Shown: one piece after another, positions 1 to 42,037 of the stretch
How positions within the stretch are numbered: the stretch's first letter is position 1
Layout of the letters: every line of letters begins with the position of its first letter
Assembly (NCBI RefSeq): GCF_900108505.1
Contig: NZ_FNWU01000013.1
Location: 1 to 42,037, forward strand
Reading direction: 5' to 3'
DNA: 42,037 bases
Source: Halopenitus malekzadehii
GTDB taxonomy: Archaea; Halobacteriota; Halobacteria; Halobacteriales; Haloferacaceae
Translations under genes and position numbers: made by a program
The notes under the pieces: model-generated
Seen by the model: the letters and a program-made list of their open reading frames with translations, nothing else
What the model was told of the DNA's origin: nothing
Database searches by the model: none

Positions 1-2
1 AC

Positions 3-311
3 ATCACCGCCGATCACGCAAAACATTTCATTTTAGCACTATGTGACGAATTTGAAGAGGATCTGATCGTCGTACTCGATGGCGCACCGTATTTTCAGGC
101 ATCGGCCGTCACGGACCTCGCGGCCCGTGACGACCTCGCGTTTGTGACGCTCCCGTCATATTCGCCGGAGTTGAACCCTGTCGAAGAGTGTTGGAGACAG
201 CTCCAAGCAGCTCTCAGCAACCGGTTCTTCGATTCACTCGACGAACTTACAACGGCAATCGATACCGCTCTTGACCAAATTTCTATCCCAAAAGTGAGCA
301 ACTATTTCTAA
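3..311 (+). pseudogene. IS630-family transposase, C-terminal fragment
   Basis: The open frame enters from the left edge and stops at TAA 309-311. It shows the C-terminal half of an IS630-type DDE transposase. The second catalytic Asp lies in VVLDGAPYF, and the Glu-bearing motif is SPELNPVEECWRQLQ. The beginning lies outside the window, so the gene may be complete or broken upstream. The frame runs directly into the stump of another gene, so the right end of the element must lie within a few bases of the stop codon, among the TA dinucleotides at about 315-322. It belongs to the same superfamily as the complete element at 32214-33355 but is clearly a different sequence. Confidence 0.85.
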
Positions 312-312
312 C

Positions 313-660
313 GTCTACTATATCCCAGCACTGGAATTTGTCGGTTTAGATGATGAAAAAGAAGCGCTTCTGGAGGCATTTATCCCTTATGCTGCGGGGG
401 AAGACGATGGATTCGCTCACTTCCGCACAAATGCAACTCAATCAACTTCTCTCCTTGAGCGACTTGAAGCATTAACTCTACCACAACTTAGCGACGTTAG
501 TGATGGGCTTGAGAGATTTATCAATAGACGCGAGCGTGCAGAGAAACTTGACGAGAAAATCAACGAAAACGAAAAAGTAATTGAACAGAGAGCATGTGAA
601 TTGTACGATTTAGAAGCTAAAGAAAAACAATTAGTTCAAGATACACCATTTGATGACTGA
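313..660 (+). pseudogene. C-terminal remnant of a probable DNA adenine methyltransferase
   Basis: This frame is open from the transposase end to TGA 658-660 and has no start of its own. Its last 60 residues are a charged helix ending in KVIEQRACELYDLEAKEKQL. This matches the pattern of the extreme C-terminus of Eco57I/PglX-type N6-adenine methyltransferases (Asp/Glu-x2-Val-x2-Leu-Tyr-x-Leu-x2-x-Glu). It overlaps the downstream helicase start by 8 bases, so the two were translationally coupled. The N-terminal catalytic part (the NPPY motif) is missing, presumably cut off by the transposon to the left. Assignment to a methyltransferase is an inference from this tail and from the helicase neighbour. 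The base composition is more AT-rich than in the core genes. Confidence 0.55.
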
Positions 661-3625
661 TTACGCAGTCGGTGACCAAGTTAAATTCGCTGGTGGACGG
701 GGTGAGATCACAAAGATCGAAGACCGCCTGAATGGGAGCAATCTGCTCCATGTATACACTACAGAAGGTCAACTCCGCAAGCTTCCGAGCGGCTTATCGC
801 ATGTCGAAAAAATTGACTCCATCGTCGACCGACTTGCAGCCAAGCAGATCGACGACCCGATCCACCACGATCTCCGAGAACGAGCAACCCGCCTTGACCT
901 CGCGTATCGCTACGACCGGTTCCTCTCGTTGACGAACAACCGCATCGAGATCGAACCATATCAGGTCCAAGCCGCCTACGAGATCCTCAATTCGTACGAC
1001 CACCGCTATCTTATCGGTGACGAGGTCGGGCTCGGAAAGACCATCGAGGCCGGCATCGTCATCGAGGAGCTCATTGCTCGAGGTCGCGCCGACCGTGTCC
1101 TCATCGTCGCGCCCGCTCCGCTCACGGTCCAGTGGCAGGAAGAAATGCGCGAGAAGTTCGACCAGAACTTCGTCATCTACGACCGCGAGACCGTGCGGTC
1201 GAAACGCCAGTCGCATCCGAACCAGAACGTTTGGGCACAGGAGGATTTCATCATCACCTCCGTGGACTTCGCCAAGCAGTCCACCGGCGAGACGGGCTCA
1301 GACGCTGTCTCACCTATCGATGCGCTCGACAATCTCGAACCCGAGTGGGACGTCGCCGTATTCGACGAGGCCCACCACCTGACCGCCAGACGGTCGAGCG
1401 ACGACTCGATGGAACGAACCCAGCGCTACCGTGTCGGCGAGGCCGTCGCAAACAACTCAGACGCGCTGCTGCTGCTAACCGGGACCCCACACAAGGGCAA
1501 GTCCGACCAGTTCTACTTCCTCATCAGCCTGCTCGACCCATACCGCTTCGGCCACGAGTCACAGATTGAACCCGAGGCCCTCGACGACCTGATGATCCGC
1601 CGGCTGAAGGACGACATGTACGAGACAGACGGGACCCGTATGTTCCCCGAGAAGAACATCGAGGCTCTCGGCGTCGAGATGTCCCCAGCCGAGCGCAAGC
1701 TGTACGACGACGTCACCGAGTACATTCGCGAGTACTACAACCTCGCCCGCCAGGAGGAGAACCAGGCCGCCGGCTTCACGATGGTCATCTACCAGAAGCG
1801 GCTCGTCTCCAGCATCTACGCGATTCGGAAGTCGCTCGAAAATCGGATGCGTGCCATTCAGAACGATAGCATCGGTGGCGACCTCCCCGACGACGTACAG
1901 GACCTCATCCCTCGCTACAGTACCGAGCCCGAAACGATGACCGACGCCGAACGGAACCGCATCGAGGAAGCCCTCGAAACGGTCACGATTACGCAGAACC
2001 CGACCCAGGTCCGGGCGGAGCTCAACCGCGTCAAGCAGCTCTGGCAGCAAGCCAAGGCCATTGAAACCGACTCGAAGGCGCAGCTCCTCACGCAGTTCGT
2101 CAGCCGAATCCTGCGCGAGGATCCGGACGAGAAGATACTCATCTTTACCGAGTACACGGACACCCTCGAATACCTTCGCGACGAGATCTTCCCCGAGCAC
2201 GACATCGCGCAGGTGTACGGCGACCTCAACCAGGACCGTCGCCGCCGCGAGATGGAGAAGTTCGAGGAGGAGGCCAACATTATGCTCGCAACCGATGCGG
2301 CACAGGAGGGACTCAACCTCCAGTTCGCCCACATTATGGTGAACTACGACCTCCCCTGGAACCCGATCCGCATCGACCAACGAATGGGTCGACTCCACCG
2401 ATACGGGCAGGAACACACCGTCGAGATTCGCAATCTCTTCTTCAAGGACACCCGCGAAAGCGAGATCCTCACGCTGCTGCTCGAAAAGACCGACCAGATC
2501 GAGTCGGACCTCGGGATGCGCTCCGACGTGATGGGCCGCATCCTCGAGGACGTCGACCTCGACGAGACGATTATGGCCGCCATCGCGAACGACACGCCCA
2601 CGGACGAAGTCGTCGCGAACATCGAGTCGACGATCGAAGAGCGCAAGCAGGCGCTTGAGACGGTCGAAGAGCAGTTCCTCATCCGTGACCGCTTCGACCT
2701 GTCCGAGGAAGACAAGGAGATTCTCGACGTTATCGAGCGCAGTCAACACGGCGAGGTAAGCGAGGACGACATCGAGGTGCTCGTTCGCGAGTTCTTCGAT
2801 GCCTTCGATGGGGACATCAAAGGCGTCCGTCCCGGGCCGGCACGCTCCGGCGGCGATGTCTACCAGCTGGACGTTCCCAACGTGCTCTCCGGCGAGCAGG
2901 TCAAGCAACGATACCCGACGGCGACGTTCACGAAGGAGGTCGCGATGGACCAGGACGATGTCGACTTCATCGCGCTTGACCATCCCCTCGTCCAATCACT
3001 CATCGATTTCTGTCTCGACTCCGACCGCGTGGATGGGCGAATCGCTGCCAAAACGACGACCGATGAAAACGCTCCCGGGATCCGTTTCACCTACCGGCTA
3101 GGCTACGTCTCCGGCTCCGGAGATGTGGTGACTGAGAAGCTCGTTACCCTATACGTTACAACGGACGGAACGGTCACCACGTCCGCACCGGAAATCACCG
3201 ATACGCTGCCGCCCGCGGAAGCAACGGGGAGTGAAGACCTCGATCGGCTCGCGTCGATGGCTGAGGACCTTCACCAGCAGGCGGAGATGGAAGCGTGGAA
3301 TCAGGTCGAATCCTTCGCACAGGAGGCGCGAACCGAGCGTGAACGCGAGACCGAAATCAAACGCCAACACGCGGAACGACACTTCGAGGAGGAGATAAGC
3401 CGGTGGGAAGAGCGACTCGAGGCGTACGAGGCGCGTGATGAGCAGGGAGGGGATATGTCGGCACCGATCGGAAACGCGAAACGCCAACTAGAGATACTCC
3501 GGCGTGACCAAAAGGCCGAATTAGAGCGTCTCGACGAGGAGCAGCACGTCACTCCCGAAGAGCCCGACCTCATAACCGCTTCCTTTGTTCTGCCGGAAGA
3601 TGGCATACACCGAAAACAGCCGTAG
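653..3625 (+). CDS. SNF2/RapA-like helicase of a restriction/defence locus
   Basis: A 990-residue superfamily 2 ATPase. After an N-terminal beta-rich segment (about 1-60) come the SNF2 motifs: Walker A in GDEVGLGKTIEAG (about 121-133), DEAH Walker B in VFDEAHHL (about 236) and motif III LLTGTPHKGK (about 273). The C-terminal helicase domain has DAAQEGLNLQ (about 547) and the arginine-finger motif QRMGRLHRYGQ (about 575-585). The final third is long, acidic and coiled-coil rich, as in RapA- and DrmD-like proteins. A TTG at 650 is possible, but ATG 653 is preferred. It overlaps the methyltransferase stump upstream, which fits an ATP-dependent restriction or DISARM-like module. No nuclease, PLD or DrmA/B gene is visible, so the exact system is unresolved. 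Confidence 0.85.
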   Translation: MTDYAVGDQVKFAGGRGEITKIEDRLNGSNLLHVYTTEGQLRKLPSGLSHVEKIDSIVDRLAAKQIDDPIHHDLRERATRLDLAYRYDRFLSLTNNRIEIEPYQVQAAYEILNSYDHRYLIGDEVGLGKTIEAGIVIEELIARGRADRVLIVAPAPLTVQWQEEMREKFDQNFVIYDRETVRSKRQSHPNQNVWAQEDFIITSVDFAKQSTGETGSDAVSPIDALDNLEPEWDVAVFDEAHHLTARRSSDDSMERTQRYRVGEAVANNSDALLLLTGTPHKGKSDQFYFLISLLDPYRFGHESQIEPEALDDLMIRRLKDDMYETDGTRMFPEKNIEALGVEMSPAERKLYDDVTEYIREYYNLARQEENQAAGFTMVIYQKRLVSSIYAIRKSLENRMRAIQNDSIGGDLPDDVQDLIPRYSTEPETMTDAERNRIEEALETVTITQNPTQVRAELNRVKQLWQQAKAIETDSKAQLLTQFVSRILREDPDEKILIFTEYTDTLEYLRDEIFPEHDIAQVYGDLNQDRRRREMEKFEEEANIMLATDAAQEGLNLQFAHIMVNYDLPWNPIRIDQRMGRLHRYGQEHTVEIRNLFFKDTRESEILTLLLEKTDQIESDLGMRSDVMGRILEDVDLDETIMAAIANDTPTDEVVANIESTIEERKQALETVEEQFLIRDRFDLSEEDKEILDVIERSQHGEVSEDDIEVLVREFFDAFDGDIKGVRPGPARSGGDVYQLDVPNVLSGEQVKQRYPTATFTKEVAMDQDDVDFIALDHPLVQSLIDFCLDSDRVDGRIAAKTTTDENAPGIRFTYRLGYVSGSGDVVTEKLVTLYVTTDGTVTTSAPEITDTLPPAEATGSEDLDRLASMAEDLHQQAEMEAWNQVESFAQEARTERERETEIKRQHAERHFEEEISRWEERLEAYEARDEQGGDMSAPIGNAKRQLEILRRDQKAELERLDEEQHVTPEEPDLITASFVLPEDGIHRKQP

Positions 3626-3742
3626 GTCCGCTGTATGCTTCTTTCAAGTGCCACAAGTCCATCCACAGGGACTTGTTCCATCCGTGATTCGGTGAATCAA
3701 CCGGCAGAATGAGCGTGCATATCCAACAATAGAATTGAATTT

Positions 3743-4987
3743 TCACATATTATTTTTCTTTTCCCCTGAGAACCACCGTTTTATTATGTATCCCGCCCCA
3801 CCGAGACTTGCAATTGTGCTGGTGATCCCAAATCCGGGGGTTGAAATTGAACTCTGATTGTCGGCAATATTGAGTGATTCGGTAGTAGTAGCTATTTGTC
3901 CCTCGTCATCAACAACAGATAATTCGACAGTGTATCCGCCGGATTCCTCAAACGTATGAGTGGCTGTTTCTCCAGAGGCAGTGTTTCCGTCCCCGAAATC
4001 CCATGAATAGTTCACAATCTCGCCATTCGGTGTTTCCGAACTACTCGCATCGAATGCAACTCTTTCTCCAACTTCTGGAGTCGATGGTGTGTACTCGATG
4101 GTAGCGACGATCTCCCCGCTGGCATCTTGTATTTGATCGGAATCTTCCTGATCCTGTGATGTGTTCTGGTAGATCTGGCTAATCTCACTACTTGATAATT
4201 CGCCTTCATAGATTCGGAAATCGGATACTTTCCCATTTAGGGCACCAGTTCCAGTACCCCACTCTTCTGGATTTCCGCCGTACCAATTACCGATAGTTAT
4301 ATCTACCCAGAATGATGAGTAATGATCATTTTTACCTTGCATATTATTGTCAGAATATACCGAATTACCATCGATGTACATCCTGACAAAATTGGTAGAA
4401 TCAGCAATGACACCGATATAGTGCCACTGATTTAGAGATATCTTAGGTGTTTCCGACATAGAGTAGGCCTCTTGGCCATCGGCCCAAGACGGGTTATCGC
4501 GCACATTGAATTCAATGCCCACTTCATTATCCGATTCAGTTTCAATCGTCCGGATGTTCATCCCTGTCTCATGAATATATATCGTCCCGTTATCGGACTC
4601 CTCAGGATAGAACCAAAATGAAAAGCTAACTGGCCCACGATTGGAAGCCATAAGATTTAATTCCTCATTCCCTCCACGGCTTATTCTTAACGCATCATCA
4701 CCATCGAAATAAACACTATCCCGGCCGTTGAACGAACTTAGTTGCGGGTCGCCATCAGCTGATTCAGCATTATGCCCACCAGCGACATCGTTAAATCCAT
4801 CTTCAAAGGGCCAATGTGCTATGAGATCGTCAGCCCGTACAATATGGTTATCGGCAGCAACGGGTGCTACACCTACAGTCCCAATGGTCCCACCTATGGC
4901 AGCCGTTTTCACTACGTCTCGACGGGTGAAGCCCATTTTAGCCATATTCTTCTCGATATCATTCGAAATTGGATCTCGATCGGACAT
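3743..4987 (-). CDS. Tat-exported LamG/PKD surface protein
   Basis: A 414-residue secreted protein. The N-terminus has a twin-arginine signal (RRDVVK at 22-27, then a short hydrophobic stretch ending VAPVAADN). Residues about 50-270 look like a concanavalin A-like LamG jelly-roll, with the motif VSFSFWFYPEE and a segment on small-area display and hydration. Residues about 290-372 form a PKD domain (the NYSWDFGDGNTASGETATH signature). The tail has PGFGI, a hydrophobic helix and a basic cluster (IIKRWF), resembling an archaeosortase PGF-CTERM sorting signal. It is therefore probably anchored at the cell surface and binds or encloses a glycan or ligand; no catalytic residues are recognised. The AT-rich codon use contrasts with the core genes and suggests transfer. 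Confidence 0.8.
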   Translation of the reverse strand: MSDRDPISNDIEKNMAKMGFTRRDVVKTAAIGGTIGTVGVAPVAADNHIVRADDLIAHWPFEDGFNDVAGGHNAESADGDPQLSSFNGRDSVYFDGDDALRISRGGNEELNLMASNRGPVSFSFWFYPEESDNGTIYIHETGMNIRTIETESDNEVGIEFNVRDNPSWADGQEAYSMSETPKISLNQWHYIGVIADSTNFVRMYIDGNSVYSDNNMQGKNDHYSSFWVDITIGNWYGGNPEEWGTGTGALNGKVSDFRIYEGELSSSEISQIYQNTSQDQEDSDQIQDASGEIVATIEYTPSTPEVGERVAFDASSSETPNGEIVNYSWDFGDGNTASGETATHTFEESGGYTVELSVVDDEGQIATTTESLNIADNQSSISTPGFGITSTIASLGGAGYIIKRWFSGEKKNNM

Positions 4988-5003
4988 AGTTTCATAAGAT
5001 TAA

Positions 5004-5018
5004 TGGGTATTAATAAAA
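5004..5018 (-). promoter_or_regulatory. TATA-like box of the LamG/PKD gene
   Basis: The sequence (minus strand) TTTTATTAATACCC is an AT-rich box centred near 5013. It lies about 25 bases before the start codon at 4987, which implies a leaderless transcript. Confidence 0.45.
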
Positions 5019-5124
5019 CTGTTTGTTAAATTGATCCCCTGTATTGACCGGAGATGAGTAGTGGATTCACTGGTAGAGGATTTCAACAGATCCAATACAT
5101 GTTCCATCTTCTGTATTTGATACA

Positions 5125-5148
5125 CTTCTTGTAACAAGTTACAGGAAG
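5125..5148. repeat. palindrome CTTC-t-TGTAAC-AA-GTTACA-g-GAAG
   Basis: A near-perfect inverted repeat: CTTC 5125-5128 pairs with GAAG 5145-5148, and TGTAAC 5130-5135 pairs with GTTACA 5138-5143 around AA. It lies about 140 bases upstream of the LamG/PKD gene start in an otherwise gene-free stretch. It could be a regulator site or a terminator-like hairpin. Confidence 0.6.
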
Positions 5149-5295
5149 ATCAAGACTGGCCACGAGATGTGTATTCCCTGTGCTGAACGATTCAACCCGT
5201 CGCCACCGTAGGTGAACAAATAAGTCTCGTATATCCCCCTGTTGGAAATCAACATTTGCGGCTAATCAAATACGTCCGCAAAAGTGTAGCCTGGC

Positions 5296-5425
5296 GACAA
5301 GGCGCGCCGAGTCAGGCGCGCCGACAACCCCTGTTTCTGCTGGAATCTGCCGAGCGAAGCGAGGCAGTGGTTTCTTTCCGTGGCTCCTTAGCCACACCTC
5401 TAAGGGGGAATTCGGTGCCCCCCGC
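5296..5425. other. structured non-coding stretch with four hairpins
   Basis: The gene-free interval 4988-5566 contains no convincing protein. Within it lie four consecutive inverted repeats. GGCGCGCC at 5301-5308 pairs with its copy at 5315-5322 (also a 10-bp direct repeat GGCGCGCCGA). CTGCC 5347-5351 pairs with GGCAG 5363-5367 around a GC-GAA-GC core. GTGGCT 5380-5385 pairs with AGCCAC 5390-5395. GGGGG 5404-5408 faces a run of six C at 5418-5423. The arrangement suggests a folded RNA, a mobile-element end or a replication-type region; none can be proven by reading. Confidence 0.4.
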
Positions 5426-5566
5426 CGAAATTGCAACTAACCTTCTCCGTTGCAGCTGTGTTCACAGTCGATCGGTCACCGATGAACTCCGAATCGGACC
5501 AAAGAAGAAGCAAAAAGCGCCGATAAACGGCCGGATGGATAGTGATGCCTCTCAGGAGTCGACGTG

Positions 5567-7249
5567 CTAGCTGGGGGTTCCGAGCGCGTCAGCGAAGCGC
5601 TTTGGCGCGTAACAGGTGCCGTCGACGCACGTGACTACCGGCGCAAACTCGAATCCGAATTGACGCAGCGGATTTCCGGTCACCTCCGCCCATCGTCTTG
5701 CACCCTGGCGGAGGAGTTCGCGTGCGTCTTCGATGCTTTCCGGTTGGAACCCGACCTCGAGCTCGTCCGGATCAGCTCCCTCCGTCGCGGTTATCGTCCC
5801 GCCATATCGGTCGAGCCACCGGCTCCACGGGTCTTTCTCGTCTCCGAACGACTCCGCTCGCGTGAGTCCATCGAGGGCGTTCTCCCACCCGCGTTGGATG
5901 CTCTCGGAGACCTGGTCGATATAGCCCGTCAGTTCCTGCGCAATGTACTTCGATCCGAGTTGGACTTCCCCATAGGTGTGGTCGACGAGTGGCCTGAGAC
6001 GCTTGAGAGCCCGGTAGACCGTATCGAGATGCACGCCGATGGAGTCCGCCAAATCCGCGGGCGACGTGGTTCCACCGTCGGTCAACAGTGTATCGACGAG
6101 CTCCGCATCGGTCGCGTTCATCTGGCTCGCGGTCGCAAAGATTTGGTCGTCCTGCTTGGACTCAATGCGGGGGAGACGCTCCGGGAGCAGTTTCCGCCAG
6201 CGTCGAGACCCCGTGACGGTGAAGTAGTCGTCCTCGACGAAGTAGTGGTCATCCGGCCGCGTCGGGATGTCCGACCACTCCAGGACGTTCAGCAGTGCTT
6301 CATCCAACTCGGTCTCCAGCTTGTCCAGGTCGTCCCAGTACAGCGTCTCGTCGTGGATCGAATTCTGGAACGAGACCCCGATCTTCGGGTGTTCAAGCTT
6401 GGTTCCTTTGACCGCGTCGGGGTTCCGCATATAGTAGTGCTTGAATTCCTTCGGGAGTTCGTGGGACCCGATGAGTTCACCCGCACGTCGAGCGTCGATC
6501 GTGGCCGTATGGTAGTATCCCGGACACTCCCGGTCGTCGCGGACCGTCTTCGCATACCCTTGCCGGTCACCGGACAGCAGTAGCGAGATCCGATGAAGCG
6601 TGCCATCGTAGGCGATTGCCACGTCTGTCTCTCCGATTTTGACACGCACGTAGTACTCCCCATCGACGATGTTTGATGAGGAATGGATGGTTCGAGGGTT
6701 GAAATCCTCCGGATGGATGTACGTGGGGCTATTGAATCGAAAGCCCTGGCGGTCAGCGAGTGTGTCGAGTGCCCGTTGGAGGACCTCCGGATACTGCTTG
6801 AACTCCCAGTAGGACCCTTCCACCTCGACGTCGTACCCTTCGATGTCGTACGGGTTCGACATCGGGTTCAACCCGTCTTTGGTGTCGATGTCTGGCCACC
6901 GAGGAGAGATACGGAAGTACGCCCGCTGACGCGCCTCGTCTTTCGCATCCGCCCACGACGAGTACGCATCCGGATACACGTAGATGAGATACTCCCTCAC
7001 CTCGTCCAGCTGGAAATCCGGCCTGTCACGGGGCGCAATCCCGGATCCCTTGAATCCGAATTCGACGGCCCACGTGTCGTCGCCGAGCTCCATCGACGTT
7101 CGCAATCGCCCGTGATCCTCGAAATTATGTTCTCCCTGGAGCGACCGAAGCCCGAAGTACGACCGTAACGGGTTTTTGAGGGAGGAACAGTCCCATTTGA
7201 GATACGCGTGGAATTCGTGAGGCTGTGGGTCGATGAACAGCCGTGCCAA
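5567..7249 (-). CDS. haloarchaeal winged-helix protein (DUF7845-like)
   Basis: About 560 residues if translation begins at TTG 7249, which follows a GGAGG ribosome-binding motif by nine bases. The open frame extends to 7561, but that extra N-terminus is an Arg/Thr-rich shadow of the overlapping zinc-finger gene. The opening FIDPQPHEFHAYL resembles the start of haloarchaeal proteins that I associate with DUF7845. A winged-helix segment lies near residues 400-450 (SPADLADSIGVHLDTVYRAL), suggesting DNA binding. Function unknown. It is the downstream partner of the zinc-finger gene and lies in the accessory block next to tRNA-Thr, so a mobile-element regulatory or replication role is possible. 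A real frameshift fusing it to the upstream gene is the alternative reading. Confidence 0.65.
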   Translation of the reverse strand: MARLFIDPQPHEFHAYLKWDCSSLKNPLRSYFGLRSLQGEHNFEDHGRLRTSMELGDDTWAVEFGFKGSGIAPRDRPDFQLDEVREYLIYVYPDAYSSWADAKDEARQRAYFRISPRWPDIDTKDGLNPMSNPYDIEGYDVEVEGSYWEFKQYPEVLQRALDTLADRQGFRFNSPTYIHPEDFNPRTIHSSSNIVDGEYYVRVKIGETDVAIAYDGTLHRISLLLSGDRQGYAKTVRDDRECPGYYHTATIDARRAGELIGSHELPKEFKHYYMRNPDAVKGTKLEHPKIGVSFQNSIHDETLYWDDLDKLETELDEALLNVLEWSDIPTRPDDHYFVEDDYFTVTGSRRWRKLLPERLPRIESKQDDQIFATASQMNATDAELVDTLLTDGGTTSPADLADSIGVHLDTVYRALKRLRPLVDHTYGEVQLGSKYIAQELTGYIDQVSESIQRGWENALDGLTRAESFGDEKDPWSRWLDRYGGTITATEGADPDELEVGFQPESIEDARELLRQGARRWAEVTGNPLRQFGFEFAPVVTCVDGTCYAPKRFADALGTPS

Positions 7250-7667
7250 ACGACTCGTCCTCCGCTTCCTCCACTGTGTCGTCCGTCTCGCCCTGGTCGT
7301 GTTCCTGTTGCAGGGTGCTCTGGTATGCCTCACAGGCGTCGAGGTGCCGTTCCGGGTCATCATCCGGAGTGTGCTCTGCCTCGCAGTAGCGGCACTGTGA
7401 GACCGGCTCGGCGTCACAGCGCCCTTCGTGATACCGCGCGAGCGACGCCGCCGTGAATTTACACCGGCAGAACCGACAGCGAGCAACGTATTCCGGAGCG
7501 AGGGAGCGACGCGGTCGTCGAGACGAGGAGCTGGAGTTGGTTTCTCGGCGTGGTTGAGCACGATCGACTTCCGATTGCTCGATTGCCGACTGGACGGAAT
7601 CCGCCCCGTCGGTCGTGACTGCGTCAGCTTCCTCGAGCTGGTCGAAGAACTCGCCCGCGTCGCTCAC
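7125..7667 (-). CDS. small protein with two CCHC-type zinc fingers
   Basis: A 180-residue protein if started at GTG 7667; a further in-frame GTG lies at 7727. Two fingers follow each other: C-x2-C-x12/13-H-x3-C in CRFCRCKF...YHEGRC and CRYCEAEH...RHLDAC. A Ser/Arg linker precedes them and a Glu/Asp-rich segment follows. Its last 40 residues overlap the next gene in another frame and look like low-quality coding, so either the genes overlap by 125 bases or the protein is normally fused to the downstream winged-helix protein. The role is probably DNA or RNA binding, by inference. Confidence 0.6.
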   Translation of the reverse strand: MSDAGEFFDQLEEADAVTTDGADSVQSAIEQSEVDRAQPRRETNSSSSSRRPRRSLAPEYVARCRFCRCKFTAASLARYHEGRCDAEPVSQCRYCEAEHTPDDDPERHLDACEAYQSTLQQEHDQGETDDTVEEAEDESFGTAVHRPTASRIPRVSQMGLFLPQKPVTVVLRASVAPGRT

Positions 7668-7726
7668 TGCGACCACCGTCCTTCGCGATCGCTGACGCGC
7701 GGAGCCGAGTTGCGGCTCGCGCGACA

Positions 7727-7785
7727 CCCCATTTTATGGGGGTTGAGAATACTATTATTGGACGTAACGCCCCCTTTAACAGGGG
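7727..7785. promoter_or_regulatory. promoter region with two short palindromes
   Basis: Upstream of the zinc-finger gene, on the minus strand, lies a TATA-like AATAATAGTAT at about 7750-7760. It is flanked by two perfect hairpins: CCCCAT-TTT-ATGGGG (7727-7741) and CCCCT-TTAAC-AGGGG (7771-7785). One lies upstream of the box and one at the expected transcript start, an operator-like layout. Confidence 0.4.
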
Positions 7786-7805
7786 AGATTGAAGGAAACG
7801 GCTTA

Positions 7806-7877
7806 AGCCTAGGCCGGGATTTGAACCCGGGGTCTCGTCCTTACCAAGGACGCGCTTTACCGCTAAGCTACCCAGGC
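7806..7877 (-). tRNA. tRNA-Thr (anticodon GGT)
   Basis: A 72-base cloverleaf on the minus strand. The acceptor stem GCCTGGG pairs with CCTAGGC (one G-U). The anticodon stem CGTCC/GGACG encloses the loop TTGGTAA, giving anticodon GGT for threonine. The T arm reads CCGGGTTCAAATCCCGG. The discriminator is T and no CCA is encoded. The 3' end (7806) faces the accessory block, as expected when integrative elements use a tRNA 3' end as attachment site. Confidence 0.93.
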
Positions 7878-8022
7878 GCTCGATGCGCATACGTCGGTTG
7901 AGCGGATTCGTCTTTAGGGGTTTCGATCCGTTCGGGCACCGCGACACCCTCACACGGCGGTCGGATCGCCTCGTCGATCAGGTGGCGTTTCGATCGCCTC
8001 ATCGATCACGACGTCGTTGCCG

Positions 8023-8661
8023 TCAGACGCGTTCCTCGGAGAGGGTCGCGATCCGGTCGGCGGTCCCGTCGGAGAGGGCCTGGCCGGCGGGCGGGAAGCC
8101 GCCGTCGTAGTCGGCGGCAAGCTCACGGGCGTACGCGAGCAGGTCGGTCGGCGGGTCGCCGCCGACGGCGGTCGTGCCGGCGACGACGGCGAGCTCGAAG
8201 ACGTCCTCCTCGAGGTTCCGGTCCAGGGCAAGCGTGTCGGCGTCGGGGAGCTCCCGGAGCGTCTGGTCTCGGCCGAACGCGCGGACGACCTCGACGGCCG
8301 CGGTCGCGGCCTCGGTCCGCGAGAGCAGCGAGAACCCACGCGAGACGAGCACGTCGGCGGCGAGCACGTCGAGGTCGGCGTCGATGTCCGCACCGTCCGC
8401 GGCAGTGACCCAGGGCTCCTCGTGGGAGAGCTGTCTGGTGAGTCGAAGCCCCTCGTAGATCAGCTGGACGCCGGCGGCGCGCTCCTCGACGTGGTCGGCT
8501 GCGACGTCGGGCGATAGCGCCCGCGCGGTCACGATCGCGAGAACCCCCGGCGTCACGGCGGCATCGACCAGTCTCTCGTCGAGGACCGCACGGAGGCGCG
8601 TCGGCTCTACGTCCGCAAGCGCCTCGCGTGCGGCCTCACGAGCCCGCACGGCGTCATCCAT
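8023..8661 (-). CDS. conserved haloarchaeal protein (DUF7114-like)
   Basis: A 212-residue, almost wholly helical acidic protein, starting at ATG 8661 (MDDAVRAREAAREAL). A longer frame up to 8682 is not needed. It resembles the haloarchaeal family that I associate with DUF7114. Its helical layout recalls degenerate polyprenyl-synthetase folds, but I see no Asp-rich DDxxD substrate motif. Function unknown. It is followed by tRNA-Thr and preceded by the ParB-HTH-like gene, all on the minus strand. Confidence 0.75.
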   Translation of the reverse strand: MDDAVRAREAAREALADVEPTRLRAVLDERLVDAAVTPGVLAIVTARALSPDVAADHVEERAAGVQLIYEGLRLTRQLSHEEPWVTAADGADIDADLDVLAADVLVSRGFSLLSRTEAATAAVEVVRAFGRDQTLRELPDADTLALDRNLEEDVFELAVVAGTTAVGGDPPTDLLAYARELAADYDGGFPPAGQALSDGTADRIATLSEERV

Positions 8662-8789
8662 CGACTGTCGTAAGGATCGCAACGGGCAAAGACCTTTGGA
8701 AACCGCCCCGAGTCGGCCGGTCCGAGTTCGGAACGGGGCACCATCGAACGCCCGATCCGTGACGCGTTCGTGGTTCGTCGTTGCCTCGA

Positions 8790-9461
8790 TCAGGCGTCCC
8801 GGGTGTCGTCCCGATCGGTGGCCTCGAGCGCCGTGCCGACGATCGACCCGGGACCCTCGTTCCGCATCGATGCCTCGCGCCGAAGCGCGACGTAGGCGTC
8901 GATCGGGAGGTCGAGCGTGATCCGACCGGGGACGATGTCGTGTTCACGAAGTGCCGCCTCGATCGGCGTGCCGTCGTTGACGGCCGAAGCGATCGCCCGC
9001 ACGTCGCGAACGGTGAGGCCGCCGTCGATGGCCCCCCATGCGAGCAGATACCGGTCCCGGCCGCCGACGCGCGCGATGTGTTTCGCTGCGGTCGGTGGGA
9101 TGTGTCCGCGAGCCACGTGACGGCGGATCGCCTGCGGCAGGTCGTGGACGCGGGCCCACTTCCGAATGAACGAGACCGAGACCCCGTCGCCGGCCCGCTC
9201 GGCTGCGTGTTTATACGACCCGGTTCCACGGACGAGCGCCGCGCAGGCGGCTGCTCCACGCAACATCAGCACGTGGTCGTCGCCGCCGACGTCGCCGGTC
9301 GCGAACCGGTGGACGACCGTCGCTGCCTCCGCGACGCTGTCGGGATCGTCGGGATCGAAGTCGATCGCCTCCGCGGCCCGGTCGCCGGTTATCTCGGGGT
9401 CGGCCCGGACGACCGGCTCCCCGACCGGGGAGCGGCGGTCCGAACCTGGCTCGTCACTCAT
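8790..9461 (-). CDS. haloarchaeal protein with ParB-like helix-turn-helix (DUF7119-like)
   Basis: A 223-residue protein starting at ATG 9461 (MSDEPGSDRRS). Residues about 80-150 follow the order of the KorB/ParB HTH core: an alternating helix pair VSVSFIRKWARVHDLPQAIR, then HVARGHIPPTAAKHIARV and a final helix GLTVRDVRAIASAV. This is the segment by which ParB recognises parS. The N-terminal ParB CTPase/nuclease motif (GERR) is absent. The C-terminus (ITLDLPIDAYVALRREASMR) resembles a ribbon-helix-helix strand and helix. Probably a DNA-binding protein; the partner is unknown. Confidence 0.75.
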   Translation of the reverse strand: MSDEPGSDRRSPVGEPVVRADPEITGDRAAEAIDFDPDDPDSVAEAATVVHRFATGDVGGDDHVLMLRGAAACAALVRGTGSYKHAAERAGDGVSVSFIRKWARVHDLPQAIRRHVARGHIPPTAAKHIARVGGRDRYLLAWGAIDGGLTVRDVRAIASAVNDGTPIEAALREHDIVPGRITLDLPIDAYVALRREASMRNEGPGSIVGTALEATDRDDTRDA

Positions 9462-9567
9462 ACCGATACCTGAACGGCCGCACCCAAAATACTCTCGCAC
9501 GTTGGCAAACTCTGTGCTCGTCGGTGACGCCGCGTCGACGCCGCCGACCGATGCGCCGCCGGCCGAC

Positions 9568-10812
9568 TCACGAGCCGAACTGAATCGTCTCACCGACGGC
9601 GGGCGCACTCGCGTCCCCGCTCGCCGTCGAGAGCGCATCCGCGAACGCTCGACACCGGTCCCCGTGGACGACGAGAATCCGCGATCCCGACTCGACGTAC
9701 GGCTCGAGAAACGACCGGAGTCCCTCCCGGTCGGCGTGCGCGGAGAAGTCGTACCGTTCGAGCTGCGCACTGACGGGCATCATCCGGCCGTCGATCTCGG
9801 CGCTGCCGGTTTCGAGGAGCTCCCGGCCCGGCGTCCCCTCGACTTGGTAGCCGGTCATCGTGATCTTGTTCACCGGGTTCGACCGGATCTCGGGGATGTA
9901 CGTCATCGCGGGGCCGCCGGACAGCATTCCGCTGGTGGTCACGATCGCGGCCCGCTGGTCGGTGATGCGCGTGCGCTGCCCATCACGACCGGTGACGAAC
10001 CGGGCGTGCGACGTCGCCCGCCGAAGCGCCTCGGCGTCGCGGACGAACGCGGGGTGGTGTCGCAGCATCTCGGTCACCCCCTTTCCCATCCCGTCGACGT
10101 AACAGGGGAGGTCGTGTGCCGCACAGACGAGCAGCAGCTCCTGCGTCCGGCCGATCGCGAACGCCGGGACGACGACCGTTCCTCCCTCCCAGAGCGTCGT
10201 CTCGACGCTCCGGACGAACCGCTCCTCGACGTCGGCACGGTTTGCGTGCGTCACGTCGCTGTAGGTGCTCTCACAGATCACGACGTCGGCGTCGGGGCGC
10301 GCGGTCGTCCCCGCGACGAGTCGCTGGTCGTCGGTGTGGAAGTCCCCGGTATACAGGAGCCGCGTCTCGCCGTCATCGACGAGGACGTGCGCGCTGCCGG
10401 GGATGTGACCCGCGTTATACAACGTGATCTCGTACCCCGCGGCCTCGAACGGCTCCCGGTACCCGTGGGTTCGTGAGGCCTGCGTGACCCGCTCGACGTC
10501 GATCTCCGTGAACGGACACCGAAACGTGCCGCCGTGAAGTTTGAGGGTATCTCGTGCGAGCGTGAGCGCCAGCTCCCGCGTCGGCGGCGTCCAGTGGATC
10601 GGCGGTCGCGCGTCGCCGCTCACCAGCGCGGGTATCGCTCCGACGTGATCGAGGTGTCCGTGGCTCGCCACGACCGCGTCCGGATCGACGTCCCCCACCG
10701 GGAACTGCGGGGGCGTTCCGGCCTGCATCCCGTAGTCGATCAGGAGGCGGTCATCGATCAGGACCGCGCTCCGGCCGACCTCACGGGCACCGCCGAGGAA
10801 CTGGACGTCCAT
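9568..10812 (-). CDS. metallo-beta-lactamase/beta-CASP ribonuclease (aCPSF2-like)
   Basis: A 414-residue zinc-dependent RNase. Motif 2 is HGHLDHVG (residues about 50-57), followed by TGDFH (about 173), ESTYSD, the beta-CASP Arg/Thr box GRTQELLL, and the C-terminal motif SAHAD (about 366) with VVHGD. There are no N-terminal KH domains, so it matches the short archaeal CPSF2-like class rather than aCPSF1. The expected role is RNA 3'-end processing or 5'-3' decay. It is preceded by the small gene at 10839-11021 with a 26-base gap and may share its promoter. Confidence 0.88.
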   Translation of the reverse strand: MDVQFLGGAREVGRSAVLIDDRLLIDYGMQAGTPPQFPVGDVDPDAVVASHGHLDHVGAIPALVSGDARPPIHWTPPTRELALTLARDTLKLHGGTFRCPFTEIDVERVTQASRTHGYREPFEAAGYEITLYNAGHIPGSAHVLVDDGETRLLYTGDFHTDDQRLVAGTTARPDADVVICESTYSDVTHANRADVEERFVRSVETTLWEGGTVVVPAFAIGRTQELLLVCAAHDLPCYVDGMGKGVTEMLRHHPAFVRDAEALRRATSHARFVTGRDGQRTRITDQRAAIVTTSGMLSGGPAMTYIPEIRSNPVNKITMTGYQVEGTPGRELLETGSAEIDGRMMPVSAQLERYDFSAHADREGLRSFLEPYVESGSRILVVHGDRCRAFADALSTASGDASAPAVGETIQFGS

Positions 10813-10838
10813 CGTCGGTGGGATACGCGACCGGGACG

Positions 10839-11021
10839 CTAGTGGGCGTCGATCCGCGGCGTCTCGGTGACGAGGTAGGTTCGACCGCCGCGACGTTCGA
10901 GATACACCTCGGCGTCAGCCACCGCGTTGGCCGTGATCCGGTCGGGGATGCGCGTGGCCGCGCAGTCGGTGACGTCGACGCGGGTCGTTCCGACGAATGT
11001 CGATCGCGTTCGCGAACTCAT
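10839..11021 (-). CDS. small conserved-looking protein, unknown function
   Basis: A 60-residue basic/hydrophobic mix (MSSRTRSTFVGTTRVDVTDC at the start, ending TETPRIDAH), not recognised. Support comes from a TATA-like GGATATACCC centred at 11047, 25 bases before ATG 11021, and from its position directly upstream of the beta-CASP gene on the same strand. The fold may be a small beta sheet (alternating pattern AEVYLERRGGRTYLV). Confidence 0.55.
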   Translation of the reverse strand: MSSRTRSTFVGTTRVDVTDCAATRIPDRITANAVADAEVYLERRGGRTYLVTETPRIDAH

Positions 11022-11042
11022 ACACGGCGATCCGACGCGACA

Positions 11043-11052
11043 CGGGGTATAT
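11043..11052 (-). promoter_or_regulatory. TATA-like box before the small gene
   Basis: GGATATACCC on the minus strand lies 25 bases before ATG 11021, fitting leaderless transcription. Confidence 0.45.
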
Positions 11053-11171
11053 CCGAGCCAACACCCCGAAGTGAAACTGAAAGTGTGGAGACGAGACGAT
11101 CGCCTCGCCATTCCTCGCCTGACCGTCAACCGCCTCGCCGTTCCTCGCTGACACCGCCGTACGCCCCGTCC

Positions 11172-11471
11172 TCACTGGTCGACGTCGAGCTCGTCGTCGT
11201 CGGCGACGACGCGAACGGTAAACCCGTTGTAGCCGCCGTATGCGGTCTCAAGCGCGCCCAGCCACCAGTTCCACCGCTCGACGAGGCTCCAACCCTCCGG
11301 CGCGTCCGAGAGGTGTCGCAGGACGTCGGGCACCGTGAGCGCGTGGCCACGATCCCGCTTGGGCTTCCCGGAATCCGAGAGATCGCGGGCCTGTCGGGCG
11401 ACGACGCGCCGCTCGGCGGCGCTGCCACCGAACTCCTCGGCCAGGGCGGTTTCGAGACGGCTCGCGTCCAT
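11172..11471 (-). CDS. conserved haloarchaeal protein, unknown function
   Basis: A 99-residue protein starting at ATG 11471. It has a charged helical N-terminus (DASRLETALAEEFGGSAAER) and a Trp-rich middle (WSLVERWNWWLGALE), and ends with an acidic strand. A TATA-like CTAATATGG lies 25 bases upstream (about 11496), so the mRNA is probably leaderless. No family recognised with confidence. Confidence 0.65.
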   Translation of the reverse strand: MDASRLETALAEEFGGSAAERRVVARQARDLSDSGKPKRDRGHALTVPDVLRHLSDAPEGWSLVERWNWWLGALETAYGGYNGFTVRVVADDDELDVDQ

Positions 11472-11536
11472 ACCTGTTAGTAGAACCCGCACCCATATTA
11501 GTGTGAAGGTCACTTATGGGTTCGCGGCCGGCCTCG

Positions 11537-14152
11537 TCACCGTTCGTTCGGTTCGCTCGATCCGCCTGCTCCGTCCAATTCGTTCGGTTCGCTCGATCCG
11601 CCTGCTCCGTCCAATTCGTTCGTTCCGTCGGGTTCAGCCGGTTCGACGCGCCCGAGCCGCAGGGCGTTCCCCGTCACGCCGAGGCTCATTCCCATATCCC
11701 CGACGAGGACGGCCATCGCGATCGTCACGTACCCGAACGGCGCGCCCAGCGCCAACAGCGTCTTCACGCCCAGCGAGGCCGCGATGTTCGTGCGGATGAC
11801 CGACGCCGCACGCGCCGAGAGGTCGATCAGGTAGGGGAGCCGCGTGAGATCGTCTCCCATCAGCGCGGCGTCAGCCGTCTCGAGCGCCGCGTCGGTGCCG
11901 GCGGCCCCCATCGCGACGCCGACCGTGGCGGCGGCCAGAGCGGGTGCGTCGTTGATGCCGTCCCCCAGCATCACCACGCCCCCGTCGGTTTCCGCGCGGA
12001 GCTCTCGCACCGCCTCGGCCTTCCGGTCCGGGAGGAGGTCCGCGCGCACCTCGCCGATGCCGACACGCTCACCGATCGCCCGCGCAGTGCGTTCGTTGTC
12101 GCCAGTGAGCATCACGACGCGGTCGATCCCGAGGTCGTGAAGCCGATCGACCGTCCACGCGGCCTCGGGACGCACCGTGTCCGCAACCGCGATGACCCCC
12201 TCGAGCCGCGTCTCCGTTCCGACGATGACGACCGTCTTCCCCTCACCCTGCAGCCGCGGGATCGTCTCGTTGACGAGATCGACGGCGACCCCGTGGTCAC
12301 ACGCCGTGAGATCCTCGTCGATCGCTCCGTCGGAGACCGCCTCCGAGAGGGTATCGCCGGTCGAGATCTCACCGGTGGCCGTTTCGCCAGTACGGATCTC
12401 GCCGCCGTCGGATCGGCTTCGGTCCCGTCCGCCGACGTGGGCGTGTTCGAGGTCGAACCCGAGACCGGCGAAAAGCTCCGGTTTTCCGACGTAGTGTGTC
12501 TCCCCGTCGATCTCCGCGCGAACCCCCTCGCCGGTGATGGATTCGAAGTCGGAGACGGCGTCGACCGCGTCGTCGCCGTCCTCGGTCGCGGCTCGACCCT
12601 CCGCCGCGGCTCGATCCACGATCGCTCGTCCGATCGGGTGCTCGCTCCGCCGTTCGAGGCGCGCCGCACACGCGAGCACGTCGGCAGCCGACTCGTGTTC
12701 GATCGGGATCACGTCGGTGACGCCGAGGTCGCCCGTGGTGAGCGTTCCCGTCTTGTCCAGCGCGACGGCGTCGACGTCGCCGGCCGCCTCGAGGTGCTCG
12801 CCGCCCTTGATCAGGACGCCGTTTCGCGCGGCGGCGGTCACCCCCGAGACGACGCTGACCGGCGTCGAGATGACGAACGCACACGGACAGGCGATGACGA
12901 GCAGCGCCAGTCCGCGCACGAACCACACCTCGAGCGTCCCGCCACCAACGAGCGATCCGATGACGACCGTCGCGACCGCGAGCCCGACGACGATCGGGGT
13001 GTAGACGCCGGCGAACCGGTCGACGAATCGTTCGGCCGCCGTCTCCTCGGCGCTTGCCGCCTCGACGAGATCGACCACCGTCGCGATCGTCGAGTCCTCA
13101 GCCGTCGCGGTAACCTCGATCTCGAGGTAGCCCTCCTCGTTGATCGAGCCGGCGTACACCTCGTCGCCGGGCTCCTTACCGGCCGGGACCGATTCGCCGG
13201 TGATCGGCGACTCGTCGATCGCGGAGGTTCCCTCACGGACGACTCCGTCAAGCGGCACCTTCTCGCCCGGTCGAACAATCACCCGTTCGCCGACGGTGAC
13301 CGATTCTGCGGGGACGGTCCGTTCCCGTTGCGTTCCGGTGTCGTCATCGTCGCGGAGCACCGTCGCCGTGTCCGGCGAGAGCTCCATCAGCTCCTCGATG
13401 GAGTTTCGCGCCCGGTCGACCGAGAAGCGTTCGAGCAGCTCCGCCGTCGAGAACAACACCGCCAGCGTCGCCGCTTCGAAGGGGGCGTCGATCGCCAGTG
13501 CGCCGAGCATTCCGGCCGACATCAACAGGTCGATGTCGAGACTCAGGGCCCGTGCCGAGTAGTACCCCGCCCGGAGGATCGGCGGACCAGCGGCCGCGAC
13601 CGCGAGGACGTACGCGATCCACGATCCCGTGATCGTCCACGGGCCGACGCTTGCGAAGGTGGGATCCAGCCCCGGAAGCCCCCACTCAACGATCAGGCCG
13701 ATCGCCAATAGGATGCCACCGATACCGGTCCGAATCGCCCGTGGGGTGCGGTACAGCGGCGGCTCCCCGCCCGTTCCGGTTTCCTTTTTCGCCTCGGCAT
13801 CGGTCTCCACGTCGTATCCCGCGGACTCGATCGCGGCTACGACGTCGTCCTCGGTCGCGATCGACGGATCGTAGCCCACGGAGACGACCCCCATCGTGGG
13901 ACGGGTATCAGCGTCGACGACGCCGTCGATCGTCAACGCCTGCTGGACCTTGTTCGCGCACGATGCACAGTCCATATCCGGAACCGAGAGTCGGACCTGA
14001 TGGACCTCCTCGTCGGACATCCTTCCAGATCCCGCAGTTGGGTCCGGGTCTGCCGCCGGGCCCGAGTCTGCCGCCGGGTCCGACTCACCCGGCGGACCGT
14101 GATCGTGGCCGGCATCACAATCCCCGTCACAACGGGGCGCATCGTCGGTCAT
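11537..14152 (-). CDS. heavy-metal P1B-type ATPase (Zn/Cd/Pb or Cu exporter)
   Basis: An 871-residue membrane ATPase. A Cys/His-rich start (CDGDCDAGHDHG) and a Pro/Ala/Asp linker precede one heavy-metal-associated domain with MDCASC (62-65). Six to eight membrane helices follow, with the ion-binding CPC in IACPCAFVIS (about 422), the phosphorylation site DKTGTLTTG (about 465), the nucleotide-binding HP dipeptide in SEHPIGRAI and the hinge GDGINDAPAL (about 729). A CPC motif with a His-rich N-terminus points to P1B-2 (Zn2+/Cd2+/Pb2+), though Cu+ is not excluded. The C-terminus ends in a repeated Ser/Glu/Pro/Asn segment encoded by a 36-bp DNA repeat. The start at 14152 has a TATA-like ATTAAT about 28 bases upstream. 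Confidence 0.93.
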   Translation of the reverse strand: MTDDAPRCDGDCDAGHDHGPPGESDPAADSGPAADPDPTAGSGRMSDEEVHQVRLSVPDMDCASCANKVQQALTIDGVVDADTRPTMGVVSVGYDPSIATEDDVVAAIESAGYDVETDAEAKKETGTGGEPPLYRTPRAIRTGIGGILLAIGLIVEWGLPGLDPTFASVGPWTITGSWIAYVLAVAAAGPPILRAGYYSARALSLDIDLLMSAGMLGALAIDAPFEAATLAVLFSTAELLERFSVDRARNSIEELMELSPDTATVLRDDDDTGTQRERTVPAESVTVGERVIVRPGEKVPLDGVVREGTSAIDESPITGESVPAGKEPGDEVYAGSINEEGYLEIEVTATAEDSTIATVVDLVEAASAEETAAERFVDRFAGVYTPIVVGLAVATVVIGSLVGGGTLEVWFVRGLALLVIACPCAFVISTPVSVVSGVTAAARNGVLIKGGEHLEAAGDVDAVALDKTGTLTTGDLGVTDVIPIEHESAADVLACAARLERRSEHPIGRAIVDRAAAEGRAATEDGDDAVDAVSDFESITGEGVRAEIDGETHYVGKPELFAGLGFDLEHAHVGGRDRSRSDGGEIRTGETATGEISTGDTLSEAVSDGAIDEDLTACDHGVAVDLVNETIPRLQGEGKTVVIVGTETRLEGVIAVADTVRPEAAWTVDRLHDLGIDRVVMLTGDNERTARAIGERVGIGEVRADLLPDRKAEAVRELRAETDGGVVMLGDGINDAPALAAATVGVAMGAAGTDAALETADAALMGDDLTRLPYLIDLSARAASVIRTNIAASLGVKTLLALGAPFGYVTIAMAVLVGDMGMSLGVTGNALRLGRVEPAEPDGTNELDGAGGSSEPNELDGAGGSSEPNER
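11545..11616 (+). repeat. 36-bp tandem repeat in the ATPase 3' end
   Basis: Two identical 36-bp units (11545-11580 and 11581-11616), each beginning CGTTCGGTTCGCTCGATCCG, followed by a partial third. They encode the doubled Asn-Glu-Leu-Asp-Gly-Ala-Gly-Gly-Ser-Ser-Glu-Pro tail of the ATPase. The unit is a multiple of three, so its number can change without a frameshift. Confidence 0.9.
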
Positions 14153-14173
14153 TATCCGACCGTACCGTCCCGA

Positions 14174-14186
14174 GAGTTATTAATCC
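14174..14186 (-). promoter_or_regulatory. TATA-like box of the P-type ATPase gene
   Basis: The minus strand reads GGATTAATAACT, centred about 28 bases upstream of ATG 14152. Confidence 0.45.
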
Positions 14187-14230
14187 AACTGCCAATACAC
14201 CCCGGTGAGTTGGCCATATTTAATAAATGT

Positions 14231-14256
14231 GTGCCATTATAATAATAATCTGGCAC
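14231..14256. promoter_or_regulatory. inverted repeat GTGCCA-N14-TGGCAC
   Basis: Perfect 6-bp arms (14231-14236 and 14251-14256) flank a 14-base A/T-only core apart from one C. It lies between tsr3 and the ATPase gene, both on the minus strand. It may serve as an upstream regulator site for the metal ATPase or as the tsr3 terminator region; the sequence does not decide. Confidence 0.45.
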
Positions 14257-14317
14257 TGATACCGACGTCGTAGAGCAGGGAATGGAGGCGGAGACGGGGA
14301 CGAGGATGATCGTCCGG

Positions 14318-14818
14318 TCAGCGATCCAGGTACTCGCCCTGGATCTCGACGACTTCGGCGGAGTCGGCACACGCCGCATACCTGTCGAGCGGTTCCTCGT
14401 TCAACTCGAGGAACGTTTCTCCCCACGTGAACTTCGCGAGGAGGCGTTCGGCGTGGGGTTTCTCACCGAAGATCACGAGCGCCGCGGCGAGGGCTTCGAC
14501 GGTCGTAAGTTGCATCGGACGACCGAAGTTCACGGGGTTGGCGGCGACGAGATACGGGAGTGCACGGTGGTCTCCGTCCAGCGAGAACCGCTTTTCCCCG
14601 GCCGATTCCCACGAGCAGTCCAACGCGACGAGCCCGTTTTCCCGGGCGATCGCGGCGTCGGCCGGGGACAGCGCCCGCTCCGCGTGCGGGTTCAACACGA
14701 CGCCGGGCGGCGTCGCCCGGTCCGACCGGTGAAGGGACACCAGATCGAAGCGGGCAAGCTTCCGCGCCGTGCATTTTTCAGGGTCGTCATCCCCCTCGTA
14801 GCGAACGTGTACGTCCAC
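14318..14818 (-). CDS. tsr3: Tsr3 family rRNA aminocarboxypropyltransferase
   Basis: 166 residues starting at GTG 14818 ([20 protein letters not shown]). The hallmark segments of the DUF367/Tsr3 family are present: the N-terminal [28 protein letters not shown], and [20 protein letters not shown] followed by [12 protein letters not shown]. Tsr3 transfers the 3-amino-3-carboxypropyl group of SAM to a modified uridine of small-subunit rRNA. Its divergent position beside ribosomal protein S24e agrees with a ribosome-biogenesis role. The much longer open frame to 15493 overlaps rps24e and kae1 and is an artefact. Confidence 0.88.
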
Positions 14819-14926
14819 GGGCTGGGTTGGCACCCGGCCGGCAAAAACCGACCGCCTTTCGATGCCCGTCTGCCGGCGCCACACACGGCAGACGGCGCAC
14901 AGCGGCGGAAACGTCGGCTTCGAAAT

Positions 14927-14950
14927 CCTTTTAGTTCTTTCGCGGGGAGG
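14927..14950 (+). promoter_or_regulatory. rps24e promoter and ribosome-binding site
   Basis: A TATA-like CTTTTAGTT (about 14928-14936) is followed by a GGGGAGG Shine-Dalgarno motif (14943-14949) before ATG 14966. It is one of the few leadered starts in the window. Confidence 0.5.
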
Positions 14951-14965
14951 TAGTGGTAACTGACC

Positions 14966-15286
14966 ATGGACATCGACATCGTCTCCGAGGAAGAGAACCC
15001 TATGTTGCACCGCACCGACATCCGCTTCGAGATCACCCACGAGGAGGCCACGCCGTCCCGCCTCTCGGTTCGTGACTCCCTCGCCGCGACCCTGGATAAG
15101 GGCTCCGACGAGGTCGTCATCCACGAACTCGACACGAAGTTCGGAATGCGCAAGACGATCGGCTACGCGAAGGCCTACGACACCCCGGATGATGCCCGTG
15201 AGGTCGAACAGGAGTATATGCTCGAACGCAACAAGATCGGCGTCGACGCCGACGACGAGGCCGAGGCGGACGCCGAGGAAGCCTGA
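14966..15286 (+). CDS. rps24e: 30S ribosomal protein S24e
   Basis: 106 residues matching eukaryotic-type S24: [19 protein letters not shown] at the start, then [19 protein letters not shown], and the conserved core [15 protein letters not shown]. The acidic C-terminal extension [13 protein letters not shown] is typical of halophiles. It is followed 21 bases later by kae1-bud32, almost certainly in one operon. In other haloarchaea I recall a small zinc-binding S27ae gene in this gap; none is present here. Confidence 0.96.
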
Positions 15287-15307
15287 TCGCGACGCCGACC
15301 ATTCTGA

Positions 15308-16945
15308 ATGCGCGTTCTCGGGATCGAAGGAACTGCGTGGTGTGCAAGCGCCGCGATCCACGACACCGAGACCGACGAGGTGTTCATCGAGTCGAACGCG
15401 TACGAACCGGACAGCGGCGGTATTCACCCGCGTGAGGCCGCCGAGCACATGTCCGAGGCGCTCCCCGAGGTCATTGACACCGCCCTCGCCCACGCCGAGG
15501 ACGATGCCGATCCGGGCGGGATCGACGCGGTCGCGTTCTCACGCGGTCCCGGGCTGGGACCGTGTTTACGCACCGTCGGCACCGCCGCTCGGGCCGTCGC
15601 GGGGTCGCTTTCCGTTCCGCTCGTGGGCGTCAACCATATGGTCGCTCACCTCGAGATCGGCCGTCACCGGTCGGGGTTCGAGGACCCGATCTGTCTGAAC
15701 GCCTCCGGCGCCAACGCACATCTCCTCGGGTACCACGACGGTCGCTATCGCGTGCTCGGCGAGACGATGGACACGGGCGTCGGCAACGCGATCGACAAGT
15801 TCACGCGACACGTCGGGTGGTCACACCCCGGCGGTCCGAAGGTCGAGCGGGCTGCCGCCGACGGCGAGTACGTCGACCTCCCGTACGTCGTCAAGGGGAT
15901 GGACTTCTCGTTTTCGGGGATCATGTCGGCCGCCAAGGACCGCTACGACGAGGGCGTTCCCGTCGAGGACGTCTGCTTCTCCCTGCAGGAGCACGTGTTC
16001 GCGATGCTCACCGAGGTGTCCGAACGCGCGCTGTCGCTGACCGGCAACGACCAGCTCGTGCTCGGCGGCGGCGTCGGACAGAACGACCGGCTCCGGGAGA
16101 TGTTGGTGACGATGTGTGCACAACGCGGCGTCGACTTCTACGCCCCGGAGCCGCGGTTCCTGCGGGACAACGCCGGGATGATCGCCGTTCTCGGCGCGCG
16201 GATGCTGGCGGCGGGCGACACCGTCCCGATCGCCGAGTCGGCGATCGACCCGAATTACCGGCCCGATCAGGTTCCGGTGACGTGGCGTGGAACCCCCGCT
16301 CCGTCCCCCGGGCCGACCGACACACCGACGAACGCGGAATCGAACACGGGAGCGACCGCCGGACTGACGCCGATCGACCGCCGTGGGGCGGAAGCGACGG
16401 TCGAGACCGTCGCCGACGACCGGGTCCGAAAGCGGCGAGTCCCGAAGGACTACCGGCATCCGGCCCTCGATGCGACCCTTCGGCGGACGCGAACCACTCT
16501 CGAGGCGCGCCTCCTCCACGAGGCGCGGCGTGCCGGCGTGCCGACGCCGCTCGTTCACGACGTCGACGTCCCGAACGCGACCCTGATCCTCCAGCACGTC
16601 GGGACCACCGACCTGGCCGACGAGATCACCCCGGACCGCGTTCGCGAGGTCGGTGCTCACCTCGCGCGCCTGCATCGTGCCGGGATCGTCCACGGCGATC
16701 CGACGACGCGGAACGTTCGTGTCGGGGGCGACTCGCCGCTGCTCATCGACTTCGGGCTCGGCTACCACACGGGCCACGTGGAGGACCACGCGATGGACAT
16801 CCATATCCTCGCGCAGTCGATCCAGGGAACGATGACTGATCCCGATCCGTTCGTTGCGGCCGCCGAATCCGGATACGCCGCGGTCGGCGACGCCGACGTC
16901 CTCGATCGGCTCCGCACGATCGAGGGCCGCGGCCGGTATCGGTGA
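15308..16945 (+). CDS. kae1-bud32: bifunctional tRNA t6A synthase Kae1 / Bud32 kinase
   Basis: A 545-residue fusion. The Kae1 domain (about 1-325) binds Fe/Zn and ATP, with HPREAAEH (about 39-46), [18 protein letters not shown] and DNAGMIA. It transfers threonylcarbamoyl to A37 of ANN-decoding tRNAs in the KEOPS complex. After a Pro/Thr/Asp-rich linker (about 325-370) the Bud32 atypical kinase/ATPase follows, with the catalytic loop HGDPTTRN (about 461) and the metal-binding DFGLGYHTG (about 480). It ends in the canonical Arg-Gly-Arg-Tyr-Arg tail. It is translationally close to rps24e. A tandem repeat runs through its stop codon. Confidence 0.96.
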
Positions 16946-16999
16946 GTCGCGGTCGGTATCGGAGTGCGGCCGACATGGGAGTGCGGCCGGTATCGGTGA
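16929..16999 (+). repeat. tandem repeat across the kae1-bud32 stop codon
   Basis: Four imperfect units of 17-20 bp start at 16929, 16949, 16966 and 16983. The first and last share GCGGCCGGTATCGGTGA exactly. The stop codon TGA (16943-16945) lies in the first unit, so the last residues of Bud32 (Gly-Arg-Tyr-Arg) and the downstream copies have a common origin. Confidence 0.75.
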
Positions 17000-17049
17000 T
17001 CCACCGCGAGTCGAGACACCATCGCGAATCGATCCCGACACGAGCCAAA

Positions 17050-17061
17050 ACGGTTTAGCCG
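17050..17061 (+). promoter_or_regulatory. TATA-like box of the DUF5808 gene
   Basis: CGGTTTAGCC is centred about 27 bases before ATG 17083, giving a leaderless mRNA. Confidence 0.4.
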
Positions 17062-17082
17062 TCGGTCCGCCTATTCCTGCGT

Positions 17083-17373
17083 ATGGCAGACAAACCGTCC
17101 TCCGGGGAACTCCTGGGTATCCCGTACAACTTCGAGCGACCGAGCCTCGGCCGACTTCTCTCGTCCTACTGGCAGCCCGGCAAGGGAATGATCGTGGAGA
17201 AGCCGTTCGGCATCGGCTACACCCTGAACCTTGCGAGCTGGCGATCGTGGGTCGTCCTCGCGGTCGCGGCCGGCCTCTACTGGCAGGGCAAGCAGTCGGC
17301 CGATGCGAGCGACGAGGAGGAGGCCACCGCCGACGATGACGGCCCGGTCGAAGTCATCGTCGAAGACGACTGA
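17083..17373 (+). CDS. DUF5808 domain membrane-associated protein
   Basis: A 96-residue haloarchaeal protein. The conserved block GIPYNFERPSLGRLLSSYW continues into KPFGIGYTLNLASWRSWVV. A single membrane helix follows (about 57-66, VVLAVAAGLYW), then a strongly acidic C-terminus. Function unknown. It is convergent with the ATP-grasp gene on its right. Confidence 0.82.
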   Translation: MADKPSSGELLGIPYNFERPSLGRLLSSYWQPGKGMIVEKPFGIGYTLNLASWRSWVVLAVAAGLYWQGKQSADASDEEEATADDDGPVEVIVEDD

Positions 17374-17401
17374 CGCGGACCCCGCGGTTCTCGAGCACTT
17401 C

Positions 17402-18646
17402 TCAACAGGCGCAGTAGTACTCCCGATCCGTGAACTCCGTCTCGATGAGCTTCGCGGCCGGATCGGGGTCGGTAGGCCGGTAGACGCCGGTCGTGAGGCC
17501 GGTGTCCGCCGTCGTCTCGAAGGATCCGGACAGCAACGCCGACCAGTCGTCCGTCGAGAGAACGTCCCAGAAGGCGTCCTCGCTGCCGAGCAGCGAGAGG
17601 TAATCGCGGAGGTACACCCACCGCGAATCACGCGGCGTGTCGGCGTCATAGGTCGCATCGGTCACCGCGGCGTAGGCGGCCATCGGGAGGTTCACGCCGG
17701 CGGCGACGGGCATCCCGATCCACTTCCAGGGACGAGTGTTGACGTCGAGCAGGAGGTATTCCTCCCGGTCGGCGTCGTAGACGAACTCCGACTCGCTGAT
17801 GCCGTAGTATCCCGTCTCCTCGAGCACGCCGAGGGCCCGGTCCTCGATCTCGGGGTGATCGACGCGCTCGACGAGACAGGACGTCCCGAACTGCTGGGGG
17901 TACCGGACGCGGGCGTTCCCCACGACGCCGATCGCCTCCTCGACGCCCGCCGGCGGCACGTACGAGGCAAGCGACCGGTCCTCGCCCGGGGCGACGTCGA
18001 CACGCTTTTGCGCCATTACCTCGATACCCTCGTCGTCGGCGGCGGCGACGACGTCGGCGAACTCCTCGCGGTCGGCGACCTCGATCACGTTGGTCCCGAA
18101 CGCCTCCTCGAACTCCCGTTTCAGCGCGGGCTTGACGACGAGCGGGAACCCCAGGGCGTCGATCGCCTCGTCGATCGAGGTGTCGGAAAGGCGGTATGTC
18201 TCCGGATACGGGACGTCGAGCCGCTCGCAGGTGGCGTACAGCTCGGATTTGTCCAGCACCGAGTCGACGACGTCCGCGTCCGCAAAGGGGAGGCGAACGC
18301 CGTCGACGTCGATACGGGCGTATGCGTGGGCCCACTCGTCCATACACCCGAAGGGAACAACCTCCCGGCCCACGGCGTCGACGATCGCCTCGATATCGGC
18401 CTGGAACCCCGCGAAATCCTCGAGCGGGTACGTGACGGTGCCGGCAAAATCGACCGCTTTCGACGGCGGCGCGACGCCGTCCCCGTTTCGGTCGAGTGCG
18501 ATCACTGGAACGCCGTGTGCATCCAGCGCGCGTGCCACGCTCAATCCGGTGATATGCGCGTTGCTCACGATCGCTGGCGGACGATCGAAGGTGGCGTCCG
18601 CGAGGGCATCGCGAAGCGCCGACGTCGAGAGGAACTCCTCGGCCAT
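17402..18646 (-). CDS. ATP-grasp carboxylate-amine ligase
   Basis: 414 residues. An N-terminal Rossmann-like lobe (HITGLSVARALDAHGVPVIAL) precedes the ATP-grasp fold. FPLVVKPALKREFEEAFG carries the ATP-contacting Lys, followed by AQKRVD and the metal/phosphate motif LLLDVNTRPWKW. Such ligases join a carboxylate to an amine through an acylphosphate; the substrate cannot be read. The last residues are YYCAC, an unusual C-terminal Cys-x-Cys. The start at 18646 has a TATA-like GCTTTTTGGG 25 bases upstream. Alternative specificities include D-aspartate ligase-like or peptide-tag synthesis. Confidence 0.85.
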   Translation of the reverse strand: MAEEFLSTSALRDALADATFDRPPAIVSNAHITGLSVARALDAHGVPVIALDRNGDGVAPPSKAVDFAGTVTYPLEDFAGFQADIEAIVDAVGREVVPFGCMDEWAHAYARIDVDGVRLPFADADVVDSVLDKSELYATCERLDVPYPETYRLSDTSIDEAIDALGFPLVVKPALKREFEEAFGTNVIEVADREEFADVVAAADDEGIEVMAQKRVDVAPGEDRSLASYVPPAGVEEAIGVVGNARVRYPQQFGTSCLVERVDHPEIEDRALGVLEETGYYGISESEFVYDADREEYLLLDVNTRPWKWIGMPVAAGVNLPMAAYAAVTDATYDADTPRDSRWVYLRDYLSLLGSEDAFWDVLSTDDWSALLSGSFETTADTGLTTGVYRPTDPDPAAKLIETEFTDREYYCAC

Positions 18647-18804
18647 ACCGGCCAGTGGGGACGCCGCCCAAAAAGCTCGTCATAACCGGCGGCTGCTGCC
18701 ACCGTCGGCGACGGGACCGGTACGTGGGCGGTCGTGAGGCCGTGAGACCGATCCCGATCGGAACGACACAACGAACTTTTGGCGATACAGCCCCATTACT
18801 CCGT

Positions 18805-19308
18805 ATGAGCGAGGCTTCGACGTCGGTCCAACGTGCCTTCGAAACCGACGGATCCTTCGAGCGGATCGACGGGTCGACGTGGGACTATACGACGACGGCG
18901 TTCGACGGACGTGTGACGGTCGATCGGCCAACGAGCTCGGCGACCGAGGCGACGAGTTTTACGGTCACGATTACGCTTCCTACCCTGTCGGCGGTGACCG
19001 ACGAACACGTCGCCGACGTCGTGGAAGACGGGTGGTTCGAAACCTTCGAACTGCGCGTTGAGGACGTTTCGGGAGTCACCAAGCGGTCCCGAGACCTCGA
19101 CCCGTCAGTGCGGCGTTCGGGGTCGGAGATCGTCGTCGAGGTGTCGCTGACGGACGCGAACACAGCCCGCGGCGTCGCGGACGCCGCCGCGTTCGTCGAC
19201 TTCGTGGAAGGGACCTACGTGCAGGGGATCATCCCCGGATATGACTATACCGAACCGGTGAGGAGCATCCGATCGAAGGCCCGCCAGCAGGGGAACGGCG
19301 GAGCCTGA
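18805..19308 (+). CDS. DUF5813 family protein
   Basis: 167 residues, predominantly beta-strand, with the motifs VQRAFETDGSFERIDGSTWD and TSFTVTITLPTLSAVTDEHV. It matches the haloarchaeal family I know as DUF5813. Function unknown. The start ATG 18805 is preceded by a TATA-like ACTTTTGGC 26 bases upstream, which excludes the longer frame reaching back to 18655. Confidence 0.78.
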   Translation: MSEASTSVQRAFETDGSFERIDGSTWDYTTTAFDGRVTVDRPTSSATEATSFTVTITLPTLSAVTDEHVADVVEDGWFETFELRVEDVSGVTKRSRDLDPSVRRSGSEIVVEVSLTDANTARGVADAAAFVDFVEGTYVQGIIPGYDYTEPVRSIRSKARQQGNGGA

Positions 19309-19543
19309 CCGACGAGGGTAGGTCTACGGTCCGATCCTTCGGATCGCGGCCCAGTGTGGCGAGCAGGCGGCGGATTCCGATCCCGGCCGGGGTGCCGCAC
19401 ACCCGTCTGACCCGTACCGGGGTGAGCCTCAGGTCACGGGGCGGCTGGGTCGTACCGTGCCAAAAGGGTTCGGACGGGGAGGAATTCGTTCTCAGCCAGT
19501 CCATCGATCCGATACGCTCACTCGGGACAACCGTGGATCCGGA

Positions 19544-19777
19544 TCACTCCATCGCGACGTAGGTTTGCGTGCGCTCGACGCCGTCGAGGTCCTGGATCGC
19601 GGTCGCGGCGACGTCCTTGACGTCGGCCGGCGTCTCGGTAACGACCGTGACGATGAAGTCGACGTCGCCGGCGACGATGCTGACGGTCTCGACGCCGTCA
19701 AGCGCCGCCAGATCGGCTTTGAGCCGGTCGGCCTCACCGGTGTTCGCCTTCACCATCACGTAGGCAGTGACGCTCAT
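19544..19777 (-). CDS. stand-alone Lrp/AsnC ligand-binding (RAM) protein
   Basis: 77 residues containing only the RAM (ACT-like) effector-binding domain of Lrp/AsnC regulators, with no helix-turn-helix (SVTAYVMVKANTGEADRLKA, DGVETVSIVAGDVDFIVTV). It overlaps the trkA stop codon by four bases (ATGA), so it is translated with trkA. It could be an amino-acid sensor that feeds the Trk/KtrAB-type potassium system. It is closely paralogous to the gene at 20594-20827 (77 aa). Confidence 0.9.
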   Translation of the reverse strand: MSVTAYVMVKANTGEADRLKADLAALDGVETVSIVAGDVDFIVTVVTETPADVKDVAATAIQDLDGVERTQTYVAME

Positions 19778-20469
19778 CGGTCACCCCCCGCCATCGCCCG
19801 AGCGGGCGGGTCCGTCTCTCCGACGAGCAGCTGCCGGACGTCATCGAGGACCGAGTGGTCCGCGAGGATCGCGACGCGGTCACCGGCCTCGAGCGAGTCA
19901 TCGGGGAGGGGAATGCCGAGTTGTGCATCCCCCTTGCCGAACGCGAGGATCCGTGCCTCGCCGGGGAGGGTGACCTCCGAGAGCGTGTACCCGCGCATCG
20001 GTGATTCCGGTGAGACCGTCACGAGCAGGACCTGTAAGTGCTGGGCGATGTCGGCGATCGCCTGAATGTTGCCCCCCAGCAGCGCGTTCTTGGCGGCGAT
20101 CGCTCCGAGCCGTTCCGGATAGACGACCTCATCGACCTCGTCGGCGTACTTCCGGTAGATGTCCTCGCGGTAGTCCTCATCGATGCGCATCACCGTCCGG
20201 CAGTCGTAGTGGTTCGCGATCATACACGCGGCGAAGTTCGTGTTGAGATCGCCGGTCAGCGCGCCGAGGGCATCGGCGTCGGCAATGCCGGCGGACTCCA
20301 GCACGTCCTCGTGGGATCCGTCACCCTCCACGACCTCGAACCCCGCGTTGCGGGCCCGGCGTGCCGTGTCGGGGTCGGCTTCGATCACTGTCACCGTGTG
20401 CCCCTCCTCGGCCAGGACGCGGGCCGTCCGGCCGCCGACGCGCCCATAACCAATGTTAACTACCCTCAT
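19774..20469 (-). CDS. trkA: TrkA-type potassium uptake regulator (RCK domains)
   Basis: 231 residues. An N-terminal RCK-N Rossmann domain has the NAD-binding GYGRVGGRTARVLAEEGHTV, acidic Asp after the second strand, and EGDGSHEDVL. A TrkA-C domain follows (about 140-220, GYTLSEVTLPGEARILAFGK). It gates a Trk/Ktr potassium channel in response to nucleotides. No channel subunit gene lies adjacent. ATG 20469 has a TATA-like GGTTATTT 25 bases upstream. The downstream RAM gene is fused in translation by an ATGA overlap. Confidence 0.92.
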   Translation of the reverse strand: MRVVNIGYGRVGGRTARVLAEEGHTVTVIEADPDTARRARNAGFEVVEGDGSHEDVLESAGIADADALGALTGDLNTNFAACMIANHYDCRTVMRIDEDYREDIYRKYADEVDEVVYPERLGAIAAKNALLGGNIQAIADIAQHLQVLLVTVSPESPMRGYTLSEVTLPGEARILAFGKGDAQLGIPLPDDSLEAGDRVAILADHSVLDDVRQLLVGETDPPARAMAGGDR

Positions 20470-20490
20470 ATACTGGCGTACGACCGGCCG

Positions 20491-20570
20491 GGAAATAACC
20501 CTGTTGGCGGATTGCGGTCCGCTTTCGCCGCCGGATCGATCCTGTGTGTGGACCGTACGAAGGTTTTTGC
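20491..20570. promoter_or_regulatory. divergent promoters between trkA and the second RAM gene
   Basis: A TATA-like box for trkA (minus strand GGTTATTT at 20493-20500) and one for the plus-strand RAM gene (AGGTTTTTGC at 20561-20570) lie back to back. Each is about 25 bases from its start codon, giving two leaderless divergent transcripts. Confidence 0.45.
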
Positions 20571-20593
20571 GATCGTGTGGTATACGTTCACGT

Positions 20594-20827
20594 ATGGTTC
20601 GGGCATACGTGGCGGTCGAGACCGACGTCGGAACGTCGCCGGAGCTCATCGAATCGATCCGCGAGATGGACGGCGTCGAGACCGCCCACGTCATCGCCGG
20701 CGACTGGGACGTGATGGTCGTCTTCGAGGTTCCGGAGGTCTATCAGGTGCTCTCGACGACCACCACCGCCATTCAGGCGTTGGACGCCGTCCTCGACACG
20801 AAGACCTACGTGGCGATCGACGAGTGA
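20594..20827 (+). CDS. second stand-alone Lrp/AsnC RAM-domain protein
   Basis: 77 residues with a RAM/ACT-like domain only (MVRAYVAVETDVGTSPELIE, DGVETAHVIAGDWDVMVVF). It aligns along its full length with the product of 19544-19777 (GVETxxxIAGDxD core and ending KTYVAIDE), so the two arose by duplication. It is divergent from trkA. Such proteins usually form dimers or decamers and bind amino acids. Confidence 0.9.
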   Translation: MVRAYVAVETDVGTSPELIESIREMDGVETAHVIAGDWDVMVVFEVPEVYQVLSTTTTAIQALDAVLDTKTYVAIDE

Positions 20828-20902
20828 CCGACGTGCTGTTCGTGGCGTGACACGTAACGCCGAAGCCGATAGAGGAAAAAGCGCGGCCCACGTACGCCGT
20901 GT

Positions 20903-21220
20903 ATGGCCACGATCCTCGACGTCTTCCTGTTCCTCGTGGTGTTGGGCCTTCACACCCTCATCGCGGCGGTGATGACCCGATTTCTCCGGATCCGTCTCGA
21001 CACCACGTGGGGAACCGCGATCTACGTGGCCTTTCTCGTCCCCGTCGCGTTGTGGATCTCGACGCTCGTGGTCTCGGGGCCGTTCGGGATCGGGATCGAC
21101 CTCGGCACGCCGGCGGCCGTGTTCACGGTGATGATCCTCCTCCCCACCGCGCTCGGGGTCGCGATCGACGTCCTGTACGTCGTCCCCCCCGACGAGTACG
21201 AACTCCCGGATTCCGCCTGA
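20903..21220 (+). CDS. small membrane protein (DUF7991-like)
   Basis: A 105-residue protein with three hydrophobic helices (about 5-26, 39-60, 69-92) and the closing motif VVPPDEYELPDSA. Resembles a haloarchaeal family that I associate with DUF7991. Function unknown. An A-rich TATA-like box (GGAAAAAGC) lies 26 bases upstream. Confidence 0.72.
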   Translation: MATILDVFLFLVVLGLHTLIAAVMTRFLRIRLDTTWGTAIYVAFLVPVALWISTLVVSGPFGIGIDLGTPAAVFTVMILLPTALGVAIDVLYVVPPDEYELPDSA

Positions 21221-21295
21221 GGACGGAGGTCGTGGTTCGTCGGGACGTCACATAACGCTTCGTCACTCCGGCTCCGAGGCCGCATCGCTGCCACG

Positions 21296-21928
21296 TCACC
21301 GGCGGTCGTCGATGTCTCTGTCCTCGGTGGGCTCGACGCCTCGATCGTCGGTGAGGTCGTCGATGATCGACTCCACGCGCGTGAGAACCGCCGCGGGCGG
21401 CCGGGTCGCGTCGACGCGGACGAACCGGTCCGGCTCCGCCTCGATCAGCCGTTCGTAGTTGTCGCTGACGCGCTCGAGGTACTCGCGCTGTTCGAACTTG
21501 TTCGTCGATCCCGACCGTTCGGTCGCGGTTTCCGGATCGAGGTCGAGGTAGACGGTGACGTCCGGTTCGCGCGTGAACGGTCGATGGATGTCCCGGACGT
21601 ACTCGAGCGGTCGATCGAGGCGGGAGTCGGCGAGCGTCGCGGCTTGATACGCGTATCGCGAGTCACAGTAGCGGTCCGAGACGACCAGCTCGCCCGCCTC
21701 GAGCGCGGGTTCGATCGTGCTCGAGAGGTGGTTCGCGTGGTCGGCGGTATACAGGAACAGTTCGGCCAGCGGGTCCGCGTCATCGTCGGCGATCGATCGG
21801 TAGACGGCGTCGCCGTACCAGCTGTCGGTCGGTTCCCGAGTGAACACCGCGTCGGGATACGACGCGCGGAGGGCCTCCCAGACGGTGGTCTTCCCGCTCC
21901 CGTCCAGGCCCTCGAGCGTGAGGAGCAT
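21296..21928 (-). CDS. tmk: thymidylate kinase
   Basis: 210 residues starting at ATG 21928 ([20 protein letters not shown]). The P-loop GLDGSGKT, the DR-Y/H substrate motif in [13 protein letters not shown] and the lid region ([12 protein letters not shown]) identify a TMP kinase. It makes dTDP for DNA synthesis. The C-terminal tail is acidic. A longer frame to 21985 lacks support. Divergent from the NDUFA9-like gene. Confidence 0.93.
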
Positions 21929-22074
21929 ACCTTCGCTGGGGTGACCGTTCCAATTAACGATGGCGGAGACGTTCCCGCGGCACAACCCGGTCGGGACTCC
22001 GGTCCACGCTTCGGCCGGAACGCCGTCACCCGACCCGCGGTAGTTTTAGGTGGATTCTCCCCCAAGGGATGGCT

Positions 22075-22980
22075 ATGGAGATCCTCGTCGCCGGCGGAAC
22101 CGGGTTCATCGGGACGTACCTGTGTCGTGAACTGGCGGATCGGGGTCATATGGTGACCGCGCTCTCGCGGTCGCCGTCGGACGAGTTCGACGGCGAGGAC
22201 GCGATCGAGACCGCCGTCGGCGACGTGACGGCGGCCGATTCGATCGCCGGGACGGTCGAGGGGCACGACGCCGTCGTCAACCTCGTCGCGCTCTCGCCGC
22301 TGTTTGAGCCCTCCGGCGGCAACGAACGCCACGACGAGATCCATCGTGGCGGAACGAAGAACCTCGTGGAAGCGGCGGTTGCGGGCGACGTCGACCGGTA
22401 CCTCCAGTTGAGCGCGCTGGGTGCGGACCCCGACGGCGAGACCCACTACATCCGCGCAAAGGGTGCCGCCGAACGGCTCGTCGAGGCGGCGGACATCGAG
22501 GCGACGATCGTCCGTCCATCGGTCGTCTTCGGCGACGGCGGCGAGTTCGTCGGCTTCACGAAGCGGTTGAAGTCCTGGTTCGCCCCCGGACTGCCGGTGT
22601 ATCCGCTGCCCGGCGGCGGTCGAAAGACGCGGTTCCAGCCGATCCACGTCGCCGATCTGGTGCCGATGCTGGCCGACGCCGTCACGGCGGACGGACACGC
22701 CGGCGAAACCTACGAGCTCGCCGGGCCGGAGAAGCTCACTCTGCGCGAGATCACCGAGATGGTCTACGACGCCGAAGGTCGATCGATCACGATCGTCTCC
22801 CTGCCGATGGCGCTGGCGCGAGTCGGCTTGACGGGATTGAGCGTCGTCCCCGGCTTCCCGATGGGGCCCGACCAATACCGGTCGTTGACGTTCGATAACA
22901 CGACCGACGATAACGACGTCGACGCGTTCGACGTGTCCGTCGAGGACCTCACGACCTTCGAGGTGTATCTCGGGGTCTGA
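22075..22980 (+). CDS. NAD-dependent epimerase-like, complex I NDUFA9 family
   Basis: 301 residues from ATG 22075 (MEILVAGGTGFIGTYLC); an alternative ATG 22069 adds two residues. It shows the extended SDR Rossmann motif GGTGFIG and LSALGADPDGETHYIRAKG in place of the usual catalytic YxxxK, so the fold is likely an atypical SDR as in NDUFA9. The family serves as an accessory NADH dehydrogenase subunit or an isomerase/dehydrogenase. Its specific partner is unknown. Confidence 0.85.
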   Translation: MEILVAGGTGFIGTYLCRELADRGHMVTALSRSPSDEFDGEDAIETAVGDVTAADSIAGTVEGHDAVVNLVALSPLFEPSGGNERHDEIHRGGTKNLVEAAVAGDVDRYLQLSALGADPDGETHYIRAKGAAERLVEAADIEATIVRPSVVFGDGGEFVGFTKRLKSWFAPGLPVYPLPGGGRKTRFQPIHVADLVPMLADAVTADGHAGETYELAGPEKLTLREITEMVYDAEGRSITIVSLPMALARVGLTGLSVVPGFPMGPDQYRSLTFDNTTDDNDVDAFDVSVEDLTTFEVYLGV

Positions 22981-23268
22981 GGAAACTCGGCCATATCCGT
23001 TCGTCCGGAGTCCACTCCACGCGTTCGCTGACTCCTCCCCCAAACCGCTCGTTCCAGCTGATCGAGTCCCGCGATGGACCGCCACACATACGCTTGGCGA
23101 CGATACTTCCTCTGAGAACACGGATCAGTGTCCGCGATCCCGGGAGAGACGTCGATCGACGACCTGCAGTTCTCCGATCCGATATTCCGCGTATCACGCC
23201 GCAATAGGCCGTTTTTCGGGTGTTTTTCGGCGTCTTCTGGATCCACCCCATCACAAGGCTTATATTTG

Positions 23269-23276
23269 CTATCCGT
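23269..23276 (+). promoter_or_regulatory. cetZ promoter TATA box
   Basis: CTTATATT lies about 37 bases before ATG 23310, so the leader is about 10 bases. It closes the 329-base gene-free interval 22981-23309, in which I see no other feature. Confidence 0.5.
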
Positions 23277-23309
23277 CTGTGGTTTTTGCAAAGACGGACT
23301 GGGGATTCC

Positions 23310-24488
23310 ATGAAACTGGCAATGATCGGCTTCGGACAGGCGGGGGGAAAAGTCGTCGACAAGTTCCTTGAGTACGACAAACGGACCGACTCGGAGATCG
23401 TGCGGGCGGCCGCGGCGGTGAACACGGCCAAAGCCGATCTGATGGGGCTCGAACACATCTCCGAGAGCCAGCGCGTGCTGATCGGGCAGTCGCGCGTCAA
23501 AGGGCACGGCGTCGGCGCGGACAACGAACTCGGCGCGGAGATCGCCGAGGAGGACATCGACGAGGTCCAGGGCGCGATCGACTCGATCCCGGTTCACGAG
23601 GTCGACGCGTTCCTCGTCGTCGCCGGGCTCGGCGGCGGAACCGGGTCGGGCGGCGCGCCCGTGCTCGCGAAACACCTCAAGCGTATCTACACGGAGCCGG
23701 TCTACGGGCTCGGCATCCTGCCCGGTAGCGACGAGGGCGGCATCTACACCCTGAACGCGGCCCGGTCGTTCCAGACGTTCGTCCGCGAGGTCGACAATCT
23801 GCTCGTGTTCGACAACGACGCCTGGCGGAAGACGGGCGAGTCGGTGCAGGGCGGCTACGAGCAGATCAACGACGAGATCGTTCGCCGGTTCGGGATCCTC
23901 TTTGGCGCGGGCGAGGTTCAGGAGGGCCAGGAGGTCGCCGAGAGCGTCGTCGACTCCTCGGAGATCATCAACACCCTTTCCGGCGGCGGCGTCTCGACGG
24001 TCGGCTACGCCGAGGAGGAGGTCGAGGAGACGTCCTCGGGCGGGCTGTTGTCGCGGCTTCGAAACGGCGAGGAGACCGACGAGCTCGACACCGCCCACAC
24101 CACCAACCGCATCACCAGCCTGGTCCGCAAGGCGGCGCTGGGTCGTCTGACGCTCCCGTGTGAGATCGAGGGGTCCGAACGCGCCCTGCTCGTGCTCGCG
24201 GGGCCTCCGGAGTACCTCAACCGGAAGGGGATCGAGCGCGGCCGCAAGTGGCTCGAGGAGCAGACCGGATCGATGGAGGTCCGTGGCGGGGACTACCCCT
24301 ACCGCGGATCCGGATTCGTGGCCTCCGTGATCCTCCTGGCCGGCGTCACGAACGTTCCCCGGATCAAGGAGCTCCAGCAGGTCGCCATCGAGGCCCAGGA
24401 CAACCTCGAGGAGATCCGCGAGGAGAGCGATGAGAACCTCGAAGAACTCGTCGACGACGACGAGGACGAACTCGAGTCGCTGTTCTGA
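23310..24488 (+). CDS. cetZ: CetZ-type tubulin/FtsZ superfamily GTPase
   Basis: 392 residues. The N-terminal GTPase part opens MKLAMIGFGQAGGKVVD. The tubulin signature GGGTGSGGAP (about 107-116) and the T-loop LPGSDEGGIYTLNAA are present, together with the T7-like region TNRITSLVRKAALGRL. In place of the FtsZ GGxGTGTG and the FtsA-binding tail it has an acidic C-terminus (NLEELVDDDEDELESLF). Haloarchaeal CetZ proteins control cell shape and motility rather than division. The position directly before cofC/cofG is the arrangement I know for cetZ1, so it is probably CetZ1. A TATA box sits at 23269-23276. Confidence 0.92.
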   Translation: MKLAMIGFGQAGGKVVDKFLEYDKRTDSEIVRAAAAVNTAKADLMGLEHISESQRVLIGQSRVKGHGVGADNELGAEIAEEDIDEVQGAIDSIPVHEVDAFLVVAGLGGGTGSGGAPVLAKHLKRIYTEPVYGLGILPGSDEGGIYTLNAARSFQTFVREVDNLLVFDNDAWRKTGESVQGGYEQINDEIVRRFGILFGAGEVQEGQEVAESVVDSSEIINTLSGGGVSTVGYAEEEVEETSSGGLLSRLRNGEETDELDTAHTTNRITSLVRKAALGRLTLPCEIEGSERALLVLAGPPEYLNRKGIERGRKWLEEQTGSMEVRGGDYPYRGSGFVASVILLAGVTNVPRIKELQQVAIEAQDNLEEIREESDENLEELVDDDEDELESLF

Positions 24489-24511
24489 GTCGGGGGCCCG
24501 CCGGGTTTCCG

Positions 24512-25180
24512 ATGGACGTTTTCGTTCCGTTCGCCGCCCACCGCCCGAAGACCCGGCTATCGGGCACGTTCACGATCGAGGAGCGGCGCGCGTTTGCGGA
24601 TGCGATGCTTGGTGACGTGCTCACGGCGGTCCAGTCTGCGGGTGGATCCCCGACCGTCCTCGCCGACCGTCCGATCGATCTCACGACGAGGGTCGGAGCC
24701 GAGGTCGCGACGGACGTCGCGGTCCGTGTCGACGACCGCGATCTGAGCCCGGCAGTCAACGCGGTGCTCGCCGATGCGGTCTCCAACACCACCGATGACG
24801 CGGTCGCGGTCGTGATGAGCGATCTGGCGATCGCCACGCCCGACTCTCTCCGTCGACTCTTCGTGGCCGACGGCGACGTCGTGATCGCCCCCGGACGGGG
24901 CGGCGGAACGAACGCGCTCGTCGTCCGTGACCCGGCCTTTCGGGTCGATTATCACGGCGTCTCGCTCCGGGACCACCGCCGGATCGCGGCCGACGTCGGC
25001 GCGACGGTGACCGAGCTGGACTCCCACCGGCTCGCCTCGGACGTCGACGAGCGGGGCGACCTCACCGAGGTGCTCCTCCACGGCACCGGGGCAGCACGAC
25101 GCTGGCTCGTGGACGCCGGATTCGAACCGTCAAGCGCGGCCGAGGCCCGCGCCGGCGTCCGCCGACGAACTGACGACTGA
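24512..25180 (+). CDS. cofC: 2-phospho-L-lactate guanylyltransferase
   Basis: 222 residues. The nucleotidyltransferase start MDVFVPFAAHRPKTRLS carries the substrate Lys, and MSDLAIATPDSLRRLF and APGRGGGTNALVV are CofC landmarks. It makes the GDP/GTP-activated lactate precursor of coenzyme F420. It begins 23 bases after cetZ and is followed by cofG, so the three are probably cotranscribed. Confidence 0.9.
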   Translation: MDVFVPFAAHRPKTRLSGTFTIEERRAFADAMLGDVLTAVQSAGGSPTVLADRPIDLTTRVGAEVATDVAVRVDDRDLSPAVNAVLADAVSNTTDDAVAVVMSDLAIATPDSLRRLFVADGDVVIAPGRGGGTNALVVRDPAFRVDYHGVSLRDHRRIAADVGATVTELDSHRLASDVDERGDLTEVLLHGTGAARRWLVDAGFEPSSAAEARAGVRRRTDD

Positions 25181-25282
25181 GGTCGACCACCGGGACTCGG
25201 ACGTCGATGGCCCGGACTGAGCGTTGACGACCGATCCGCACACACCGATCGGGTTTTGTGGATCGACCGTCGAGTGGGACTC

Positions 25283-26527
25283 GTGTTCCCCGCGGCCGAC
25301 GAGTACGACGTCGAGATCACCGTCGACCCCGAGGCGGTCGACCGTCTGCTCACGGTCACGCCCGCGGACGTCGATCCCGCTGCCGAACTCACGTTCTCCC
25401 GAAACGTCTTCCTCCCGTTGACGACCGCGTGTCGGTACACCTGTACGTACTGTACCTACTATGACGTTCCCGGCGAGGCGAGCCTGATAACCCCCGAGGA
25501 GGTGCGCGAGCAGTGCCGGATCGGCGCCGATGCCGGCTGTACTGAGGCCCTGTTCACGTTCGGCGACGCTCCGGACGAGCGATACACGGCCATCCACGAC
25601 CAGCTCGACGACTGGGGCCACGACTCGATCCTCGAATACCTCCGGGAGGCGTGTACGATCGCCCTGGATGAGGGACTGCTCCCTCACTCGAATCCCGGCG
25701 ACCTCACCGAAGCGGGCTTCGAGACCGTTCGGGACGTGAACGCCTCGATGGGCGTGATGCTCGAGACGACCGCCGACGTCGACGCCCACGCCGGCGGACG
25801 GCGAAAGACCCCCGGCCAGCGGCTCAACACGATCCGGGCGGCCGGTCGGTTGGGCGTCCCCTTCACCACCGGGATCCTCGTCGGGATCGGCGAGGACTGG
25901 CGGGACCGCGCCGAGAGCCTGCTGGCGATCCGTGAGCTCCACGAGCGGTACGGGCACGTCCAGGAGGTGATCGTCCAGAACGTCGTCCCGAACGAGCGGT
26001 CGGACTTCGAGCGCCCGAGCGTCGAGACGATGCGTCGGGTGGTCGCGATGGCCCGGGCGGCGCTCCCGGAGTCGGTCTCCGTGCAGGTACCGCCGAACCT
26101 GACGCCCGCCGCCGAACTCGTCGACTGCGGGATCGACGACCTCGGCGGCGTCTCGCCGGTCACGGACGATTACATCAACCCGGAATACGCCTGGCCGGGC
26201 CTCGAGGAACTGCGTGCGGTCGCCGACGCCGGCGGGATGACGCTTCACGAACGGCTGCCGACACACGACCGGTACCTTCCCGACGACGTTCGGCGTACCG
26301 GGGTCGATCCGGCGCCCGACCCGTCCGCCGCGGGAGCCCGCGATGTGACGGCGTCGAGCGGCGCAGCTGCCGGAACCGTGACCGGGATGGACGGCACGAC
26401 CGGGTCGGGGGACGGAACCGACGCCGAGTGGGTCCCGCCCCGGATCCGCGATCGGATCCGAGCCGCCGACGTTCACGGACGTCGATTCCGACGGGTTGCC
26501 GACCGCAACGCGCCACTCGAGGCGTGA
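25283..26527 (+). CDS. cofG: 7,8-didemethyl-8-hydroxy-5-deazariboflavin synthase, CofG subunit
   Basis: 414 residues from GTG 25283 (an in-frame TTG at 25256 is possible). The radical-SAM 4Fe-4S motif C-x3-C-x2-C is in CRYTCTYC (about 50-57). GLLPHSNPGDLT and TGILVGIGEDWRDR are CofG landmarks. With CofH it builds the Fo chromophore of F420. Near the C-terminus (about 355-385) is a Gly/Thr/Ala/Ser-rich insert (ASSGAAAGTVTGMDGT) that looks like a low-complexity addition. Confidence 0.9.
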   Translation: MFPAADEYDVEITVDPEAVDRLLTVTPADVDPAAELTFSRNVFLPLTTACRYTCTYCTYYDVPGEASLITPEEVREQCRIGADAGCTEALFTFGDAPDERYTAIHDQLDDWGHDSILEYLREACTIALDEGLLPHSNPGDLTEAGFETVRDVNASMGVMLETTADVDAHAGGRRKTPGQRLNTIRAAGRLGVPFTTGILVGIGEDWRDRAESLLAIRELHERYGHVQEVIVQNVVPNERSDFERPSVETMRRVVAMARAALPESVSVQVPPNLTPAAELVDCGIDDLGGVSPVTDDYINPEYAWPGLEELRAVADAGGMTLHERLPTHDRYLPDDVRRTGVDPAPDPSAAGARDVTASSGAAAGTVTGMDGTTGSGDGTDAEWVPPRIRDRIRAADVHGRRFRRVADRNAPLEA

Positions 26528-26634
26528 TCGGATGGCGCGAAAACCGAAGGTCCAGTCCTGCGGGACCGACGTCCGTCTCCGGTCGGAACCCGTCTGCCGT
26601 ACTTTCTTGACGCCGGCACCCGAACCGGGCCGTG

Positions 26635-27495
26635 ATGGCCGTCACGCTACAAGTCGATGCGGTGGTGGAGTCGATCGACCTCGCGAGGATCGGGGTCTCG
26701 ATCGCGTCGTTCGTCGTCGGGTTCCTGGTGGCCCTGATCGTTGGGCGATTCGTCATCGTCCCGGGCGTTCGGCGGGTGCTCGAGGCGCGGTCGTTCGACC
26801 GGGCGGTCGTGAGCCTCGCGACGAGCGTCGCGAAGGCCGTCGTCTGGATCGGCGGGCTGGCGATCGGGTTGACGGTCGCGGGCTACGGGGCGTTCCTCTC
26901 GGCGTTCGCCGTCTTCGGCAGCGCGATCGCGCTGGCGGTCGGCTTCGCCGCACAGGACCTCCTCGGCAACTTCGTCGCCGGGATCTTCATCCTGAAGGAC
27001 AAGCCCTTCGAGGTCGGCGACTGGATCGAGTGGGACGGTAACAGCGGGCGCGTTGAGGACATCGACCTCCGCGTCTCGCGAATCCGGACCTTCGACAACG
27101 AGCGTGTCACCGTCCCGAACGGCGATCTGGCCAACACGGCGGTGACGAATCCCGTCGCCTACGAGACGCTGCGCCAGCGGTTCGTCTTCGGCATCGGCTA
27201 CGACGACGACATCGACCACGCCACCGACATCATCCTCGAGGCGGCGCGAGCCCACGAGGAGATCCTCGACGACCCCGGCGTCTCCGTCCGGCTCGTCGAG
27301 CTGGGCGACTCCGCGGTCGGTCTCCAGTCGCGATGGTGGATCGAGGATCCGGACCGGGGCGACTTCGTGCGCGTCCGCTCGGAGTACGTCCAGGCCGTCA
27401 AGGAACGGTTCGACCAGGACGGGATCGATATGCCCTACGTCCACCGCGAGCTCACCGGCAGCGTCGAGGTGCTCGAGACCGTCGCCGAGAACTGA
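26635..27495 (+). CDS. mscS: small-conductance mechanosensitive channel (MscS)
   Basis: 286 residues from ATG 26635. Three membrane helices (about 18-40, 58-80, 86-110) include the pore-lining GFAAQDLLGNFVAGIFIL. They are followed by the beta domain VGDWIEWDG and the C-terminal cage with VPNGDLANTAVTN. It releases solutes under hypo-osmotic stress. It starts 107 bases after cofG. A GTG three bases upstream is a minor alternative. Confidence 0.92.
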   Translation: MAVTLQVDAVVESIDLARIGVSIASFVVGFLVALIVGRFVIVPGVRRVLEARSFDRAVVSLATSVAKAVVWIGGLAIGLTVAGYGAFLSAFAVFGSAIALAVGFAAQDLLGNFVAGIFILKDKPFEVGDWIEWDGNSGRVEDIDLRVSRIRTFDNERVTVPNGDLANTAVTNPVAYETLRQRFVFGIGYDDDIDHATDIILEAARAHEEILDDPGVSVRLVELGDSAVGLQSRWWIEDPDRGDFVRVRSEYVQAVKERFDQDGIDMPYVHRELTGSVEVLETVAEN

Positions 27496-27545
27496 GGCTC
27501 GCGGATCGTTTCGATCGTCGGCGGGCAGTCGGTTGTTCAGCCGGC

Positions 27546-27908
27546 TCACTCGCTCGACCGTCCACGGAGCACCGCGACCACTACCCCGACCAGCAGCGCG
27601 ACCGCGATCGCCGTCGTCGTTGAGAGGACGCCGCGGGTCGCCGCGATCGCGTATCTGACCCCGGCAAGCGCGAGGAACGTGGGGCCGACCGCCGCGGTTC
27701 CCTCGAGGGCCGCCCTGACTGACTGCGAACGGGTTCCGTAGATCCGGGCCGTCGCCGTCGCGACGATCGCGCCCGCGAGGATGCCGGTCGGGAGTCCGAT
27801 CAGCACCGAGAAGGCGATCCGTGCCTCGAGCAATCCCGTCACGGCACCCGCGACGACGAGGACCGTCGTCGTTGCGACGCCGACGGAAACCGGAATCCGG
27901 GGCTTCAT
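27546..27908 (-). CDS. small membrane protein, unknown function
   Basis: A 120-residue protein with four hydrophobic helices (about 7-27, 30-52, 66-88, 93-113) and Arg residues at the ends. No family recognised. Convergent with mscS, and 83 bases downstream of the AOR gene on the same strand. Confidence 0.65.
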   Translation of the reverse strand: MKPRIPVSVGVATTTVLVVAGAVTGLLEARIAFSVLIGLPTGILAGAIVATATARIYGTRSQSVRAALEGTAAVGPTFLALAGVRYAIAATRGVLSTTTAIAVALLVGVVVAVLRGRSSE

Positions 27909-27991
27909 ACGGGTTCTTCGGGCGATGTCGGCAAAAAATGTGTGGCCGTATCCGATTCCCGGACGATCCGGCGCGGCGGCCGCCGGATGAC

Positions 27992-29923
27992 TCAGTCGTC
28001 GGCGGGCGCGGTGCCCTCGCCGCTCGTGACGCCGGTTCCGGGGCCGACCTCGATGTCGAGATCCTCGAGTTTCTCCTCGGGGACGACGCCGTCGACCCAG
28101 CCGCGGACCTCGTAGTACTCCGCCTTCATCTCGTCGAGCTCACACAGCTCGCCCTCGCTTGCGCCCTGCCCGGGGATCGCGTCCGGGTGGCCGTCGAGGA
28201 AGCGGTTGGGGAGCGTGTCGTCGTCGCCGTCGAAGCCGGCGAGGTTGTTGTAGTAGCGCTCGAGGTTGTAGACCCGCTCGCCGGCGGCGAACAGGTCGTC
28301 CTCGCTGACGTCGCGGCCCGTGATGCCGTTGTACTGGAGCACGTACTCCTCGATCCCCTCGGCGAAGGCGTTGAACTTGCAGATGTCGAAGGAGTCGGAG
28401 ATCGCGTGCAGGTCCTGGAAGGTGGCGGTGAGTTCGCCCTTGCCCTCCCACTCGTAGGGATCGACCTTCTCCGGGACGCCGAGGATCTCGGCGGCCGGCG
28501 TGTAACCGCGGAGGTGGCACGCACCGCGGTTGGAGGTCGCGTACGCGATGCCCATCCCCTTCATACAGCGCGGGTCGTAGGCCGGGATCGTCTGGCCCTT
28601 GACCGAGAGCTTGTTGTCGTGGGCGCCGACCTCGTCGGCGATACGCTCTGCACCCTCCGCGAGGAGGTCGCCGAGGTCGCTGTCGCGGTGGGCGACGTCG
28701 GTGATGAGGTCGACCATCGCCTCGGAGTCACCCCACTCGAGGTCGCCGTACTCCTCGAGTTTGCCCTGCTCGGACATCTCCATGGCCATCGCCATCATGT
28801 TGCCGACCTCGATGGTGTCGATGCCGACGTCGTTACACCGGTCGATCATCAGGGCGATGTCGTCGCGCTCGGAGTGGCCCGAGTTCGGGCCGAGCGCGAA
28901 CGCCGACTCGTACTCGTAGGACTCCATCCGGACGTTCATGTCCTCGCCTTTGTGCATCGTCTGCACCTCGACCTCCTTCTTGCAGGCGACCGGACAGGAG
29001 TGACAGGTCGGTTCGTCGACGAGGATGTTCTCCCGGACGTTCTCCCCGGAGACGCGCTCGGCGTCGATGTCGACGCCCTCGGCGTCCTCGTAGCTGCGCG
29101 TCGAGGTGTATTTCCCGTTCTTCGTCGGGAGCCCGTCCATCTCCTCGGTGATGTTCATCAGGACGTTCGTCCCGTACATCGAGAGGCCGCCCTCGTTGGG
29201 TGCGGTGACGTCGGACTCCTGGATGACCTGCATCGACTGCTGGTGGCCCTCCTTGAAGGTATCTGGGTCGGCCGGGGCCGGCATGTTCGTCCCGGATTTG
29301 ATCACAACGGCCTTGACGTTCTTCGAGCCCATCACGCAGCCGGTGCCGCCGCGCCCGGAGGCGCGGTCGTCCTCGTTGACGACGCAGGCGTACCGGACGC
29401 CGTTCTCGCCACCAGGACCGATCGCCATCACGGAGACGTTTCGACCGACGGTTCCCTCGACCTCCTCGCCGATCGTGTCGATCGTCTCGTGGACGCCCTT
29501 CCCCCACAGATGGTCGGCGTCACGGACCTCGACGTCGCCGTCCTCCACGTAGAGGTAGACGGGCTCGTCGCTGGCTCCGTCGAGCAGCAGGCCGTCCATT
29601 CCGGCCCACTTCAGCCGCGCGCCCGACCAGCCGCCGTGATGGGAGTCGGTAACGGTCCCCGTCAACGGGGACTTCGTCACGAGCGCGATCCGGCCGCTCA
29701 TCACGGCCTGGGTGCCGGTGAGCGGCCCGGTCATGAACGCCAGCCGGTTTTCCGGGGAGTCCGGGTCGACGTCGGCGCCCTTCTCGAAGACGTATTTTAC
29801 CCCCAGGCCGCGCGCGCCGATGTACTTCTTCGCGTCCTCGTCGTCGATCCCCTCATAGGAGACGGACCCCTCCGAGAGGTCGATCTGTGCCACGCGGTCA
29901 CGGTAGCCGCCGAATTCAGTCAT
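27992..29923 (-). CDS. aor: aldehyde:ferredoxin oxidoreductase (tungsten enzyme)
   Basis: 643 residues of the AOR family. The N-terminus GGYRDRVAQIDLSEGSV, the pterin-binding GTVTDSHHGGWSGARLK and RGGTGCVMGSKNVKAV are diagnostic. The 4Fe-4S ligands are in CHSCPVAC (about 307-314), with the last Cys in DICKFN (about 513). The acidic C-terminal 100 residues are a halophile trait. It oxidises aldehydes to carboxylates with ferredoxin as acceptor; the substrate cannot be read. No MoaD-like gene or other AOR partner is visible nearby. Its promoter region carries two palindromes. Confidence 0.94.
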   Translation of the reverse strand: MTEFGGYRDRVAQIDLSEGSVSYEGIDDEDAKKYIGARGLGVKYVFEKGADVDPDSPENRLAFMTGPLTGTQAVMSGRIALVTKSPLTGTVTDSHHGGWSGARLKWAGMDGLLLDGASDEPVYLYVEDGDVEVRDADHLWGKGVHETIDTIGEEVEGTVGRNVSVMAIGPGGENGVRYACVVNEDDRASGRGGTGCVMGSKNVKAVVIKSGTNMPAPADPDTFKEGHQQSMQVIQESDVTAPNEGGLSMYGTNVLMNITEEMDGLPTKNGKYTSTRSYEDAEGVDIDAERVSGENVRENILVDEPTCHSCPVACKKEVEVQTMHKGEDMNVRMESYEYESAFALGPNSGHSERDDIALMIDRCNDVGIDTIEVGNMMAMAMEMSEQGKLEEYGDLEWGDSEAMVDLITDVAHRDSDLGDLLAEGAERIADEVGAHDNKLSVKGQTIPAYDPRCMKGMGIAYATSNRGACHLRGYTPAAEILGVPEKVDPYEWEGKGELTATFQDLHAISDSFDICKFNAFAEGIEEYVLQYNGITGRDVSEDDLFAAGERVYNLERYYNNLAGFDGDDDTLPNRFLDGHPDAIPGQGASEGELCELDEMKAEYYEVRGWVDGVVPEEKLEDLDIEVGPGTGVTSGEGTAPADD

Positions 29924-29949
29924 GTAAGTCTCGTTCGTTATATACGGTC

Positions 29950-29997
29950 GCTAACCTGTTAGCTGTTCACATAGTGTTGTAACCAATATACATTACA
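29950..29997 (-). promoter_or_regulatory. AOR promoter with two inverted repeats
   Basis: A perfect palindrome GCTAAC-CT-GTTAGC (29950-29963) and TGTAA-N10-TTACA (29978-29997) lie upstream of the AOR gene. The second encloses a TATA-like CCAATATACA. With transcription starting about 25 bases downstream of this box the first palindrome would sit on the start site, as repressor operators do. The remaining part of the 440-base gap 29924-30363 shows no gene. Confidence 0.5.
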
Positions 29998-30332
29998 TCG
30001 GTGACGGGACCGCTCCGCGATCGAAGACTCGGGAGGTCGCGATTTCGGTCGCGTCGATCGTGAACGTGGACGCGGCGGGTCGGGTCCCCCGGTATGGGGG
30101 ATCGTCGCAGGAAGCGACCCGGACCGATCGGTGGAACGGGATCGATGCGGACGGTCGATCCTCCGTCGTGGTGTGAGCTCGAGACGGACTCGGAACCCGA
30201 CCATCCGGCCGAAATCACCTCTGCTTCGACGTAAACGGCTTCGTACGCGCCGGGAACGCGAATCGTGGGTCCACGTCCATCCCCTCGCAGTCTTTCGAGA
30301 TCCGCCCATCAGTGCAGGCGACTCGAGACAGC

Positions 30333-30341
30333 ATTTATGTA
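30333..30341 (+). promoter_or_regulatory. TATA-like box of the DICT gene
   Basis: ATTTATGT is centred 26 bases before ATG 30364, implying a leaderless mRNA. Confidence 0.45.
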
Positions 30342-30363
30342 CGCGGCACCCGGTGATACGGTG

Positions 30364-31176
30364 ATGACCGGCTCGATGCGTGCGTTCATCGATCGGCTCG
30401 ATCCGCCCGAACGCTCGCTCGTGATCGTGAACCGGTCGGCACCCGACGCTGCACGGCGGCTTCTCGATGACCTCTTCGACACTCAGCCCGTCGCGATCGA
30501 CGAGCTCGATCGGCTCGGCGAGGAGACCGAGTCGGACGTCGTGGCGCTCGTCGAGGACGGGGAGATCATCGAGCGCTCGACCGTGGATGAGCTGCTCTCG
30601 ACGATCCTCCTCGTCAACTCGGACCTGTATAAAACCGGTAGTCGTGGACTCGAGGACGTCGAACTCCCGGCAGTACTGGCCGGACTGACCGACGTGCCGT
30701 TTCGGCTCCGTGGCTATCCGGAATCGAACAAGGAGAAGCTGCTATTGATAACGGTCTCCCGGGTCATCGAACGGCGCGCGGCCGAGGCCGGCTCGGGTAC
30801 CCTCCGGTCGTCGTTTCAGTACCTCTCGCGGCTCGACGACGAGGCCGGGACGCGGACGGTCTACGAGACGGTCGGGCGAACCGGTACCGACGTGCACGTC
30901 TACGGCGTCGACGACTGGGACCCCCCCACACAACTGCCCGTCACCGTTCACGGCGGAACCTCCGAGGAATATCGGCGGTCCTGGTTCGTCGTCTTCCGCC
31001 CGGACGACGCCGACGCCGCCGAACGCCCGGAGACGATGGACGAGGCCGGTACGACTGACTCCGGCCACGCGGCGCTCGTCGCGCTCGAGGACGAACGGAA
31101 CGTGTGGGACGGGTTCTGGACCTATCGGCCGACCGTGGTCGCGGAGATCGACGACTACCTCCAGCGCGCGCTGTGA
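30364..31176 (+). CDS. DICT sensory domain protein
   Basis: 270 residues resembling the DICT domain of haloarchaeal sensor proteins: MRAFIDRLDPPERSLVIVNR at the start, VALVEDGEIIERSTVDELL and ending SDLYKTGSR. An alpha/beta C-terminal half follows (VTVHGGTSEEYRRSWFVVF). DICT domains are linked to histidine-kinase-like or light/nucleotide sensing, but no kinase or output domain is attached here. Convergent with the DUF5802 gene. Confidence 0.75.
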   Translation: MTGSMRAFIDRLDPPERSLVIVNRSAPDAARRLLDDLFDTQPVAIDELDRLGEETESDVVALVEDGEIIERSTVDELLSTILLVNSDLYKTGSRGLEDVELPAVLAGLTDVPFRLRGYPESNKEKLLLITVSRVIERRAAEAGSGTLRSSFQYLSRLDDEAGTRTVYETVGRTGTDVHVYGVDDWDPPTQLPVTVHGGTSEEYRRSWFVVFRPDDADAAERPETMDEAGTTDSGHAALVALEDERNVWDGFWTYRPTVVAEIDDYLQRAL

Positions 31177-31177
31177 C

Positions 31178-31522
31178 TCACACCCCGGCGTCCGGCTGCC
31201 ACCCCTCCAACTGGAGCAGGTCGGCGGCCCGGTCGGCGTCGGCAAGCAGCACGTTCCGTTCGGAGGGCAGCGTTTCGTCCGCGATCTCGTCGGGAACGAC
31301 GAGGGTGCCGCTGGGGACCGACTCATCGCCGTCGACCGGGATGTGACCGGTGTCGAGTTTCATCACGAGCGGGGCATCGAGACGTTCAACCCCCTCACCG
31401 ATCGCATACAGCTGTTCGTTGACGCGCTCGTGGTCGGCGCGCTGGATGAGCGCGCGGTCGCCGTCGTGGGGCTCGACGTACAGCGTTCCGAGGTAGTAGC
31501 CGCTTGAGAAGCGTTCGAACAT
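31178..31522 (-). CDS. DUF5802 family protein
   Basis: 114 residues opening with MFERFSSGYYLGTLYVEP, the signature of this haloarchaeal family; no catalytic motifs seen. A TATA-like GCTTATTAG is centred 33 bases upstream, and an inverted repeat (31527-31545) sits between it and the start. Confidence 0.85.
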   Translation of the reverse strand: MFERFSSGYYLGTLYVEPHDGDRALIQRADHERVNEQLYAIGEGVERLDAPLVMKLDTGHIPVDGDESVPSGTLVVPDEIADETLPSERNVLLADADRAADLLQLEGWQPDAGV

Positions 31523-31526
31523 CTGT

Positions 31527-31545
31527 GCGTGTTATTCTCACACGC
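31527..31545. promoter_or_regulatory. inverted repeat GCGTGT-N7-ACACGC
   Basis: Perfect 6-bp arms lie between the TATA-like box and the start codon of the DUF5802 gene, overlapping the expected transcript start; a candidate repressor site. Confidence 0.4.
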
Positions 31546-31651
31546 GATAGCTAATAAGCTTTGTCGGAAACGTTTTTGCGGACCGCAATACGGCGGCCCG
31601 GATCGGTGGGATACGTTCGCCGGCCGTTCCCAGACGGTGGATCCGGGGTGA

Positions 31652-31660
31652 CATTTTAAG
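31652..31660 (+). promoter_or_regulatory. TATA-like box of the universal stress gene
   Basis: CATTTTAAG is centred 29 bases before ATG 31686, so the leader is only a few bases. Confidence 0.45.
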
Positions 31661-31685
31661 CGGTCTCCGGCCGAACGGCAAACTG

Positions 31686-32135
31686 ATGTACGATCGGATC
31701 CTGCTGCCGACTGACGGAAGCGAGGGCGTCGACCGCGCGACCACCCACGCGATCGACGCGGCCAACCGGTACGACGCCGAGCTACACGTCCTCTTCGTCG
31801 TCGACGAAAGCGTCATCAACGCCTACCCGGGAGACGAGTTCGTCCACGAGTTCGAGGGCATCGAGCAGACGCTTGAGGACGTCGGCGAGGAAGCCGTCGA
31901 TCGGGTGCGCGAGGCCGCCGCGGACGCGGGCCTCCAGAACGTCGTCACGTCCGTGACCCACGGCGAGCCCCACGAGGAGATCCTCCGGTACATCGACGAG
32001 GAGGACATCGATCTCACCGTGATGGGAACGACGGACCGGCCCGGCGAGTACCGACGGCTGCTCGGGTCGGTGACCGAACGCGTTGCCCGGCGCTCGAGCA
32101 CGCCCGTCAGTATCGTCAAAACGACCGTCGAGTAG
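31686..32135 (+). CDS. universal stress protein (UspA family)
   Basis: 149 residues. A Rossmann-like fold opens MYDRILLPTDGSEGVDRAT and ends with the ATP-binding loop G-T-x8-LLGSVTE, matching G-2x-G-9x-G-(S/T). It probably binds ATP or AMP and supports stress survival. It stands alone; the mobile-element block begins about 30 bases after its stop. Confidence 0.93.
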   Translation: MYDRILLPTDGSEGVDRATTHAIDAANRYDAELHVLFVVDESVINAYPGDEFVHEFEGIEQTLEDVGEEAVDRVREAAADAGLQNVVTSVTHGEPHEEILRYIDEEDIDLTVMGTTDRPGEYRRLLGSVTERVARRSSTPVSIVKTTVE

Positions 32136-32163
32136 GGTTCGGGCGGGTCTGTCCGTCGTTACG

Positions 32164-32212
<49 letters not shown>

Positions 32213-32213
32213 A

Positions 32214-33355
32214 ATGATTAAGATAACATTTGAAAGTCAAGGAACTGTTCGCACCACTTCTTTGCGAAGCTGACGCGTTTCGTTATTTTCTCGAAAGTTT
32301 CCTGAACGAGGTCTTTGAATTCCGCTTCGCTCTCAACGACGATTGGTGCCATCGTCCATTTGAGATACTTCCAAACTTGCTCGATTGGGTCCAGGTGCGG
32401 TGAGCTTGATGGAATGAAAATCAGGTCAATCCCGAGTTGATGCGCACGCTTGCGCGTGTATTCACATCTATGTGAACCGTGCTTGTCCAAGACGAGCAGA
32501 ATCCGCTTGCCGGGATTCTGCTCGCGGATCTTCTCTAATACCCCGCAAATCTGCTCTTTCTCTTCGTTTTCAGTGAACGTTACCAGACTCTCACCGTTGA
32601 GGGCGTAGAATCCGACCGCAGAATCGTGTGTCTTGACTAACTCCCGTTCGATGTGGGGGTCGTCAACGTACCAAACACGTCGCGAATTATCGTACGGCTG
32701 TGGCTTCGATGCATCAAAAAACCCGAGGACGGTACCGCCATCAGTGCAAATATTATCCTCAACAATCCACCCTTCTTCCTCTTCTCCCTCACGTTTGTTG
32801 TGTGGCTGGTCGTCCTCGTCGAGCGCGTCGTCGACGCGCTCTTCGAGGATTTCATCAGGATTCTCTGGCCGATGTGGACGCTTTGGTCGTGGTTTCGCGT
32901 ACGAGAGACCGAGTTCCCGAAGGAAGGTACCGAGGTAGTTTGGGCTGTAGGAAACGCCAAATTCCTCCTGAAGAAGATGCTGAATCTCCTGTGATTTCCA
33001 CGGTTGGCCGTCACGAAGCATTTCCACCAGCTCGTCTTGCTCATCCTCGTCGAGTTTCGGGGGCCGGCCGCCCCCGAAACTCGGCATCAGCCCTTCTAAG
33101 CCGTCCTCGTTCCAAGCATCCGCCCAGCGACCACCGGTGGCGGCCGACCGACCTTCGCGGTCGGCGGCCTCCGGAATTGAGTCGCCCTTGTAGAGATTCT
33201 TCAAAAACCCAAGACGGCGGACGTGGTGATCGTCTTCAGCCTCACGTAGCAGTTCATCGATTTCTTCCTCAGTCAAGTGATGCTCAATCTCCTTTCGACG
33301 TGAGCGCTCCATTACTCATCTATCAAGCTTAACTAACAAAAGTTTTCGTACTCAT
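32214..33355. mobile_element. complete IS630-family insertion sequence, 1142 bp
   Basis: Imperfect terminal inverted repeats of about 23 bp (17 matches): ATGATTAAGATAAC at 32214 against ATGAGTACGAAAAC on the minus strand from 33355. Both ends are flanked by the TA target duplication (32212-32213 and 33356-33357) expected of IS630/Tc1. Removing the element rebuilds ACGCTTAAGCGT, a 12-bp palindrome with the target TA at its exact centre. The transposase stop lies inside the left inverted repeat. Confidence 0.9.
32218..33312 (-). CDS. IS630-family transposase, full length
   Basis: 364 residues. An N-terminal helix-turn-helix region (LTEEEIDELLREAEDDHH, GDSIPEAADREGRSAATGG, SQEIQHLLQEEFGVSYS) precedes the DDE domain. 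The catalytic region includes FFDASKP, LVLDKHGSHRCEY and SSSPHLDPIEQVWKYLKW. No frameshift is visible, so the element may still be active. A stretch of Glu/Asp between the domains (residues about 165-185) is unusual for the family but fits a halophile. Confidence 0.95.
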   Translation of the reverse strand: MERSRRKEIEHHLTEEEIDELLREAEDDHHVRRLGFLKNLYKGDSIPEAADREGRSAATGGRWADAWNEDGLEGLMPSFGGGRPPKLDEDEQDELVEMLRDGQPWKSQEIQHLLQEEFGVSYSPNYLGTFLRELGLSYAKPRPKRPHRPENPDEILEERVDDALDEDDQPHNKREGEEEEGWIVEDNICTDGGTVLGFFDASKPQPYDNSRRVWYVDDPHIERELVKTHDSAVGFYALNGESLVTFTENEEKEQICGVLEKIREQNPGKRILLVLDKHGSHRCEYTRKRAHQLGIDLIFIPSSSPHLDPIEQVWKYLKWTMAPIVVESEAEFKDLVQETFEKITKRVSFAKKWCEQFLDFQMLS

Positions 33356-33377
33356 TAAGCGTCTCGTCAACGCTGTA

Positions 33378-33550
33378 TCCCCTTCCTACTGCGCTACTCA
33401 GAACGCGGAGCGTTCTGATGTGCGAACGAGAGCTTCGCTCTCGTTAACGCTACTCAGTCGCTTCGCTCTCTGCGTTGTCGTCCGAAAATCTTCGATTTTC
33501 GTGATCACGAGAGAGCGAAGCTCTCTCGAACGACTCCTTGAGGAAGGGGA
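33378..33550. repeat. hairpin cluster bounded by a 10-bp inverted repeat
   Basis: TCCCCTTCCT (33378-33387) and AGGAAGGGGA (33541-33550) enclose four perfect hairpins with three-base loops. These are TCAGAACGC-GGA (33398-33418), AACGAGAGC-TTC (33425-33445), CGAAAATC-TTC (33483-33501) and CGAGAGAGC-GAA (33508-33528). There is no open frame. Together with 32165-32212 it would form one non-coding element of about 240 bp once the IS630 is removed. Confidence 0.75.
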
Positions 33551-33562
33551 CTTAGCGCCTAA

Positions 33563-33928
33563 TTCCAGTTAAACCTGGTCGTCGACCGTCTGAACAGTCG
33601 ACGGGATGCGTACGCCTTTCGAATGGTCGATGTCCGTGGAGAGTGGGACAACAGTATCCAGAAGTTCTGTCTGATCGCGGACATCGTGACATCCCTCGTC
33701 GGCGTTGCCGAACGGGAGCCGAGCGACTTCCTCGTCGAACAGGGGTTGCTCGTCGGGACGACCGAGTATTTCTCCAAGACCCACGTTCTCAAACGAGTGT
33801 ACGACGACGAGGGGCATCCGTTCGGCTGGATGCAAGACGGCGTCTTCGAGCTGTTCGACCGGGACGGACGGTTGTATCGCTGGCAGTCCGAAGAAACCCT
33901 CATTGCGGTGACTGAATCCCTTCCGTGA
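33563..33928 (+). pseudogene. probable 5'-truncated gene of unknown function
   Basis: The frame is open from 33563 (just after TAA 33560-33562) to TGA 33926-33928, and an ATG at 33623 would give 101 residues. The sequence before this ATG (LVVDRLNSRRDAYAFR) reads like continuous protein, so the gene probably lost its start to the hairpin element. The product has WDNSIQKFCLIADIVTSLV and a strand/turn domain GWMQDGVFELFDRDGRLY. No family recognised. If translation starts at 33623 the protein could still be expressed. Confidence 0.5.
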
Positions 33929-33972
33929 CGGCCAGCGTAGGCCCTTCCAGTGGGACCTTGTCTCCAGGGGTT

Positions 33973-34530
33973 CTACCGCTCGATCGTGACCGACTCGATC
34001 GCGGCGTCGGTCATCGGCGCGTCCTGGCGGTCGGTCGGGAGCGAGCCGACTTCCTCGACGACGTCCATCCCGTCGACGACCTCGCCGAAGACCGCGTGTT
34101 TGCCGTCGAGGTGCGGCTGGGCGTCCAGGGTGATGAAGAACTGCGAGCCGTTCGTGTTCGGGCCGGAGTTGGCCATCGAGAGGATCCCCGCGCCGTCGTG
34201 TGTGAGCTCGTCGTGGAACTCGTCGTCGAACTGGTAGCCGGGGCCGCCGCGGCCGGTGCCGGTCGGGTCCCCGCCCTGGATCATAAAGTCGCCGATGATC
34301 CGGTGGAACTCGACGTCGCTGTAGAGGGGATCGATGCGCTTCTCGCCGGAGTCGGGGTCCTCCCACGCGCCGGTCCCGGGGGCGATCTCGGTGTTCTCGT
34401 AGTCGTTCGCGCCCTCCGCGAGGCCGATGAAGTTCTCGACCGTTCGGGGTGCCCGCTCCGCGAAGAGCTCGACCTCGATGTCGCCGTGCGTGGTGTGCAG
34501 CGTCGCCGTCGGATTGTCGTCGGCCGTCAT
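33973..34530 (-). CDS. cyclophilin-type peptidyl-prolyl isomerase
   Basis: 185 residues from ATG 34530. The catalytic Arg is in the segment [19 protein letters not shown], followed by [20 protein letters not shown] and [14 protein letters not shown]. It has an inserted acidic loop ([15 protein letters not shown]). No signal peptide, so it is cytoplasmic. Divergent from the amidohydrolase. Confidence 0.95.
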
Positions 34531-34589
34531 ACGTTCCGATCGGCGCGGCGGCCGGAAAACGCTGCCCATTCGGGACGTGGCGATCGCCC

Positions 34590-34600
34590 ACCTTCTTAAG
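34590..34600 (+). promoter_or_regulatory. TATA-like box of the amidohydrolase gene
   Basis: ACCTTCTTAAG is centred 28 bases before ATG 34625. Confidence 0.4.
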
Positions 34601-34624
34601 CCGCGACCCCCTGCTCATTGAGGG

Positions 34625-35929
34625 ATGTTGATCACGGGAACGGTCGTCGTGGACGCCGAAACGGTCATCGAGGACGGCGCGGTCCGGGTCTCGGGATCGC
34701 GGATCGACGCCGTCGGGGAGCGCGCATCGCTCGTCGACCGCTACCCCGACGACGAACGGCGAACGGTCGACGTCGTCGCCCCGGGGCTCGTCGGGGCGCA
34801 CGTCCACTCGGTCCAGTCGCTCGGCCGGGGGATCGCCGACGACGCGGCGCTGCTCGAGTGGCTCTTCGACCACGTGCTGCCGATGGAGGCGACGATGGAC
34901 GCGGACGCCACCCGGACCGCCGCCGAGCTGGGGTATCTCGAGTGCATCGAGTCCGGCACGACGACGGTCCTCGATCACCTGACGGTCGACCACTCGGCGG
35001 CCGCCTTCGAGGCGGCTCGCGAGCTGGGGATCCGGGGTCGGCTCGGGAAGGTCCTGATGGACACCGACTCGCCGGACGGGCTCGAACAGGACACGGAGAC
35101 GGCGCTTGCGGAGACGGAGTCGTTGATCCGCGAGTACCACGGCACCGCCGATGGCCGGCTTCAGTATGCGATCACGCCGCGGTTCGCCCTCTCGTGTACC
35201 GAGGCGTGCTTGCGGGGCTGCCGGGATCTCGCGGATCGATATCACGACGTCCGGATCCACACGCACGCCAGCGAGAACCGCGACGAGATCGCCGCGGTCG
35301 AGCGCGCGACCGGAATGCGGAACGTCCACTGGCTCGACGAGGTGGGGCTGACCGGGCCGGACGTCACGCTCGCCCACTGCGTCCACACCGACGAGACCGA
35401 GCGCGAGGTCCTCGCGGAGACGGACACCGTGGTCACGCACTGTCCCTCCTCGAACATGAAGCTGGCAAGCGGGGTGGCGCCGATCGCCGACTACCTCGAC
35501 CGGGGGATCACGGTGGCGCTCGGCAACGACGGCCCGCCGTGCAACAACACGCTCGACCCGTTCACCGAGATGCGGCAGGCGAGCCTCCTCGGGAAGGTGG
35601 ACGCACACGACCCGACGCGACTGCCCGCCGCGACCGTCCTCCGGATGGCCACCGAGGCCGGCGCTCGAGCGGCCGGCTTCGACCGGATCGGCGCGCTCCG
35701 GGAGGGATACCGCGCCGACGTGATCGGGCTCACGACCGAACCCACGCGGGCGACGCCCGTCCACGATCCGGTCTCACACCTGGTCTACGCGGCCCACGGC
35801 GACGACGTGACGCTGACGGTGATCGACGGCGAGGTTCGCTACGCCGACGGCGAGCACGTAGACGTCGACGCCGCCGCGATCCGGGAGCGTGCACGTCGCC
35901 ACGCCGAGCGCGTCGTGTCGTCGGCGTGA
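34625..35929 (+). CDS. amidohydrolase, adenosine/SAH-type deaminase
   Basis: 434 residues of the metal-dependent amidohydrolase superfamily. The first metal site is GAHVHSVQS (the HxH), then HTHASEN, LAHCVHTDETE and the catalytic Asp in LGNDGPPCNNTLDPF. The family includes 5'-methylthioadenosine/S-adenosylhomocysteine and 5'-deoxyadenosine deaminases; guanine deaminase-like activity is a lesser alternative. TATA-like TTCTTAAG precedes the start. Convergent with tfx. Confidence 0.87.
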   Translation: MLITGTVVVDAETVIEDGAVRVSGSRIDAVGERASLVDRYPDDERRTVDVVAPGLVGAHVHSVQSLGRGIADDAALLEWLFDHVLPMEATMDADATRTAAELGYLECIESGTTTVLDHLTVDHSAAAFEAARELGIRGRLGKVLMDTDSPDGLEQDTETALAETESLIREYHGTADGRLQYAITPRFALSCTEACLRGCRDLADRYHDVRIHTHASENRDEIAAVERATGMRNVHWLDEVGLTGPDVTLAHCVHTDETEREVLAETDTVVTHCPSSNMKLASGVAPIADYLDRGITVALGNDGPPCNNTLDPFTEMRQASLLGKVDAHDPTRLPAATVLRMATEAGARAAGFDRIGALREGYRADVIGLTTEPTRATPVHDPVSHLVYAAHGDDVTLTVIDGEVRYADGEHVDVDAAAIRERARRHAERVVSSA

Positions 35930-35951
35930 GACGGGATCGCGATCCCGGGCC

Positions 35952-36476
35952 TCAGGGATGCCGAACGCGAACCGTTCCGTCGCCGCTCACCGTGACGAAG
36001 AGCCGGCGTCGGACCTCCCGTCCGTGGACCGCATCTCCGGCCGCGTCGCTGACGACCTTCATCAGCTCCGGCGCGGTACGGTTGACCTTCACGCCCGCCT
36101 CGTCGCAGGCGTCATAGACCCGTCCTGGGACGTCATAGAGGTCGGTACCGGCGGGAATCTCCACGCGGACCGGCGCCGACAGCGCCTCGATGAAGGCGAT
36201 CGTCTCGCGGGCCTTGTCGACGTTCTCGCGGGCGCTTGCCTCGACGCTCGAGACGTTCGCGCGGGAGGTTCCGAGCAGGTTCGCGATCGCCGACTGCTTC
36301 AGGCCGCGTTCGCGCAACACGAGTACCTCCGCCTGCCGGCGGGTGAGCACGCCGTCGTCGGCGTCGAACCCGACGCGGTCGAGCAGCGCATCGATGTCGA
36401 CGGCTGTGGGGTCCTCGTCCCCGCCGGCGTCCGCGGGCGTCTCGCCGGCCGTCTCGCCGGCGTCGTCTCGAGTCAT
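35952..36476 (-). CDS. Tfx family transcription regulator
   Basis: 174 residues. An acidic N-terminus is followed by the helix-turn-helix GVLTRRQAEVLVLRERGLKQ, SAIANLLGTSRANVSSVE. The C-terminal domain (PVRVEIPAGTDLYDVPGRVY, VNRTAPELMKVV) is typical of Tfx proteins, first known as an activator of a molybdenum formylmethanofuran dehydrogenase. The target here is unknown. It starts at ATG 36476 with an A-rich TATA-like ACCTTTTTCC upstream. Confidence 0.9.
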   Translation of the reverse strand: MTRDDAGETAGETPADAGGDEDPTAVDIDALLDRVGFDADDGVLTRRQAEVLVLRERGLKQSAIANLLGTSRANVSSVEASARENVDKARETIAFIEALSAPVRVEIPAGTDLYDVPGRVYDACDEAGVKVNRTAPELMKVVSDAAGDAVHGREVRRRLFVTVSGDGTVRVRHP

Positions 36477-36509
36477 GACTCACCGAAGGCGGGCGACCCG
36501 GAAAAAGGT

Positions 36510-36542
36510 ACAGTACGGACTGTCCGGCGCCCCCATATGGGG
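36510..36542. promoter_or_regulatory. two palindromes upstream of tfx
   Basis: ACAGT-ACGG-ACTGT (36510-36523) overlaps the region just upstream of the TATA-like box, and the perfect 12-bp palindrome CCCCATATGGGG lies at 36531-36542. Both are candidates for Tfx self-regulation or another regulator. Confidence 0.4.
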
Positions 36543-36554
36543 ACTGCAGCGGCC

Positions 36555-37046
36555 TTATCGGCCCCAGAAGTTCTCGCGACTGCCGAGACGTTCGCGGGCG
36601 GGATCCTGGTTGCGCGATCGGTCGTCCTCCTCATCGTCCACCGACCCGCCGTCAGCCTCGTCGGGATCGCCGTCAGCCTCGTCGGGATCGCCGTCAGCCT
36701 CGTCGGGATCGTCCGGCAGCCGCTCGACGACCTCCTTGGCGGTGGCGTGGTTCGACTGGACGCGGTGGATACGCACCTTCGCGCGGGCCGGCGGGAGCAC
36801 GCCGTCGACGAGGATGATGAAGCCGTCGTCGGTCCGCCCGACGCCGGCTCCGCTCTCGTGGATGTCGTCGACCTCGACGACGACCTCCTCGCCGGGCTGA
36901 ACGGGCTGACGCTTCAGCTCGTGAATGGGCATATCGTAGTGTTGACACCACTCGGCTCCCCCGCGGTTGCCGTAGTGTTGACACCCCATTCCCTGGATCC
37001 GTTCTTCGAAACTGGGGCAGTCGTCGGCGAGTGGACAGTCCGCCAT
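36555..37046 (-). CDS. TRAM domain protein with Cys-rich N-terminus
   Basis: 163 residues. An N-terminal Cys cluster (CPLADDC and CQHYGNRGGAEWCQHYDM) probably binds zinc. The TRAM beta barrel (about 50-105, VVVEVDDIHESGAGVGRTDD) binds RNA. The C-terminus has three exact copies of DPDEADG and a basic end with ENFWGR. TATA-like CATAAAGAG lies about 28 bases before ATG 37046. The stand-alone TRAM domain suggests an RNA chaperone; the target is unknown. Confidence 0.85.
   Translation of the reverse strand: MADCPLADDCPSFEERIQGMGCQHYGNRGGAEWCQHYDMPIHELKRQPVQPGEEVVVEVDDIHESGAGVGRTDDGFIILVDGVLPPARAKVRIHRVQSNHATAKEVVERLPDDPDEADGDPDEADGDPDEADGGSVDDEEDDRSRNQDPARERLGSRENFWGR
36651..36713 (+). repeat. 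21-bp tandem repeat in the TRAM gene
   Basis: Three copies (36651-36671, 36672-36692, 36693-36713) of a unit starting GTCAGCCTCGTCGGGATCGC encode Asp-Pro-Asp-Glu-Ala-Asp-Gly. Identical apart from one base. Confidence 0.95.
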
Positions 37047-37122
37047 AGCCGCCTGTAGCCGGCGTTCGCTCTTTATGGTTCCGACTGGGTCCCCCAGCGG
37101 CGAATCGCCATCGCCTCCCGGA

Positions 37123-37566
37123 TCAGGCGTCGTCGGCGCCGGCGTCGGCCGTGGCCGGTCCGAACTCGTCGACCGGCATCACGCTGTAGTCCACCGAAAG
37201 CGTGTCCGTCGTGGCGCGGATCTTGCCGACGAACGTCGAGATCGACTCGAGATCGCCCTCGAGCACGAACAGCTCCATACAGTAGTGGGCGCCGACGTGG
37301 CTGTGGAAGTTGGAGGCCACGAGGTGTTCGTGTTCGTGGCGCAGCCGCATCATCCGCTCCTCGACGCTCGTCGTCTCGTAGTTGAAAAGCACCGTAACGA
37401 CGGCCATCAGGTCTCGATCCTCGAGGCGGACGTCCTCGAACTCCCCCAGCAGGTTCCGGGAAGCCTCCCGTATCACCTCGCTGCGTCCGGTGTAGCCGTG
37501 GTCCTCGGAGAAGGAATCGATCCGATCGAGCAGCTCCTCGGGCATCGACACGCTGACGACGGTCAT
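37123..37566 (-). CDS. nikR: NikR-type nickel-responsive regulator
   Basis: 147 residues. The ribbon-helix-helix start [19 protein letters not shown] and the C-terminal ACT-like metal domain with [20 protein letters not shown] supply the His/Cys ligands of the square-planar nickel site. NikR normally represses nickel uptake; no nickel transporter is in the window. A TATA-like CCTTAAC (about 37595) lies about 29 bases upstream of ATG 37566. Confidence 0.92.
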
Positions 37567-37648
37567 ATGTTACCGACGGCGCCGCGAGTTGTTAAGGATT
37601 AGTGGATACGCGGTGGGTGTCGTGTGGCCGGCTGACGAACTCGCTCAC

Positions 37649-38086
37649 TCACTCGCCGTCGTCGACGCCGTCGGCGTCGTCGGGCGTCGCCGCCGTCATC
37701 GACCACACGGCGATGGCGCCGAGCAGCACCGCCGGGATCATCGGGAGCGCGAGGTAGGTCCCGAAGAAGGTGAGCTCGAAGCGACCGAGAACGTATGGAT
37801 AGAGGTAGATGACGCCCGGAATGAGGAGGGTACAGGTGATCAACGCGATCGTGAGCGCCCAGCCCGCGCGGCCGAATCCGTCCGGCTCCGGTTCCGGCTC
37901 GTCGTGTGCGTCTCCGGCGCTGCCGGCAGCTGCCGACGTGTCGGCGTCGGTGACCGCCCCCGTGCCGTCGATGCGGACGGTTCGATCGTCGGCGTCGGGG
38001 CTCCGGGTACCGGCGCTCGCATCGTCACGGCTGGTGCCGTCGTCGGTCATCCCGCGGTCGTCCCCGGCAGCGCGGTCATCGTTCAC
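37649..38086 (-). CDS. membrane protein with long acidic cytoplasmic tail
   Basis: 145 residues. The first 70 are disordered Asp/Ala/Thr/Pro-rich (a run EPEPEPD). Two hydrophobic helices follow (about 76-97, 107-130, IALITCTLLIPGVIYLYP), and an acidic end. No family recognised. It overlaps the upstream oxidoreductase gene by 11 bases, so the two are probably cotranscribed. Confidence 0.65.
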   Translation of the reverse strand: MNDDRAAGDDRGMTDDGTSRDDASAGTRSPDADDRTVRIDGTGAVTDADTSAAAGSAGDAHDEPEPEPDGFGRAGWALTIALITCTLLIPGVIYLYPYVLGRFELTFFGTYLALPMIPAVLLGAIAVWSMTAATPDDADGVDDGE

Positions 38087-39116
38087 TGTCGGGAATTACG
38101 GCTACCTTGCCAAAGCCCTCACGGTCCTCGAGCAGCCGGTGGGCCGCGGCGGTCTCGCTCATCGGGAGGGTCTCGCGGATCCGCGGCTCGAAGGTGCCGT
38201 CCCAGACGAGTTCGAGGACGTCGTCGAGCTCCCCGGGCGTCGCCATCGTCGATCCGATCACGGACAGCTGGTTCCAGAAGATCCGGTTGAGCCCGGCGTC
38301 GGGGTTCGGCCCGGTCGTCGCGCCGCAGATGACGAGCCGGCCCCCCTTCGCGAGCGAGGCGAGGGAGTCGGGATAGGTGGCCGCGCCGACGTGGTCGACG
38401 ACGACGTCGACGCCCCGTCCGTCGGTGAGATCCCGGACGCGGTCGGCGAAGTCGGTCGCCTCGTAGTCGATCGTGTGGTCGGCGCCGCAGTCGGCCGCGT
38501 GGCGGCGCTTCGCCTCGGTCGAGGCGGTGGCGAACACCTCGCAGCCGGCGTGGGCGGCGATCTGGACCGCCGCGTGCCCGACGCCGCCGGAGGCGCCGAG
38601 GACGAGCACGCGCTCACCCGCCGTGACGTCTGCGCGCGTGTGCAGCATTCGCCAGGCGGTTCCGAACACGAGCGGGGCCGCCGCCGCGGTCGGCCAGTCG
38701 ACGCCCGCGGGCACCGGCACGAGGTTCTCGGCAGGGACCGCCGCCAGCTCGGCGTGGACGCCCGGCCGGTGTTCGCCGATGATCGCAAACTGCGGGCACA
38801 GCGTCGGGTCGCCGTCGCGACAGAACTCGCAGGTTCCGCAGGAGACGCCCGACGCGACCGCCACGCGGTCGCCCGGCCCGAAGCGGTCGACGTCCGCGCC
38901 GACAGCCTCGACGACCCCGGCCGCGTCACTGCCGGGCGTGTGGGGCAGTTCGAGGTCGATCCCCGGGAGCCCTCGGCGCGTCCACACGTCGAGATGGTTG
39001 AGCGCGCCCGCCTTCACGTCGACCAGGACTTCATCGCGTGCCGGCTCCGGGTCCGGAACCTCGGCGTACTCGATCACGTCACGATCGCCGTGATCGGCGA
39101 ACTGAACCGCGTGCAT
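38076..39116 (-). CDS. zinc-type alcohol dehydrogenase / quinone oxidoreductase
   Basis: 346 residues of the MDR superfamily. The catalytic domain has HTPGSDAAGVVEAVG and the structural zinc segment CGTCEFCRDGDPTLC. The cofactor domain has VLVLGASGGVGHAAVQIAA (NADPH-binding GxxGGVG). Residues normally binding a catalytic zinc (Cys-x-Asp...) are not clear, so a quinone oxidoreductase-like role is likely. The stop overlaps the next gene by 11 bases. Confidence 0.9.
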   Translation of the reverse strand: MHAVQFADHGDRDVIEYAEVPDPEPARDEVLVDVKAGALNHLDVWTRRGLPGIDLELPHTPGSDAAGVVEAVGADVDRFGPGDRVAVASGVSCGTCEFCRDGDPTLCPQFAIIGEHRPGVHAELAAVPAENLVPVPAGVDWPTAAAAPLVFGTAWRMLHTRADVTAGERVLVLGASGGVGHAAVQIAAHAGCEVFATASTEAKRRHAADCGADHTIDYEATDFADRVRDLTDGRGVDVVVDHVGAATYPDSLASLAKGGRLVICGATTGPNPDAGLNRIFWNQLSVIGSTMATPGELDDVLELVWDGTFEPRIRETLPMSETAAAHRLLEDREGFGKVAVIPDSER

Positions 39117-39235
39117 ATCCGTCGTGTCGTCGACCAGGGACTAAACGGTTCGTGTGGAGTACGGTCGGCTTCGCTCCACCGTTTCCCGTCGATCCTCATA
39201 CCACCCCTCGATCGTGAACCACCTGTCGAAATGCT

Positions 39236-39246
39236 AAGGTTTAGGA
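39236..39246 (+). promoter_or_regulatory. TATA-like box of the DUF7847-like gene
   Basis: AAGGTTTAGG is centred 28 bases before ATG 39270. Confidence 0.4.
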
Positions 39247-39269
39247 GGTACCGTGGTGATGCCCCGAGT

Positions 39270-40127
39270 ATGGCTGCCCTCCGCTCCCTCCGTCCAGCCG
39301 TCGGTGCCCTCACACGCAATCCGATCCTGATCGTTCTGGTCGGGCTCTATGGACTCGTCCAGCTTCCCCAGTTCGCCCTCCAGCAGTCGCAGCCGCTCGT
39401 CGCGGCGGCCGTCTCGCTCGGGCTCACCGGGCTGCTGATCCTCTTCGTGCCCTTCTTCCAGGGCGGGATCATCTCGATGGCCGACGAGGCGCTCGCGGGC
39501 CGGACCGGCCTCGACGCCTTCATCGCCGCCGGGAAGGCGAACTACGTCAGCCTGCTGGTGGCGTACCTCGCCGTCTTCGCGATCAACCTCGTCTTCGGGT
39601 TCGTCGCGTTCGTCGCCGGATTCGTCTTGGTCCTCTTCGGCGGTGCCGGCATCGCGTCGGGGAGCCCCGAACTGGGGCTTGCGACGCTGGCGATCGTCGC
39701 GATCGTCGGGCTCCTGTTCGTGCTCGTGTACCTGATCGTCAACTTCGCGATCCAGTTTTACGCCCACGCGATCGTCCTCGACGACGCCGATATCATCGCG
39801 GGCTTCAAGCGAAGCGTCGGTCTCGTCCGCCGGAACCTCCTGGGCGTCCTCGGCTACACGGCGGTCCTGATCGCCGGCAGCCTCGTCATCGGCGGCGTGA
39901 GCAGCGTCGCCTCGCTCCTCCTGTCGCCCGGACCGAGCGCGCTCCCCCTGCCGGAGGCCTCCCTGCCGCTGCTGGTCGTGGCCGCCGTCGTCTACGTGGG
40001 CACGATCGCCGTGGGTGGGGCGTTCTACGCGGCCTACTCGGTGGCGTTCTACCGATCGATCTCCGGAGGCGTCGCCGGCGGTGTCGGCGGTACCGCCGGG
40101 GCCGGGACCCCGGGGAGTCGCCTCTAG
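39270..40127 (+). CDS. DUF7847-like integral membrane protein
   Basis: 285 residues and about six membrane helices, with GLYGLVQLPQFALQQSQP near the start and RSVGLVRRNLLGVLGYTAV. It resembles a haloarchaeal membrane family I associate with DUF7847. The tail GGVGGTAGAGTPG is Gly-rich. Function unknown. Confidence 0.8.
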   Translation: MAALRSLRPAVGALTRNPILIVLVGLYGLVQLPQFALQQSQPLVAAAVSLGLTGLLILFVPFFQGGIISMADEALAGRTGLDAFIAAGKANYVSLLVAYLAVFAINLVFGFVAFVAGFVLVLFGGAGIASGSPELGLATLAIVAIVGLLFVLVYLIVNFAIQFYAHAIVLDDADIIAGFKRSVGLVRRNLLGVLGYTAVLIAGSLVIGGVSSVASLLLSPGPSALPLPEASLPLLVVAAVVYVGTIAVGGAFYAAYSVAFYRSISGGVAGGVGGTAGAGTPGSRL

Positions 40128-40261
40128 CGGGCGTCGGTCGTTCCGGCGCGACTATGGCACGCGACGGTCCGTCCCGGCTGCGGCCGGACAACCTCTCAGT
40201 TAACCGAAACATCATCCATCCTGGACCCGACCTTTCACCGTCATCGTCTCCTCCATCGGCG

Positions 40262-40696
40262 TCAGTTTGGGTCGTAGGGATTCGTCGCGGTGTCGAGTCG
40301 ATAGACGTCCTCAGCTGCGTCGAAGTCATCATCGAACGCATATAGGTAGCCGAGCCCTTCGGTCTGCATATACGCGATGATGCAGGCATCGACGAACGAG
40401 AGGGATTCATATTGACGGAAGAGAGCTTTCCCCGTTGTGAGGGCGTCGGCGGTGAGTGAGTCGATGTGGAAGCGGGCGTTCTCTTCGAGGCGATCGAGGA
40501 GATCGACGGCTGAGCTATGCCCTGTATGGGTCGTGAGGCCGTTGAGCGTCTCGGCGAGTACGTAGTCGAGAACGACTGCCTCCGGTAGCGTTCCATCGTC
40601 GATGCCGTGGAGCACCGGGAGTGCAGCGTCGTGTGAACTATCCCGCCTGTACGCGGCCGCAAACAGGACCGACGTATCGATGAGTGTGCGGGACAT
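40262..40696 (-). CDS. vapC: VapC-type PIN-domain toxin
   Basis: 144 residues. PIN acidic residues are visible: Asp7 in LIDTSVLFAA, Glu in LAETLNG (about 49), Asp in FVDACIIAYM (about 102) and Asp in FDDDFD (about 121). VapC proteins are RNases, often cutting tRNA. It begins directly after the vapB stop (TAG then ATG, no gap), so the pair is one operon. Confidence 0.93.
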   Translation of the reverse strand: MSRTLIDTSVLFAAAYRRDSSHDAALPVLHGIDDGTLPEAVVLDYVLAETLNGLTTHTGHSSAVDLLDRLEENARFHIDSLTADALTTGKALFRQYESLSFVDACIIAYMQTEGLGYLYAFDDDFDAAEDVYRLDTATNPYDPN

Positions 40697-41005
40697 CTAC
40701 TCGACGTCGACGTCACCAGAACGCGAAGCGCTCTGGTTGGCAGACGAGTGCCGTCGGCTCTCGTCGACGCCCCAGGCGTCGTGGTCACTCGTCACATCGG
40801 TCGTCTCCGCACCGGCGTAGCCGTCGAAGTCGGCGAATGTGCCCGTTTGCTGTTGGATGATTTCCACCCGAACGCTTCCATCCTCTTCGAGGTGCCAGCG
40901 GAGCTGGTCGCCGTCGTCGATCTCGAGTTCACGCCGGATGTGGGCGGGAATGTTTGCCTGATTCCCGGACACCTTGCTTTCGGCGTCGATTCGATCGCTG
41001 CTCAT
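40697..41005 (-). CDS. vapB: VapB-like antitoxin (AbrB/SpoVT fold)
   Basis: 102 residues. The N-terminal swapped-hairpin DNA-binding domain reads SKVSGNQANIPAHIRRELEI and DDGDQLRWHLEEDGSVRVE. The remaining half is Asp/Ser/Thr-rich and would cover the toxin. The last residues (Ala-Asn-Gln-Ser-Ala-Ser-Arg-Ser-Gly-Asp) are encoded by a repeat hairpin at 40716-40736 that also occurs near 32200. Confidence 0.9.
   Translation of the reverse strand: MSSDRIDAESKVSGNQANIPAHIRRELEIDDGDQLRWHLEEDGSVRVEIIQQQTGTFADFDGYAGAETTDVTSDHDAWGVDESRRHSSANQSASRSGDVDVE
40716..40736. repeat. GAA-loop hairpin inside vapB
   Basis: CCAGAACGC (40716-40724) and GCGCTCTGG (40728-40736), 8 of 9 bp paired, loop GAA. Its left arm with CGTCA before it (40711-40724) matches 32197-32210 exactly over 14 bases. 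Confidence 0.75.
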
Positions 41006-41337
41006 ATTTTCCGGTAGGTGACCAGCCGTGAAAAGTCTAGTGTGCCGTCACACTACCACTGTAACGGGAGAGACCTTCTGGGAGTGGACATAGACTCATT
41101 CTGCGGCCGCTGGGGGCCGTTCTCGTCCTCGCGGACTCCAATGAGGTCGCCGACGTTGATGCGGCACACGCCGTTCTCAACACACCGTTCAACGATGTGT
41201 GTCGCTTATGAGTGGAAAACGTGGGTGCGTCGTCCGACCACTTTGTGTGCGGACGAGCCGCTTCCGTCCCACCAGGGTCGTCGCATTTGGCGATCTCCTT
41301 GGGGAAGTAGTGGCCGTCCGGTTTCTGGCGGTTTCCG

Positions 41338-41627
41338 GGGTCCAAGTCGGCGTCCTCGGGCTGACGAAGACTGCCGCCCTCGAGACCGCCGACGTCGACG
41401 TGCGCGTGAACGCCGTCTGCCCCTGGTTCATCGAGACGCCGCTGCTCGAGGAAGGCGGCATCACGAGCGATCCCGAGGTCCGCAAGCAGATCGAGGGCCG
41501 ACACGCGATGAATCGACTCGGCAGGCCCGAGGAAGTCGCAACCGCCGTGACCTGGCTCTGGAGCGACGAGGCGTCCTTCGTCACCGGCGAGGCCCTCGAC
41601 GTCGACGGCGGCTACCTCAGTCAGTAG
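41338..41627 (+). pseudogene. short-chain dehydrogenase, C-terminal fragment
   Basis: The last 95 residues of an SDR, from GVLGLTKTAALETADVDVRV and NAVCPWFIETPLLEE to VTGEALDVDGGYLSQ. The Rossmann nucleotide motif and the intact YxxxK active site are missing. Just upstream the DNA still contains TCCAAG, out of frame by one base relative to GVLGL, as if a Ser-Lys active site had suffered a one-base deletion. A longer frame to 41199 is not SDR-like. The stretch 41006-41337 carries no recognisable gene. Confidence 0.7.
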
Positions 41628-41760
41628 CGACGGTGGACGACCAGCGGGTTTGACGGGGGAGTTGTACGGTGATCACGGTTCCGTCATCGTGAGGTGCAGG
41701 CGACCCGAGAGCGTGATCGAGACGGTCAGGAAACCGAGTCGGATTGGAACCCGCCGACCA

Positions 41761-41781
41761 TCACGATCGTAGCGATCGTGA
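41761..41781. repeat. hairpin TCACGATCG-TAG-CGATCGTGA
   Basis: Perfect 9-bp arms with a three-base loop, 32 bases before the first degenerate CRISPR repeat. May be a transcription barrier or a chance palindrome. Confidence 0.55.
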
Positions 41782-41812
41782 GGACCTCGATCGACGTTTT
41801 CTCGGGGTCTCT

Positions 41813-42037
41813 GCCTCATCCCCACGAGGAGTCGTCTGAAGCTCGACCCCGACGCATCCGGGCCTCCATCAGCCGGGATCTTCAACCCCACGAGGATTCG
41901 TCTGAAACACGGGTGCCGAACTTAGCCTCACGGTGCCGAATAGGGCTTCAACCCCACGAGGGTTCGTCTGAAACTGTAAGACGTGTGGGTACCGGAGTCA
42001 ATCGCTCGGCTTCAACCCCACGAGGGTTCGTCTGAAA
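41813..42037 (-). CRISPR. distal end of a type I-B-like CRISPR array
   Basis: Four repeats of 30 bp (41813-41842, 41879-41908, 41945-41974, 42009-window end). The consensus starts GCTTCAACCCCACGAGGGTT and ends CGTCTGAAAC. Spacers are 36, 36 and 34 bases. The first repeat has five substitutions, the second two (first base and position 18), and the rest match, which marks the left side as the leader-distal end. Read on the minus strand the repeat is GTTTCAGACG..., the usual haloarchaeal orientation. The leader, most spacers and the cas genes lie beyond the right edge. Confidence 0.96.

Follow-up and report, generated by a model that had tools for sequence, protein, structure and literature searches.

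An array end in Halopenitus malekzadehii that very probably belongs to a type I-B CRISPR locus with a CreTA ortholog

Repeats, spacers and gene remnants at the window end

The stretch of DNA analysed here (hereafter the window) comprises 42,037 nucleotides of Halopenitus malekzadehii and corresponds to bases 1-42037 of contig C36 (NZ_FNWU01000013.1), which is 43013 bases long and belongs to an assembly of 3.14 Mb in 41 contigs. At positions 41813-42037, the window ends in four 30-base repeats that depart from the array consensus, GCTTCAACCCCACGAGGGTTCGTCTGAAAC on the + strand, by 5, 2, 0 and 0 changes. To their left lie a vapBC-like pair, two gene remnants, and two genes that are conserved in the two congeners examined, G001 (which appears to be Halopenitus persicus DC30) and G002 (2 contigs). 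The features of this region are as follows:

38076..39116, - strand: zinc-type alcohol dehydrogenase (ADH), conserved neighbour with 92-93% identity in both congeners
39270..40127, + strand: DUF7847 membrane protein; its position next to the old array end is conserved in G001 and G002
40262..40696, - strand: VapC-like PIN-domain toxin, 144 aa (PIN, E 4.8e-19)
40697..41005, - strand: VapB-like antitoxin of MazE/AbrB type, 102 aa (MazE-type, E 5.2e-6)
41116..41363, - strand: IS605-type TnpB gene remnant, reading frame broken, assigned through an intact relative
41348..41627, + strand: C-terminal remnant of a short-chain dehydrogenase
41813..41842, - strand: oldest CRISPR repeat, at the array terminus, with 5 changes
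41843..41878, - strand: spacer 1, 36 nt, the oldest, no match in viral_contigs
41879..41908, - strand: CRISPR repeat, 2 changes
41909..41944, - strand: spacer 2, 36 nt
41945..41974, - strand: CRISPR repeat, consensus (0 changes)
41975..42008, - strand: spacer 3, 34 nt
42009..42037, - strand: CRISPR repeat, 29 of 30 bases present, 0 changes over them

The repeats, their coordinates and their change counts (5, 2, 0) agree with those given in an earlier note made from the sequence alone, and the stepwise decay that it described is seen. When both strands of the window were scanned with up to 10 mismatches, only these four repeat sites were found, all at the window end, and three of the four reached the gathering score of the Rfam model RF01337 (CRISPR-DR24) on the - strand. 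Across the whole genome, with up to 3 mismatches allowed, the array repeat occurs at 20 sites, which are confined to C36 and a second contig, C31, and lie all on one strand; together with the more decayed first copy this amounts to 21 repeats, between which 18 spacers of 32-37 nt are complete, and the array is the only one with this repeat in the genome. Matches of the array to a plasmid collection, taken as a whole rather than separated spacer by spacer, were mostly to the repeats of other haloarchaeal arrays. The window scan, the genome-wide count, the Rfam match and the plasmid matches together make it scarcely credible that the window-end repeats are a chance or non-CRISPR repeat, and we rejected chance. 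A mosaic array, whose decayed repeats would stem from an older resident cassette, was also rejected, since the first two repeats, compared by eye, carry changes that do not match the repeat of G001 or that of G002.

The same note had placed vapBC and a gene remnant beside the array. The first holds up as a vapBC-like pair: a PIN toxin (69.6 bits over a cut-off of 23.6) adjoins a small antitoxin of the AbrB/MazE type (MazE_antitoxin, 26.8 bits over 24.7), the arrangement by which VapBC is recognised, and the NCBIfam VapC model scored under its cut-off for the toxin (25.2 of 80). The remnant is the C-terminal part of a short-chain dehydrogenase. Dispersed relatives of the second remnant are found at 72-80%, and an intact relative has OrfB_IS605 and TNB domains; the broken frames of the remnant had no match in a Pfam scan, and the TnpB assignment comes from the intact relative. 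The TnpB and short-chain dehydrogenase remnants adjoin each other beside vapBC (41116-41627).

The distance from DUF7847 to the array end is a few hundred bases in both G001 and G002 and 1.7 kb here, and neither vapBC nor the short-chain dehydrogenase/TnpB remnant is present at the array-end position of these two congeners. The closest G002 relative of the PIN toxin is on another contig, and a search of G001 at E up to 0.001 gave no relative of it. In our view, vapBC and the remnant probably entered by insertion at the array's old end, with loss in both congeners as a possible alternative.

Continuation of the array toward a leader and cas operon

The last repeat of the window is cut by a run of 221 N (contig positions 42038-42258), after which 12 perfect repeats continue up to the end of the contig at 43013. 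Contig C31 begins with five perfect repeats, the last ending at 296, and these are followed by a leader, cas2-1-4-3-5-7-8b, CreTA and cas6. The expectation that the array continues rightward is thus upheld, since 12 repeats lie past the N gap and five more on C31, and a leader stands after them. This contradicts the outcome by which the earlier note would have been refuted, an array that stops at once on the right and lacks a leader. The leader comprises the 104 bases after the last C31 repeat, has a single copy in the genome, and is identical to that of Halobellus captivus (L027) in 96 of 104 alignment columns, to that of Halorubrum laminariae (L023) in 94 of 105 and to that of Haloarcula hispanica (H. 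hispanica) in 82 of 107; over the loci of 13 relatives, 59-96 columns are identical (59/109 being the lowest).

All eight type I-B genes follow the leader on the - strand, in the order cas2, cas1, cas4, cas3, cas5, cas7, cas8b and cas6. Those that delimit the region considered below are:

C31 401-661, - strand: cas2
C31 6723-8879, - strand: cas8b
C31 8880-9275: CreTA ortholog, in the gap of 396 bases that separates cas6 from cas8b
C31 9276-10058, - strand: cas6

NCBIfam models identified Cas2 (39.4 bits; cut-off 24.5), Cas1b (419.7; 304.1), Cas4 (65.7; 65), Cas5b (271.9; 97), Csh2 (430.8; 171.55), Csh1/Cas8b (349.8; 104.05) and Cas6 (80.2; 58.65). Cas3 passed with the general models for core and HD, and its best-scoring model, that for type I-G, was under its cut-off (131.1 of 400); PADLOC ranked Cas3b and the other I-B proteins first. 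The operon carries the type I-B signature of Cas8b with Cas7/Csh2, Cas5b, Cas3, Cas6 and Cas4-Cas1b-Cas2. The earlier note had no cas genes in view, but they are not missing: the eight I-B genes and the leader are present on C31, and in a congener the genes are contiguous with the array.

As the leader and cas genes lie at the C31 end, the crRNA strand runs from C31 into the window, where the oldest spacers are found. Both the orientation that had been read from the window (leader to the right) and its identification as the leader-distal end with the oldest spacers are borne out, since leader and cas2 stand beyond the opposite end of the array.

C31 and C36 are unjoined in the assembly. The first 35 bases of C31 are identical to the last 35 of the window (42003-42037), comprising six spacer and 29 repeat bases, which hints that the two are adjacent in the assembly graph: spacer 3 may run straight into C31, or two spacers may share an end. 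Because of this identity, it is uncertain how the pieces are ordered and how many spacers separate C31 from C36. In G002, a kinase gene, the cas genes, a leader, 45 repeats, DUF7847, ADH, a hypothetical gene, NikR, TRAM and part of TFX form one unbroken stretch, and the kinase gene is the one found beyond cas6 on C31; this locus joins the neighbours of the C31 side to those of the window side and therefore bridges the break in our assembly. G001 has its kinase and cas genes at the end of one contig (C13) and its repeats, DUF7847 and ADH at the beginning of another (C14). Three things support the join of C31 to C36: the repeat that both carry, the leader that occurs only once, and synteny. We infer the join from these rather than reading it directly, and consider it well supported.

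The fact that C31 and C36 are separate contigs, and the degeneracy of the oldest repeats, would also fit an orphan array in the window, decaying and without a leader or cas genes of its own, with C31 carrying a separate array of the same repeat. Such an orphan is nevertheless very improbable in light of the single leader in the genome, the identical same-strand repeats found on both contigs and nowhere else, the 35 bases that the window end and C31 start have in common, and the G002 orthologs of window-side genes and of genes beyond the C31 operon, which flank one unbroken array-cas locus. Judged from the sequence, we assign a probability of about 0.93 to the reading that the window end is the leader-distal part of an ordinary type I-B array, split by an assembly gap rather than orphaned, with a cas operon that carries a CreTA ortholog.

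In such an array, transcription would proceed leftwards from the C31 leader. By analogy with the I-B family, Cas6 would cleave the transcript inside the repeats, and crRNAs from the window spacers would carry an 8-nt GTTGAAGC-type handle; Cas8b-Cas7-Cas5 with these crRNAs, together with Cas3, would act on matching DNA, and Cas4-Cas1-Cas2 would insert new spacers at the leader, with the three window spacers being the oldest. Under the proposed mechanism, the window repeats would have decayed because nothing renews old repeats.

The earlier note had further proposed that the old spacers record past invaders. Eight of the 18 spacers (1, 2, 3, 4, 15, 16, 17 and 18) gave no match in a scan of viral_contigs that used seed-end patterns with positions 6, 12 and 18 free. 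Against phages, the window array searched in a distant mode gave three weak matches with E from 1 to 4, for none of which a haloarchaeon is listed as host, and the C31 array gave no match; spacer 2, searched in 170 genomes with our own included, matched only its own array. When 17 of the 18 spacers were compared with approximately 61 kb of the genome's own sequence for self-targeting, with spacer 3 omitted as its flanking repeat is cut by N, at most 23 bases matched. Across the viral contigs (for the eight spacers), the phages and the 170 genomes (for spacer 2), the proposal therefore met with no identifiable invader, and immunity conferred by the array has no sequence support, as the searches run returned no protospacer.

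Relatedness of the cas cassette and its flanking genes

The CRISPR site is common to three Halopenitus genomes when our own is counted with its predicted join. The neighbours on the window side share 67-99% identity with their counterparts in both congeners (ADH 92-93%, DUF7847 88-90%, NikR 94%), and the Cas proteins are 59-80% identical to those of G001 and 29-59% to those of G002. Cas proteins of H. hispanica, a member of another family with an identical repeat, are 82-93% identical to those of C31, and those of Halobellus captivus 85-94%. The cassette is thus closer to the H. hispanica one than to those of its own genus (29-80%), although it occupies the site that the genus shares. The simplest reading of these pairwise identities would be that the cas cassette has been exchanged at one site. 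At this same site, the three genomes of the one genus hold cas cassettes of different relatedness with different repeats, and the locus is of interest in showing such CRISPR cassettes at one site within a genus. The description of the array's surroundings as a defence-rich plasticity zone, which was also made in the earlier note, stands in part: the cas cassette varies and vapBC with the short-chain dehydrogenase/TnpB remnant is absent at this position in the two congeners, but the CRISPR site itself is common to all three.

Two loci are among the closest parallels. The type I-B locus on pHH126 of H. hispanica N601 (NC_023011.1) has an identical repeat, the same gene order, CreTA between cas6 and cas8b, and a leader of 105 bases as compared with 104 here; it differs in being on a plasmid record, whereas the Halopenitus locus is flanked by genus-conserved neighbours. 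The I-B locus of G001 shares the same neighbours and the same cas order, but has a different repeat and a cas6-cas8b gap of 22 bases without CreTA. Several of the distal repeats of G001 stray further from that genome's own consensus.

The adaptation and effector genes of CRISPR-Cas systems are known to evolve as modules. This fits the pattern in Halorubrum laminariae (L023), where Cas4-Cas1-Cas2 are 95-97% and Cas6 85% identical to ours, and Cas8b, Cas7, Cas5 and Cas3 only 39-66%. L023 and L044 likewise point to module exchange, as their Cas2 is 97% and 91% identical to ours, respectively, next to effector genes that are much less similar (Cas8b 47% and 28%).

A CreTA ortholog with two putative target copies

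While the end of the array itself matters little, being the oldest part of an unremarkable I-B array, its neighbourhood matters more. The cas6-cas8b gap, which measures only some 22 bases in G001 and in several others, contains a degenerate repeat at C31 9193-9222 with spacer-like sequence next to it, on the strand opposite to the cas genes; the guide part of a CreA RNA is predicted to start at 9223. This repeat has a local score of 17. Shuffling the gap 2000 times gave no score above 15 on either strand, 500 one-strand shuffles gave none above 12, and 153 tiles of the genome's own sequence gave none above 13. Searched against the plasmid collection at E up to 0.1, the gap had one match only, to H. 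hispanica (79.8% over 246 bases), and the matching site lies between H. hispanica cas6 and cas8b, the position described for creTA (PMC8501985).

A mini-ORF, ATG AGA AGA TAA, and the ribosome-binding stretch GGGTGATC are kept relative to H. hispanica, as is an inverted repeat; the creT stop codon is TAA here and TGA in H. hispanica. Eight neighbouring genes use AGA for 2 of their 184 arginine codons, and the cas genes use it for 9 of 214. The CreT stem-loop is no more stable than shuffled sequence (z -0.78, with 43 of 200 shuffles as good), although its inverted repeat is conserved with H. hispanica. Judged by sequence, the C31 module is orthologous to CreTA, the RNA toxin-antitoxin of H. hispanica. 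In its predicted action, the crRNA-like CreA would direct Cascade in repressing CreT, an RNA that sequesters tRNA; loss of Cascade would then stop growth.

The target of CreA is described as a TTC motif with seed pairs at positions 1-5 and 7-11 (PMC8501985), and in H. hispanica one site matches at all 10 seed bases. In the present locus, the best site (C31 8958-8971) has the TTC PAM and 9 of 10 seed bases; it lies 93 bases upstream of creT, close to cas8b and beside a stretch that looks TATA-like by eye. The site orthologous to the H. hispanica target stands 48 bases from creT (49 in H. hispanica) and matches over six bases before shifting by one, for 5 of 10 seed bases. Both copies are TTC-flanked and, unlike in H. 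hispanica, are separated by an insertion of about 44 bases in the target region. Guide and target both have C at position 3, where H. hispanica has T, constituting a paired change. Throughout the 3.1 Mb assembly, only two sites have the PAM and a seed within one mismatch, the cas8b-side site included; when the gap was dinucleotide-shuffled 4000 times, two of the shuffles gave a 9/10 seed match, and no array spacer among 17 taken as control guides exceeded 5. The two copies might have arisen by duplication of the operator.

One guide with a target copy on the creT side and another on the cas8b side might repress the suicide toxin and the cas operon alike, which would merge CreTA addiction with CreR-type autoregulation in a cassette shared across haloarchaeal families at the resident site of a genus. 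We advance this dual role tentatively, as a suggestion with the odds against it. The module does resemble the CreR cas-regulating RNAs in having a crRNA-like guide with a partial match near a cas promoter. It is conceivable, though rather unlikely, that the degenerate repeat is a CreR-type unit that only autorepresses the cas genes and that the toxin part is dead: the best CreA target, next to the TATA-like stretch by cas8b, lies 93 bases away from where creT starts, and the orthologous target on the creT side has a shifted seed (5/10). Against a dead toxin stand the retention of the inverted repeat, of the ribosome-binding stretch and of the mini-ORF with its AGA pair, and the rarity of AGA in the flanking genes (2/184 arginine codons). 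According to PMC12737573, CreR is generally not coupled with a toxin gene, whereas the guide here is CreA beside an intact-looking creT. Returning to the dual role, what the locus offers is a CreTA module whose guide and target have changed together relative to H. hispanica and which has a second target by cas8b; coupling of addiction to cas dosage by one guide is therefore directly testable in H. hispanica.

The module core is matched at E up to 0.001 in six of 391 genomes of the class, our own included. A strong match in one of these (G221; 82% over 209 bases) reads like the H. hispanica module. Homologs of H. hispanica creTA have been noted in 4 strains (PMC8501985), and the Halopenitus CreTA could be among them; a literature search on Halopenitus with CRISPR gave no paper on CreTA, as judged by title. 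In four other haloarchaeal genomes (L100, L106, L107, L108, L109), only about 35 bases match, at 84-86%, and they correspond to the CreA repeat; these are perhaps array repeats or further ectopic repeats. Natrialba chahannaoensis (L033) has a 408-base cas6-cas8b gap (approximately 1387-1795) with an opposite-strand repeat-like match of local score 19, lacking ATGAGAAGA, which makes it a candidate CreTA of another kind.
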